Source of the DNA: Roseivivax sediminis
GTDB lineage: Bacteria; Pseudomonadota; Alphaproteobacteria; Rhodobacterales; Rhodobacteraceae
DNA length: 50,000 nt
Assembly: GCF_900112685.1 (NCBI RefSeq)
Contig: NZ_FOMS01000019.1
Span: forward strand, 1 to 50,000
Direction: 5' to 3'
Notes under the pieces: model-generated
Told to the model about the DNA's origin: nothing
What the model saw: the letters and a program-made list of their open reading frames with translations, nothing else
The model's database searches: none
Translations under genes and position numbers: made by a program
Shown: in pieces, positions 1 to 50,000 of the stretch
How positions within the stretch are numbered: the stretch's first letter is position 1
How the letters are laid out: every line of letters starts with the position of its first letter

Positions 1-870
1 CTTGCCGATCTCGGCGCCGCGCGCCTTGACCGCCTCGGGCAAAAGGAACATCGGGTTGACCGAGCCGAGCTCGCCGTAGAACGGGATCGGCTCCGGCCGC
101 TGCGCGCAGAGGTCGAACAGCGCGCGCCCGCCGCCGAGCGAGCCGGTGAAGCCCACCGCCTTGATCAGCGGATGCTGCACCAGCGCCTGGCCGACATCGC
201 GCTTGCCGCCCTGCACGAGGGAGAAGACGCCCGCCGGCATGCCGCAGCGCTCCACCGCGGCCTTGATCGCCTCGGCGACGATCTCGGACGTGCCGGGATG
301 GGCGCCGTGGCCCTTGACGACGACCGGGCAGCCGGCGGCGAGCGCCGAGGCGGTGTCCCCGCCCGCGGTCGAGAAGGCCAGCGGGAAGTTCGAGGCGCCG
401 AAGACGGCGACCGGCCCGATCGGGCGCTGCACCATCTTGAGGTCCGGGCGCGGCATCGGCTGGCGGTCCGGCATGGCCGCGTCGTGACGCCGGTCGAGAT
501 AGGCGCCGTCGCGGATGTGTTTCGCGAACAGCCGCAGCTGGTTGGCGGTGCGCGGCAGCTCCACCGAGCGGATGCGCGGCTCGGGCAGGCCGGTCTCGGA
601 CATGGCGATCTCGGTGATCGCGTCGACCCGCGCCTCCATCTCCTCGGCGATGGCGTCGAGGAACGCGGCGCGGTCCTCGCGGCTCGACTGGCCGTAGCTG
701 GCGAACGCCTCCTCGGCGGCTTCGCAGGCGCGGTCCACCAGCGCCGGCGTGCCCACCGAGTAGTCGTGCGCCGTGCCGTGCGCCGGCTCCGAGCGGAACG
801 TCGTCTCGCCCGCAACCCAGGCACCCGCGATCAGGTGTTGGCCGTGCGGGGTGAAAGTCTCGTCGAGCAT
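1..870 (-). CDS. 2-oxoglutarate semialdehyde dehydrogenase (C-terminus outside window)
   Basis: Aldehyde dehydrogenase superfamily, resembling NAD(P)-dependent 2,5-dioxopentanoate (alpha-ketoglutarate semialdehyde) dehydrogenases, which oxidise the last intermediate of the Weimberg pathway to 2-oxoglutarate. The first 290 residues are in the window. They include the start MLDETFTPHGQHLIAG, the GPVAVFGASNFPLAFS segment, the VVKGHGAHPGTS cofactor-binding stretch and the GFTGSLGGGRALFD glycine motif. The catalytic Cys lies beyond position 1. An ATG at 870 has AAAGGA about 8 bases upstream and is preferred to the ATG at 885. It follows the dehydratase gene by 20 bases in the same operon, which supports the specific assignment over a generic aldehyde dehydrogenase. 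The family is certain; the substrate is inferred from neighbours. Confidence 0.85.
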   Translation of the reverse strand, partial: MLDETFTPHGQHLIAGAWVAGETTFRSEPAHGTAHDYSVGTPALVDRACEAAEEAFASYGQSSREDRAAFLDAIAEEMEARVDAITEIAMSETGLPEPRIRSVELPRTANQLRLFAKHIRDGAYLDRRHDAAMPDRQPMPRPDLKMVQRPIGPVAVFGASNFPLAFSTAGGDTASALAAGCPVVVKGHGAHPGTSEIVAEAIKAAVERCGMPAGVFSLVQGGKRDVGQALVQHPLIKAVGFTGSLGGGRALFDLCAQRPEPIPFYGELGSVNPMFLLPEAVKARGAEIGK

Positions 871-890
871 GATCCGTCCTTTCATCCGTT

Positions 891-1790
891 TCAAATCAGG
901 CCATTGGCGCGCAGGAAGTCGCGCATCTGCGCCTGTTGCGTTTCCGTGAGCGGCCAGGCGCTCGGCGGTCGTGTCGGACCGCAATCGTGACCGGTCGCCT
1001 GCAGCGCCGCCTTGACGCCCGTGACGTTGGTGCCGTTCAGTTCCTCTGCCCGTATGTCCTCGAAGGCGCGCATCTCTGCGATCAGGCGGCTCGCTTCCTC
1101 GTAGTCGCCCGCCGCCAGCGCCGCGTGGATCGCCATGGACCGCTCCGGCCAGAGGTTGATGAGACCGGAGGTGAAGCCCCGCGCGCCGACCGCGTAGAGC
1201 GGCGGCGCCCAGACTTCGGCAAGCCCCGCCACCCAGACGATGTCCGGATCGCAGGCGGCGATGGCCGCCGCCAGCTTGAGCGGATTGGGCGTGGCCCACT
1301 TCACCCCTTTCACGCCGGGCACCGCGCAGAGCGCGCGGATCCCGTCGATGCCGATCGCATCGTTGCGCAGGTAGAGCATGATCGGCAGCCCGCCAGAGGC
1401 CTCGGACACCGCGCGGACGTAATCGACGGTGCCGCGCGGGCTGACGAAGGGATCGGGCGGCTGGTGGACCATCAGCGCCGCCGCGCCCGCCTCGGCCGAG
1501 GCTTCGGCCAGCGCGCAGGCGTCGCGGATGCCGCGCCCCACGCCGGCCAGAAGCGGCGCGCGGCCGTCCACGAGCCCGGCGACCTCGCGCACCATCGTGC
1601 ACGCCTCTTCGGTGGTGAGCGCGTAGAACTCACCCGTATTGCCGTTGACCACGGGCATGTGCATGCCCGCGCCGAGCGCGCGATCGAGGATCGGCGCCAG
1701 CTTTGCCGGCGCGATGTCGCCCGCGTCGTCGTAGGGTGTCACGAGGATGCCAGAGATGCCCCGGAGAGCGGTATCGAGATCGAGTGCCAT
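891..1790 (-). CDS. DHDPS-family 2-keto-3-deoxy-sugar-acid dehydratase
   Basis: Class I aldolase/dehydratase of the dihydrodipicolinate synthase family, 299 residues (usual length). Visible family marks are GNTGEFYALT near residue 50, Tyr140 in IMLYLRND, and the presumed Schiff-base lysine Lys164 in GVKWATPNP. Between a sugar-acid dehydratase and a 2-oxoglutarate semialdehyde dehydrogenase, the likely reaction is dehydration of 2-keto-3-deoxy-pentonate (or 5-keto-4-deoxyglucarate) to 2-oxoglutarate semialdehyde. GGAGG lies 4 bases upstream of the ATG at 1790. The upstream gene ends 12 bases away, so the three genes look co-transcribed. True DHDPS (lysine synthesis) is unlikely because of the context. 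Sequence alone does not separate pentonate from glucarate chemistry. Confidence 0.85.
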   Translation of the reverse strand: MALDLDTALRGISGILVTPYDDAGDIAPAKLAPILDRALGAGMHMPVVNGNTGEFYALTTEEACTMVREVAGLVDGRAPLLAGVGRGIRDACALAEASAEAGAAALMVHQPPDPFVSPRGTVDYVRAVSEASGGLPIMLYLRNDAIGIDGIRALCAVPGVKGVKWATPNPLKLAAAIAACDPDIVWVAGLAEVWAPPLYAVGARGFTSGLINLWPERSMAIHAALAAGDYEEASRLIAEMRAFEDIRAEELNGTNVTGVKAALQATGHDCGPTRPPSAWPLTETQQAQMRDFLRANGLI

Positions 1791-1802
1791 GCGGCCTCCG
1801 CT

Positions 1803-3545
1803 TCAGAAGATGTCGGGCTCGCCCGCCGCGTCGCCGAAGCTCTGCTGCAGGTAGTCGAAGTCGCAGCCGGTGTCGGCCTGACCCACGTGCTTGGAGAACA
1901 TCCAGCCCCAGCCGCGCTGGAACCGCGGCTCAGGCGGGGTCCAGGCGGCGCGGCGGCGCGCGATCTCCTCGTCGTCCACAAGCATGTCGAGGCGCCGGCC
2001 CGCGAGGTCGAGCCGGACGATGTCGCCGGTCTTGAGAAGCGCGAGTGGCCCGCCGACGAAGCTTTCGGGGGCGACGTGCAGCACGCAGGCGCCGTAGGAG
2101 GTCCCTGACATCCGCGCGTCCGAGATCCGCAGCATGTCGCGGTGGCCCTGCTTCACCAGCGCCGTAGGGATCGGCAGCATCCCCCATTCGGGAAAGCCCG
2201 GCCCGCCCTGCGGCCCGGCATTTCGCAGCACCATCACGTGGTCGGGCGTGATGTCGAGGTCGGGATCGTCTACCGCCTTCTTCATCTCGGGATAGGAGTC
2301 GAAGACGATCGCCGGGCCTTCGTGGTTGTAATATTTGGGATCGCAGGCCGCCGGTTTGATCACCGCCCCGTCGGGGCAGAGATTGCCGCGCAGCACCGCC
2401 AGGGACCCTTCGTGGTAGACCGGGTTCGACAGCGGCCGGATCACGTCGTCGTTGTAGACCTCCGCGCCCTCGAGGTTCTCGCCCAGCGACGTGCCGGTGA
2501 CGGTCAGGCAAGAGGTATCGAGCCTGTCTTCCATCTGCTTCATCAGCGCGCGCAGGCCGCCGGCGTAGAAGAAATCCTCCATCAGGTAGTCCTTGCCCGA
2601 GGGCCGGACATTGGCGACGAGCGGTGTCGTCCGCCCCAGCGCGTCCATGTCGTCGAGCGTCAGGTCCACGCCCGCCCGCCGCGCCATGGCGATAAGATGC
2701 ACGACCGCGTTGGTCGAACAGCCGGTGGCCATCGCCACGATGGCGGCGTTCTTCACCGAGGCGTCGGTAATGATCCGGTCGGGGGTCAGATCCTCCCACA
2801 CCATGTCCACGATGCGGCGGCCGCAGGCCGAGCCCATGCGCTGGTGACCCGAATCGGCCGCGGGGATTGACGAGGCGCCGGGCAGCGTGAGCCCCAGCGC
2901 GTCGGTGATCGCCGTCATGGTGGAGGCCGTGCCCATGGTCATGCAGGTGCCGGCCGACCGGGCGATGCCGCCCTGCACGCCGAGCCATTCCTTGTCCGAG
3001 ATATTGCCCGCGCGGCGTTCGTCCCAGTATTTCCAGGCGTCGGAGCCCGAGCCGAGGATCTTGCCCGCATAATGCCCGCGCAGCATCGGCCCGGCGGGCA
3101 GGTAGATGAACGGGATACCGGCGCTGATCGCCCCCATCACCAGCCCCGGCGTGGTCTTGTCGCAGCCGCCCATCAGCACCACCCCGTCGAGAGGGTGGGA
3201 GCGGATGATCTCTTCGGTCTCCATCGCCAGGAGGTTGCGGTAGAGCATGGAGGTCGGCTTGGTGAAGCTTTCATCCACGCTGAGCGCGGGCATCTGCACC
3301 GGGAAGCCGCCGGCCATCTGCACGCCGCGTTTGACGTCCTTCACCCGCTCGGGAAAGTGGCTGTGGCAGGAGTTGAGCTCCGACCAGGTGTCGAGCACGC
3401 CGATGATCGGGCGGCCGCGGAACTCCTCCTCGGCATAGCCGAGCTGCATCATGCGCGAGCGGTGCCCGAAGCTGCGCAGATCGTCCGGCCCGAACCATCG
3501 TGCAGAGCGCAGATCCTCCGGTGTCTTGCGTTTCAGATCGGTCAT
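1803..3545 (-). CDS. Sugar-acid dehydratase, IlvD/Edd family (L-arabinonate dehydratase-like)
   Basis: Fe-S dehydratase of 580 residues that dehydrates an aldonic acid to its 2-keto-3-deoxy form. The three cluster cysteines are visible: Cys60 in ELNSCHSHF, Cys128 in MGGCDKTTPG and Cys201 in AGTCMTMGTAS. As I recall, this spacing is that of [2Fe-2S] pentonate dehydratases such as Rhizobium L-arabinonate dehydratase. The C-terminal segment has the SDARMSGTSYGACVLHVAPE signature. I start at the ATG at 3545 (MTDLKRK), preceded by AAAGGCG; an in-frame start at 3587 adds only unconserved residues. It is the first gene of the minus-strand operon. L-arabinonate, D-xylonate or a related acid are all possible substrates. 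Confidence 0.88.
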   Translation of the reverse strand: MTDLKRKTPEDLRSARWFGPDDLRSFGHRSRMMQLGYAEEEFRGRPIIGVLDTWSELNSCHSHFPERVKDVKRGVQMAGGFPVQMPALSVDESFTKPTSMLYRNLLAMETEEIIRSHPLDGVVLMGGCDKTTPGLVMGAISAGIPFIYLPAGPMLRGHYAGKILGSGSDAWKYWDERRAGNISDKEWLGVQGGIARSAGTCMTMGTASTMTAITDALGLTLPGASSIPAADSGHQRMGSACGRRIVDMVWEDLTPDRIITDASVKNAAIVAMATGCSTNAVVHLIAMARRAGVDLTLDDMDALGRTTPLVANVRPSGKDYLMEDFFYAGGLRALMKQMEDRLDTSCLTVTGTSLGENLEGAEVYNDDVIRPLSNPVYHEGSLAVLRGNLCPDGAVIKPAACDPKYYNHEGPAIVFDSYPEMKKAVDDPDLDITPDHVMVLRNAGPQGGPGFPEWGMLPIPTALVKQGHRDMLRISDARMSGTSYGACVLHVAPESFVGGPLALLKTGDIVRLDLAGRRLDMLVDDEEIARRRAAWTPPEPRFQRGWGWMFSKHVGQADTGCDFDYLQQSFGDAAGEPDIF

Positions 3546-3729
3546 GCCGGCGTCGCCTTTCGTAATTCCAGCAACGTGTATGCGCATTCATGGGAAACTG
3601 TCAACGCAGAGGAAAATTGCCTTATCCCAATACAATTCCTTTAAAATCTTCCGAAAATTTCGATCCAAATGCGCGCTCATAAATGTATTCGCACACTAAA
3701 AAGTCCGAAGCCAGTCGCATCGAGCATCT

Positions 3730-4275
3730 TAGGGCCGCCACGGCCAGAAATCGGACCGCGGCTTTTTTGTCTATTGCCGGTGCTGATCGGTTTCTTCGGC
3801 CCCGCCCCGATATCCGATGAGGCGGAGCCCGACGTGCCCAACGGCCGGAGCATGAGCGGCGTGCTTCTCGGCAAGTGGGAGCGGTCGCCACTCATCACCT
3901 CCGAATCCGGCAACGCTTCCGATAATTGGAACGCGCCAATCTTGGCCATCCCGGTGATGCCGGTGATTAGGTATCCGAGATCCGCTGCTGCGAAATGGCC
4001 GTGACCGCGCCCAAACACATCCTCTTTCCGGTCATCCTGGTGATTTACGTGACCGCTGCCAACTAGACCAATTACGACACCGTGTTCGATGTCTGGGCGC
4101 CGCGGATCTCCGGGCTGTTCGGCTGGGTCGTGGGCAAGATGGGACCGGAAATCGCGCCGTACATGATCGGCTTCATCCTGGGCCGTCGGCCGTACCTCAC
4201 TTCGTCAGGAACCCGGAAGGCATCGGCGGCCGGGCCATCTTCGTCACCAAGAACCGGATTGCAGCGGTACTGTAG
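3730..4275 (+). pseudogene. Relic of a tripartite tricarboxylate transporter subunit (TctA)
   Basis: No intact gene is present, but translated pieces resemble TctA in the right order. Around 3760-3800, LLPVLIGFFG matches the TctA GFLPVLIGLFG region. From 4001 in another frame come KHILFPVILVIYVTAAN, an in-frame TAG at 4064, then TNYDTVFDVW and GPEIAPYMIGFILG. These are the TctA C-terminal NYDTFDVW and PLAPLVLGFILG motifs. After about 4195 the match shifts frame again to NPEGIGGRAIFVTKNRIAAVL, like the TctA end. At least two frameshifts, a stop and missing sequence show decay. It fills the roughly 800-base gap between the sugar-acid operon and its LacI regulator. A lost uptake system for the pathway substrate is plausible. 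Confidence 0.6.
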
Positions 4276-4377
4276 ATGCGCCCCCAGGGTTCGATCTTCC
4301 TGACCCGCAGCAGGAAGGCCACGCGCGAGACCACGTGACACATCGCGCTATTGCGACCCACGAGCGGGAACGGACAA

Positions 4378-5412
4378 ATGCCCCGCATGAGAGAAAAGGA
4401 CGACGCCGCGACAGGCGCCGGCAGGCGCGTAACGATGGCCACCGTCGGCCGCATGGCGGGGGTGAGCCAGGTCACCGTGTCGCGCGCGCTGTCGGACCCG
4501 TCCAAGGTATCGCCCGAAACGCTGCGCCGAATCCGCGAGGCGATCGAGGTGACGGGCTTCGTGCCCAACGCCATCGCCGGGGCGCTGGCCTCCAGCCGGT
4601 CGAAGCTCGTCACCGCACTGGTGCCGTCGCTGACCAACATCGTCTATTCGTCGTTCGTGACCACGTTCTCGGATCGGATGCGCGCGCGCGGCTACCAGAT
4701 CCTGCTGTCGGAGACCGGCTTCGACCCGGCTGAGGAAGAGGCGCTGATCTCCACCCACCTGTCACGGCGGCCCGATGCGATGCTGCTGACCGGCATCCAT
4801 CACAGCGCCATGGCGCGGCGCCTGCTGCTTGGCGCCGGTATCCCGGTGGTGGAGGTCTGGGATCTCAGCGACAGCCCCATCGACCTTTGCGTCGGCTTCA
4901 ACCATGCCGAAGCCGGGCGCGCCGTGGCCGATTTCGCGCGAGAGTTCGGCCATGATACGGCGGCGACGGTGACGGCATCGGACGAGCGCGCGCACCGCCG
5001 CCAGCGCACCTTCTCGGAGCGGTTCGCCGCGCGCGGGGGCCGCCGGGTCGAGGATGTCGACGTCGGCGGCCCCGCTTCGATCGGCGCCGGACGGCGTGCC
5101 CTCGCCGCGCTTCTGGATCGCCCGTCCCCGTCCTGCAGCGTAGTCTTCTGCAGTTCCGACCTGCTCGCCCACGGTGTGATGATCGAGGCGCGCAGTCGCG
5201 GGATGGACATTCCCGGCGACCTCGCCCTCATCGGCTTCGGCGACCAGGACTTTGCGCAGGATCTCGATCCGGCGCTGACCTCGGTCCGCGTCGACCGCAC
5301 ACGCCTCGGCAAGGATGCGGCGGGTGCGCTCCTCGCCCGGCTCGAACATGCAGGCGCAGCCGGGCCGGTCATCGACCTAGGCTTCGAGATCGTGCACCGC
5401 GCCTCGACCTGA
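4378..5412 (+). CDS. LacI/GalR-family transcriptional regulator
   Basis: N-terminal LacI helix-turn-helix (TMATVGRMAGVSQVTVSRAL, roughly residues 19-38) and the hinge-helix segment NAIAGALASSRS. A periplasmic-binding-like effector domain follows, with ALVPSLTN and DLALIGFGDQD. About 344 residues, usual for the family. Closest in style to the gluconate/sugar-acid subgroup. It is divergent from the sugar-acid operon and is its probable regulator, with the inducer likely a sugar acid or 2-keto-3-deoxy acid. An ATG at 4378 has GGGAACGGA upstream; an ATG at 4387 is the alternative. The gene runs convergently into the DUF1185 cluster at 5486, so it probably does not belong to that cluster. Confidence 0.85.
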   Translation: MPRMREKDDAATGAGRRVTMATVGRMAGVSQVTVSRALSDPSKVSPETLRRIREAIEVTGFVPNAIAGALASSRSKLVTALVPSLTNIVYSSFVTTFSDRMRARGYQILLSETGFDPAEEEALISTHLSRRPDAMLLTGIHHSAMARRLLLGAGIPVVEVWDLSDSPIDLCVGFNHAEAGRAVADFAREFGHDTAATVTASDERAHRRQRTFSERFAARGGRRVEDVDVGGPASIGAGRRALAALLDRPSPSCSVVFCSSDLLAHGVMIEARSRGMDIPGDLALIGFGDQDFAQDLDPALTSVRVDRTRLGKDAAGALLARLEHAGAAGPVIDLGFEIVHRAST

Positions 5413-5485
5413 GCGCCCGCACCCACCCAAGCGTCGACCCGACCCGCGCACGCTCTTTCCGCGGCCGCCGCGTCGGGGTCGGCCC

Positions 5486-6070
5486 TCAGCGCAAGCCGTC
5501 CTCGCCCTTGGCGTCCTTCGCCTCGAGTCCGCCGACACGCGGCAGCGGCCGCCCGCTGTCGGTCACCGCGACCGCCACCAGGATCTCGTTCGCGCGCGGC
5601 GCATCCGGCAGGCGCACCTCGATCCCGTCGAAATGCGAGCGGACATAGGCGGCATCCTTGTGCCCCAGCGGCACGTCGAGCGCCTGCCCCGGCCCGCCCA
5701 TCTTCTTGGACGACGGCACCAACGCGGCCCCCTTCTCCACCGCCGCGCGCAAAGGCGCGCCCAGCTTGGGGTGCAGGATCGCGGCGGCATGCTCCAACTC
5801 GCCGTTCTCGCCGACCATCGCCGCCTTGCCGTAGCTTTCGGCGTCCGCCGGGGCGACCCCCAGCGCGGCCACGCAACGCTCCCCGAGAAGGCCGCCCAGC
5901 TCCGCGCCGATCTCCATCAGCGGGCCGAGGTCGTCCTCGTAACGCCCGGCAAAGGGGTTGGCGATCACCGCCGCTGCCACCGCCTTGCGCGTGGGCGGCG
6001 CGATCCCGCGCCCGGCCTCGCGGTGCGTTTCCTCCACCCAGACCGCGATCTTGCGAATATCCGCGCTCAT
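5486..6070 (-). CDS. DUF1185 (amino acid synthesis family) protein, copy 2
   Basis: Protein of 194 residues in the family annotated as 'amino acid synthesis' (DUF1185), whose biochemical role I do not know. Shared family segments are ANPFAGRYEDDLGPLM, SYGKAAMVGENGELEHAAAILHPK, VPSSKKMGGPGQALDVPLGHKDAAYVRSHFD and LPDAPRANEILVAVAVT. It is a paralogue of the gene directly upstream (6067-6648), with which it overlaps by ATGA, so the two are probably translated together. It is the last gene of the operon headed by the molybdenum hydroxylase, so it probably serves nicotinate-type catabolism. No signal peptide or membrane segment is seen. Confidence 0.8.
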   Translation of the reverse strand: MSADIRKIAVWVEETHREAGRGIAPPTRKAVAAAVIANPFAGRYEDDLGPLMEIGAELGGLLGERCVAALGVAPADAESYGKAAMVGENGELEHAAAILHPKLGAPLRAAVEKGAALVPSSKKMGGPGQALDVPLGHKDAAYVRSHFDGIEVRLPDAPRANEILVAVAVTDSGRPLPRVGGLEAKDAKGEDGLR

Positions 6071-6648
6071 CTCAGACCGTCCTTTCCCTCGATATCGGAC
6101 ACGGCGAGCCCGCCGGCCCGCGCGTGCACCCGCGGGCCGGTGGTCATCACCAGAACCACCACCATCTCGCCGGCGCGCGGTGCGTCCGGCAGCCCGACCT
6201 CGATCGCGTCGAAATGCGAGCGCACGTAGGACGCCTCCCGGTGTGTGACCGGCACGTCGAGCCGCGCGCCCTGCCCGCCGACCTTCTTGGTCGACGGCAC
6301 GATCGCCCTGGCCCCGCCCAGCGCCTCGCGCATCGCGTAGCCGCCCGGCGCGTGCCAGAGCGCGCCGTGCTCGACCTCCCCGGCCTCGCCGACGATGGCG
6401 CCCTTGCCGTAGCCCTCGATCGCGTCCGCTCCGCCGAGCGTCGCGGCCAGACGTTCCGCCATCTCCACGCCGAGGGGCTTGAGATCCTCCATGAAGGGCT
6501 GGATGTCCTCGGCGTAGCCGCCCGCGAACGGGTTCTCGATCACCGACAGGATGGCGCCGCGCAGGGGCGGTACCTCGGGCGGCGGACCGTATTCATGGCG
6601 CACCTCTTCGGTGAAGATCACGGTCTTGCGGACGATCACGTCAGGCAT
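6067..6648 (-). CDS. DUF1185 (amino acid synthesis family) protein, copy 1
   Basis: Protein of 193 residues, clearly paralogous to its downstream neighbour. It has ENPFAGGYAEDIQPFM, GYGKGAIVGEAGEVEHGALWHAP, VPSTKKVGGQGARLDVPVTHREASYVRSHFD and LPDAPRAGEMVVVLVMTTG. Both copies keep the V-P-S-(S/T)-K-K and YVRSHFD motifs, so both may be functional, perhaps as a heteromer. The start overlaps the UPF0280 stop by 8 bases (ATGCCTGA), and its stop overlaps the next start. Function is unknown. The cluster needs enzymes after enamidase, and these are candidates for an unassigned step or for stabilising a reactive aldehyde intermediate; that is inference only. Confidence 0.8.
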   Translation of the reverse strand: MPDVIVRKTVIFTEEVRHEYGPPPEVPPLRGAILSVIENPFAGGYAEDIQPFMEDLKPLGVEMAERLAATLGGADAIEGYGKGAIVGEAGEVEHGALWHAPGGYAMREALGGARAIVPSTKKVGGQGARLDVPVTHREASYVRSHFDAIEVGLPDAPRAGEMVVVLVMTTGPRVHARAGGLAVSDIEGKDGLR

Positions 6649-7489
6649 GCAGCGGGATCCTTTCGGGAATGAGGCGCGCGGGGCCGACCGATGCGGCCTC
6701 GCCGCGCAGGAAGAGCGCCGCGCCTTCGATCAGGCCGGCGCGGCGCATGTCCTCGGCGACCGCGCGGCCGGCGTCCAGCGCGCGCGCAACCTCGGCGCCG
6801 GAGAGCGCGCCTACATGAGTGACCACCGGAGTTGCACCTAGGTCGCTGTCGTCGCGCAAGGTGTCTGCCGGGGCGCGGCGAATGGCCGGATGGCCGGGCA
6901 GGTCCACGGCGTTGGCGATGCGGGTGGCAGCGACATCGGCGGCGGCCGCGGTCTGCGCGAGGACGGTGACCGCCTCGGCGATGCCGAGCGACAGGCTGCG
7001 CCCGCCCTGCCCGCTGGTGGCGATGCCGCGCACCTTGTCCACAGCATCTATCCGCACCGTGCCGAGCGCGCGTCCGTCCGGCGTCGCGACGGCGAGCGTA
7101 TAGGACGTGCCCGGCGCGAGGTGCAGCGCGATGTCACCGCCATTGTTCACGTAGGCGCGGGACAGCGGCGCAGCACGGGTCATCGCCGCCAGCACCGTTT
7201 CGGCCACCGCGCCCGCCACCGCCGCCATAGGCGAGGTCAGCCCGTCGGCATGGGGCGCGGTCGCTTCGGTCATGCGGCGGGCGGTTTCGCCCGTGGCACC
7301 CACGGCGGAGCCCACCGGCCGCCGCAGCAGATCCAGCTCTTCCACGAGTTCGGACAGCACCGTCTCGAATCGCGCGCGGGCGGCGGCGAAGGCGGCGGCG
7401 CGGTCGCCGTCGGCGCCGATGACGAGGTCGATCGGCCCGTGCTGCAGATGCAGCCGACCACCTGGCAGGAGCGCGGCGGCCGGCCTCAC
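6641..7489 (-). CDS. UPF0280 family protein (ApbE-like fold)
   Basis: About 282 residues of the UPF0280 family, which is related to the FAD:protein FMN transferase ApbE. Visible segments are TEATAPHADGLTSPMAAVAGAVAE, AYVNNGGDIALHL (ApbE-like NxGGD) and VRGIATSGQGGRSLSLGIAEAV. I start at the GTG at 7489 because it overlaps the upstream stop as GTGA; an in-frame GTG at 7507 is possible. It sits directly after the 6-hydroxynicotinate reductase homologue, with overlapping ends. Possible roles are flavin attachment to a pathway enzyme or a hydrolytic step; neither is shown by the sequence. Confidence 0.75.
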   Translation of the reverse strand: MRPAAALLPGGRLHLQHGPIDLVIGADGDRAAAFAAARARFETVLSELVEELDLLRRPVGSAVGATGETARRMTEATAPHADGLTSPMAAVAGAVAETVLAAMTRAAPLSRAYVNNGGDIALHLAPGTSYTLAVATPDGRALGTVRIDAVDKVRGIATSGQGGRSLSLGIAEAVTVLAQTAAAADVAATRIANAVDLPGHPAIRRAPADTLRDDSDLGATPVVTHVGALSGAEVARALDAGRAVAEDMRRAGLIEGAALFLRGEAASVGPARLIPERIPLHA

Positions 7490-8976
7490 CGCCCCGCACC
7501 CTTCCACCAGCGGAAATTCTCGCGGTCGGCCGGGTCGGGCTCACCCTCCACCGGCGGCAGGCGGCGCAGGTCCGCCCGGTCGACGGCGCCGACGGGACGG
7601 ATATGGTCGATATGGCCGCCGAGCGTGCCGTAATCCTCGCGCCGGAGCGTGAACTCGATGGGCGCGACCAGCGCCGGGGTCGGGACCGATCCGAAACTGT
7701 CCGTGGGCATGTCCATCACGTCGACCATGACGGTGATGCCGCCGCCGGGCCAGACATAGGCCTCCGCCCCGCCGCACGAGACATGCGTCAGCGCGTCCTT
7801 CACCGACCGGGTGAGCCGCACCGGGTTCTCGGTCACGCCGGCGCGCAGGGACCCGCCGGCGCCGCCCATGAAAAGGACGGAGCAGAGCGAGGGCTCGCAA
7901 TTCTCCGCGATGCGCTCGGCTACCGCCGCCAGCGCCTCGGGCATCGGCGCGGGCTGCGGGACAAGACCGTCGTCCAATACGTAGAACGCCGACTGCTCGC
8001 CGGTGGTGGAGATCATCAGCAGGCGCAATCCCGGCCAGGCACGCTTGGGATCGGCCGGCTTGAGGATCGACAGCGGGTCCTGTACGTCCGTGCCGCCCCA
8101 GCCGGTGCCGGGATTGGCCACCTGAAAATAGCGCCCGGGTGTGGATTTGCGGCCCTTCACGCGGATGCCGGAGGGCGTCATCTCCAGCCCCTTGCCCGCC
8201 TCGTGTTCGGTCAGGACGCCAGTGATGTGGTCGTCGACCACCACGACCTCGTCGGCATGGCCGTGCCATTGCCGCGCGAACATGCCGATCGTCGCAGAAC
8301 CGCAGCCGACCCGCATCAGCCGCTCGGGCACCCCGTCGATGATCGGCGCGCGACCGGCCTGCACCACGATAGTCGCGCCGCCGTCGACGCTCATCTCCAC
8401 CGCCTCGCGGTTGCATAGCGCCAGGAGCGCCTCGCAGGTCGCCCGCCCCTCGGCCTTCGATCCGCCAGTGAGGTGCTCGACGCCGCCGAGCGACAGCATC
8501 TTGGAGCCGTATTCGGCGGTCATCACGTGGCCGATCATCTCGCCGTTCACGCGGACCGGCTGGCGTTCCTCTCCGATATGGCGGTCGGTGTCGATCTTCA
8601 CCTTCACGCCGCAATAGGAGAAGATCCCCTCGGTCACCACGGTGACCATGTCGACGCCCTCGACCTCCTGGCTGACGATGAAGGGGGCGGGCTTGTAGTC
8701 GGGATAGGTGGTGCCGGCACCGACCGCTGTGAGGAAGCTGCGCCCGCCCTGGAACACGTCGCCGTCCCAGTCCTGCGCGGAGCTTTCGGTGTCGAGGAAG
8801 GCGACGGCGGGCGCGCCGCGCTCGATCACCGTGAGCGGATCGAGCCGCACCAGCGTGCCGCCGTGATTGGCGTAGCGGTCGCAGGCGCCCGAGCGGCCGT
8901 CGGCGATGTAACACATCACCGGGCAGGCATCGCAGCGGATCTTCTCGTCCGGGGGGGTGCGGTTGCTATCGGGCAT
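7486..8976 (-). CDS. 6-hydroxynicotinate reductase-like iron-sulfur protein
   Basis: 496 residues, resembling Hnr of Eubacterium barkeri. That enzyme reduces 6-hydroxynicotinate to 1,4,5,6-tetrahydro-6-oxonicotinate with low-potential electrons. The N-terminus has four cysteines, Cys15, Cys18, Cys22 and Cys32, in CDACPVMCYI...GACDRY, a probable cluster site. Later comes a glycine-rich stretch around GDVFQGGRSFLTAVGAGT and the RVGCGSATIGMF segment. The neighbours (molybdenum hydroxylase upstream, enamidase divergent) are the enzymes acting before and after Hnr in that pathway. The electron donor is not evident here: no ferredoxin gene lies in the window. Starts at the ATG at 8976, 166 bases after the hydroxylase gene. 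Confidence 0.8.
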   Translation of the reverse strand: MPDSNRTPPDEKIRCDACPVMCYIADGRSGACDRYANHGGTLVRLDPLTVIERGAPAVAFLDTESSAQDWDGDVFQGGRSFLTAVGAGTTYPDYKPAPFIVSQEVEGVDMVTVVTEGIFSYCGVKVKIDTDRHIGEERQPVRVNGEMIGHVMTAEYGSKMLSLGGVEHLTGGSKAEGRATCEALLALCNREAVEMSVDGGATIVVQAGRAPIIDGVPERLMRVGCGSATIGMFARQWHGHADEVVVVDDHITGVLTEHEAGKGLEMTPSGIRVKGRKSTPGRYFQVANPGTGWGGTDVQDPLSILKPADPKRAWPGLRLLMISTTGEQSAFYVLDDGLVPQPAPMPEALAAVAERIAENCEPSLCSVLFMGGAGGSLRAGVTENPVRLTRSVKDALTHVSCGGAEAYVWPGGGITVMVDVMDMPTDSFGSVPTPALVAPIEFTLRREDYGTLGGHIDHIRPVGAVDRADLRRLPPVEGEPDPADRENFRWWKGAGR

Positions 8977-9142
8977 CGGCGGTCAGGTCCTCGGCCGGTG
9001 AGACGGTGGCGCCTCCGCCCCGGCGGCGGCAAGGGCGGAGGATGCGGGAACCTCCGGCGGGGGAATTTCCAGGCCAGATGAAGCGGGAAGACGCTGCATC
9101 GGGACCGGCGCCGCGGCAGAGCTGCGCATGGGAAGGGTGCGG

Positions 9143-11890
9143 TCAGGCATGGCCGGCCTCGCGCAGGGCGGCGCGCAGGCGGGCTGGCGTGAGCGGCAGG
9201 CGCGTGACCTCGGCCCCGGTGGCGCGGCGCACGGCGCCGAGGATCGCCGGCGCGGTCGGGATCAGCGCATGCTCTCCGAGGCCCTTGGCGCCGTAGGGTC
9301 CGTGGGGGTCGGGAATCTCGAGGATGTGGCTTTCGATCTCCGGCACGTCGCCGATGGTGGGGATGAGGTAGTCGTGCAGGTTCTCCGTCCGGCCGGGCAC
9401 GAATTCCTCCATCAGCGCCATGCCGAGGCCCTGGGCGACGCCCCCGTGGATCTGCCCTTCGACCAAGAGCGGGTTGATCGCGCGGCCGACGTCGTGGGCG
9501 GCGACGATGCGCAGGGGGCGCACGCGGCCGAGGGGGATGTCGACCTCCACCACCGCGAGGTGCGCGGCGTAACCGAACTGCGCGTAGGGCACGCCCTGGC
9601 CGTCGGCGTCGAGCGGTTCGGTCGGCGGGTCGTAGCTTTCTTGCGCGCGCAGCACGTAGCCTTCGGCATCGGGAGCGAGCTGCGCAGGATCGAGGCGGTG
9701 GACGCGGCCGCCATCCTCCACGTGGATCGTGCCGCCGGAAAGCGTGACCGCCGCCTCGGGGCCGGCATTGGCGGTGCGCAGGATGGCGGCGCGCAGCGCC
9801 TCGCCCGCGCGTTTCGCGGCGTTGCCGGTCACGAAGGTCTGGCGCGAGGCGGAGGTCTTGCCCGCATCGGGGGTGACGTCGGTGTCGGGGCCGACAAGGA
9901 CGAGTTCGGAGGCGGGCACGCCGAGCGCGCGCGCGAAGATCTGCGCGATTACGGTATTCGACCCCTGCCCGATATCCATCGCGCCCTGGTGCAGGACCAC
10001 GCGGCCCTCGCGGTCGATCCCCGCCTTCACGGTCGACGGGTTGGGCAGCGAGGTATTGCCGCAGCCGTACCAGCCCGCCGCGATGCCGACGCCGCGGCGG
10101 AGGCGCCCGCCGGCGTCGTTGAACGCCGCCGTGGTCCGCAGCGCGTCGGTCCAGGCCGGGCGCAGTGCCTCGAGGCAGGCGGTGATGCCTGTACCGCTGT
10201 CGAAGACCTGGCCACAGACCGTGGGCTGACCGTCGCGGAGCGCGTTCAGCAGGCGGAAGTCCAGCGCGTCCTGGCCCAGCGCGTCGGCGAGACGGTCAAA
10301 GGCGAGTTCCTGCGCCACCGCCGATTGCGGCACGCCGAAGCCCCGGAAGGCACCCGAGGGGGCGGCATGGGTGTGCACCGCGCGGCTGCGGGCGGTGTAG
10401 TCGCGCACATGGTAGGGGCCGGAGGCGTGGATCGGCACGCGGTTCGCCACGGTCGGCCCCCAGCTGGCGTAGGCGCCGGTGTCGAAGGTGCCCTCGAAGA
10501 TCATGCCGGTGAGCCTGCCGCTATCGTCCGCGCCGACGCGCACGCGGATCGAGGCCGGGTGCCGCTTGGTGGTCGTGGCGATGGATTCGGTGCGGCTGTA
10601 GCACAGGCGCACGGGCCGGCCGGTCTTCATCGCGGCAAGTGCGATGTAGGGGTGCAGCGACAGATCGAGCTTGGAGCCGAAGCCGCCGCCCACCGCAGTG
10701 GGCGCGATGCGGATCGACGCGCGCGGCAGGCCGAGGACGCGGGAGAGGCCGTCGGCGTTCATCGCCGGGGCCTGCGTGGTGACGTGAACGTGGAGGCGCC
10801 CCTCCACCATCTCCGCATAGCCGGCCTCGGGCTCTATGTAGGCGTGTTCGACGAAGGCGGTCTCGATCTCCGCCTCGGCGGTCGCGGCGGCGCGGGCGAG
10901 GCCGGCCTCGGCGTCGCCGCAGCGCACGCGGCCCTCACACATGACGTTGCCGGCGCGGGTGTCGTGAAGCTGCGCGGCGCCCTCTTCCTGCGCGGCGGCG
11001 GGCGATAGGTGCGCCTCGAGCGGGGTCCAGTCGACCGGCACCGCGGAGAGGTCGAGCCGCGCCATCGCTTCGGCCTCGCCGACGAGGCAGGCGACGGCCT
11101 CGCCGCGAAAGCGCGTCTCGCCTTCCGCGAAGACGGGCTGATCCTCGAAGCCGGGGATGACGCCGAAGCGGTTCTCGCCCGGCACGTCCGCGGCGGTGAG
11201 GATCGCCGCAAGGCCCGGCGTGGCAGCGACGAAGGCGTCCAGATCGCCGAAGGTGAAGCGCGCGCGGTGATGCGGGCTGCGCAGGACCCGGGCGACGAGT
11301 GCGCCTTCGGGTGCGACATCGTCGCCGAAGCGCTCGGTCCCCGTGACCTTGGCGCGGCCGTCGAGGCGGCGGGCGGGCGCGCCCAGATCCTGCGGCGCCG
11401 GGGCCAGGGTGTCCGCGGCATGGGCCATCTGCACCGCGCGCAGGATCGACCGGTAGCCGGTGCAGCGGCAGAGAACACCGCCAAGCGCGTCCGCCACCTC
11501 GCCCTCGGACGGCTGCGGCACCTCGCGCAGCAGGGCCACCGCCGAGACCATCATGCCCGGCGTGCAGATCCCGCATTGCGCCGCCTGATGGTGCTGGAAG
11601 CTCTCGGCGAGGCGTTGCGCGTCCGGGTCCTGCGCGACGAGGCCGGAGAGCGTGTCGACCCGACGCCCGGCTGCGGCCTGTGCCGGCATCAGGCAGGCGC
11701 AAAGCGCCTCGTCGTCCACCAGCACTGTGCACGCGCCGCAATCGCCGGCATTGCAACCGATCTTCACGTCGCGCGCGCCGAGCCGCTCCCGCAGCATCTC
11801 CGACAGGCGCTCCCCGATGCGCGGGGCGGCCTTGACCTCGGTTCCATTCAGCAGGAATTGCGTCGGCGTGGCGGCGGCGTGCTGGTCCAT
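9143..11890 (-). CDS. Molybdenum hydroxylase, fused 2Fe-2S and molybdopterin subunit (nicotinate dehydrogenase-like)
   Basis: 915 residues of the xanthine oxidase family. Residues 1-150 form the two-[2Fe-2S] domain: Cys46, Cys51, Cys54 and Cys66 for the plant-type cluster; Cys106, Cys109, Cys141 and Cys143 for the second. From about 170 come the hammerhead domain and then the Mo-binding domains, with [33 protein letters not shown] and the catalytic Glu873 in GAKGLGEHA. The usual separate small and large subunits are fused here. It follows the FAD subunit with a TGATG overlap. Together they should hydroxylate an N-heterocycle; from context the substrate is nicotinate (C6). Xanthine or another purine cannot be excluded from sequence. 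Confidence 0.88.
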
Positions 11891-12717
11891 CAGTCCCCTC
11901 CGGCAAGTTGGAGCGCGCGGCGGATCGCCTCCGGCACCGCTTCGCGGCGATAGGCGGCGTCCGCGCGGATGTCGTCGATCGGGGCGAGGCCGGCGATCCG
12001 GTCCGGCGTGATCGCGACTGGCAGGTCGGCGAGGGCGAGGCCCTCCAGCGCCGCCTCAAGCTCCTGCAGGCGCCGCGCCACCGGAGAGGCGGCGCCGACG
12101 GCGATGCGAACGTCGTGGACGCGTCCGGCACGAAGCGACAGCTGCACCGCGACCATGACGATGGAGATCACCAGGTAGCGCCGCGCACCCAGCTTGACGA
12201 AGGCGGAACGGACCGCGGCCTCCGGCGTTGGCACGTGGATCGCCGTGACGATCTCTCCCGCTTCGAGCGCGGTCCGCCGCACCCCGGTTACGAAATCGGG
12301 CAGCGTCAGGCGCCGGGTGCCTTCGGGGCCGGCCAACTCCACCGTAGCGTCGAGGGCGAGCAGCGGTGGAATGCCGTCGGCGGCGGGCGAGGCGTTGCAG
12401 AGGTTGCCCGCGACTGTCCCGGCGTTCTGGATCTGCACCGCGCCGATTTCTCGCGCGGCGGCTTTCAAGCCGTCGAAGGCGGACGGCAGGTCGGCGCGGA
12501 TCACCTCCGACCACGTGGTCGCGGCGCCGATGCGGATGCCGGCCGCGTCCGTGGTGATCCCGCGTAGCCCCTCGATCCGGGTGATGTCCAGGAGCGTACC
12601 CGAGAACGGCGCCTCGCCCTTGGCCGGGAACCAGTCGGTCCCCCCGGCGACGATCGACGCACCGGCCCGCCGCGCGGCGAGCGCATCGTCGAGCCGTGTG
12701 GGCGCGATATATTCCAT
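11890..12717 (-). CDS. Molybdenum hydroxylase FAD-binding subunit
   Basis: 275 residues of the CoxM/NdhF-type FAD-binding family that passes electrons from the iron-sulfur clusters to the acceptor. FAD-binding motifs are visible: IVAGGTDWFPAKG near the N-terminus and QIQNAGTVAGNLCNASPAADGIPPLLALDA in the middle, followed by the C-terminal CO-dehydrogenase-flavoprotein domain. Chosen start is the ATG at 12717 (MEYIAPTRL), with GGGGAT just upstream. The longer reading frame to 12828 adds unconserved residues and overlaps the promoter region. It is the first gene of a six-gene minus-strand operon (12717 to 5486) and is divergent from the enamidase gene. Confidence 0.88.
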   Translation of the reverse strand: MEYIAPTRLDDALAARRAGASIVAGGTDWFPAKGEAPFSGTLLDITRIEGLRGITTDAAGIRIGAATTWSEVIRADLPSAFDGLKAAAREIGAVQIQNAGTVAGNLCNASPAADGIPPLLALDATVELAGPEGTRRLTLPDFVTGVRRTALEAGEIVTAIHVPTPEAAVRSAFVKLGARRYLVISIVMVAVQLSLRAGRVHDVRIAVGAASPVARRLQELEAALEGLALADLPVAITPDRIAGLAPIDDIRADAAYRREAVPEAIRRALQLAGGD

Positions 12718-12885
12718 GCCATCCCCGAGATCGCTGAACTCGTTTGCATACCAATAAAGCGGTGCACCCCCCCGGGCTGTCAATTCAAAACCACGATCGG
12801 AGGCGAGAGGGCAGCGCGGCCTGCTCATGGCTTGATCGGTCGCGCGATGCTGTTAGCGTTCAAACGAAACGAGATGGGGTCGATC
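12718..12885. promoter_or_regulatory. Divergent promoter region of the nicotinate-type cluster, with a possible LacI operator
   Basis: The 168 bases between the FAD-subunit and enamidase starts must hold both divergent promoters. The sequence TGTTAGCGTTCAAA (12851-12864) has the central CG and partial dyad of LacI-family operators, and a LacI-family gene follows the enamidase. The match is imperfect and no clear -10/-35 pairs were identified. Confidence 0.25.
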
Positions 12886-14073
12886 ATGGACGAACGAGCG
12901 CAGAAACTGGTGGTCCGCAATGTCGGACTTATGCTGTCCGGACGGATGGAGGAGCCGATACTCGACGCCGACACCCTGGTGGCCGAGGGCGGCCGGATCA
13001 CCGGAATCGGGAAGGAAGCCGACCTCGATCCCGAAGGCGCGACGCACGTGATCGACGCCCACGGCGTAACCCTGGCGCCAGGGCTGATCGACAGCCACGT
13101 ACACCCCGTGGTCGGGGATTACACGCCGCGCCAGCACCAGATGCACTGGATCGATTCGACGCTGCACGGCGGCGTGACCACGATGATCTCGGCCGGGGAG
13201 GTCCACATGCCGGGCCGGCCCAAGGACATCGTCGGGCTGAAGGCGATGTCGATCGCCGCGCAGCGCTGGTACGACAATTTCCGCCCCTCGGGCGTGAAGG
13301 TCCATGCCGGCGCGCCGGTCATCGAACACGGGATGGAAGAGCAGGACTTCATCGACCTCGCCGCTGCGGGCGTGACATTGATGGGCGAGGTCGGCCTGGG
13401 GTCGGTCAAGGACGGCAAGACCGCGAAGGACATGGTCGGCTGGGCGCGCAAGCACGGCATCCAGTCGACGATCCATACCGGCGGGCCGTCGATCCCCGGC
13501 TCGGGCCTGATCGACGCCGACATGGTGCTCGAGACCGGGACGGACGTGGTGGGCCATATCAACGGCGGGCATTCGGCGCTGCCCGACGACCAGATCACCT
13601 GCCTGTGCGAGAACTGCACTGCGGCGCTGGAGATCGTGCACAACGGCAACGAGCGCGCGGCGCTCCTGACGCTGAACACGGCGCGCGAGCTCGGCAAGCT
13701 CGACCAGATCATCCTCGGCACGGACGGGCCGGCGGGGTCGGGCGTGCAGCCGCTGGGAATCCTGCGGATGATCGCGATGCTCTCGGCACTCGGCAACGTG
13801 CCGGCGGAACTGGCGCTCTGTTTCGGGACAGGCAACACGGCGCGGCGGCGCGAGCTCGATTGCGGCATCATCGAGGTGGGGCGGTCCGCGGATCTCGTCC
13901 TTCTCGACCAGGCGCAGCATGCGCCCGGCAAGGACATTCTCGAGTCCATTGCGCTCGGCAACTTGCCCGGCGTCGGGATGACAGTGATCGACGGCGTGCC
14001 GCGCACGGCGCGGTCGCGCAACACACCGCCCGCGACGCGCCTGCCGGAACTGGTGAGCGGCGCAATGGGCTGA
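12886..14073 (+). CDS. Enamidase (amidohydrolase superfamily)
   Basis: 395 residues, strongly like enamidase of Eubacterium barkeri. That enzyme opens 1,4,5,6-tetrahydro-6-oxonicotinate to 2-formylglutarate with release of ammonia. Metal-ligand positions are present: His71 and His73 in LIDSHVHP, His197 in STIHTGG, His224 in VVGHINGGHS and Asp280 in LGTDGPAGSG. Segments GDYTPRQHQMHWID, LHGGVTTMISAGE, MPGRPKD, GEVGLGSVKD and SRNTPPATRL match the E. barkeri enzyme as I remember it. The ATG at 12886 has GGGG upstream; the ATG at 12874 is an alternative. It is divergent from the hydroxylase operon. This is the strongest single clue that the cluster works on nicotinate-like rings. Confidence 0.88.
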   Translation: MDERAQKLVVRNVGLMLSGRMEEPILDADTLVAEGGRITGIGKEADLDPEGATHVIDAHGVTLAPGLIDSHVHPVVGDYTPRQHQMHWIDSTLHGGVTTMISAGEVHMPGRPKDIVGLKAMSIAAQRWYDNFRPSGVKVHAGAPVIEHGMEEQDFIDLAAAGVTLMGEVGLGSVKDGKTAKDMVGWARKHGIQSTIHTGGPSIPGSGLIDADMVLETGTDVVGHINGGHSALPDDQITCLCENCTAALEIVHNGNERAALLTLNTARELGKLDQIILGTDGPAGSGVQPLGILRMIAMLSALGNVPAELALCFGTGNTARRRELDCGIIEVGRSADLVLLDQAQHAPGKDILESIALGNLPGVGMTVIDGVPRTARSRNTPPATRLPELVSGAMG

Positions 14074-14301
14074 GCCAGGCGGCGGCGCGGCGATGGGCAG
14101 ATTGCCCGTCCCTGGATCAAGCGCCCGCCCGATCGGCGCAAGGGTGCTTTGCAGCGTTACGGCGCGAACGGAAACCGGCTGGCGGGGGCAGGAGAACCGG
14201 CGCCGCACGCGTGTCAAACCACGGCGCCGCCCCACCGCCCTTGTCTCTCTGACGGCGTTCGCGCTACGATTCGATTATCATCCATCACGGAGCGCCGCGC
14301 C

Positions 14302-15327
14302 TTGCCCCCCACCGATCACCGCCCGCTGACACTGCGCGACGTTTCCGAAGCCTCGGGCGTGTCAGAAATGACGGTGAGCCGGGTTCTGCGGAACCGGGGT
14401 GACGTCTCGCAGGCCACGCGCGAGAAGGTACTCGAAGCCGCCAAGACGCTTGGCTACGTGCCCAACAAGATCGCGGGCGCGCTCGCCAGCCAGCGGGTCA
14501 ACCTCGTCGCCGTCATCATCCCCTCCCTGCGCAACATGGTCTTTCCCGAGGTCATGTCCGGCATCAGCCAGGAACTGGAAGAAACAGAACTGCAGCCCGT
14601 GGTCGGCGTTACCGATTACCTGCCCGAGAAGGAGGACAAGGTCCTCTACGAGATGCTCTCGTGGCGCCCCTCGGGGGTGATTATCGCCGGGCTCGAGCAT
14701 TCCGACGCCAGCCGCGCGATGCTCAAGGCCTCCGGCATCCCTGTGGTGGAGATCATGGACACCGACGGCCATCCCGTCGATTGCGCCGTCGGCATCTCGC
14801 ACCGCCGCGCGGGGCGCGAAATGGCGCGTGCCATCGTCAAGGCGGGCTACACCAACATCGGCTTCATGGGCACCAAGATGCCGCGCGACCACCGCGCCCG
14901 GAAGCGGTTCGAGGGCTTCACCGAACAGCTCGCCAAGTCGGGCATCGAGATCATGGACCGCGAATTCTATTCCGGTGGTTCCGCGCTCGCCAAAGGCCGG
15001 GAGATGACGGCAGCGATGCTGGAGCGGACGCCGGAACTCGACTTCCTCTATTATTCCAACGACATGATTGGGGCCGGGGGGCTGCTGCACCTGCTCGACC
15101 GCGGCATCGCCGTGCCAGGCCAGATCGGGCTAGCCGGGTTCAACGGCGTGGAGCTTCTGGACGGATTACCGCGCCGGCTGGCGACGATGGACGCCTGCCG
15201 CACGGAGATCGGCCGCCGCGCCGCGCAGATCATCGCCGCCCGCGTCGCCGACCCGGCCGCGCCGGTCGCCCCGGTCGTGGAACTGTCGCCCCGTATCGAA
15301 TACGGCGACACGCTCAGGCGCAGGTGA
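14302..15327 (+). CDS. LacI/GalR-family transcriptional regulator
   Basis: About 341 residues. The N-terminal helix-turn-helix TLRDVSEASGVSEMTVSRVL is followed by the hinge region NKIAGALASQRV and a sugar-binding-like effector domain (VAVIIPSLRN, GHPVDCAVGISHRRAG, DFLYYSNDMIGAGGLL). The start is taken at a TTG at 14302, with GGAG 9 bases upstream. Longer in-frame starts back to 14149 place extra residues before the DNA-binding domain. It follows the enamidase gene by 230 bases on the same strand and is the best candidate regulator of the nicotinate-type cluster. Most characterised members of this subgroup respond to sugar acids, so the effector is uncertain. Confidence 0.82.
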   Translation: MPPTDHRPLTLRDVSEASGVSEMTVSRVLRNRGDVSQATREKVLEAAKTLGYVPNKIAGALASQRVNLVAVIIPSLRNMVFPEVMSGISQELEETELQPVVGVTDYLPEKEDKVLYEMLSWRPSGVIIAGLEHSDASRAMLKASGIPVVEIMDTDGHPVDCAVGISHRRAGREMARAIVKAGYTNIGFMGTKMPRDHRARKRFEGFTEQLAKSGIEIMDREFYSGGSALAKGREMTAAMLERTPELDFLYYSNDMIGAGGLLHLLDRGIAVPGQIGLAGFNGVELLDGLPRRLATMDACRTEIGRRAAQIIAARVADPAAPVAPVVELSPRIEYGDTLRRR

Positions 15328-15413
15328 GGCTGCACCACGAAGCACACGCATGACGTGAGCGCCGGCGCGGAAGCTGTCATTCACGCGACATACAGCGGCT
15401 TTACAAGCCCGCC

Positions 15414-16586
15414 ATGGTGACCCCCAGCGCCCATAGCTTTGCCCCACGCGCGCTCCGGCTTCGGCTAACCGGCGCCTTGTCGCTGCGCGATGGGCAGATG
15501 CAGCAGCGTTCCGTGGCGATCGAGGACGGGCGAATCTCGAAGGGGCCACTACCCGAGGTCGACTTGACCGGATATTATATCCTGCCCGGTATCGTCGATC
15601 TGCACGGGGCCTCTCTCGATTTTCGGCGCGCGGCCCTGCCCGCGGTCCGCGATCCGACGTCGCTTCTCGCCGCATCGGAGGCCGAAGCGGCCGCCCACGG
15701 TGTGACGACAGCCTGGCTGGGCCAGGGCTGGAGCTGGGAAGGCGGCCACGCAGATCCGGCCGAAGCGCAGAGGATGCTGGCTCTGCAGGCGGCCTATGCC
15801 GACGGTCGCGCGCGTCTGGACCTGCGCGCGTCGCTGATCTGCGAGACCCACACGGTCGAAAGCCGCGATGCCCTTCTCGCGGCCGTGCGCCGGTTCCGGG
15901 TCGACCTCGTCCTGTTCTCCAACCGGCTCGCGGCGCTGCAGGCGCGGCGGACCCTGGGCGGGCCCGGACAGGCGGACCTGGCCCAGCGGATGCGCCGCGC
16001 CGCGCAAGACTCGCACGACGTGCCGCGCCACCTGTGCCGCCTCGCCGAAGGGTTCGACACGCTCGGCGCCAGCTACGGCAGCCTCGACGATCCAGACGGC
16101 GAGACGCGCGAGACCTTCTCGATGATCGGCGCCAAGCTCTGCGTCCGCCCTGCCCGCCGCACCGCCGCGGCGCTGGCGCGCGCGGTGGGCGATCCGGTTC
16201 TGCTGCCCGCTCCGGCGGTGCTAGATGTCGGAAGCAACCGAAACGACTGCCCCGCCATAGATTTCGTGCGCGACGGGCTGTGCAACGCGCTGGTGTCAAA
16301 CCTGTCTTACCCTGCAATGGCCCGGGCCGCCTTCACTCTTGCGGATAAGGACATCCTGCCGCTGGCGGACGCCTGGAATCTTGTCTCTGCGGCGCCAGCC
16401 GCCATCATGGGCCTGCCCGACCGTGGGGTCATCGACTACGGGCGGCGTGCCGACCTTGCGATCGTCAATGCCGGCACGCGGGCGGTCGAAGGCACCATCG
16501 TCGCCGGTCGCATCGCGCATCTGGCCGGCATGGCGGCCGAGCGCTTCCTCACCGGTCGCGCCGGGGTTGCCGTCGCGGCGGAATAA
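15414..16586 (+). CDS. PhnM-like amidohydrolase homologue lacking metal ligands
   Basis: 390 residues resembling PhnM, the diphosphatase of the C-P lyase pathway, in overall order and length. The expected active-site motifs are altered. The N-terminal His-x-Asp motif reads VDLHGASLD, the MDHTPGQ-type His is replaced by FSNRLAA, the SHDD motif reads SLDD and the SDYYP Asp is replaced in SNLSYPAM. The C-terminal MGLPDRGVIDYGRRADLAIVN is conserved. It is therefore probably inactive as a diphosphatase, or has a changed role. Starts at the ATG at 15414. No other phn genes are in the window, but a possible Pho box lies just downstream. Confidence 0.6.
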   Translation: MVTPSAHSFAPRALRLRLTGALSLRDGQMQQRSVAIEDGRISKGPLPEVDLTGYYILPGIVDLHGASLDFRRAALPAVRDPTSLLAASEAEAAAHGVTTAWLGQGWSWEGGHADPAEAQRMLALQAAYADGRARLDLRASLICETHTVESRDALLAAVRRFRVDLVLFSNRLAALQARRTLGGPGQADLAQRMRRAAQDSHDVPRHLCRLAEGFDTLGASYGSLDDPDGETRETFSMIGAKLCVRPARRTAAALARAVGDPVLLPAPAVLDVGSNRNDCPAIDFVRDGLCNALVSNLSYPAMARAAFTLADKDILPLADAWNLVSAAPAAIMGLPDRGVIDYGRRADLAIVNAGTRAVEGTIVAGRIAHLAGMAAERFLTGRAGVAVAAE

Positions 16587-16626
16587 CCCCGCGCGGCATC
16601 ACGATCGACACCCTACTTTCGCCGCT

Positions 16627-16644
16627 TCGTCACCGGACTGTCAT
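16627..16644 (+). promoter_or_regulatory. Possible Pho box
   Basis: Two 7-mers 11 bases apart: TCGTCAC (16627-16633) and CTGTCAT (16638-16644). The second matches the PhoB consensus exactly and the first in 5 of 7 positions. It lies 41 bases after the PhnM-like gene and just before a short terminated segment. No experimental support. Confidence 0.3.
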
Positions 16645-16669
16645 GCACCGCGGGTAACCCGGTTCCCGT

Positions 16670-16767
16670 AAGTGTGACCGCAATCAAGACCCCGCAGGGG
16701 ACGGCATTTCCAGCGTCCCAATTTTCATGTTGCATTGATGACGGGGCGGCTTCGGCCGCCCCTTTTT
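16670..16767 (+). ncRNA. Candidate small RNA
   Basis: No protein is encoded between the PhnM-like gene and the terminator at 16743. The segment folds as a stem GGGACG/CGTCCC (16698-16703 with 16714-16719), then an A/U-rich single-stranded stretch (16720-16741), then a GC-rich terminator with five T. This is the common layout of Hfq-type small RNAs. The preceding possible Pho box would make it phosphate-responsive. The 5' end is a guess. It could instead be the 3' UTR of the upstream gene. Confidence 0.3.
16743..16767 (+). terminator. Intrinsic terminator
   Basis: Perfect 8-bp stem GGGGCGGC/GCCGCCCC with a TTCG tetraloop, followed by TTTTT. It ends the PhnM-like transcript or the candidate small RNA. 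Confidence 0.8.
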
Positions 16768-16910
16768 CGTCACCCCGGTGACGATCCAGCCATGCAACGG
16801 GTGCTGAGCGGCGTTGCAGGTGCCGGGCCTCGTCATGCTGCGCCGCAGCGTCTAGGTATCGGGACAAGGGAGGGAGCAGACATCATCTTGAACAGATCGA
16901 GGCTCCATAC

Positions 16911-17132
16911 ATGGCACACGCAGATATCACCAACGCCCGGTTCGATCGTTCCGACGACCACCGCGGCTTTTTCACCCGCTTCTTCGACGGGCTCATCGGC
17001 ATTGCCGAGGCCAATCACCGCGTGAAGCGCGTTCAACACCTGAACGCCCTGTCCGACGCCGAACTTGCCAAACGCGGGATCCGTCGCGAGGACATTGCGC
17101 GCCACGTCTTCGGCGACATTCTCTACATCTGA
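16911..17132 (+). CDS. DUF1127 (YjiS-like) small protein
   Basis: 73 residues, rich in basic and charged residues. The C-terminal DUF1127 motif HLNALSDAELAKRGIRREDIARHVFGD is clear. Such proteins are common and abundant in Rhodobacteraceae. Related short family members in Agrobacterium and Rhodobacter have been linked to RNA turnover and to phosphate or stress adaptation, but this longer form has no assigned role. Starts at the ATG at 16911 and is transcribed alone, between two terminators. Confidence 0.8.
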   Translation: MAHADITNARFDRSDDHRGFFTRFFDGLIGIAEANHRVKRVQHLNALSDAELAKRGIRREDIARHVFGDILYI

Positions 17133-17179
17133 TCCGGACGTGCCGGCGCCCTGCGCCGGCTGCCGCACCGCCAAGGCAC

Positions 17180-17218
17180 AAAAAAAGGCCGCGTCCCCCG
17201 GAGGGACGCGGCCTTTTT
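17180..17218. terminator. Bidirectional intrinsic terminator
   Basis: A-rich run, then the stem GGCCGCGTCCC/GGGACGCGGCC (arms near 17187-17197 and 17203-17213), then TTTTT. It works on both strands and serves the convergent DUF1127 and rpsD genes. Confidence 0.85.
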
Positions 17219-17237
17219 GTTTGGGATGCCCGAACGA

Positions 17238-17858
17238 TCAGTTCTGGGCGTAATACTCGATGACGAGGTTCGGTTCCATCATCACCGGGTACGGCACGTC
17301 CGACAGGCCCGGCTGACGCAGGAAGGTGCAGGTCATCTTCGAATGGTCGACGTCGAGGTAATCCGGCACGTCCCGTTCGGGCAGCTGAGCCGCCTCGAGC
17401 ACGGACGCGAGCTGCTTGGACTTCTCGCGGACTTCAATGACGTCGCCTTCCTTCACCTGATAGGAGGGGATGTTCACCTTGCGGCCGTTCACCGTGACAT
17501 GCGCGTGGTTCACGAACTGGCGCGCGGCGAAGATGGTCGGCACGAACTTCGCACGGTAGACGACGGCGTCGAGCCGGCGCTCCAGCAGGCCGATCAGGAT
17601 CTCGCCAGTGTCGCCGCGCTGGCGCTCGGCCTCTGCGAAGACGCGGCGGAACTGGCGCTCGGTCATGTCGCCGTAATAGCCCTTCAGCTTCTGCTTGGCG
17701 CGAAGCTGCAAGCCGAAGTCGGACATCTTGCCCTTGCGGCGCTGGCCGTGCTGGCCGGGGCCGTATTCGCGGCGGTTGACCGGGGATTTCGGACGACCCC
17801 AGATGTTTTCGCCCATCCGGCGGTCGATCTTGTACTTGGCAGAGGTGCGTTTGGTCAC
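17238..17858 (-). CDS. rpsD: 30S ribosomal protein S4
   Basis: 206 residues, the usual length. S4 features are [26 protein letters not shown] at the N-terminus, [33 protein letters not shown], the S4 RNA-binding domain ([40 protein letters not shown]) and the C-terminal ending YYAQN. It nucleates 30S assembly by binding 16S rRNA. The start is a GTG at 17858, with GGAG 9 bases upstream. The longer frame to 17969 is not conserved. It stands alone rather than in the alpha operon, as usual for Rhodobacteraceae. Confidence 0.97.
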
Positions 17859-18108
17859 CGTCTGATCTCCTTCACTAGGCGTGGCGCCCTTCCGGTGGTC
17901 GGTCGGGCGTCGGATGAAGGGCGTTGTCCTCTGGGCCGTGGATCGCTTGCGCGAGACCCTGACAGGCATCCCCTTGCGGGGGCCACCAACACCAACGAAG
18001 GCGCCCGATACGCGCGCGATGCGGTTATGTCAAGCGCCGCGCCCGTTAAGCGCATCGCAACCCGCCGCCGCTAGAGACCGGGGCCCGATCCACCGAGCGG
18101 AGCGGTCC

Positions 18109-18927
18109 GTGAGCGAGCGCCGAGATACCACCCCGAAAAATGCGCTGGTCGAGGCAGTGTCGATCCGCGACTCGCACATGCGCGCCATGGCCGACGAGGC
18201 GGTGCGCCACAAGCAGGTGCGCCTCGCCTTCCAGCCTGTGGTGCAGGCCGCGGCGCCAGACCGTGTCGCCTTCTACGAGGCCTTCGTGCGCGTGCTGGAC
18301 GATACCGGGCGAATCATTCCCGCCGCCGCGTTCATGTCCGCGGTGGAAGAGACGGAGACCGGCCGCCTGCTCGACTGTATCGCGCTGGAGCAGGCGTTCG
18401 CCCACCTGCGCGACGAACCGGCCCTGCGCCTTGCCGTGAACATGTCCGCGCGGTCCCTCGGTTATGCCCGCTGGCGCCGCGCGCTCGATCAGGGGCTGAA
18501 GTCCGACCCCACCTTGGGGGAACGGCTGATCCTGGAGATCAACGAAGCCTCCGCCATGCGTGTGCCGGACATCGCGCAGGCCTTCATGGCCGAGATGCAG
18601 ACCTCCGGCATCACCTTCGCGCTCGACGATTTCGGTGCCACGGTGACGGAACTGCGCCATCTCCGCACCCTGCCCGTCGATATCGTCAAGATCGACGGCG
18701 CCTATGTCCGCGGCGTCGCGCGCGATCCCGACAACGAGGCCATGGTGCGCGCGCTGGCCGCCATCGCGCAGTCCTTCGACTATTTCACGGTGGCCGAGTC
18801 CGTCGAGACGGCAGAGGACGCCGCCTTCCTGACCGAGATCGGCATCGACTGCCTGCAGGGCTATTTCTTCGCCGCGCCCACGCTCTCTCCACCCTGGGCG
18901 GACCGGCGGGGTCGCCGGCGCGCCTGA
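18109..18927 (+). CDS. EAL-domain protein (possible c-di-GMP phosphodiesterase)
   Basis: About 272 residues, almost entirely an EAL domain, without membrane segments or a GGDEF partner. Catalytic positions are mostly kept: Glu57 in YEAFVRV (usual EALLR), Asn in VNMSARSL, Glu in EINEAS, FALDDFGAT (DDFG), Lys in VKIDGAYVRG and the AESVETAEDA and QGYFFAAP motifs. EAL reads EAF and several loops differ, so activity is uncertain. Starts at a GTG at 18109, with GGAGCGG upstream. It is divergent from rpsD. It could hydrolyse c-di-GMP or only bind it. Confidence 0.8.
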   Translation: MSERRDTTPKNALVEAVSIRDSHMRAMADEAVRHKQVRLAFQPVVQAAAPDRVAFYEAFVRVLDDTGRIIPAAAFMSAVEETETGRLLDCIALEQAFAHLRDEPALRLAVNMSARSLGYARWRRALDQGLKSDPTLGERLILEINEASAMRVPDIAQAFMAEMQTSGITFALDDFGATVTELRHLRTLPVDIVKIDGAYVRGVARDPDNEAMVRALAAIAQSFDYFTVAESVETAEDAAFLTEIGIDCLQGYFFAAPTLSPPWADRRGRRRA

Positions 18928-19108
18928 GGCGGCGCCCGCAGCCGCCACCGGAGCGCCGCGAAACCCCGCCATGCAGGGCCATGTTTGCGACGAAACCGGC
19001 GTGCGCGCCGAGTTGTGCCAGCACCTGCGATCCGATAATCACGAAGGCGAGGACGCGCCGGGCCGCCTCGCGCCCGGCAGCATTGCCTGGTGACAGAGGA
19101 GACAAGGC

Positions 19109-20284
19109 ATGACGAACATCGTGATCGCTTCCGCGGCCCGCACCGCCGTCGGCGCATTCAGCGGCGGCTTCGCCACGACCCCCGCACACGATCTGGGTGC
19201 CGCGGTGCTCGAGGCGCTGGTCGAGCGCGCAGGCATCGACAAGTCCGAGGTCTCCGAGACCATCCTCGGCCAGGTGCTGACCGCCGCGCAGGGCCAGAAC
19301 CCCGCCCGCCAGGCGCATATCAACGCTGGCCTGCCGCAGGAAAGCGCGGCCTGGGGCATCAATCAGGTCTGCGGGTCGGGCCTGCGCGCCGTGGCGCTCG
19401 GCGCCCAGCACATCATGCTCGGCGATGCAGAGATCATCTGTGCCGGCGGCCAGGAGAACATGACGCTCAGCCCCCACGCCGCGCATCTGCGCGCCGGCCA
19501 CAAGATGGGCGACGTGAAATACATCGACACGATGATCCGCGACGGCCTTTGGGACGCCTTCAACGGGTACCACATGGGCCAGACGGCCGAGAACGTCGCC
19601 GAGAAATGGCAGATCAGCCGCGAGCAGCAGGACGAGTTCGCCGCCGCCTCCCAGAACAAGGCCGAGGCGGCCCAGAAGGCCGGAAAGTTCGCGGACGAGA
19701 TCGTCCCCTTCACAGTGAAGACCCGCAAGGGTGACGTCATCGTCGACACCGACGAGCACCCACGCCACGGCGCCACGGCCGAAGGCATGGGCAAGCTCAA
19801 GCCCGCCTTCACCAAGGACGGCACCGTGACCGCGGGCAACGCGTCGGGCATCAACGATGGCGCCGCCGGCGCGCTGCTGATGACCGCCGAGAACGCCGAG
19901 AAGCGCGGCATCGAGCCGCTCGCGCGCATCGTGTCCTACGCGACCGCGGGGCTCGATCCGTCGATCATGGGCGTCGGGCCGATCCACGCCAGCCGCAAGG
20001 CGCTGGAGCGGGCTGGCTGGAAGCCCGACGACCTCGACCTCATCGAGGCGAACGAAGCCTTCGCCGCCCAGGCCTGCGCGGTGAACAAGGACATGGGCTG
20101 GGACCCCGAGAAAGTGAACGTGAACGGCGGCGCCATCGCCCTCGGCCACCCGATCGGTGCGTCCGGCGCGCGGGTTCTCAACACGCTCCTGTTCGAAATG
20201 AAGCGCCGCGGCGCCAAGAAGGGCATCGCCACGCTCTGCATCGGCGGCGGCATGGGTGTCGCGGTCTGCGTCGAACGCCCCTGA
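19109..20284 (+). CDS. phaA: Acetyl-CoA acetyltransferase (thiolase)
   Basis: 391 residues. Condenses two acetyl-CoA to acetoacetyl-CoA, the first step of polyhydroxybutyrate synthesis. Thiolase active-site residues are visible: Cys88 in [11 protein letters not shown], His347 in [10 protein letters not shown] and Cys377 in [20 protein letters not shown] lies upstream of the ATG at 19109. phaB follows about 1 kb downstream on the same strand, which supports the PHB role. A degradative acetoacetyl-CoA thiolase would look similar. Confidence 0.92.
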
Positions 20285-20290
20285 GTTGAC

Positions 20291-20312
20291 GGGTGGGGCC
20301 ATAGCCCCACCC
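20291..20312. repeat. Intercistronic hairpin after phaA
   Basis: Perfect 9-bp inverted repeat GGGTGGGGC/GCCCCACCC around a CATA loop, starting 6 bases after the phaA stop and ending 7 bases before the patatin start. There is no T run, so it is more likely an mRNA-stabilising or attenuating element than a full terminator. It probably also shapes ribosome access to the next gene, which has no clear ribosome-binding site. Confidence 0.55.
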
Positions 20313-20319
20313 TCACACC

Positions 20320-21165
20320 ATGGCACAGGCATTCAAGTCTCCGACACAACTCGTCTTCTCCGGCGGTGGCCTGCGCTGCTTCTGGCAGGGCGGCTTTCTC
20401 GACGTTGTCTGCAAGGAGCACCGGATCGAGCCGGAACGCGTCACCGGCGTCTCAGGCGGCGCGCTGTCGGCGGTCGGCTTTCTGTCAGGGCGCGAACACG
20501 ACCTTTATGACGAGATGTGCCGCGCCTTCCGGGAACAGCGGGTCAACCACAACGCCCATTCGCTCTTTGACGAGGACGACGGCGGCCTGACCCCGCACCA
20601 GGAGATATACTGCGCCGTGGTGGACCGGGTGATCGACGCCGAGGCCGCGCGCCGCATCGCCGAGGGTCCGCAACTGCAGATCCTGATCGCGCATCCACCG
20701 GCCTCGAAGCTGCCGGCCTCGTCGGGCACCGCGATGGCGCTGGCCTATCAGTCAGAACTCTACATCAAGTCGAGCCCGCATTTCGGCTGGGCCGAGAAGA
20801 TGGGCCTGACCTGGCAACTGGTGGACGCCAACAAGGCCGCGCGAGAGGGCGAGCTCAACCATCTGGTCTGCTCGGCGGCGACGATCCCGCCGGTCTTCAA
20901 GCCGCCGCACTGGGACGGCAAGCCGGTGATCGACGGCGGCATGGCCGATCAGGCGCCGATGCCGGACCCGGACGAGGGCGACACAACGATCCTTCTGACG
21001 CGCCGCTACCGCAATCTGCGGGATGATCCGCGCCTGACCTACATCGCGCCGTCGAAAGAGACGCCTGCCGACAAGATCGACTTCACCGACCCCGAGAAGC
21101 TGGGGCTGACCTGGAACCAGGGCGAAGCGGACGCGCGGCGCTGGCTTGACGGAACGCTCGATTGA
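20320..21165 (+). CDS. Patatin-like phospholipase family protein
   Basis: 281 residues with patatin features: oxyanion-hole GGGLRCFWQGGF near residue 16, nucleophile motif GVSGG (GxSxG), and the catalytic Asp in VIDGGMADQAPMP (DGG). Patatins hydrolyse acyl esters of lipids; some relatives act on stored polyester. It lies between phaA and phaB on the same strand, which suggests a link to PHB or membrane-lipid turnover, but substrate and location are unknown. No signal peptide, so probably cytoplasmic or granule-associated. Starts at the ATG at 20320. Confidence 0.8.
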   Translation: MAQAFKSPTQLVFSGGGLRCFWQGGFLDVVCKEHRIEPERVTGVSGGALSAVGFLSGREHDLYDEMCRAFREQRVNHNAHSLFDEDDGGLTPHQEIYCAVVDRVIDAEAARRIAEGPQLQILIAHPPASKLPASSGTAMALAYQSELYIKSSPHFGWAEKMGLTWQLVDANKAAREGELNHLVCSAATIPPVFKPPHWDGKPVIDGGMADQAPMPDPDEGDTTILLTRRYRNLRDDPRLTYIAPSKETPADKIDFTDPEKLGLTWNQGEADARRWLDGTLD

Positions 21166-21189
21166 TGCTCTGTCGGACCTGAAAGAATA

Positions 21190-21216
21190 TTGCGCGCATA
21201 AAGGCTTTTCGCGCAA
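21190..21216. promoter_or_regulatory. Inverted repeat upstream of phaB
   Basis: TTGCGCG (21190-21196) and CGCGCAA (21210-21216) form a 7-bp perfect dyad with a 13-base spacer, 27 bases before the phaB start. It could be an operator (PHB genes are often controlled by PhaR, which binds TGC/GCA-rich dyads) or an mRNA leader hairpin. Confidence 0.3.
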
Positions 21217-21242
21217 CAATTTTACCTTTGGAGGAGGGAAAC

Positions 21243-21965
21243 ATGGCACGTACAGCACTGGTCACCGGCGGCAGCCGCGGCATCGGCGCAGCGATCTCGA
21301 AGGCGCTGAAGGCCGAAGGCTACCAGGTCGCGGCGACCTATGCCGGCAACACCGAGAAGGCGAACGCCTTCAGCGAAGAGACCGGCATCAAGACCTACAA
21401 GTGGAACGTCGCCGATTACGATGAGTCCAAGGCCGGGATCGAACAGGTGGAGGCCGACCTCGGACCCATCGACATCATCGTGGCCAATGCCGGCATCACG
21501 CGCGATGCGCCCTTCCACAAGATGAAGCCGGAGCAATGGAAAGAGGTCATCGACACCAACCTCACCGGCGTCTTCAACACCGTGCACCCGGTCTGGCCCG
21601 GCATGCGCGAACGCGGCTTCGGACGGATCGTGGTGATCTCCTCGATCAACGGTCAGAAGGGCCAGTTCGCGCAGGTCAACTATGCCGCGACGAAGGCCGG
21701 CGATCTCGGCATCATCAAGAGCCTTGCGCAAGAAGGCGCCTCCAAGGGCATCACCGCCAACGCCGTCTGCCCCGGCTACATCGCGACCGAGATGGTCATG
21801 GCGGTGCCCGAGAAAGTGCGCGAGGCAATCATCGGCCAGATCCCAACCGGCCGCCTGGGCGAGCCCGAAGAGATCGCACGCTGCGTCTCCTTCCTCGTCT
21901 CCGACGATGCGCAGTTCATCAACGGCTCGACGATCTCGGCCAACGGCGGCCAGTTCTTCGTCTGA
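21243..21965 (+). CDS. phaB: Acetoacetyl-CoA reductase
   Basis: 240 residues, short-chain dehydrogenase/reductase fold. Reduces acetoacetyl-CoA to (R)-3-hydroxybutyryl-CoA with NADPH for PHB synthesis. Visible: the Rossmann motif VTGGSRGIGAAIS, the NAGIT motif, catalytic Ser in VVISSINGQKGQFAQ, the NYAATKAG Tyr-x3-Lys pair and C-terminal SANGGQFFV. The ATG at 21243 has a strong GGAGGAGG 7 bases upstream. It is followed by a strong terminator, so it closes the phaA-patatin-phaB unit. Confidence 0.93.
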   Translation: MARTALVTGGSRGIGAAISKALKAEGYQVAATYAGNTEKANAFSEETGIKTYKWNVADYDESKAGIEQVEADLGPIDIIVANAGITRDAPFHKMKPEQWKEVIDTNLTGVFNTVHPVWPGMRERGFGRIVVISSINGQKGQFAQVNYAATKAGDLGIIKSLAQEGASKGITANAVCPGYIATEMVMAVPEKVREAIIGQIPTGRLGEPEEIARCVSFLVSDDAQFINGSTISANGGQFFV

Positions 21966-21998
21966 GCCCGCGCCAGGAAGGCCCGCGAGGGCCCGGAG

Positions 21999-22025
21999 GA
22001 GCTCCCGCCTCGGGAGCTCTTTTTG
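21999..22025 (+). terminator. Intrinsic terminator after phaB
   Basis: Stem GAGCTCCCG/CGGGAGCTC (9 bp, CCT loop) followed by TTTTT, 33 bases after the phaB stop. Confidence 0.85.
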
Positions 22026-22117
22026 TGCGCTCCATAACCGTCGTGGTGCGCGCATCCGGAATTTTTCGCAAAGGCGCACAGACCTAGATCCCTGTCAGAA
22101 GGACAAGGAGACCCGTC

Positions 22118-23050
22118 ATGATCACCGATATCAAGGGTCTGCACCACGTGACGTCGCTTGCGTCCTCGGCGCAGGTCAACAACGACTTCTTCACCGGCAC
22201 GCTCGGCCTGCGCCGGGTCAAGAAAACGGTCAATTTCGACGCGCCAGAAGTCTATCACCTCTACTACGGCGACGGCGCCGGTACGCCCGGAACGGTGATG
22301 ACCTATTTTCCCTTTCCACACGCCAAGCGCGGCACTGGCGGCACTGGCGAGGTGCGCACCACCGCCTTCGCGGTGCCCGGCGGCGCCCTGCCCTACTGGC
22401 AGGATCGTCTTGCCGGCGCCGGCGTTGACGGTTTGTCGCGCGACACACGGTTCGGCAACGCGCGACTGCTGTTCCGCGGGCCGGACGGCGACGGGTTCGC
22501 GCTGGTCGAATCGGACGCCGACCGACGCAGCCCCTGGACCGGCAACGGGGTGCCGGAGGAAGTGGCGATCCGCGGCTTCCACTCCACGGATCTCGCGCTG
22601 CGCGACCCGGCCGCCACGGCCGAGCTTCTGCGCTTCATGGGATACGAGGAAGACGATCGTGTCGACGATGTCTCCCGCTGGCGCCTTCCGGAGGGCAACG
22701 GGGCAAACGTGATCGACCTGAGCCGCATCGACGCCCCCGCCGCCACACAGGGCGCCGGATCGGTGCATCACGTGGCTTTCGAGGTGGCGGATCGCGAAAC
22801 GCAGCTATCCGCTCGCGCGGCCCTGACCGACACCGGCTATGACGTGACGCCGCCCATCGACCGGGACTACTTCTGGGCGATATACTTCCGCACCCCCGGC
22901 GGCGTATTGTTCGAGATCGCCACGAAAGAGCCCGGCTTCGACCGCGACGAAGCCCCGGAGGCGCTTGGCCAGGCCCTCAAGCTGCCCAGCCAGCACGAAC
23001 ATTTGCGCCCGGTTCTGGAAGAGCGCTATCTGCAACCGATCCGCGACTGA
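22118..23050 (+). CDS. VOC-family ring-cleaving dioxygenase-like protein (MhqO-like)
   Basis: 310 residues with two vicinal-oxygen-chelate domains. Metal-ligand positions appear as His in GLHHVTS near residue 10, His in VHHVAFEV near 218 and Glu in GVLFEIATKEPGFD near 267, the pattern of hydroquinone-type extradiol dioxygenases (LinE/MhqO group). It may open hydroquinone-like rings or detoxify quinones or electrophiles. Transcribed alone, after the phaB terminator, with AGGACAAGGAG upstream of the ATG at 22118. The substrate is not deducible. Confidence 0.8.
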   Translation: MITDIKGLHHVTSLASSAQVNNDFFTGTLGLRRVKKTVNFDAPEVYHLYYGDGAGTPGTVMTYFPFPHAKRGTGGTGEVRTTAFAVPGGALPYWQDRLAGAGVDGLSRDTRFGNARLLFRGPDGDGFALVESDADRRSPWTGNGVPEEVAIRGFHSTDLALRDPAATAELLRFMGYEEDDRVDDVSRWRLPEGNGANVIDLSRIDAPAATQGAGSVHHVAFEVADRETQLSARAALTDTGYDVTPPIDRDYFWAIYFRTPGGVLFEIATKEPGFDRDEAPEALGQALKLPSQHEHLRPVLEERYLQPIRD

Positions 23051-23142
23051 CCGGCGACTTACCGCGCTGCGGTCCGATCCATTGCGGCGGTGTCGGGCCA
23101 AGAGCCGGGGCGAAACCGCCCCGGTTCACGTCACATCGGCCG

Positions 23143-23319
23143 TCAGTGCAGACGGTCGCCGGACAAGCGCGTGATCTCTTCCTTGAGGCGCAGTTTCTGC
23201 TTCTTCAGCTCCGCGATTTGCAGGCCATCCGTACTCGGCGCACGCTGAGCGGCTTCCACCGCCTCCGACAGGGACGCATGCTTCTTCTTCAGTTCCTGCA
23301 GATGCGAACTCAAGCTCAT
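23143..23319 (-). CDS. YdcH/DUF465 family small protein
   Basis: 58 residues, an almost wholly charged helical hairpin typical of DUF465: SHLQELKKKHASLSEAV, then LQIAELKKQKLRLKEEI. Function of the family is unknown. Starts at the ATG at 23319, with an excellent GAGGAGG upstream. Standing alone on the minus strand. Confidence 0.85.
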   Translation of the reverse strand: MSLSSHLQELKKKHASLSEAVEAAQRAPSTDGLQIAELKKQKLRLKEEITRLSGDRLH

Positions 23320-23435
23320 GGTGACCTCCTCGATATGGATGAGGTCTCCATGGCAGCACAAAACGCTCTCAAAGTCACGGCAAAGCGCAGCTTTCCGCAA
23401 AATCTGGCTGACAGTTAGTTAAAGAAATTACGACA

Positions 23436-24218
23436 TTATGCCGAAAATTGAAGCCTTTCTCCCCGGCGCAGGATTGCGGCGACGGCAGGATTGTAATCCT
23501 CCGCGTCGCTCCCATGCGCCGCTCCGGCGTGCAGAACGAGCGGGGAATGCAGCACGAAGGGCGCGCGTCCCCCCTTCCGCCCCCTGAGGAGAATCAGTCG
23601 CGCCGCTTTCCCGCTCCGCGGGAGAAGCGGTTTCAGCTCCAAGGATCCGAGCCGCGCCGCAAAGGCCCCGAGCAGGTCCGGCAGCCGCTCCGCACGGTGG
23701 ATGAAAGTGACCTCGCCGCCTGGCGCGGTCCGCTTCGCGGCGACCTCCACCCAGGTCGCCAGCGGCGTATCCTCCGCAAGTCCGGCCTCGCGGCCCGGGT
23801 CCACAGCACGGTGCCGTGCCGCCGGATCGAAGTAAGGCGGATTGGCAAAGACGTGGTGAAATCGTTCCTGCCGCAGGTCCGCCGGCAGGGCGGCAAGGTC
23901 CGCGACCGCGATCCGCGCGGGCCAACCGGCCTCCTCGGCGCTACGGCGGGCGAGCGTGGCGTAGGCCGGCTGACGCTCCACGCCGGTGAGCGTCAGGTCC
24001 GGCACGCGCGCAGCCAGGCACATCAGGGCCGCCCCCGCCCCGCAGCCGAGATCCAGAACGCTCTGCCCCGGCTCTGCCCGGATGGCGGCGGCGAGGAGGA
24101 CCGGATCCAGCCCGGCCCGGTATCCCTTTCGCGGCTGATAGAGATTGACGCGCCCGCCGAGGAACGCGTCGCGCGTCAGGTCGGCCTCGGCAAAGGCCTC
24201 AGCCGTCAAGCGCCACAC
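23436..24218 (-). CDS. TrmN6-like tRNA (adenine-N6)-methyltransferase
   Basis: About 260 residues, class I SAM-dependent methyltransferase. It has the SAM motif VLDLGCGAGAALMCLA, acidic VERQPAY, the catalytic FANPPYFDP (NPPY, an N6-adenine methylase mark) and a C-terminal LILLRGRKGG. Closest to the TrmN6/YfiC group that modifies A37 of tRNA-Val. The start overlaps the end of the DUF2007 gene by about 20 bases, and both a GTG at 24218 and a TTG at 24209 are possible. Co-translated with DUF2007. Confidence 0.8.
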   Translation of the reverse strand: MWRLTAEAFAEADLTRDAFLGGRVNLYQPRKGYRAGLDPVLLAAAIRAEPGQSVLDLGCGAGAALMCLAARVPDLTLTGVERQPAYATLARRSAEEAGWPARIAVADLAALPADLRQERFHHVFANPPYFDPAARHRAVDPGREAGLAEDTPLATWVEVAAKRTAPGGEVTFIHRAERLPDLLGAFAARLGSLELKPLLPRSGKAARLILLRGRKGGRAPFVLHSPLVLHAGAAHGSDAEDYNPAVAAILRRGERLQFSA

Positions 24219-24414
24219 CGTTTTCCCACATCACCCGGCGTGCGCGCGGCAGATCCGTCGCGCGCACCATCAGGCGCCGCGGCAAAATGCCGATGGACCC
24301 TTCGAGGACGCTCATGTTTACGTCGAACTCGAAGCACTCTATATCCTCCGCTTCGAGAAGGGTGCGCGCGAGCGGGATCACGGTGATGTCGGTGGTGCGC
24401 AAAAGCTCTTCCAT
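24199..24414 (-). CDS. DUF2007 domain protein
   Basis: 71 residues. The signature MEELLRTTDITVIPLARTLLEAEDIECFEFD and the C-terminal RRLMVRATDLPRARRVM match DUF2007, a small domain thought to be a signal-transduction or nucleotide-binding type; function unproven. Starts at the ATG at 24414, divergent from the polyprenyl synthase gene by 61 bases and overlapping the downstream methyltransferase gene. Confidence 0.82.
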   Translation of the reverse strand: MEELLRTTDITVIPLARTLLEAEDIECFEFDVNMSVLEGSIGILPRRLMVRATDLPRARRVMWENGVALDG

Positions 24415-24475
24415 GACAGCGATCTAAGCGTGCGGTTCGACGCTGTCGAGCCTGCCTTTGCCGCAAGGGACCGAA

Positions 24476-25483
24476 ATGAGCCTCGACAGCCCCGCCGCGA
24501 AACCCCATGAACGGCTCGCCGCGGCCCTGGACGGGGACATGGGCGAGGTCAACGCGCTGATCCGGGCGCGCATGGCCTCCGAGAACGCGCCGCGCATCCC
24601 CGAAGTGACAGCGCACCTGGTAGAGGCCGGCGGCAAGCGCTTGCGCCCGCTGCTGACGCTCGCCTCGGCCCGGATGATGGGCTATTCCGGCAGCCACCAC
24701 CTTCGGCTCGCCGCGACGGTGGAGTTCATCCACACCGCGACTCTGCTGCATGACGACGTCGTCGACGAAAGCCGCCAGCGCCGCGGCCGGCCGACGGCGA
24801 ACCTCCTGTGGGACAACAAATCCAGCGTCCTCGTGGGCGACTACCTGTTCGCCCGGTCCTTCCAGCTCATGGTGGAGACCGGGAGCCTGCGGGTTCTCGA
24901 CATCCTCGCCGACGCCGCCGCGACCATCGCGGAGGGCGAGGTGCTGCAGATGACCGCCGCGCAGAACCTCGCCACGGACGAGGCGGTCTATCTCAAGGTG
25001 GTCCGCGGCAAGACCGCCGCGCTGTTCTCCGCGGCGACGGAGGTGGGCGGCGTCATCGCCGACGCGCCGGAGGATGAGATTCGGGCGCTCCGCGAGTACG
25101 GCGACGCGCTGGGAATCGCGTTCCAGATCGTCGACGACCTGCTGGACTACCAGGGCGACGCGAAAGCCACCGGCAAGAATATCGGGGACGATTTCCGCGA
25201 ACGCAAGCTGACGCTGCCGGTGATAAAGGCGGTGGGAGCGGCGGATGCCGAGGAACGCACGTTCTGGTCCCGCACCATCGAGAAGGGGCGCCAGGAGGAC
25301 GGCGATCTCGATCGCGCGCTGACGCTTCTGAACAAGCATGGCGCGCTGCAGGCGACACGGGCCGACGCGCTGGCCTGGACGGCGAAGGCAAAGGACTCGC
25401 TGGCCCGTGTATCGGGCGCGGACGCCGCGCTGCAGGAAATGCTGGCGGACCTCGCAGATTTCGTCGTCGCACGGGTGAGCTGA
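24476..25483 (+). CDS. ispB: Polyprenyl diphosphate synthase (ubiquinone side chain)
   Basis: 335 residues, all-trans long-chain prenyl transferase. It builds the octa- to decaprenyl tail of ubiquinone from IPP. It has the first Asp-rich motif LLHDDVVDES, the second motif QIVDDLLDY, GGKRLRPLL, the GDYLFARSFQL segment and KNIGDDFRERKLTLPV. The product chain length cannot be read with confidence; Rhodobacteraceae usually make Q10. Starts at the ATG at 24476, with AAGGGA upstream. Confidence 0.9.
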   Translation: MSLDSPAAKPHERLAAALDGDMGEVNALIRARMASENAPRIPEVTAHLVEAGGKRLRPLLTLASARMMGYSGSHHLRLAATVEFIHTATLLHDDVVDESRQRRGRPTANLLWDNKSSVLVGDYLFARSFQLMVETGSLRVLDILADAAATIAEGEVLQMTAAQNLATDEAVYLKVVRGKTAALFSAATEVGGVIADAPEDEIRALREYGDALGIAFQIVDDLLDYQGDAKATGKNIGDDFRERKLTLPVIKAVGAADAEERTFWSRTIEKGRQEDGDLDRALTLLNKHGALQATRADALAWTAKAKDSLARVSGADAALQEMLADLADFVVARVS

Positions 25484-25508
25484 CGGCAGCGAGAGCCGGA
25501 GCCATAGA

Positions 25509-25528
25509 GCGAGGGGCCGGCCCCTCGC
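25509..25528. terminator. Probable bidirectional terminator between ispB and ispE
   Basis: Perfect inverted repeat GCGAGGGG/CCCCTCGC around CCGG, between two convergent genes. A TATTTT stretch follows 13 bases later. The adjoining CTCCCCGGAGTATTTT resembles a motif I recall as recurrent at gene ends in this family. Confidence 0.45.
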
Positions 25529-25544
25529 GCTCCCCGGAGTATTT

Positions 25545-26390
25545 TCAACGAGAAGAAGAGGGGGGCGGGTTCAGTGTGACCTCTCGCACCCACCAGTCGG
25601 GCTCTGCCTGGGCGATGGCCTTGGCCGCGGCCTCGGCATCCGAGCGCGTGTCGTAGAGACCGAAACAAGTGGCGCCGGAGCCGGACATGCGGGCCAGGCG
25701 CGCATTGTGCAGCGCCGAGAGGCACCGCTCGATGACCGGCGCGACGGTGCGTGCAGGAGCTGTGAGGTCGTTGCGCTGGGTGGCGAGCCAGGATGCCACT
25801 TCTCGCGGCGTGTCGAGACGCGGAAGCTTCGATGGCATGGGCGAATTGGTGCGGTTCTCGAGCGCGGCGAAAACGGCCGGCGTCGAGGCGGCGATGCCCG
25901 GATTGACGAGGACCGCAGGCAAGGGCGGCAGGCCGGGCGCCGGTATATGCCTCTCTCCGATTCCGGAGAGCCGTTGCGCGACCGGATCGAGGCAGACCGG
26001 CACATCCGCACCGAGCACGACGCAGTCCCCGGGCAGCGGCAGATCCCAAAGGCGGGAGAGCACACGCAACGCGGCGGCCGCGTCAGAGGACCCGCCGCCG
26101 ATTCCGGCCGCCGCCGGCAGGTGCTTGTCGAGGGTCAGCCGTGCGCCGCGGGACGGGTGAAGATGGCGGGCGGCGCGCAGAACGAGGTTGTCTGGCCCTG
26201 CGGACACGCCGGCCGCCATCGGGCCTGTCACCTCGAGTGTCAGGTCGTCCGCCGGCCCGGCACGCAGATGATCGCCGAGATCGGCGAATACGACGAGCGA
26301 GTCGAGCAGGTGGTAGCCGTCGTCGCGCCGGCCGGTGACGTGCAGCGTCAGGTTGACCTTGGCCGGCGCGAGCGCCTCATTGACCTTCAT
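25545..26390 (-). CDS. ispE: 4-diphosphocytidyl-2-C-methyl-D-erythritol kinase
   Basis: 281 residues, GHMP kinase. Phosphorylates CDP-methylerythritol in the non-mevalonate isoprenoid pathway. It has N-terminal [26 protein letters not shown], the ATP-binding loop [21 protein letters not shown] and C-terminal [15 protein letters not shown]. The ATG at 26390 overlaps the end of the TPR gene by 14 bases, so the pair is translationally coupled. The in-frame extension to 26447 is not conserved. Confidence 0.93.
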
Positions 26391-28101
26391 CTGCGGCGAC
26401 GTCGAGCGGGGGCTCGCCTTCCTCGGCCAGCACGCGGTCGAGGCCAACCTCCAGCTTGCGGCGGATGCGCTCGGGGTCGGCGTCCTGGCTGACCTCCTCG
26501 AAATCCACGAATGACAGCGCGCGGTTCCACATGAACTCCGCCTCGCGTTCGCGCCCGACCGCCCAGTAGACGTCGCCGAGGTGGTCGTTCACCACCGGGT
26601 CGATCGGCATGAGCTCTGCCGCGCGCTCCATGTGGTCCACGGCTTCCTCGTAGCGACCGAGGCGATAGAGCACCCAGCCGAGACTGTCGACGATGTAGCC
26701 GGAATCGGGCTCGATCTCGACCGCCCGCTCGATCATGCCGAGCGCCTCCTCGAGCTTCGTCTGCTGCTCCACGAGGCTGTAGCCGAGGTAGTTGAGGACC
26801 TGCGGCTGCTCGGGATTCAGCTCCAGCGCCGCGCGGAAGTCGGATTCCGCCTGCTCCCAGTTGCCCTGCCGTTCGTTGCAGATGCCGCGCGCGTAGTAGA
26901 GGAACCACTGCGCGCGGTCCGGCTCATCGAAGGCATCCAGCGCTGCGGAATAGGCCCCCACGGCATCGTCGAAGCGCTCCATCTGGCGGTACATGTCGCC
27001 GAGCGAGGACATTACGACAGGCAGGTCGCCATGAGTCTCGGACAGCGATTCCAGCACCTCGACCGCGGCGTCCCCGCGATCGCTCTGCCGCAGGGACTGG
27101 GCCCGGCCGAGTTCCGCGGCGTGGTAGGAAGGATGATCGCGCGGAACATTGCGGTAGGCTTCCACCGCCAGATCGTGCTGGCCGATCTCGTCGAGCAGTT
27201 CCGCGGTAAGCAGGATCGCGTCGACGTGATTCGGGCGCAGATGAACCGCGACGCGGCTGTAGATCAGCAGGAAATCCGAGGACATGTCGTTCGAGAAGGC
27301 GCCGGCGAGGGTGTAGAACACCTCCGCGAGACCGTCCCGCGCGCTCTGGGCGTGGGTGAATGGCACCCGTTCGCCGGCGGCCAGCGCCGCGCGCAATGCG
27401 CGCAGGCCCGGGTCGATGTCGGCGGTGAAGGCCTCGTCGATGAGCGTCACCGCTTCGGGGTCGCGGCCGAGCTGGCTCAGCACTTCGGCGCGGGCCATGA
27501 TCGCGCGGCGGGTCTGTGCGACGTTCTCCATCGCGCCGGAGGCAAAGATCGCCTCCGCCCCCTCGTAGTCGCCGACCGAGGCGAGCGCGAGCGCCTTGTG
27601 ATAGGCCGCGAATGGCGCGAGCCCCTCGATCCGCGATACCTCGTCGAAGGCGACGATCGCGGCGGACATGTCGCCCTCGCCCAGCAAGGCCCAGGCTTTC
27701 AGGAGGCCGTCGACCAGCGTACCGATGCCTTCGCCGTCGTCGATCTGGCGGATCGCGCCGGCATAGTCGTTGCTGCCGAGCCGGTCGGCGATCAGTGCCA
27801 TCTGCGCGATACGGCTGGTCTGGCCGAGCTCGCCCAGCCTGTCGGCAAGAGCGCCGGCGCGGTCGAAATCGCCGAGCGCAAGATGCGCGAAGATCGACCG
27901 TTCGAGCAGTTCGGCCCGGTCGGGATCGTTGCTGATCGTGCGATCGTAGTAGCGCGCGGCGGCCCGGAAATCGCCCATCAGGCCAGCCTGACGCGCGGCG
28001 AGGTAGTCGCCCGACAGACCCTGCGCCGCGGCGCCCCAGGGCGCGGCCAATGTCGCCGCCAGCGCGGCGCCCCTGATCCAGTCGCGTGCCCGTCCGGCCA
28101 T
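26377..28101 (-). CDS. Exported tetratricopeptide-repeat protein
   Basis: 574 residues. An N-terminal signal peptide ([18 protein letters not shown], cleavage near AAAQG at about residue 27) is followed by at least ten TPR-like helical repeats, for example in [40 protein letters not shown] and [20 protein letters not shown]. Probably a periplasmic or membrane-attached scaffold of unknown partner, conserved beside ispE in this family as far as I recall. The start at 28101 is chosen for the signal peptide; the longer frame to 28314 is unlikely. Confidence 0.82.
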
Positions 28102-28216
28102 GTCCGACAACTCCCTGATCGCTCTGCGGTGCCAGCGGAGCCTAGCGGTGCGGGCCGGGCCGCGCAACGCGCCAGCGGCCGCCCGGGGCGGACGGCCACT
28201 CACAGCTGCGTCAGGC

Positions 28217-29863
28217 TCACATGTTGGGATAGTTCGGCCCGTCCCCGCCCTGCGGCGTGGTCCAGACGATGTTCTGCGCCGGGTCCTTGATGTCGCAGGT
28301 CTTGCAGTGAACACAGTTCTGGAAATTGATGACGAAGCGCGGCTCCGTGTCGGTGTCGACGAATTCGTAGACCCCGGCCGGGCAGTAGCGCTGCGAGGGG
28401 CCGGCGAAGGTCTTCCAGTCCTGTTCGATCTGCGTCTGCGGGTCCTTGAGCTTGAGATGCGCAGGCTGGCTTTCCTCGTGATTCGTCATCGCGAAGGACA
28501 CGTTGGTCAGCCGGTCGAAGCTGAGCTTGCCGTCCGGCCTGGGGTAGTCGATCTTCTTGTGGTCCTCCGCTTTCCCGGTCGCGGCGGCGTCGGTCTTGCC
28601 GTGGCCGATCGTGCCGAAGACCGAAAAGCCGAGCGTATTGGTCCACATGTCGAGTCCGCCGAGCGCGAGGCTCGTCGAGAGGCCGTATTTCGACCAGAGC
28701 GGCTTGACGTTGCGGACTGCCTTGAGGTCCTTGCCGATGGCGCCGCTGCGCACTTCGGTCTCGTAATCGGTCAGCTCGTCGGCGGCCCGGCCGGCCTTGA
28801 TCGCCGCATGCGCGGCCTCGGCCGCCGCCTTGCCCGACAGCATGGCATTGTGGTTGCCCTTGATGCGCGGGACGTTGACCATGCCGACCGAGCAGCCCAG
28901 CAGGGCCACGCCCGGCGCCACCATCTTCGGCATCGACTGGTAGCCGCCCTCGGTAATCGCGCGCGCTCCGTAGGCGACACGCTTGCCGCCCTCGAGAAGC
29001 TCGGCCACCACCGGGTGGTGCTTGAAGCGCTGGAATTCCATGTACGGGTAAAGGTGCGGATTCTCGTAGTTCAGGTGCACCACGAAGCCCAGATAGACCT
29101 GGTTGTTCTCGGCGTGGTAGATGAACGACCCGCCCCCGGCATTGCTGCCGAGCGGCCAGCCCATCGTGTGCGACACCGTGCCTTCGCGGTGCTTGGCGGG
29201 GTCGACCTCCCAGATCTCCTTCATGCCGAGGCCGTATTTCTGCGGCTCCGAGCCCTTGTCGAGCTCGTATTTCGCGATGACTTGCTTGGACAGCGACCCG
29301 CGCACGCCTTCGGACAGGAACACGTACTTGCCGAGCAATTCCATTCCCGGCTCGTAACCGTCGCCCTTGGTGCCGTCAGGGTTGAGGCCGAATTCCCCGG
29401 CGACGACGCCGGCGACCTCTCCGTTCTCCCCCCACACCAGTTCGGAGCACGCCATCCCGGGGAAGATCTCCACCCCCAGCGCCTCGGCCTGTTCGGCCAT
29501 CCAGCGGCAAACGTTGCCCATTGAGACGATGTAGTTGCCGTGATTGTTCATCAGCGGCGGCATCGGCCAGTTCGGCACCCGCACCTTCCCCTCCGCACCG
29601 AGGAGATAGAAGTTATCCTTCCGCACGGGCACGTTCAGCGGCGCGCCCTTCTCCTTCCAGTCGGGAATCAGCGCATCGAGACCGGAGGGGTCGAGCACCG
29701 CGCCCGAGAGGATATGCGCGCCGACCTCGGAGCCCTTCTCGAGCACAACGACCTCAAGATCCGCGTCGAGCTGTTTCAACCGTATCGCCGCCGACAGGCC
29801 CGCTGGGCCCGCCCCCACGATCACCACGTCGTATTCCATCGACTCGCGCGTCGTTTCGCTCAT
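28217..29863 (-). CDS. Electron transfer flavoprotein-ubiquinone oxidoreductase
   Basis: 548 residues. Passes electrons from ETF (fatty acid, amino acid and other dehydrogenases) to ubiquinone at the inner membrane. It has an N-terminal FAD site VIVGAGPAGLSAAIRLKQL, LSGAVLDPSGLDALIP, the ubiquinone-binding region around GMVNVPRIKGNHNAMLSG, and a C-terminal [4Fe-4S] motif NCVHCKTCDIKDPAQNI with cysteines in the expected CxxCxxC arrangement plus CPAGVYE. Divergent from greA. Usually called etfD or ETF-QO. Confidence 0.95.
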   Translation of the reverse strand: MSETTRESMEYDVVIVGAGPAGLSAAIRLKQLDADLEVVVLEKGSEVGAHILSGAVLDPSGLDALIPDWKEKGAPLNVPVRKDNFYLLGAEGKVRVPNWPMPPLMNNHGNYIVSMGNVCRWMAEQAEALGVEIFPGMACSELVWGENGEVAGVVAGEFGLNPDGTKGDGYEPGMELLGKYVFLSEGVRGSLSKQVIAKYELDKGSEPQKYGLGMKEIWEVDPAKHREGTVSHTMGWPLGSNAGGGSFIYHAENNQVYLGFVVHLNYENPHLYPYMEFQRFKHHPVVAELLEGGKRVAYGARAITEGGYQSMPKMVAPGVALLGCSVGMVNVPRIKGNHNAMLSGKAAAEAAHAAIKAGRAADELTDYETEVRSGAIGKDLKAVRNVKPLWSKYGLSTSLALGGLDMWTNTLGFSVFGTIGHGKTDAAATGKAEDHKKIDYPRPDGKLSFDRLTNVSFAMTNHEESQPAHLKLKDPQTQIEQDWKTFAGPSQRYCPAGVYEFVDTDTEPRFVINFQNCVHCKTCDIKDPAQNIVWTTPQGGDGPNYPNM

Positions 29864-30079
29864 GTCGCTCCCTTTCCGGCCGGGGGCCGCCTAAACCGCT
29901 TTGTGAAGTGACGTAACGCGAACCCCGCGCGCGGGCAATTGTGACACCGCGTCCGGACGCGGCTGCTGCCGCCGCGCGCGCAGCCCGACTCCCCTTGAAA
30001 TCGTGCCGATCATGCGGTGAAGTGCGGTGCTGACACGGGTGGGCGGCCAAAGGGCCGCCCCAAAACGTTTGGACGCATC

Positions 30080-30550
30080 ATGGACAAGATACCGATGACG
30101 CGCGCGGGCCACGCCGCGCTGGAAAAAGAGTTGAAGACCCTCAAGTCCGAAGAGCGGCCGGCGATCATCCGGGCGATCTCGGAGGCGCGCGAGCACGGAG
30201 ATCTGTCCGAAAACGCCGAATACCACTCCGCGCGCGAGAAGCAGAGCTTCATCGAGGGGCGCATCAAGGAACTGGAAGGGGTTCTGTCGCTGGCCGAAGT
30301 GATCGACCCCAAGACGCTGTGGGGTGCGGTCAAGTTCGGCGCCACCGTGACCGTCGTGGACGAGGACACCGAAGAAGAGAAGTCCTGGCAGATCGTCGGC
30401 GAACACGAGGCCAATATCGAAAAGGGCCTCTTGAACGTGAAATCGCCCATTGCGCGCGCCCTCATCGGCAAGGAAGAAGGCGACAGCGTCGAGGTGCGCA
30501 CCCCCGGCGGGGAAAAGTCCTACGAGATCCTGAAAATCGACTACGTCTGA
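30080..30550 (+). CDS. greA: Transcription elongation factor GreA
   Basis: 156 residues. Rescues backtracked RNA polymerase by stimulating transcript cleavage. The N-terminal coiled coil carries the acidic tip [19 protein letters not shown], with the catalytic Asp and Glu, followed by the C-terminal FKBP-like domain ending [20 protein letters not shown]. Starts at the ATG at 30080; the next gene follows after 13 bases, so they probably share a transcript. Confidence 0.96.
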
Positions 30551-30563
30551 CGCGAGGGCCGGA

Positions 30564-31574
30564 ATGGCCGACGACAGCACCGCCCGTTCCACGCCGATCG
30601 GCGTCTACGACCGCAGCGACCGGGCCGGCCCCTCGACCGGAGAGCTCGCGGCCGCTGCGCTGTCGGTGGTCTGGCTCTTGCTGGCCGGGGGTTATTTCCT
30701 GTTCTTCGCAGCGTCCGGCACCGACGGGCTGCGCTTCGTCCTGGTGCTGATGACGGTGTTCCTGCCGGTGGCGATGGTCTGGGTCGCGGCGATGGCCATG
30801 CGCTCCACCCGCATCATGCGCGAGGAAAGCGCGCGACTTCAGGCCGCGGTCGACGCGCTGCGCCACGCCTACGTGAATCAGGCGCAGGCCGGAAAGGGAG
30901 ATCCGCAGGGCACCACGATCTCGCGCAAGCTCGACGAGATCGCGGCGGCGCAGAAGAAGACCGAGACCGCGCTGGCGGTGTTCACCACCACCCGCGGACC
31001 GGCGTCGGCCTCGCGCCCCTCCCCGGTCGCCGCCGCCGAGCCGGCCGCCTCGGGCGAGCAGCCGACCCTCGCGCTCGGCACCAGCGCGGAGGACATGGCC
31101 CCCGCGCTTCCCAATGCCGACCTCATCCGCGCGCTGAACTTCCCCGAGACCGCGGAGGACACCGACGGCTTCGCGGCGCTCCGGCGCGCGCTCAAGGACC
31201 GCACGGCGGCGCAGTTGATCCAGGCCGCCCAGGACGTGCTCACGCTGCTGAGCGAGGACGGCATCTACATGGACGACCTGCGCCCCGACCGCGCCCGCCC
31301 GGAAACCTGGCGCCGCTTCGGTCAGGGCGCACGCGGGCGCGAGATCGCGGCGCTCGGGGGTATCCGCGATCGCTCCTCCCTGGCGCTGACGGCAGCGCGA
31401 ATGAAACAGGACCCGATCTTCCGCGACGCCGCGCATCATTTCCTGCGCCTCTTCGACCGCAATTTCGCGCGGTTCGAGGGCACGGCCACCGATACCGAGG
31501 TCTCGGACCTTGCCGACACGCGGTCGGCCCGGGCCTTCATGCTGCTCGGCCGCGTCGCGGGAACGTTCGACTGA
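30564..31574 (+). CDS. Conserved membrane protein of unknown function
   Basis: 336 residues. Two N-terminal transmembrane segments (about residues 28-50, LAAAALSVVWLLLAGGYFLF, and 57-77, FVLVLMTVFLPVAMVWVAAM) are followed by a coiled-coil-like stretch (MREESARLQAAVDALRHAY), a Pro/Ala-rich linker and a C-terminal helical domain with LPNADLIRALNFPETAEDTDGF. I recognise it only as a hypothetical protein usually next to greA in this family. Starts at the ATG at 30564, 13 bases after greA. Confidence 0.75.
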   Translation: MADDSTARSTPIGVYDRSDRAGPSTGELAAAALSVVWLLLAGGYFLFFAASGTDGLRFVLVLMTVFLPVAMVWVAAMAMRSTRIMREESARLQAAVDALRHAYVNQAQAGKGDPQGTTISRKLDEIAAAQKKTETALAVFTTTRGPASASRPSPVAAAEPAASGEQPTLALGTSAEDMAPALPNADLIRALNFPETAEDTDGFAALRRALKDRTAAQLIQAAQDVLTLLSEDGIYMDDLRPDRARPETWRRFGQGARGREIAALGGIRDRSSLALTAARMKQDPIFRDAAHHFLRLFDRNFARFEGTATDTEVSDLADTRSARAFMLLGRVAGTFD

Positions 31575-31883
31575 GCGGCGGCCTCGGGCTTCGCCCCCCG
31601 ACCGCCAAGCGGCACGCGCGGAGAACAGCGCCTCAGCCCTGGGATCGCCGTGGTCCACCGCGCATGGCGGCGCGCGGTGATTGCGTTTTGCCGATCGTGG
31701 AGACGCCTTAGCCTGGCCGCACCGAAAGACGCGTCCCCCGCGACAGAGATTTCCTGTCACCAAGCACCGCTCCGAAGCCGCCGTCCCGATCGCCCTCGGC
31801 ACCAATCTACTCGTGGCTTGCGCTCGGAACGAGCTGACGCCATCAACGCCGCAACGCGGCATACCGCGCTTTTGGAGGAAGAT
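31575..31883. other. Gene-free region upstream of the aldehyde dehydrogenase operon
   Basis: 309 bases with no convincing reading frame. The first part is GC-rich and could hold the terminator of the greA unit; the latter part must hold the promoter of the operon starting at 31884. No clear promoter or operator was found. Confidence 0.4.
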
Positions 31884-33371
31884 ATGAAGGATTGGCAGGC
31901 GTCAGCGGCAGAGCTCTACGGCGGGAACTTCCGGCCGATGTTCGTGGGCGGAAATTGGTGCGCGGCGCAGTCCGCGCGCGAGATGCAGGCGACGAACCCG
32001 GCGGACGGATCGCTCCTCGCGACCGTGCCCCAGGGCGACGCCGCCGATATCGACGCCGCCGTGACAGCCGCGCGGCGCGCGTTCGAGGGACCATGGGCGA
32101 AATTCACGCCCTACGAGCGGCAGAACCTGCTCCTGCGCATCGCCGAGCGGTTCGAGGCCGAGTGGGAGACGCTCTGCCTGTCGGACACGCTCGACATGGG
32201 GATGCCGATCCAGCGCACGCTCGCCAACCAGCGCCGCGTGCTGGGGATGCTGCGATTCTACGCGGGCCAGGCGGTCAGCGTGCACGGGCAGACCATCCCC
32301 AACTCGTTCCCGGGTGACATCTACTCGTCGACTGTGCGCGAGCCGGTGGGCGTCGTGGGCGCGATCATCCCTTGGAACGCGCCGATCGCCGGGTCGGTCT
32401 GGAAGATCGCGCCGGCGCTCGCCACCGGATGCACGGTGGTGCTGAAGCCGTCCGAGGAAGCCTCGCTCACCGTCCTGATGATCGCGCGGATCATGCAGGA
32501 GGCCGGGCTGCCGGACGGCGTCCTCAACATCGTGACCGGCACCGGCGCCGAGGCGGGCGCGGCACTGGCCGAGCATCCGGGTGTGGACAAGATCGTGTTC
32601 ACCGGCTCCACCGCCACCGGGAAGGCCATCGCCCGCGCCGCGACCGGCAATCTCAAGCGCGTGTCTCTGGAGCTCGGCGGCAAGTCCCCGGTCATCGTCT
32701 GCCGCGACGCGGACCTGGACAAGGCGGTGCCGGTGGCCGCGATGGCGGTCTTCGCCAATTCAGGCCAGATCTGCATCGCCGGCTCGCGCCTCTTCGTCGC
32801 GCGCGAGATCCACGACGAATTCGTGCGTCGGGTGGCCGACTATGCCTCGAAGCTCAAGATCGGCCACGGCATCGCGCCGGACACCGATATCGGCCCGATC
32901 ATATCGGGCCGTCAGGCGGAAAGGATCGAGGGCTATCTCTCGGCCGGCCCGGCCGAGGGCGCCGAAATCGTCACCGGCGGTGGACGCGCGACGGGAACGG
33001 GCCTCGATGGCGGGCATTACTTCCAGCCCACGGTCTTCGGCGGCGTCACCGACGAGATGAGCGTCGCGCGCGAGGAGATCTTCGGCCCGGTGATCTCGGC
33101 CATGCCATTCGACACGCTCGACGAGGTGGTCGCGCGCGCCAACGCCACGCCCTACGGGCTGGCGGCCGGCGTGTTCTCGACCCACCTGGGCACCGCGCAC
33201 AAGCTGGCCAACCGGCTCAAGGCGGGCTCGGTCTGGGTGAACATGTACCACGCCATCGACCCGGCGGTGCCGTTCGGCGGCATGAAGATGTCGGGGTACG
33301 GGCGCGAAGGCGGGTCGGAACACGTCGAGGAATACCTCGACACCAAGGCCATCTGGATCAATGCGGACTGA
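31884..33371 (+). CDS. NAD(P)-dependent aldehyde dehydrogenase
   Basis: 495 residues, aldehyde dehydrogenase superfamily. Catalytic residues are visible: Glu263 in LELGGKSP and Cys297 in NSGQICIAGSR; Asn165 in IPWNAPI stabilises the intermediate. The cofactor motif FTGSTATGKAI is near 239. First gene of an operon with a beta-hydroxyacid dehydrogenase and a TRAP transporter, so it likely oxidises an aldehyde produced from an imported organic acid or its alcohol. Starts at the ATG at 31884, with GGAGGAAG upstream. The substrate is unknown. Confidence 0.9.
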   Translation: MKDWQASAAELYGGNFRPMFVGGNWCAAQSAREMQATNPADGSLLATVPQGDAADIDAAVTAARRAFEGPWAKFTPYERQNLLLRIAERFEAEWETLCLSDTLDMGMPIQRTLANQRRVLGMLRFYAGQAVSVHGQTIPNSFPGDIYSSTVREPVGVVGAIIPWNAPIAGSVWKIAPALATGCTVVLKPSEEASLTVLMIARIMQEAGLPDGVLNIVTGTGAEAGAALAEHPGVDKIVFTGSTATGKAIARAATGNLKRVSLELGGKSPVIVCRDADLDKAVPVAAMAVFANSGQICIAGSRLFVAREIHDEFVRRVADYASKLKIGHGIAPDTDIGPIISGRQAERIEGYLSAGPAEGAEIVTGGGRATGTGLDGGHYFQPTVFGGVTDEMSVAREEIFGPVISAMPFDTLDEVVARANATPYGLAAGVFSTHLGTAHKLANRLKAGSVWVNMYHAIDPAVPFGGMKMSGYGREGGSEHVEEYLDTKAIWINAD

Positions 33372-33420
33372 AGGCAGGCCAGGCTGAGCGATCCGCCCGC
33401 CGCAAAAAAAGGAATTCACC

Positions 33421-34293
33421 ATGAATGTCGGACTGATCGGCGTGGGCCTCATGGGCCACGGCATCGCACGGAACGTGCTTTCGCGGGGCGGCCACGCCCT
33501 GACCTTCCTCGACCACCCTGGCAACCAGCCGACGGAGGAGATCGTCTCACTCGGCGGAACGGCCGCAGCCACAGTGGCCGAGATCGCCGCGGCCTGCGAC
33601 GTCATCCTGCTCTGCGTGACCGGTGCGCCGCAGGTGGAGGCGGTGGTTGACGGCCTTCTGCCCGCGCTGCGTCAGGGCACGGTGGTCGTGGACTGCTCCA
33701 CCTCGCTGCCCGGGACGACGCTGCGGATGAGCGCGCGCATGACCGAGGCGGGAGGCACCTATCTCGACGCGCCGATGACCCGCACGGCGGCGCACGCACA
33801 TGCCGGCACACTCAATCTGCTGGTGGGCGGCGAAGCCGAGACGCTGGAGCGTGTCCGGCCCGTCCTCGACAGCTTCACCGAGACAATCACGCATGTCGGG
33901 CCGCTCGGCCACGGGCACCGGCTGAAGCTTCTGCACAACTACGTCTCTGTCGGGTTCATGACGCTTCTGGCCGAGGCCGCCGCGCAATCCGCCGACGCCG
34001 GCGTCGACCCGTCGGTTCTGGTGGAGGTGCTGGCCAATGGCGGCGGCGCGAGTGCCGCGCTCGACCGGCTCGCGCCGTTCATCCTTGACGGCGATCGCAG
34101 CGGCTTGCCCTTCGCCGTCGCGAATGCCGCCAAGGACATCGATTACTACCGCGAGATGGCCGAGGCGGCTGGCGCGCAGCAGACCGTCGCGGACGGCGTG
34201 TCGGCCGCGATCCGGCCCGTGTGCGAGGGCGAAAACGGGCGTGCGTACGTACCCGAGATGGTGCGGCTCTTCCGAAAGAACAGCGGCGGTTGA
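33421..34293 (+). CDS. Beta-hydroxyacid dehydrogenase (3-hydroxyisobutyrate dehydrogenase family)
   Basis: 290 residues. Rossmann motif GLIGVGLMGHGIARNVL at the N-terminus, and catalytic Lys169 in GHGHRLKLLHNYVSVGFM. The substrate loop, usually DAPVSGG, reads LDAPMTRTAAHAHAG, so the substrate may be unusual. Members reduce or oxidise 3-hydroxy acids such as 3-hydroxyisobutyrate or tartronate semialdehyde. It follows the aldehyde dehydrogenase gene by 49 bases and precedes dctP by 86. Starts at the ATG at 33421. Confidence 0.85.
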   Translation: MNVGLIGVGLMGHGIARNVLSRGGHALTFLDHPGNQPTEEIVSLGGTAAATVAEIAAACDVILLCVTGAPQVEAVVDGLLPALRQGTVVVDCSTSLPGTTLRMSARMTEAGGTYLDAPMTRTAAHAHAGTLNLLVGGEAETLERVRPVLDSFTETITHVGPLGHGHRLKLLHNYVSVGFMTLLAEAAAQSADAGVDPSVLVEVLANGGGASAALDRLAPFILDGDRSGLPFAVANAAKDIDYYREMAEAAGAQQTVADGVSAAIRPVCEGENGRAYVPEMVRLFRKNSGG

Positions 34294-34379
34294 TCCGCGC
34301 GCGATAGCGCTCACGCGGGCGGGGTTGCCAGCCCAAAAAGCCGCGTGTAGCAACACCTCGAATTTCCAGGGAGGAACAC

Positions 34380-35360
34380 ATGACGTATCGTTTCAGCGGG
34401 CTCGTCGCAGCGGGTGCGATTGTTGCGGCAGGCGCTCCGGCGCTGGCCCAGACCGAGGTCAAGATCGGCTACGCGCTGGCCCCCGACAGCCATTACGGCG
34501 TCGCGGCCCAGAAATTCGAGGAGGTGGTGACCGAGCAGACCGGCGATGCCTTCGAGTTCAACCACTTCCCCTCGTCCGGCCTCGGCGGTGAGCGCGAGGT
34601 GATCGAGGGGCTGCAGCTCGGCACCATCGAGGCGACCATCGTGTCATCGGGCACGCTCGCAAATTTCGTGCCCGACACCGGCGTCTTCGACATCCCGTTC
34701 CTGTTCCGCGATCTGGAGCACGCGCGCGCCGTCCTCGACGGCGAGATCGGGCAGGAGATCCTCGCCAAATTCGACGATGTGGGCCTGCACGGCCTCGCCT
34801 GGGGCGAGCAGGGCTTCCGCCACATCACCAACAATCGCAACGCGATCGAGACCCCGGAAGACGTCCAGGGCCTGAAGATCCGCACGATGGAGAACCCGGT
34901 CCACCAGGCCGCGTTCAACGCGATGGGCGCCGCGCCCACGCCGATGGCCTGGCCCGAGGTGATCTCCTCGCTGCAGCAGGGCGTGATCGACGGGCAGGAG
35001 AACCCGCTTTCGGTGATCGTGTCGGTGAAGCTCGACGAGGTGCAGGAATACCTGACGCTGTCGGGGCACGTGTATTCGCCCGCGATGCTGCTGGTCTCCA
35101 AGCCGTTCTGGGAGGGCCTCTCCGACGAGCAGAAAGAGGCGTTCGAGACCGCCGCCGACGAGGCCGCGAGCGCAATGCGCGGCTTCGTGGACGAGGTCGA
35201 GACCACCGGCGTGGAGACGCTCAAGGAGCGCGGGATGAAGGTGAACGAACTTTCCGCCGAGCAGAAGGCACAGTTCCAGGAAGAGATCTCGGCTGCCTAC
35301 GAAGGCTATTACGAGACCTATGGCCAGGAGCTGGTCGACTCGATCGTAAACTTCGAATGA
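34380..35360 (+). CDS. dctP: TRAP transporter substrate-binding protein (DctP family)
   Basis: 326 residues. Sec signal peptide 1-24 (ending ALAQ) and a DctP periplasmic domain. The conserved Arg in GLKIRTMENPVHQAAFNAMGA (near residue 161) normally binds the substrate carboxylate, which points to an organic acid. Contains TPMAWPEVISSLQQGVIDGQENP, the typical family signature. GGGAGGAAC upstream of the ATG at 34380. Delivers substrate to the DctQM membrane parts encoded just downstream. Confidence 0.92.
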   Translation: MTYRFSGLVAAGAIVAAGAPALAQTEVKIGYALAPDSHYGVAAQKFEEVVTEQTGDAFEFNHFPSSGLGGEREVIEGLQLGTIEATIVSSGTLANFVPDTGVFDIPFLFRDLEHARAVLDGEIGQEILAKFDDVGLHGLAWGEQGFRHITNNRNAIETPEDVQGLKIRTMENPVHQAAFNAMGAAPTPMAWPEVISSLQQGVIDGQENPLSVIVSVKLDEVQEYLTLSGHVYSPAMLLVSKPFWEGLSDEQKEAFETAADEAASAMRGFVDEVETTGVETLKERGMKVNELSAEQKAQFQEEISAAYEGYYETYGQELVDSIVNFE

Positions 35361-35365
35361 CCGAG

Positions 35366-35394
35366 TGCCGGCGCCCCATGTGGGCGCCGGCACC
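35366..35394. repeat. Stable hairpin between dctP and dctQ
   Basis: Perfect 12-bp inverted repeat GTGCCGGCGCCC/GGGCGCCGGCAC with a 5-base loop, 5 bases after the dctP stop. Without a T run it is probably an mRNA 3' stabiliser, the common way of making more binding protein than permease in such operons. Confidence 0.65.
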
Positions 35395-35409
35395 GACAGG
35401 GGGCCTCGC

Positions 35410-35934
35410 GTGAAGCGGCTCGAACGCATCTTTGTCCGCGCCAACGCCTGGGCGGTAATCCTGATCCTCGGCGCGATGCCCCTGATCGTCGGGGCGAACA
35501 TCGCCCTGCGGTACCTGACGGGACATTCGCTTTCATGGGCCGACGAGGCCGCGCGCTACCTGATGATCTGGATGACCTTCGTCGGCGCGGGCCTCGCGCT
35601 GCGAATGGGCGCCCATGTCGCGATCACCAACCTGCAGGATGCGCTGCCGGGACGCGGACAGCAGATCCTGCGCGGGGCGCTGGTAATCGGCCTGCTGATC
35701 TTCTTCGGCTTCATGGTTTCCGTGGGCATCGAATACGCGCAGCGCATGCAGTACCAGATGACGCCGGCCCTTCGGGTACCGTTCCTCTACGTCTACGCGG
35801 CAATGCCGGTGGGGTTCTCGCTGCTGATCGTCCACCTGCTGCTGATCGCGCCGCAATTCGTGACGGCGGGCACCTACAAGGGCGAACGTGCGGCGGGCGA
35901 AGATCCGGCCGCGCGCGAGGGCGCGAATGGCTGA
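35410..35934 (+). CDS. dctQ: TRAP transporter small permease (DctQ family)
   Basis: 174 residues with four transmembrane segments, beginning at about residues 15-36, 45-67, 87-110 and 127-150. Family marks are NIALRYLTGHSLSWADEAARYLMIW and AGLALRMGAHVAI. The start is a GTG at 35410 with AGGGGG upstream; a longer frame from 35365 overlaps the hairpin. The last 8 bases overlap dctM (ATGGCTGA). Confidence 0.88.
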   Translation: MKRLERIFVRANAWAVILILGAMPLIVGANIALRYLTGHSLSWADEAARYLMIWMTFVGAGLALRMGAHVAITNLQDALPGRGQQILRGALVIGLLIFFGFMVSVGIEYAQRMQYQMTPALRVPFLYVYAAMPVGFSLLIVHLLLIAPQFVTAGTYKGERAAGEDPAAREGANG

Positions 35935-37210
35935 GATCCTCTTTCCCGCGCTCTTCGTACTGCTCGCCCTGGGGCTTCCGGCTGCCTTTGCGATGGCGAT
36001 TTCGGTCTTCGTCGCGCTGAGCTTGGGGTCGAGCTATCCCGACATCGTCGTGGTCAAGGAGATGTTCTCGGGCCTCGACAGCTTCCCGCTGCTGGCGGTG
36101 CCGTTCTTCATCCTCGCCGCCGAAATCATGACCGCGGGCGCCGTGACGCTGGCAATCCTGCGGCTGGCGCAGTCGCTCGTCGGCCATCTGCGGGGCGGTC
36201 TTGGCCACGCCAACGTCGTCAGCTCGGCGATGTTCGCAGGCATCTCGGGCAGCGCGCTGGCCGATGCGGCGGGACCCGGCGCCATGATGATCCGGATGAT
36301 GGAACGGGGCGGCTACGACCGCGCCTATGCCGGCGCGCTGACCATCGCCAGCTCGGTCGTCGGGCCGATCATCCCGCCATCGATCACGATGATCATCTAC
36401 GCCATGCAGGACCAGGAGGTCTCGGTCGGCTCCCTCTTCATGGCGGGGGTACTGCCGGGCATCCTGATCACGGTTCTGGTGCTGCTGGCAAACGCGCGCG
36501 TCAGTTACCTGCGCGGCTATGCCTCCGGTGCGCCGATGCCGCCTCTGACAGAGATCGCCCGCATTGCGCTCCACGCCTTTCCCGCGCTCCTGCTGATCGT
36601 GCTGATCGTCGGCGGCATCCGCTTCGGCGTATTCACCCCCACAGAAGCCTCGGTCATCGCGGTGTTCTATGCGCTCTTCGTGGCGATCTTCGTCTACCGA
36701 TCGTTCCGGCTGCGGGACCTGCCCGACACGATCCTGCGCGCGGCGATCGTGGCAGGGGCGGTGCTGCTGATCCTCGGGGCGGCGCGGGCCTTCGCCTGGG
36801 TGCTCATCATCGAAGGCATCCCGCAGATGCTGGCCGAAACGATCATCGCGTTGGACCTGTCACCGATCGTGTTCCTGCTGGCGGTGAACGTCCTGCTGCT
36901 GGTGTTCGGCCTCTTCATGGACCCTCTGCCCGGGGTGATGATCCTGGTGCCGATCCTGGCGCCGATCAGCTTCGCCCTCGGGATCGACCCGGATCACTTC
37001 GCCATCATCGTCATCGTGAACCTGACGCTCGGCCTGACGACGCCCCCGGTGGGCAGCCTGATCTTCGTCGTATCGTCCGCGGTGTCGTTGAAGCCCACGA
37101 CACTCATCCGCGAGATGCCGCCGTTCTTTCTGGCGCTCGCGCTAGCGCTGTTGGCGATAACCTTCGTGCCCGGCCTGTCGACCTGGCTGCCCAGGGTCAG
37201 CGGCTTCTGA
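35927..37210 (+). CDS. dctM: TRAP transporter large permease (DctM family)
   Basis: 427 residues with about twelve membrane segments. Typical DctM motifs are AVPFFILAAEIMTAG, VSSAMFAGISGSALADAAGPGAMMI, ASSVVGPIIPPSITMIIYA and NLTLGLTTPPVGSLIFV. It is the sodium-coupled import channel for the substrate bound by DctP. Last gene of the operon; no clear terminator follows and the region after it is a scrap zone. Confidence 0.93.
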   Translation: MAEILFPALFVLLALGLPAAFAMAISVFVALSLGSSYPDIVVVKEMFSGLDSFPLLAVPFFILAAEIMTAGAVTLAILRLAQSLVGHLRGGLGHANVVSSAMFAGISGSALADAAGPGAMMIRMMERGGYDRAYAGALTIASSVVGPIIPPSITMIIYAMQDQEVSVGSLFMAGVLPGILITVLVLLANARVSYLRGYASGAPMPPLTEIARIALHAFPALLLIVLIVGGIRFGVFTPTEASVIAVFYALFVAIFVYRSFRLRDLPDTILRAAIVAGAVLLILGAARAFAWVLIIEGIPQMLAETIIALDLSPIVFLLAVNVLLLVFGLFMDPLPGVMILVPILAPISFALGIDPDHFAIIVIVNLTLGLTTPPVGSLIFVVSSAVSLKPTTLIREMPPFFLALALALLAITFVPGLSTWLPRVSGF

Positions 37211-37291
37211 GCCGGTAACGCTGTCTACCACGGGCTATGTTGCAGAAAGCCTTTGGGGGATTCATCTCGTGAATCTGACGTTCCCCCTGAA

Positions 37292-37486
37292 TTAGGGCCG
37301 CGTTGATCCCGTAATTTTCGGTCGATTTGCAGTGTTGAACGACAGCACGGAGACAGCAAGTGTCTCGAGCGTTGTCGCGGCGATCGTGGTCAGAAACTCC
37401 GTTGGGGACAGGTATCGGAGCGCCGAATGCGGGCGCTCGGTGTTGTAGTGGTTGCGCCAGCGGCCGATCTCGTCCCGAGCATGGAG
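37292..37486 (-). mobile_element. IS3-family transposase C-terminal remnant
   Basis: The last 64 codons of a minus-strand reading frame. ARDEIGRWRNHYNTERPHSALRYLSPTEF is the end of an IS3 OrfB (YNxERPHSALxYLxPxEF). No other part of the transposase is present. It is joined in frame to an RTX fragment upstream, so it is the debris of an insertion or deletion. The bases 37236-37290 (TGTTGCAGAAAGCC) could be another IS end, unproven. Confidence 0.75.
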
Positions 37487-37843
37487 GTCTTGAAAGGCGA
37501 AGCGTTCCACGCTGCCGAAGGTGTTCACACCGCGGTAAGAATCGCCGTCTTTCGCGTAGGGGTGGTAGACCGTGACGTCGCCGTCCTCCCGCACGGTAAA
37601 GGCGTAGTCGTTGATGCTGCCGTCGAAGAAGGCCACGTCGTGGCCGCCGTCGCCGCCGCGGATCGTGTCGTTGCCTCCGGCCATGACGAAGACATCGTCG
37701 CCAGCGCCGCCGTCGACCGCGTTGTCACTTAGATCATCGACGAGGATGTCGTTGCCATCGCCCAGCTCGAAGGGTGCGCTTTCCGTGGTTTCGACGTTGT
37801 TGGTCCCGTCGAAGAAGACGAGGCGGCCTTCGCCTTCGTTCTC
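37487..37843 (-). pseudogene. RTX (calcium-binding repeat) protein fragment
   Basis: About 119 codons with RTX nonapeptide character: LGDGNDILVDDLSDNAVDGGAGDDVF, MAGGNDTIRGGDGGHD, then the usual post-repeat piece DGSINDYAFTVREDG and SVERFAFQD. The start and the secretion signal are missing. It reads directly into the IS3 tail and, on the other side, into antisense recombinase sequence, so it is not a functional gene although its frame stays open from 38356 to 37292. Confidence 0.65.
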
Positions 37844-37859
37844 TTCGGCGTCGAGCGCT

Positions 37860-38111
37860 GTGTCGCGGACCGGGGCCAGGAGGTGCTGTTCAAGCCGATC
37901 CGACGGCTGGAGGACCTGCTGACGGGCAGCGATCAGATGGTGGCGGCGAACGCGCTGCTGCGCGAGCTTCTGGGAGAGGTGTCTCTGTGGGGGGATCCGG
38001 AGGCGCGCGATTGTCTGCGTATCGAGATCCGGGGCGAGGTGTCCCGGATCTACCAACCTGTTGGAGAACAGCAAAAAAGCGCCCCGTGGGGCGCTGGTTT
38101 GTCTGCGATGC
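37860..38111 (+). pseudogene. 3' relic of a serine recombinase gene
   Basis: The plus-strand reading frame around 37883 gives FKPIRRLEDLLTGSDQMVAANALLRELLGEVSL and LRIEIRGEVSRIY. These resemble the C-terminal end of the intact recombinase at 45628-47343 (LEIRGKLLELLSFGDSKKA) and of other large serine recombinases. As in the intact gene, an antisense terminator and then a tRNA-fMet-like end (VVAGAGF, 38121 onward) follow. The catalytic N-terminus is absent. It is probably the edge of an older element at the same site. Confidence 0.55.
38073..38095 (-). terminator. Intrinsic terminator (minus strand) in the recombinase relic
   Basis: Read on the minus strand, stem AGCGCCC/GGGCGCT with a CACG loop is followed by TTTTTT. 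It lies 26 bases before the tRNA-like repeat, the same place as the terminator in the intact recombinase gene. Confidence 0.7.
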
Positions 38112-38120
38112 AGATTTCGG

Positions 38121-38141
38121 TGGTTGCGGGAGCTGGATTTG
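38121..38141. repeat. Left attachment-site repeat of the mobile element
   Basis: TGGTTGCGGGAGCTGGATTTG matches the tRNA-fMet 3' end at 47300-47320 (TGGTTGCGGGAGTAGGATTTG) in 19 of 21 positions, as a direct repeat. Sequence on the two sides differs. This is what an insertion at the tRNA 3' end by a site-specific recombinase leaves. Confidence 0.65.
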
Positions 38142-38210
38142 GTCTCTGGCGAACGGAAGTGGCCGTCACGTGGCGGTAGCCGGCAAAACCGGCCGCCGCC
38201 ATGTGGAGCC

Positions 38211-38702
38211 TCATTCGGCGGCGACTGCGTCATCTGCATTAGCCTTGCCGCCCTCGAACTTAAGTCGTAGTTCCTCGAACTTGGCGCGCTCCTTCTCCTC
38301 GCGCTCGGCGGCCCGGTCAGCCTTGCGCGCCTCTGCTTCCTCAGTCTTGGCCGCATCGTAGGCCTCTACGATTGCCTCTACCTCAGGCGGGCACAGCGGA
38401 TGCTCCATGATGGTTCGCCGGTCCTTCGCCGAGGCCGCGCAGGCCAGCGCCGAGATGACCTCGATGCGGGTCTGCTCATTCAGGCTCGGCAGCACCGCCG
38501 CGAAGTTCTGGCCGATGGCATTGGCGAAAGACAGGGCGCGGTTCAGCTCGTTGACCGCGGCCTTGGCTACGACACCGGATTGGATGGCTTGGATGGTACG
38601 ACGCGGGTCGGTCGAGACGGCACCGGCAGCAGGCTGCGTGCTGTTCGACGCCATGGCTCCGAGGAACTGACGGTGAAGGTCATTGTGGTTAATCTTGGAC
38701 AT
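38211..38702 (-). CDS. Hypothetical protein next to relaxase
   Basis: 163 residues, not recognised. N-terminal polar segment (KINHNDLHRQFLGAMAS), a middle helical part (AVNELNRALSFANAIGQNFAAVLPS and EVISALACAASAKDRRTIMEHPLCPPE) and a C-terminal, highly charged coiled coil from about residue 115 (EEAEARKADRAAEREEKERAKFEELR). Good AAAGGAG site upstream of the ATG at 38702. It lies downstream of the relaxase gene on the same strand, so it could be a mobilization accessory protein; this is inference. Confidence 0.65.
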   Translation of the reverse strand: MSKINHNDLHRQFLGAMASNSTQPAAGAVSTDPRRTIQAIQSGVVAKAAVNELNRALSFANAIGQNFAAVLPSLNEQTRIEVISALACAASAKDRRTIMEHPLCPPEVEAIVEAYDAAKTEEAEARKADRAAEREEKERAKFEELRLKFEGGKANADDAVAAE

Positions 38703-38861
38703 GGGGATCTCCTTTTTTTGTCCGGTTTAGGGTCAGCCGTCGGCGTGGTGCTGGGGGTATCAACCGCGGCCAAAAATTATGTGCTTTTGTTTCCATCGGC
38801 GCCGGAGCCAAAACGGACAACTTTCTCTCGGAAAAACTATAAGTCACGGACATCACTAGAT

Positions 38862-40247
38862 TCATTTTTCGTTAGATGCCTTTGCGTTTGGGTCGGCATC
38901 TCCCCGGCGATCTTCTTCCGCGCCCAAATGTCCACGTTTGCGCAACAGTCTCTCCAAGCCCACGACCTGCTTGACGACGGCCTTCCAGGTCTCGCCGGCC
39001 CGCTGACGAACGGCGGGCGGAAGGTGCTGCACGACGGCCATGAGCGTCTCGCGCGTGGTCTCGATCTCGGCGAACTCTTCGCGCAGCCGCTCCTCCGCGT
39101 CGCCTTGCGCACGAGCGCGCATTGCGGACCAGGCACGACCGAAAATGCCTTCTGCGCGTCGGCGACCGTTCTTCGACTTTGCCAAACGTCGGATCAGGGG
39201 CTTGGCAGCTTCGGATGCCTTGCCCGCCTCTGTCACGGCGAGGCGCGGCGTGCTTGAATCGTCCGTCAACTCGAAGAAGTCTTCCGCGAGCCCCTCCGCG
39301 GCGGCCAGAACGGAGTCGGCCTCGTCCGCCATATGCTGGGCCGCAGTTTCGCGCGCACCAACCGCAACCGAGCGCGTCTCTGCCGCGGCGGACTCGACGT
39401 CGAGGGCCTCCTTGGCTTCCCCGAGCGCCTTTTCCCGTGTGTCGAGGGCGGACGAACGGGCGTTCAGTCCAACGTGGTCAGCCCAGATGGAGGCCGCGAC
39501 CTCCTGCCGCCACTTCCAGGTGGGCTTGTGCTGAACCGGGTCCGGCCCCTTCATCCCTGCGGCTTTCGCCTGACGCGCAGCGAATGCCCGCGCTTCCCCG
39601 CGCAACAGTCCGGCTTGGGCGAACCACACGCCTGCGATGTCCTGCGCCAGCTCGTAGGATTGGATCGCCTCGTGCTTCGAAGGGATGAGCATCGGCCGTC
39701 CGTGCTGATCCTCGCCCCGCGGCATGATCACCGCGTGGATGTGATAGGTCTTCTCGTCGCGATCGGCACGGGCGTGCACGACGTCCTCACCGAAGTTGTA
39801 GGTCAGCCACCCGATGGCGAGATCCTCGAACTCCTTCTCGCGCCGGCGCTTTGCCATCTTGCCGCGCCAGGTCGCCTGATCACCCGCGGCTTCGAACCAT
39901 TCGGCATGGGCGGTGATGATCACTTCGCGCATCGGGCCGTGCTTCGACGGCCGCCAAGGATCCTTCGGTCCTTCGATCATGCGCTTTTCGATTTCACCGA
40001 CACGCTTCCGCTTCTTGAGCTTTGTCAGCTCGTTGGCGAAGCTCTCCATCCGCATTTCGTCGATCTCTGTCAGCGCTTCCCTGGCCCAGGTCTCGCTGCC
40101 GATCAGGAGCTTGTTGAGCCGGGTGCGGCTTCGATCGACCTCGCAGCGATCTTGATGTTTCCGCAGGCGATGCAGTTCGAAACGGGACAGTTGCTCGGGG
40201 CGCAAGCCCTCGAAACGCAGGACGATGGGGTGCTGGGAAGTCGACAC
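38862..40247 (-). CDS. MobV/Pre-like plasmid-type relaxase
   Basis: 461 residues. The catalytic metal motif of MobV relaxases is visible at residues 158-171: HARADRDEKTYHIH, with His158, Asp162, Glu165, His169 and His171 (HxDExxxHxH type). The N-terminus VLRFEGLRPEQLSRFELHR is of the Pre/Mob kind, and a long charged coiled-coil C-terminal half follows from about 275. It should nick oriT and lead the DNA strand in transfer. Start taken at a GTG at 40247 with GGAG 8 bases upstream; a longer frame to 40343 is unlikely. Confidence 0.75.
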   Translation of the reverse strand: MSTSQHPIVLRFEGLRPEQLSRFELHRLRKHQDRCEVDRSRTRLNKLLIGSETWAREALTEIDEMRMESFANELTKLKKRKRVGEIEKRMIEGPKDPWRPSKHGPMREVIITAHAEWFEAAGDQATWRGKMAKRRREKEFEDLAIGWLTYNFGEDVVHARADRDEKTYHIHAVIMPRGEDQHGRPMLIPSKHEAIQSYELAQDIAGVWFAQAGLLRGEARAFAARQAKAAGMKGPDPVQHKPTWKWRQEVAASIWADHVGLNARSSALDTREKALGEAKEALDVESAAAETRSVAVGARETAAQHMADEADSVLAAAEGLAEDFFELTDDSSTPRLAVTEAGKASEAAKPLIRRLAKSKNGRRRAEGIFGRAWSAMRARAQGDAEERLREEFAEIETTRETLMAVVQHLPPAVRQRAGETWKAVVKQVVGLERLLRKRGHLGAEEDRRGDADPNAKASNEK

Positions 40248-40631
40248 GTTGGATGCTCCGGATGAAAACCGGAGTAGACGTGGTGTTCTTTGTTCCCGCG
40301 CAAAAACGAGAGCGTGCACGGGGGTGCAGGGGAAAGTACTCACTAAGTAGACCGCACTCCCGCACCGTTGGTGCCTCCGTTCGGTCTACCCGCTCGCCCG
40401 GGGCGCTGCCCCGGAACCCCGCCCGCCGGGGGCGCCTGTGCGGCGGGCACTCCTGCGCGGAGGGCGGCAAGGTCATCGTTCCGCACTCCCCTTGCAACCC
40501 CTGCTCCCGGGGGAGCGTCGTTCCGCACTCCTCCCCCGAACCCCCGCCTGCTCGCAGGGGCCGTTCGCCACGCCCCTGCACCCCTCGGCGGCCACATCGG
40601 CCGATCAACGAACGCACACACAAGACTGCCT
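40248..40631. other. Non-coding region upstream of the relaxase; candidate oriT
   Basis: About 380 bases without a credible gene. A 14-base repeat TCGTTCCGCACTCC occurs at 40476-40489 and 40518-40531, and the core CCGCACTCC again at 40352-40360. Several GC-rich inverted repeats lie around 40400-40560 (for example GCTCCC/GGGAGC at 40503-40515). Its place directly upstream of the relaxase gene is where oriT usually lies. No known nick consensus was recognised. Confidence 0.35.
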
Positions 40632-40660
40632 TTGCTCTCCACATTTCGCCGGCATATGCT
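40632..40660 (+). promoter_or_regulatory. Possible promoter of the RT operon
   Basis: TTGCTC (40632-40637), 17-base spacer, TATGCT (40655-40660). Transcription would start near 40667, about 58 bases before the first RT gene. Weak -35 match. Confidence 0.3.
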
Positions 40661-40724
40661 CACCACAAACGATAAGTGATCACGAGGACTTCGAACCAAT
40701 GCGAACGGAAATGCGCCGAAATAA

Positions 40725-41999
40725 ATGCTAACCTCTGCCTTTTCTCCACAAGCCATCGCAAACTGTCTACGTGTCGGAGACTCCGGGCGATGGGGAGTCG
40801 ATCTGGAAACAGGCAAGGACGCTTTGATCAACAGAACGATTTCTCGCCTCGATACCGCCCCGCCCACACTAAACTTAGGCCACAAGAATACGCCCAACGG
40901 GAAGGCGAGGTACTACGCGCAAGATTTTGAAACTGACCTGATACTTCGGGCCACCTATCGTAGGCTGTCCAAGCAGTACTCCGTTCGGCCGCCAAATAGA
41001 GACCTGATGGTTCTTGGCCTCCAAGAAGCTCTGAGTGAGGCGTCACCTTTCATAGTTACAAGATGCGACGTCAAAGGGTTTTATGAGAACATAGCTGCGC
41101 GAAAACTGAACCAGCAAATCATATGCGATACTCGTACGGACCCAAGGATCCGGACAATCCTTCAACACCTGCAAGATACAGACGTAATCGCAGAAACATC
41201 TGTACCGAGAGGGCTTGCGCTCAGCACGCTGTTGTCCGAAATCTACCTAGCAGAGTTTGACAAAACCATTCGAAGGCTTCCCAACGTCCACAGGTATTTT
41301 CGATACGCAGATGACATCGTCGTTTTTTCACTTCCCGATAAGCCTACACTGGATCGCATCAGTGAAGAGCTCGCGGAAATTGGACTCGAGCTCAACGAAA
41401 AAACAGCAGAAGTCTACATTAAATCTATGAAATCATCCCAAACCGCAGACCCGCGCTTGGAATCATTCAACTTTTTGGGTTACGGCTTCAAGATTGATAA
41501 CGTGACGAAAAGCTATCAAACAAGAGCATTTGACGTTGCAATCGCCCAAACAAAACTAAAGAAGCGCCAGTCACGTATGCACCTCGCATTCAAGGACTTC
41601 TCCCAGAATGGAAACACCGATCTTCTTTTGGACCGGTTGCAATTCCTGACCTCTAATTATTCAACATACAAGACTCGGCACACTCGCGGCGCACGCAAGC
41701 AGAAGATAAGAGCGGGAATATACTACAACTACAAGCACTGCGGTCAGTTCCCCTCGAACAAGTCAGGAAGAACAAAAGAGCCATACAACGCCAAAGAGCT
41801 GGCCGCCCTAGATGCTCACATGAATGCATTATTGTTTGGACCGAACAGTACCTACTCCACTGCAATAAACGCACTACCCGCACCCATAAAAGAGCAATTC
41901 AGGAGGCTGAGCTACCTCCAGGGATACAAAAAACGAATCGACAAGCGCTTCACTAGAGCGCGAATGCGACAAATATGTCGGATTTGGATCAATGACTAA
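40725..41999 (+). CDS. drt3a: Reverse transcriptase, Drt3a-like (UG3 group)
   Basis: 424 residues. RT core motifs: Asp115 in RCDVKGFYENI (motif A), SVPRGLALSTLLSEIYLAEFD (motif B), the catalytic Tyr-Ala-Asp-Asp 194-197 in YFRYADDIVVFS, and FLGYGFKID. A C-terminal thumb/helical region follows to residue 424. No maturase, endonuclease or retron features. Its 8-base overlap (ATGACTAA) with a second, larger RT gene is the arrangement of the DRT3 antiphage systems (UG3 plus UG8). As I recall, the UG3 partner copies a short AC repeat in a non-coding RNA. Markedly AT-rich relative to the chromosome. Starts at the ATG at 40725; ribosome-binding site weak. Confidence 0.8.
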   Translation: MLTSAFSPQAIANCLRVGDSGRWGVDLETGKDALINRTISRLDTAPPTLNLGHKNTPNGKARYYAQDFETDLILRATYRRLSKQYSVRPPNRDLMVLGLQEALSEASPFIVTRCDVKGFYENIAARKLNQQIICDTRTDPRIRTILQHLQDTDVIAETSVPRGLALSTLLSEIYLAEFDKTIRRLPNVHRYFRYADDIVVFSLPDKPTLDRISEELAEIGLELNEKTAEVYIKSMKSSQTADPRLESFNFLGYGFKIDNVTKSYQTRAFDVAIAQTKLKKRQSRMHLAFKDFSQNGNTDLLLDRLQFLTSNYSTYKTRHTRGARKQKIRAGIYYNYKHCGQFPSNKSGRTKEPYNAKELAALDAHMNALLFGPNSTYSTAINALPAPIKEQFRRLSYLQGYKKRIDKRFTRARMRQICRIWIND

Positions 42000-43908
42000 T
42001 ATCGACTCAAAGATGAAAGAACTTCGCGCACTCTTAACCGAAACGTTGCCCTATGAACTGCCCTTTGGCTTTACGAACGAAAACTTCTTTCTTTCTGAGC
42101 TGAAAATCGGCGACCTGAGCGACGCTCAACGAAAAAAGTTGGATTTTGTGAGACGATCCCGGAAGGGCTATACAAAGCCCTTCTCATACAAGATTAACAG
42201 ATCGCATCGCGAAAAAAACACTATAAGCATCATTCACCCTACTATACAGCTTCGGATAGCCAAGCTGTATAGCGAGTTCGAACAGACAATATTGCAATCT
42301 TGCGCGAGGAGTCCGTTTTCGCTCAGATATCCGGCCGCTTCGCAACGCATATTCACTAAGGGAAGTTCAAAAGATGTCCGGAGAAGGTGGGAAGCTGACC
42401 TGCCAGACGATTTACCTGGGCAAAAAATATCGACCCCCTATGTACCCTCATACTTTGCGTACCAACGGTTCCTACTTCTCGATAGGTTTTTTTCTTCCAA
42501 CGAGCTGGTTCGCCTTGAGAGCCGGTTCTCACGGCTCCGAACCCTCGATGTATCGCGCTGCTTCTTCAATATATATACGCACTCAATTTCTTGGGCTGTT
42601 AAGGAGAAAGATTTTTCTAAAGATAATTCGAAGATGTACTCTTTTGAGCAACAGTTTGATGAGGTTATGCAGTACGCGAATTACAATGAAACCGCGGGAC
42701 TCTTGGTTGGACCTGAGGCATCAAGAATTTTCGCCGAGATTATCTTGCAGCGCATTGATCTGGAAGTTGCGGCCTCGGCCGAACAAACGGGGCTAAGAGA
42801 AGGTCGAGACTATACGGTACGAAGATATGTAGACGACTTCCATATCTTTGCAGACGAAGAAGGTACGCTCGATAAAATTGAGCGCTTTCTTTCCGACAGC
42901 CTCGAAGAGTATAAAATGTTTCTGAACTTGGACAAAGCTAGAGACTTTGAACGGCCTTTCGTAACTTCCGTTTCTAGAGTTAAATTCGAAGTACATGGAG
43001 TCGCAAGGCGAATTGAGGAATGCCTAATTAAACGACCTCAGGCAGATGATGAACCAAGGAAGCAAACTAAGAAAGCAATTAGGTCCTCCTTGGACGCGCT
43101 TCGGCACATTGGTGGCTCCGAAAGAGCGGCAATGGTAAGCTCCACCTCCGAAATCTATGGAGCGCTCCATTCGTCGATTGCAAAAATGTCAGAATTCGCC
43201 AAAGAAGACCTTAGCGAAGACGAATGGATCGATCTTTCCGAGCGCGCGAAATTTTTGGTTCGCATGCTTTATTACCTACTCTCCTTGGACTTTCGCGTTC
43301 CTCCACTAATTCGCTCGGCGGAAATCCTTAGAAAGCTTAGCGAACTTCTAACCAGAGCTCCCGAAGCCATGTCGCACGACATCAGGTCGTATGTCATTTT
43401 TGAGACTGATCAGTTGATTTCATCTAATTACGACTCGCACGGATCGAACTTGCCTCTTGAAATTGCGAACGCTTTCCTCATAGGGCTTCTCATTGACCCT
43501 GGGCTTTTTGTTTCGCAAGCGGGCGCGAAGTTAGTTCTGTCAGACATCCTTGAAGAAAAAAAGACATGCTATTTCTCTATGTTATGTCTGCTTCATGCAC
43601 ACGGGAGCGCAGGAAGCGTAGAGGCTGGCGAGTTCGCGATCGCAATTCGAAATCGCGTCCTATCCGATGAATTTGACATTCATAAAAGCTGTGAAGATCA
43701 CCTTATTTTCTGTGACTTCGTTTCCTGTCCTTACGTGGATTTTGACCTCAGATGGACGACATTTAATGATGTTACGGGAGGAGTTGAGATAGGTAAGGAA
43801 GAGTTTGACAAAATCTGTCCCCACCTTAGATTTGTGAATTGGCAGGAGACCGGAATTCAGTTCGCGATCTTGCAGAAACGCTTGCCTCCAGTATACTTTT
43901 CAAGTTAG
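41992..43908 (+). CDS. drt3b: Reverse transcriptase, Drt3b-like (UG8 group)
   Basis: 638 residues. A long N-terminal region (about 1-150) precedes the RT core. Asp186 in TLDVSRCFFNIYTHSISW is motif A, GLLVGPEASRIFAEIILQRID near 236-256 is motif B, and Tyr-Val-Asp-Asp 279-282 in RRYVDDFHIF is the active site. All three catalytic Asp positions are present. The C-terminal 300 residues are mostly helical with no recognised domain. Length and pairing with the upstream RT match the second subunit of DRT3. Low GC, like its partner. The stop at 43908 is followed 12 bases later by the candidate RNA. Confidence 0.8.
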   Translation: MTNIDSKMKELRALLTETLPYELPFGFTNENFFLSELKIGDLSDAQRKKLDFVRRSRKGYTKPFSYKINRSHREKNTISIIHPTIQLRIAKLYSEFEQTILQSCARSPFSLRYPAASQRIFTKGSSKDVRRRWEADLPDDLPGQKISTPYVPSYFAYQRFLLLDRFFSSNELVRLESRFSRLRTLDVSRCFFNIYTHSISWAVKEKDFSKDNSKMYSFEQQFDEVMQYANYNETAGLLVGPEASRIFAEIILQRIDLEVAASAEQTGLREGRDYTVRRYVDDFHIFADEEGTLDKIERFLSDSLEEYKMFLNLDKARDFERPFVTSVSRVKFEVHGVARRIEECLIKRPQADDEPRKQTKKAIRSSLDALRHIGGSERAAMVSSTSEIYGALHSSIAKMSEFAKEDLSEDEWIDLSERAKFLVRMLYYLLSLDFRVPPLIRSAEILRKLSELLTRAPEAMSHDIRSYVIFETDQLISSNYDSHGSNLPLEIANAFLIGLLIDPGLFVSQAGAKLVLSDILEEKKTCYFSMLCLLHAHGSAGSVEAGEFAIAIRNRVLSDEFDIHKSCEDHLIFCDFVSCPYVDFDLRWTTFNDVTGGVEIGKEEFDKICPHLRFVNWQETGIQFAILQKRLPPVYFSS

Positions 43909-43919
43909 TGAGATATTGA

Positions 43920-44055
43920 CGGTGTGGTTCCTGCGCTAGATCGCTGAAGGTGCTTTTGCATTGGATGCTTCCATCTTGGCCAGGCCTTTCTTTTGGCTTG
44001 ACCAGTTGGTCTTACACACATGAGCGTGTTCCACATCGTCGCAACTCCACATTTT
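43920..44055 (+). ncRNA. Candidate DRT3-associated non-coding RNA
   Basis: This non-coding segment directly follows drt3b. A closing stem pairs TGTGG (43923-43927) with CCACA (44047-44051) and TGCG (43932-43935) with CGCA (44040-44043). Inside are a small hairpin TGC-TTTT-GCA (43951-43960) and a 10-bp stem with one mismatch and one wobble, TGGCCAGGCC with GGCTTGACCA (43977-44004). Then comes ACACACA at 44014-44020, which may pair weakly with GTGT at 44026. A short AC repeat in a structured RNA is what a poly(GT)-making RT would use as template. No other homology evidence. Confidence 0.5.
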
Positions 44056-44096
44056 GGCACGAGCAAGTAGTCGCGCACTGTCGCGTCAAGAATCGT

Positions 44097-44152
44097 CCAG
44101 ACCTCCGAACGGCTGCGCGCTCAATTTGACGCGCAGCCGTTCGGAGGTCTGG
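44097..44152. repeat. Perfect 23-bp inverted repeat
   Basis: Arms 44097-44119 and 44130-44152 are exactly complementary (starting CCAGACCTCCGAACGG), and inside TCAA/TTGA extend the stem after one bulged C. There is no T run. It could be the 3' border of the RT-associated RNA, a transcription barrier or the scar of another element. Confidence 0.85.
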
Positions 44153-44204
44153 AGCAAGCAGGCTGTCCAGCTGGCGTCGTTGTCCCACGCCACAGGAGGC
44201 CTTC

Positions 44205-44702
44205 ATGTATCACCACCCCCAACCCTTCACGCCGGCCGGCAATAGCGTGCATCTGCAGCGCGGCGATGTCGTGCTGTTCCACTTTCCTCTAGCCGAGGAG
44301 GATGACGAGCCAGGTGCGCCGAAGCGCCGTCCCTGCCTCGTGCTCGACACGATGACCAAGGGCGACGAGCGCTTCGTGGAGATCGCCTACGGCACGTCGG
44401 CGGACACGCGCGCGAACCGCGGCTACGAAGTCATCGTCAAGCAGTGCGCCGCGCGGGAGACAGCCGGGCTGTCGAAGCCCACGCGGTTCGTCTGCGCACG
44501 GCGCATCATCGTGCACGTGAACCACAGCGGCTTCCACGGACGCTCCAAGAGCCCGCACATCATCGGCCGCCTCGATGAAGCTCTGCTGGACCGGATGAAC
44601 GCCGTCCGGGCACGGATCCAGGCCGAGGCCGACATTGCCGCCTACTACTACGAAGAACAGCGGAGGGAAGAGCAGGCGCGCGAAGACCGCGGTTTCCAAT
44701 AG
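44205..44702 (+). CDS. PemK/MazF-like toxin-family protein
   Basis: 165 residues. HLQRGDVVLFHFPLAEED, the KRRPCLVLDT strand and the VEIAYGTS segment are the N-terminal beta-barrel of PemK/MazF-type ribonucleases. The C-terminal 50 residues are a charged helix (RIQAEADIAAYYYEEQRREE) not usual for MazF. No antitoxin with a recognisable DNA-binding domain is adjacent. The gene returns to high GC, unlike the RT operon. It could be a toxin, or a domesticated relative with another role. Starts at the ATG at 44205. Confidence 0.65.
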   Translation: MYHHPQPFTPAGNSVHLQRGDVVLFHFPLAEEDDEPGAPKRRPCLVLDTMTKGDERFVEIAYGTSADTRANRGYEVIVKQCAARETAGLSKPTRFVCARRIIVHVNHSGFHGRSKSPHIIGRLDEALLDRMNAVRARIQAEADIAAYYYEEQRREEQAREDRGFQ

Positions 44703-44757
44703 GGAACCGCGCTCTCGCCGCTGCTCCTCCCCTCTCAATCAACACAAGGAAAGACCA

Positions 44758-45198
44758 ATGGATATGCCATTCAAATCCGCCTCCGAGATCACCGCAATGG
44801 CCGCTTCGTGCTTCCCGCTGGCGCGGGCCGCCGCCACGGGGATCGACCAGGACGTGCTCGACCTCGTCGCGCCCAAGCCCAAGCAGGAAGCCAAGAAGCT
44901 GGCCGCGCTGCTGCGGGCCGGCAACATCTTCGACAAGGGCATCCTGGCGATGCTCCACGAGCTCGTCGGCGTCCTCGACGCCGAGATCGCCGAGGGCACC
45001 TACGTCGAGACCCGCTACGACCACAGCCCGGAGAACGTTTCCGACTACAAGACCTGGGGCCAGGAACGCCTCACACCGGAGGCTGATCGCCTGTCGAACG
45101 CCCTCGCGGTGCTGATCGAGCTCTACGCCACCCTTTCGGCGGTGCACGACATCCTGCGCGCCGAGAAGGCCCTGGAGGGGCTGCGCACCGCAGCCTGA
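44758..45198 (+). CDS. Hypothetical protein (possible partner of the PemK-like protein)
   Basis: 146 residues, not recognised. Mostly helical: ITAMAASCFPLARAAATG, KQEAKKLAALLRAGNIFDKGILAMLHELVGVL and ALAVLIELYATLSAVHDILRAEKALEGL, with an acidic patch AEIAEGTYVETRYDHSPENVSDY. Starts at the ATG at 44758, with AAGGAAAG upstream and 55 bases after the toxin-like gene on the same strand. It could act as its antitoxin, but shows no DNA-binding motif. Confidence 0.6.
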   Translation: MDMPFKSASEITAMAASCFPLARAAATGIDQDVLDLVAPKPKQEAKKLAALLRAGNIFDKGILAMLHELVGVLDAEIAEGTYVETRYDHSPENVSDYKTWGQERLTPEADRLSNALAVLIELYATLSAVHDILRAEKALEGLRTAA

Positions 45199-45204
45199 TG
45201 AGAC

Positions 45205-45226
45205 ACGCGGGCTGGAACGCCCGCGT
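45205..45226. repeat. Hairpin after the hypothetical gene
   Basis: 8-bp perfect stem ACGCGGGC/GCCCGCGT with a 6-base loop, 6 bases after the stop at 45198. No T run; a weak terminator or mRNA end stabiliser. Confidence 0.45.
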
Positions 45227-45284
45227 CAGGGCGTGCCGACGAACCTTCTGCTGCTACCAGATGTCGGCGCGCCCGCCAACGAGA

Positions 45285-45313
45285 AGCCCGTGCAGGTCCT
45301 GCCTGCACGGGCT
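45285..45313. repeat. 12-bp hairpin
   Basis: AGCCCGTGCAGG/CCTGCACGGGCT, perfect 12-bp stem with a 5-base loop. No T run. It may be a terminator or a protein-binding dyad upstream of the small gene at 45387. Confidence 0.5.
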
Positions 45314-45386
45314 CGTCAATCACACCCGAGGGCTCGGCTCTCGCCAGTCTGTCGGTTTTCGGTGTCCACAGCCGAAGGAGAAGCGC

Positions 45387-45578
45387 ATGGCCCTCGCGAA
45401 CCTGATTGACCTCATCGCCGAAGTTGCCGCTAAGCGGACTGCCCGGGAGGGCAACACGAAGGCGGACACTCCGGACGCGGTAGTCGCGTTGTGCCGTTGG
45501 ATTCGGGCCAATTTATGGAACACCCGTCATATTTTCATCCGGATTTCAGTGTTTGGAGTAAGACTGGACAGCGCGTGA
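45387..45578 (+). CDS. Small hypothetical protein
   Basis: 63 residues. Starts MALANLIDLIAEVAAKRTAREGN after a very good GAAGGAG site 7 bases upstream. The second half (RANLWNTRHIFIRISVFGVRL) looks less protein-like, so the gene may be truncated. No family recognised. It ends 49 bases before the recombinase gene. Confidence 0.4.
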   Translation: MALANLIDLIAEVAAKRTAREGNTKADTPDAVVALCRWIRANLWNTRHIFIRISVFGVRLDSA

Positions 45579-45627
45579 CGAATGCGTCAGCTTCTGTCGC
45601 CCGGCCGCTCCCTGTTGAAGGTTTCGA

Positions 45628-47376
<1,749 letters not shown>

Positions 47377-47480
47377 CCAATTGGGCTTTGTCGCCCGTGC
47401 TCCGCGCCTGTTTTTGATTGGTGCGGAGGGTGTTTGGTGTCATCGTATTCGAGAGATACGTATTGGCGTGTCTTGCTAGG

Positions 47481-47595
47481 TTTGGCGGCGACCTACTCTC
47501 CCACGTCTTGAGACGCAGTACCATTGGCGCGACGGCACTTAACGGCCGGGTTCGGAATGGAGCCGGGTGTTTTGCTCGTGCTATGACCACCAAAC
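47481..47595 (-). rRNA. 5S ribosomal RNA
   Basis: About 115 bases. The minus strand has TTTGGTGGTCATAGC at the 5' end, CCCGGCTCCATTCCGAACCC in loop B/C and GGGAGAGTAGGTCGCCGCCAAA at the 3' end, and the ends pair. Ends are placed to within a few bases. Confidence 0.95.
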
Positions 47596-47639
47596 CGAGA
47601 AAGACACGGCGCGCATCCGCGCGCCGTGTCTTTCTCGGT
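47594..47639. repeat. 21-bp inverted repeat in the 23S-5S spacer
   Basis: Arms 47594-47614 and 47619-47639, perfectly complementary, loop ATCC (plus strand), directly before the 5S start. Probably a processing signal (double-stranded RNA cleavage site) for release of 5S. Confidence 0.8.
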
Positions 47640-47804
47640 GGCCGGGAGCGTTTTTGCGAGGCAAAAGCGCGTGGCCACACCGCAGACATGCCGGGTGCGA
47701 ATACGCTCAATCAACATGCGCTTATGGCGCGTCGTTGTCCTGATCTTGTTCACAAGGGGTATGCTTTTCGACCAGAGGACAGGGATGCCTGTCTGTTTCT
47801 GGAT

Positions 47805-50000
<2,196 letters not shown>

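Follow-up and report, generated by a model that had tools for sequence, protein, structure and literature searches.

A DRT3 operon of Roseivivax sediminis in a side branch with active-site changes in both reverse transcriptases

Two overlapping reverse transcriptase (RT) genes lie in a 50,000-nucleotide stretch of Roseivivax sediminis DNA (contig NZ_FOMS01000019.1, positions 1 to 50,000; the whole stretch is called the window below). They raise the question of whether the locus is a DRT3 antiphage system and, if so, whether it could work as the E. coli systems do. In DRT3b, amino acids serve as the template for a DNA repeat of defined sequence; what is known of this comes from E. coli systems and point mutants.

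Identity and setting of the operon

The two RT genes are as follows.
40725..41999, + strand: drt3a, UG3-type RT of 424 aa (NCBIfam NF041747, PADLOC Drt3a, PDB 9z6y_A)
41992..43908, + strand: drt3b, UG8-type RT of 638 aa (NCBIfam NF041748, PADLOC Drt3b, PDB 9z6y_H)

In the list of open reading frames drt3a is followed by drt3b with an 8-base overlap, exactly as the preliminary description had given for two RT genes of 424 and 638 residues. Drt3a scored 313.3 bits on NF041747 (curated cut-off 200, E 3.2e-93) and Drt3b scored 516.8 bits on NF041748 (curated cut-off 350, E 9.8e-155), and these E-values exclude a chance match. The PADLOC models gave E-values of 3.8e-93 for Drt3a and 3.7e-147 for Drt3b, and both proteins have relatives in PDB 9z6y (Drt3a with chain A, E 2.3e-29; Drt3b with chain H, E 1.7e-73). 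The catalytic motifs are intact, YADD at residues 194-197 of Drt3a and YVDD at residues 279-282 of Drt3b, and both had been read correctly before. According to PMC8934634, UG3 adjoins UG8 in 97% of cases. By the curated family profiles the operon is a genuine DRT3. The UG3 plus UG8 identity proposed in the preliminary description thus stands, on both curated cut-offs, gene order, overlap and the 9z6y homologues; that reading was incomplete, in that it missed the ncRNA template and the distinct clade described below.

It was considered whether either RT might instead belong to the retrons, the group II introns or another UG group, a placement that the preliminary description had named as telling against DRT3. 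Both proteins do give weak matches to such models, as RTs do, but Drt3a scores 313 bits compared with 71 for group II introns, and Drt3b 517 compared with 109 for Drt4. Because the Drt3a and Drt3b scores lie far above those of the retron, group II intron and other UG models, with no rival model coming near, this identity was ruled out by the curated profiles and has practically no chance of being correct. Foldseek placed class 1 UG relatives (DRT6, UG15/DRT4 and AbiK; TM 0.35-0.58 to the query) among the top 16, and there was no DRT3 entry among the 50 matches listed (structure library to April 2026). A first scan of viral contigs found no relative.

The 1-kb blocks across 41001-44000 have GC contents of 0.470, 0.455 and 0.468, compared with 0.607-0.735 over 1-41000 and 0.602-0.661 over 44001-48000; the final 2 kb of the window are rRNA (0.577 and 0.541). 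An AT-rich operon in a GC-rich setting, as previously noted, is therefore confirmed (46-47% versus 60-73% GC). The neighbouring features are listed here.
38862..40343, - strand: Mob_Pre/MobV-like relaxase (Pfam 31.2 bits vs 25.5; NCBIfam MobV 43.7 vs 100)
44096..44153, no strand: 24-bp perfect inverted repeat with a 10-nt loop, right after the putative ncRNA
44205..44702, + strand: PemK/MazF-like ORF (Pfam PemK_toxin 22.4 bits, just below 23.1)
44635..45198, + strand: ORF common to Wenxinia, true start probably nearer 44760
45628..47343, + strand: large serine recombinase (Pfam Resolvase, Recombinase and zinc ribbon, all above cut-off)
47300..47376, - strand: tRNA-Met (cat), putative integration site, at the end of the rRNA operon

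The mobile element with relaxase and recombinase that had been described holds for the recombinase, while the relaxase passes the Pfam Mob_Pre cut-off and fails that of NCBIfam MobV. The recombinase gene extends into the tRNA-Met gene, on which the preliminary description was silent. At the left edge, synteny with four genomes of the same genus stops at 37212-37215, with no tRNA in the flanks examined, and the sole candidate attachment repeat pairs 38121-38141 with 47300-47320 (90% over 21 bases, E 0.10). The inverted repeat is matched in Wenxinia (locus L031) and is not retained in Phaeobacter. The PemK/MazF-like ORF is part of a cassette shared with Wenxinia (97.6% in L031). A PF02697 search of the host's own genome gave no result. 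The low GC, together with a near-identical cassette at a different tRNA gene in another genome, agrees with the earlier view of the operon as transferred cargo.

A putative ncRNA and its ACACAC template

Immediately downstream of drt3b, the following features were delimited.
43909..44087, + strand: putative ncRNA, ends approximate (identity to Phaeobacter, motif and helix tests)
44014..44020, + strand: ACACACA template, unpaired in the predicted fold
43917..43927, + strand: 5' arm of the helix closing the template region (predicted fold)
44031..44041, + strand: 3' arm of the same helix (predicted fold)

Identity to the Phaeobacter plasmid locus is 85.5% over the ncRNA block and 35% over the next stretch (44088-44200); the 85.5% is only slightly above the value for the coding DNA (79-81%). 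To survey the template, 139 sources were examined, and the 104 whose Drt3b match scored 380 or more and ran to the profile end were kept. The genome contig scan used the best 80 of 455 relatives, so that the sample leans to the window and rarer clades may be missed. Of the 104 loci with full-length Drt3b, 96 carry ACACAC in the 300 nt that follow it, compared with a mean of 6.03 and a maximum of 12 in shuffled controls; once 90%-identical Drt3b rows were removed, 86 of 93 loci carry it. On the reverse strand it was found in 2/104. The positive control L114 carries it at +128. Another CACACAC precedes drt3a (about 40615-40622); it was rejected as the template, since the Phaeobacter locus is gapped there and upstream ACACAC occurs in just 7 of 93 loci. 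Among the eight loci lacking ACACAC within 300 nt, L047 has it farther out (+366), the shorter CACAC lies close to the usual site in L062, L067, L075 and L091, and L092 has weak template candidates only; no repeat was seen near the usual site in L070 and L103 (Snodgrassella), the latter with CACAC at +624.

The template-side helix covaries across 80 loci: pairing with the own partner averaged 29.96, compared with 20.93 for swapped partners and 22.46 for the maximum of 1000 permutations. These 80 rows exclude 14 named near-duplicates and loci without the 6-base repeat or enough flank. Taken singly, the helix of the window is weak (8.9% of swapped arms score equally well), and 16 of the 80 loci, the E. 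coli control L114 among them, do no better than more than 20% of swaps. An earlier duplexfold test, which was noisy and allowed looser pairing, had ranked the own arm best of 26 in just 20 of 80. Fold stability of the block is not above that of shuffles (z -0.51), and in a MAFFT alignment the ncRNAs of the clade had diverged too far to support a covariance model. By the conserved block, the motif and the helix, 43909-44087 probably encodes an ncRNA.

Active-site changes in the variant clade

The codons that bear on the comparison with E. coli are given below, with roles taken from PMC13174585.
41307..41309, + strand: Drt3a codon A195, the x of YxDD (alignment)
42055..42057, + strand: Drt3b codon E22, equivalent to E. 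coli E22, the dA gate (alignments; role PMC13174585)
42217..42219, + strand: Drt3b codon N76, aligned with E. coli R71, which stacks on dA (alignment; role PMC13174585)
42724..42726, + strand: Drt3b codon R245, equivalent to E. coli R241, the dC switch (alignments; role PMC13174585)
43894..43896, + strand: Drt3b codon Y635, candidate priming tyrosine, E. coli Y666 (alignment; role PMC13174585)

The system of the window falls in an alpha/betaproteobacterial clade, which comprises 17 rows in the Drt3b tree (SH-aLRT 99; 101 rows in the tree, L027, L132 and L097 being excluded) and 16 rows in the Drt3a tree (support 100/100; L035, with a Drt3a fragment only, being excluded). In the alignment, the R71 place is T, N or L in all 17 clade rows, in contrast to R in all 85 others with a residue there. 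Likewise, the x of the Drt3a YxDD motif is A or S in 15 of the 16 clade rows and V in 81/81 others; pattern-based counts gave a few non-V motifs outside the clade (two in one count, L053 and L093), but by alignment all 81 have V. Locus L044 has lost R71 and kept the V of Drt3a YxDD. On these alignments and trees the locus is in a DRT3 side branch in which both enzymes have active-site changes absent from the other DRT3s sampled. We did not find the clade in print in the parts of the open-licence literature searched; Figure S5D of PMC13174585 may show R71 conservation.

Other determinants are retained. The E22 site is E in 16 and D in 1 of the 17 clade rows, the R241 site is R in 17/17, and the ACACAC template lies downstream in 17/17. 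The candidate tyrosine Y635, three residues from the C-terminal end, is conserved across DRT3 rows, and the predicted Drt3b model has low confidence at 631-638, the region of this tyrosine. The idea that RNA and protein templates co-vary across DRT3 into other repeats was rejected, given that position 22 (E or D) and R241 hardly vary and that almost all loci have ACACAC as the template. Two or three positions before the R71 place (-2 or -3), 16/17 clade rows have a basic residue, compared with 24/85 others. In our reading, this earlier basic residue may take over the role of R71.

Proposed mechanism and comparison with known systems

The E. coli mechanism, as set out in PMC13174585, was used as the model. 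By this analogy, Drt3a would copy the ncRNA ACACACA repeatedly into poly(dTdG), and Drt3b would prime on its C-terminal tyrosine Y635 and, with no nucleic-acid template, make poly(dCdA), E22 admitting dA and R245 admitting dC. The two strands would anneal to a duplex; when a phage disables the host nuclease that clears it, the duplex would accumulate and growth would stop. Since the clade retains the RNA template, E22 and R241, its Drt3b product is expected to be the same, with the basic residue at -2/-3 replacing the R71 arginine. In profile searches of the host's own genome for AddA, RecB and RecC, AddA scored 1195.5 bits, RecC had no match and the best RecB match reached 127 bits against a cut-off of 696. 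With AddA and without RecC, the RecBCD guard cannot operate as in E. coli, and AddAB is the likeliest guard nuclease. Transcription, product and defence activity are all proposed here by analogy. Taken together, we consider it probable that the locus is a three-part DRT3 (Drt3a, Drt3b and the downstream ncRNA) with an E. coli-like mechanism, an unchanged product, a basic residue replacing R71 and AddAB as the likeliest guard.

One doubt concerns R71. According to PMC13174585, R71 of E. coli Drt3b stacks on dA and is said to contribute to nucleotide preference, and R71A left too little activity for detectable (CA) products in cells, so a Drt3b that has lost R71 could be weaker or work differently. 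The output of the clade may be altered, for instance with weaker dA selection, slips or C runs, the A/S of Drt3a being a matching adjustment and the duplex not strictly (TG)/(CA). This seems rather unlikely to us: the absence of the dA-stacking R71 in all clade rows and its coincidence with A/S in the Drt3a catalytic motif point that way, but E22, R241 and the ACACAC template are kept, so that the RNA partner would still need a complementary (CA) strand. The differences might also be neutral lineage marks, function being the same as in E. coli DRT3 except for the host nuclease. Each change maps to one branch and may therefore be a single event inherited by descent; however, the sites are otherwise fixed (R 85/85, V 81/81), lie in or beside active sites, and go with the enrichment of basic residues at -2/-3, so we regard neutrality as a real possibility, short of an even chance. 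That the operon is a non-functional relic in decay is very improbable. Decay is plain to see in a relative from Yoonia maritima (L033), but in the window both frames are open, the catalytic motifs, template and tyrosine are intact, the cassette is ~99% identical in L031, and protein identity exceeds DNA identity in the comparison with Phaeobacter.

Beyond the E. coli-like reading preferred here, we tentatively suggest, with considerable doubt, a further step: within one and the same hairpin, the dA-stacking arginine may have shifted two or three residues towards the N-terminus (to R73 in the window), and the matching branch of Drt3a changed V to A/S. The two polymerases would then have been retuned together, possibly with another rate or a product that is not strictly (CA), and under AddAB rather than RecBCD in such hosts. 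If the relocation reading is true, protein-templated DNA synthesis would have been solved in nature a second time, by this clade. A natural clade without one protein-template contact and with an altered partner motif allows residues that set the sequence to be compared with those that set the rate, and a host without RecC makes it possible to ask whether DRT3 is generally controlled by a dsDNA nuclease or only in E. coli. Through the survey the ACACAC template is extended to several phyla (96 of 104 loci).

The paper behind PDB 9z6y/9z6z is reportedly Deng et al. 2026. The Drt3a and Drt3b of this E. coli DRT3 are homologous to those of the window over nearly full length, as distant relatives. 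The DRT3 work of Deng et al. 2026 is covered by a review, PMC13314766. The E. coli DRT3 of PDB 26cz (PMC13174585; L114, which encodes the Drt3b of that entry with two visible differences) resembles the window in RT order, downstream ACACAC ncRNA, YVDD of Drt3b, the E22 and R241 equivalents and the C-terminal tyrosine, at ~29% identity between the Drt3b proteins. The window differs from it in N76 for R71, YADD for YVDD in Drt3a, the three residues beyond the tyrosine, and a host without RecC. A near-identical cassette lies in Wenxinia saemankumensis (NZ_FQYO01000002.1, L031), ~99% identical over 40401-45200 including the downstream ORFs and the inverted repeat; that cassette adjoins tRNA-Ser rather than tRNA-Met, its relaxase has diverged, and the 11.9 kb examined there showed no serine recombinase. 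The locus of the Phaeobacter inhibens plasmid (NZ_CP081244.1, L023) belongs to the clade of the window, with N at the R71 place and the ncRNA and template conserved. The plasmid is conjugative, and the relaxase, recombinase, inverted repeat and PemK-like ORF seen in the window are missing there. Its proteins are 85% (Drt3b) and 83% (Drt3a) identical to those of the window and its DNA 79-81%; protein identity above DNA identity is what purifying selection would give.

A DRT3 operon with a putative ncRNA

The preliminary description had proposed a DRT3 system (UG3 plus UG8) formed by two overlapping reverse transcriptase (RT) genes of 424 and 638 residues, AT-rich within a GC-rich genome. Both ORFs were found.

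40725-41999, + strand: drt3a, ORF of 424 codons, overlaps drt3b
41992-43908, + strand: drt3b, ORF of 638 codons, overlaps drt3a

Both products exceed the NCBIfam cut-offs (Drt3a, 313.3 bits against 200; Drt3b, 516.8 against 350), with PADLOC concordant for each. The suggested profile search agreed, the runner-up NCBIfam models scoring far lower (group II intron maturase, 70.6 bits, for Drt3a; Drt4, 108.6 bits, for Drt3b). PDB relatives comprise 9z6y/9z6z (Drt3a and Drt3b chains) and 26cz (Drt3b). Over 3 kb at the operon the GC content dips, as described, to 0.455-0.470, against at least 0.60 in the surroundings. The operon is a true member of DRT3, itself already known.

According to the text of PMC13174585, E. 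coli DRT3 requires an ncRNA encoded 3' of drt3b, in which 5'-ACACAC-3' is the Drt3a template. Judged by sequence, this third component, absent from the preliminary description, has a putative counterpart 3' of drt3b in the window.

44014-44020, + strand: ACACACA, putative template, downstream of drt3b
43917-43927 with 44031-44041, + strand: helix closing the template region in the predicted fold, 5' arm at the RNA start

Compared with the Phaeobacter inhibens plasmid locus (NZ_CP081244.1), 43909-44087 is 85.5% identical and 44006-44062, flanking the template, 91%; the figures are only 35% for 44088-44200 and 57% for the region 5' of drt3a. Identity in the coding genes is 79-81%, so conservation of the ncRNA block about equals that of coding DNA. 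Among 104 loci with full-length Drt3b (from 139 sources examined), ACACAC occurs within 300 nt 3' of Drt3b in 96, and in 86/93 once 90%-identical Drt3b rows were removed. As controls, it was seen upstream in 7/93 loci, on the reverse strand in 2/104, and in 100 dinucleotide shuffles at a mean of 6.03 (maximum 12). E. coli locus L114 served as positive control: its Drt3b matches PDB 26cz except at two visible residues, and its template is at +128. In two Snodgrassella loci (L070, L103) Drt3b retains E22, R71, R241 (E. coli numbering) and the tyrosine; from 600 nt upstream to 800 nt downstream of the operon no CACAC-type template was found, except CACAC at +624 in L103. Either the ncRNA is located elsewhere there or the template is altered.

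The fold prediction leaves the template unpaired, with the 3' arm of the helix directly after it. Pairing was assessed in 80 loci: the 170 nt preceding the template were scored for their best helix with the 34 nt following it, taken either from the locus itself (own partner) or from each of the other loci (swap). Own partners averaged 29.96, against 20.93 over 1000 permutations, none of which exceeded 22.46; by covariation, the template is therefore flanked by a real helix across DRT3. The own partner exceeded every swap in 28/80 loci and fell in the top 5% in 45/80; an earlier, looser test was weaker (20/80). Sixteen of the 80 loci, L114 included, are without helix signal. Taken alone, the window's helix is not significant (8.9% of swaps equally good), and its RNA is no more stable than shuffles (z -0.51).

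A clade altered in both active sites

In a Drt3b tree of 101 rows (quick method), the window groups with L031 (Wenxinia saemankumensis NZ_FQYO01000002.1), the Phaeobacter locus and L032, nested in a 17-row alpha/betaproteobacterial set (SH-aLRT 99), which reduces to 14 non-redundant rows at 90% identity and to 12 at 70%. A separate Drt3a tree of 97 rows (careful method) gave a matching set of 16 rows with support 100/100. At the R71 place of Drt3b, this clade has T in 12 rows, N in 4 and L in 1, against R in 85/85 non-clade rows having a residue there. The x of Drt3a YxDD is A in 10, S in 5 and V in 1 (L044), against V in 81/81 outside. After the last Drt3b tyrosine stand 2-4 residues in 16/17 clade rows, against 0-1 in 82/87 others. 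E22 (E 16, D 1), R241 (17/17), the tyrosine (aligned in 16, L044 ending in its own) and the ACACAC template (17/17 loci) are kept. These sequence contrasts are striking, yet may represent one event per protein, because the clade is a single branch in each tree.

A decayed clade member was seen on a Yoonia maritima plasmid (L033): Drt3b has an early in-frame stop, its similarity stops at residue 481 and its R71 place is again N; of Drt3a only the C-terminal end was detected. On E. coli plasmid CP083496.1 (L027), Drt3b looks split by a frameshift, since its reading gave two ORFs and the annotation lists two hypothetical proteins in its place.

In E. coli Drt3b, the text of PMC13174585 reports that E22 hydrogen-bonds dA, R71 stacks on dA and R241 handles dC, and that R71A activity is too low for (CA) repeats to be seen in cells. 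With R71 lost and all else kept, the clade must either hold dA differently or make another product. A basic residue, R73 in the window, lies 2-3 places before the R71 site in 16/17 clade rows against 24/85 others. An AlphaFold2 model of the window Drt3b (mean pLDDT 81.9, pTM 0.85) puts residue 73 in a turn linking strands 64-69 and 75-80, with N76, which occupies the R71 place, at the beginning of the latter strand. From this basic residue and the modelled place of residue 73, we infer that the arginine may have been relocated, with the product unchanged.

The mobile cassette

The element with relaxase and recombinase proposed earlier was also borne out: the operon has a relaxase on one side and a large serine recombinase on the other, and the recombinase gene terminates within the tRNA-Met that closes an rRNA operon. 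Synteny with four same-genus genomes stops at 37212-37215, and the element therefore lies somewhere in 37215-47300. At base 1 of contigs C9 and C27 of G000, the two other copies of the tRNA-Met/5S stretch start at the equivalent of window 47299, as would follow from divergence beginning at the 3' end of the tRNA. The window's TRAP genes are 79% identical to Sulfitobacter plasmids, which, like the AddA type, is in keeping with an alphaproteobacterial host, probably of the Rhodobacterales.

The stretch 40401-45200 is about 99% identical to the Wenxinia locus (averaged over 24 blocks of 200 nt). The Wenxinia cassette is at tRNA-Ser with a diverged relaxase alongside, whereas that of the window is beside tRNA-Met; such identity in differing surroundings suggests cassette exchange between elements. 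The Phaeobacter copy is carried by a conjugative plasmid. Drt3b exceeded the cut-off in 2/248 genomes searched in the host's family, the window's included, and in 5/385 searched in its class. Two further features lie in the cassette.

44096-44153: perfect inverted repeat (24 bp), located after the ncRNA and before the PemK-like ORF
44205-44702: PemK/MazF-like ORF, Pfam 22.4 bits, just below the cut-off of 23.1

The repeat, perhaps a terminator or a relic of recombination, is also in the Wenxinia locus but missing from the Phaeobacter one. The PemK/MazF-like ORF accompanies the cassette, besides the window, only in the Wenxinia locus among the loci searched.

Proposed mechanism and guard nuclease

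In the E. coli model published in PMC13174585 (text), the guard is RecBCD and the trigger lambda Gam. By analogy, Drt3a with the ncRNA would probably make poly(dTdG) and Drt3b poly(dCdA); a host nuclease would probably hold the duplex down, and growth would stop when a phage blocks it. In the window's genome, 99.96% complete by tool estimate, full AddA was found (1195.5 bits, cut-off 860.75); RecC gave no match, and no RecB exceeded the cut-off. In the Roseivivax host, AddAB or some other enzyme would therefore need to act as guard.

New to report are a clade in which both active sites show linked changes and the RNA template is kept, and a DRT3 host without the published guard nuclease; no description of the clade was found in the literature searched or in the text sections of PMC13174585 consulted. 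The system is not of a new kind, but its natural variation offers a sharp test of DNA synthesis templated by protein.
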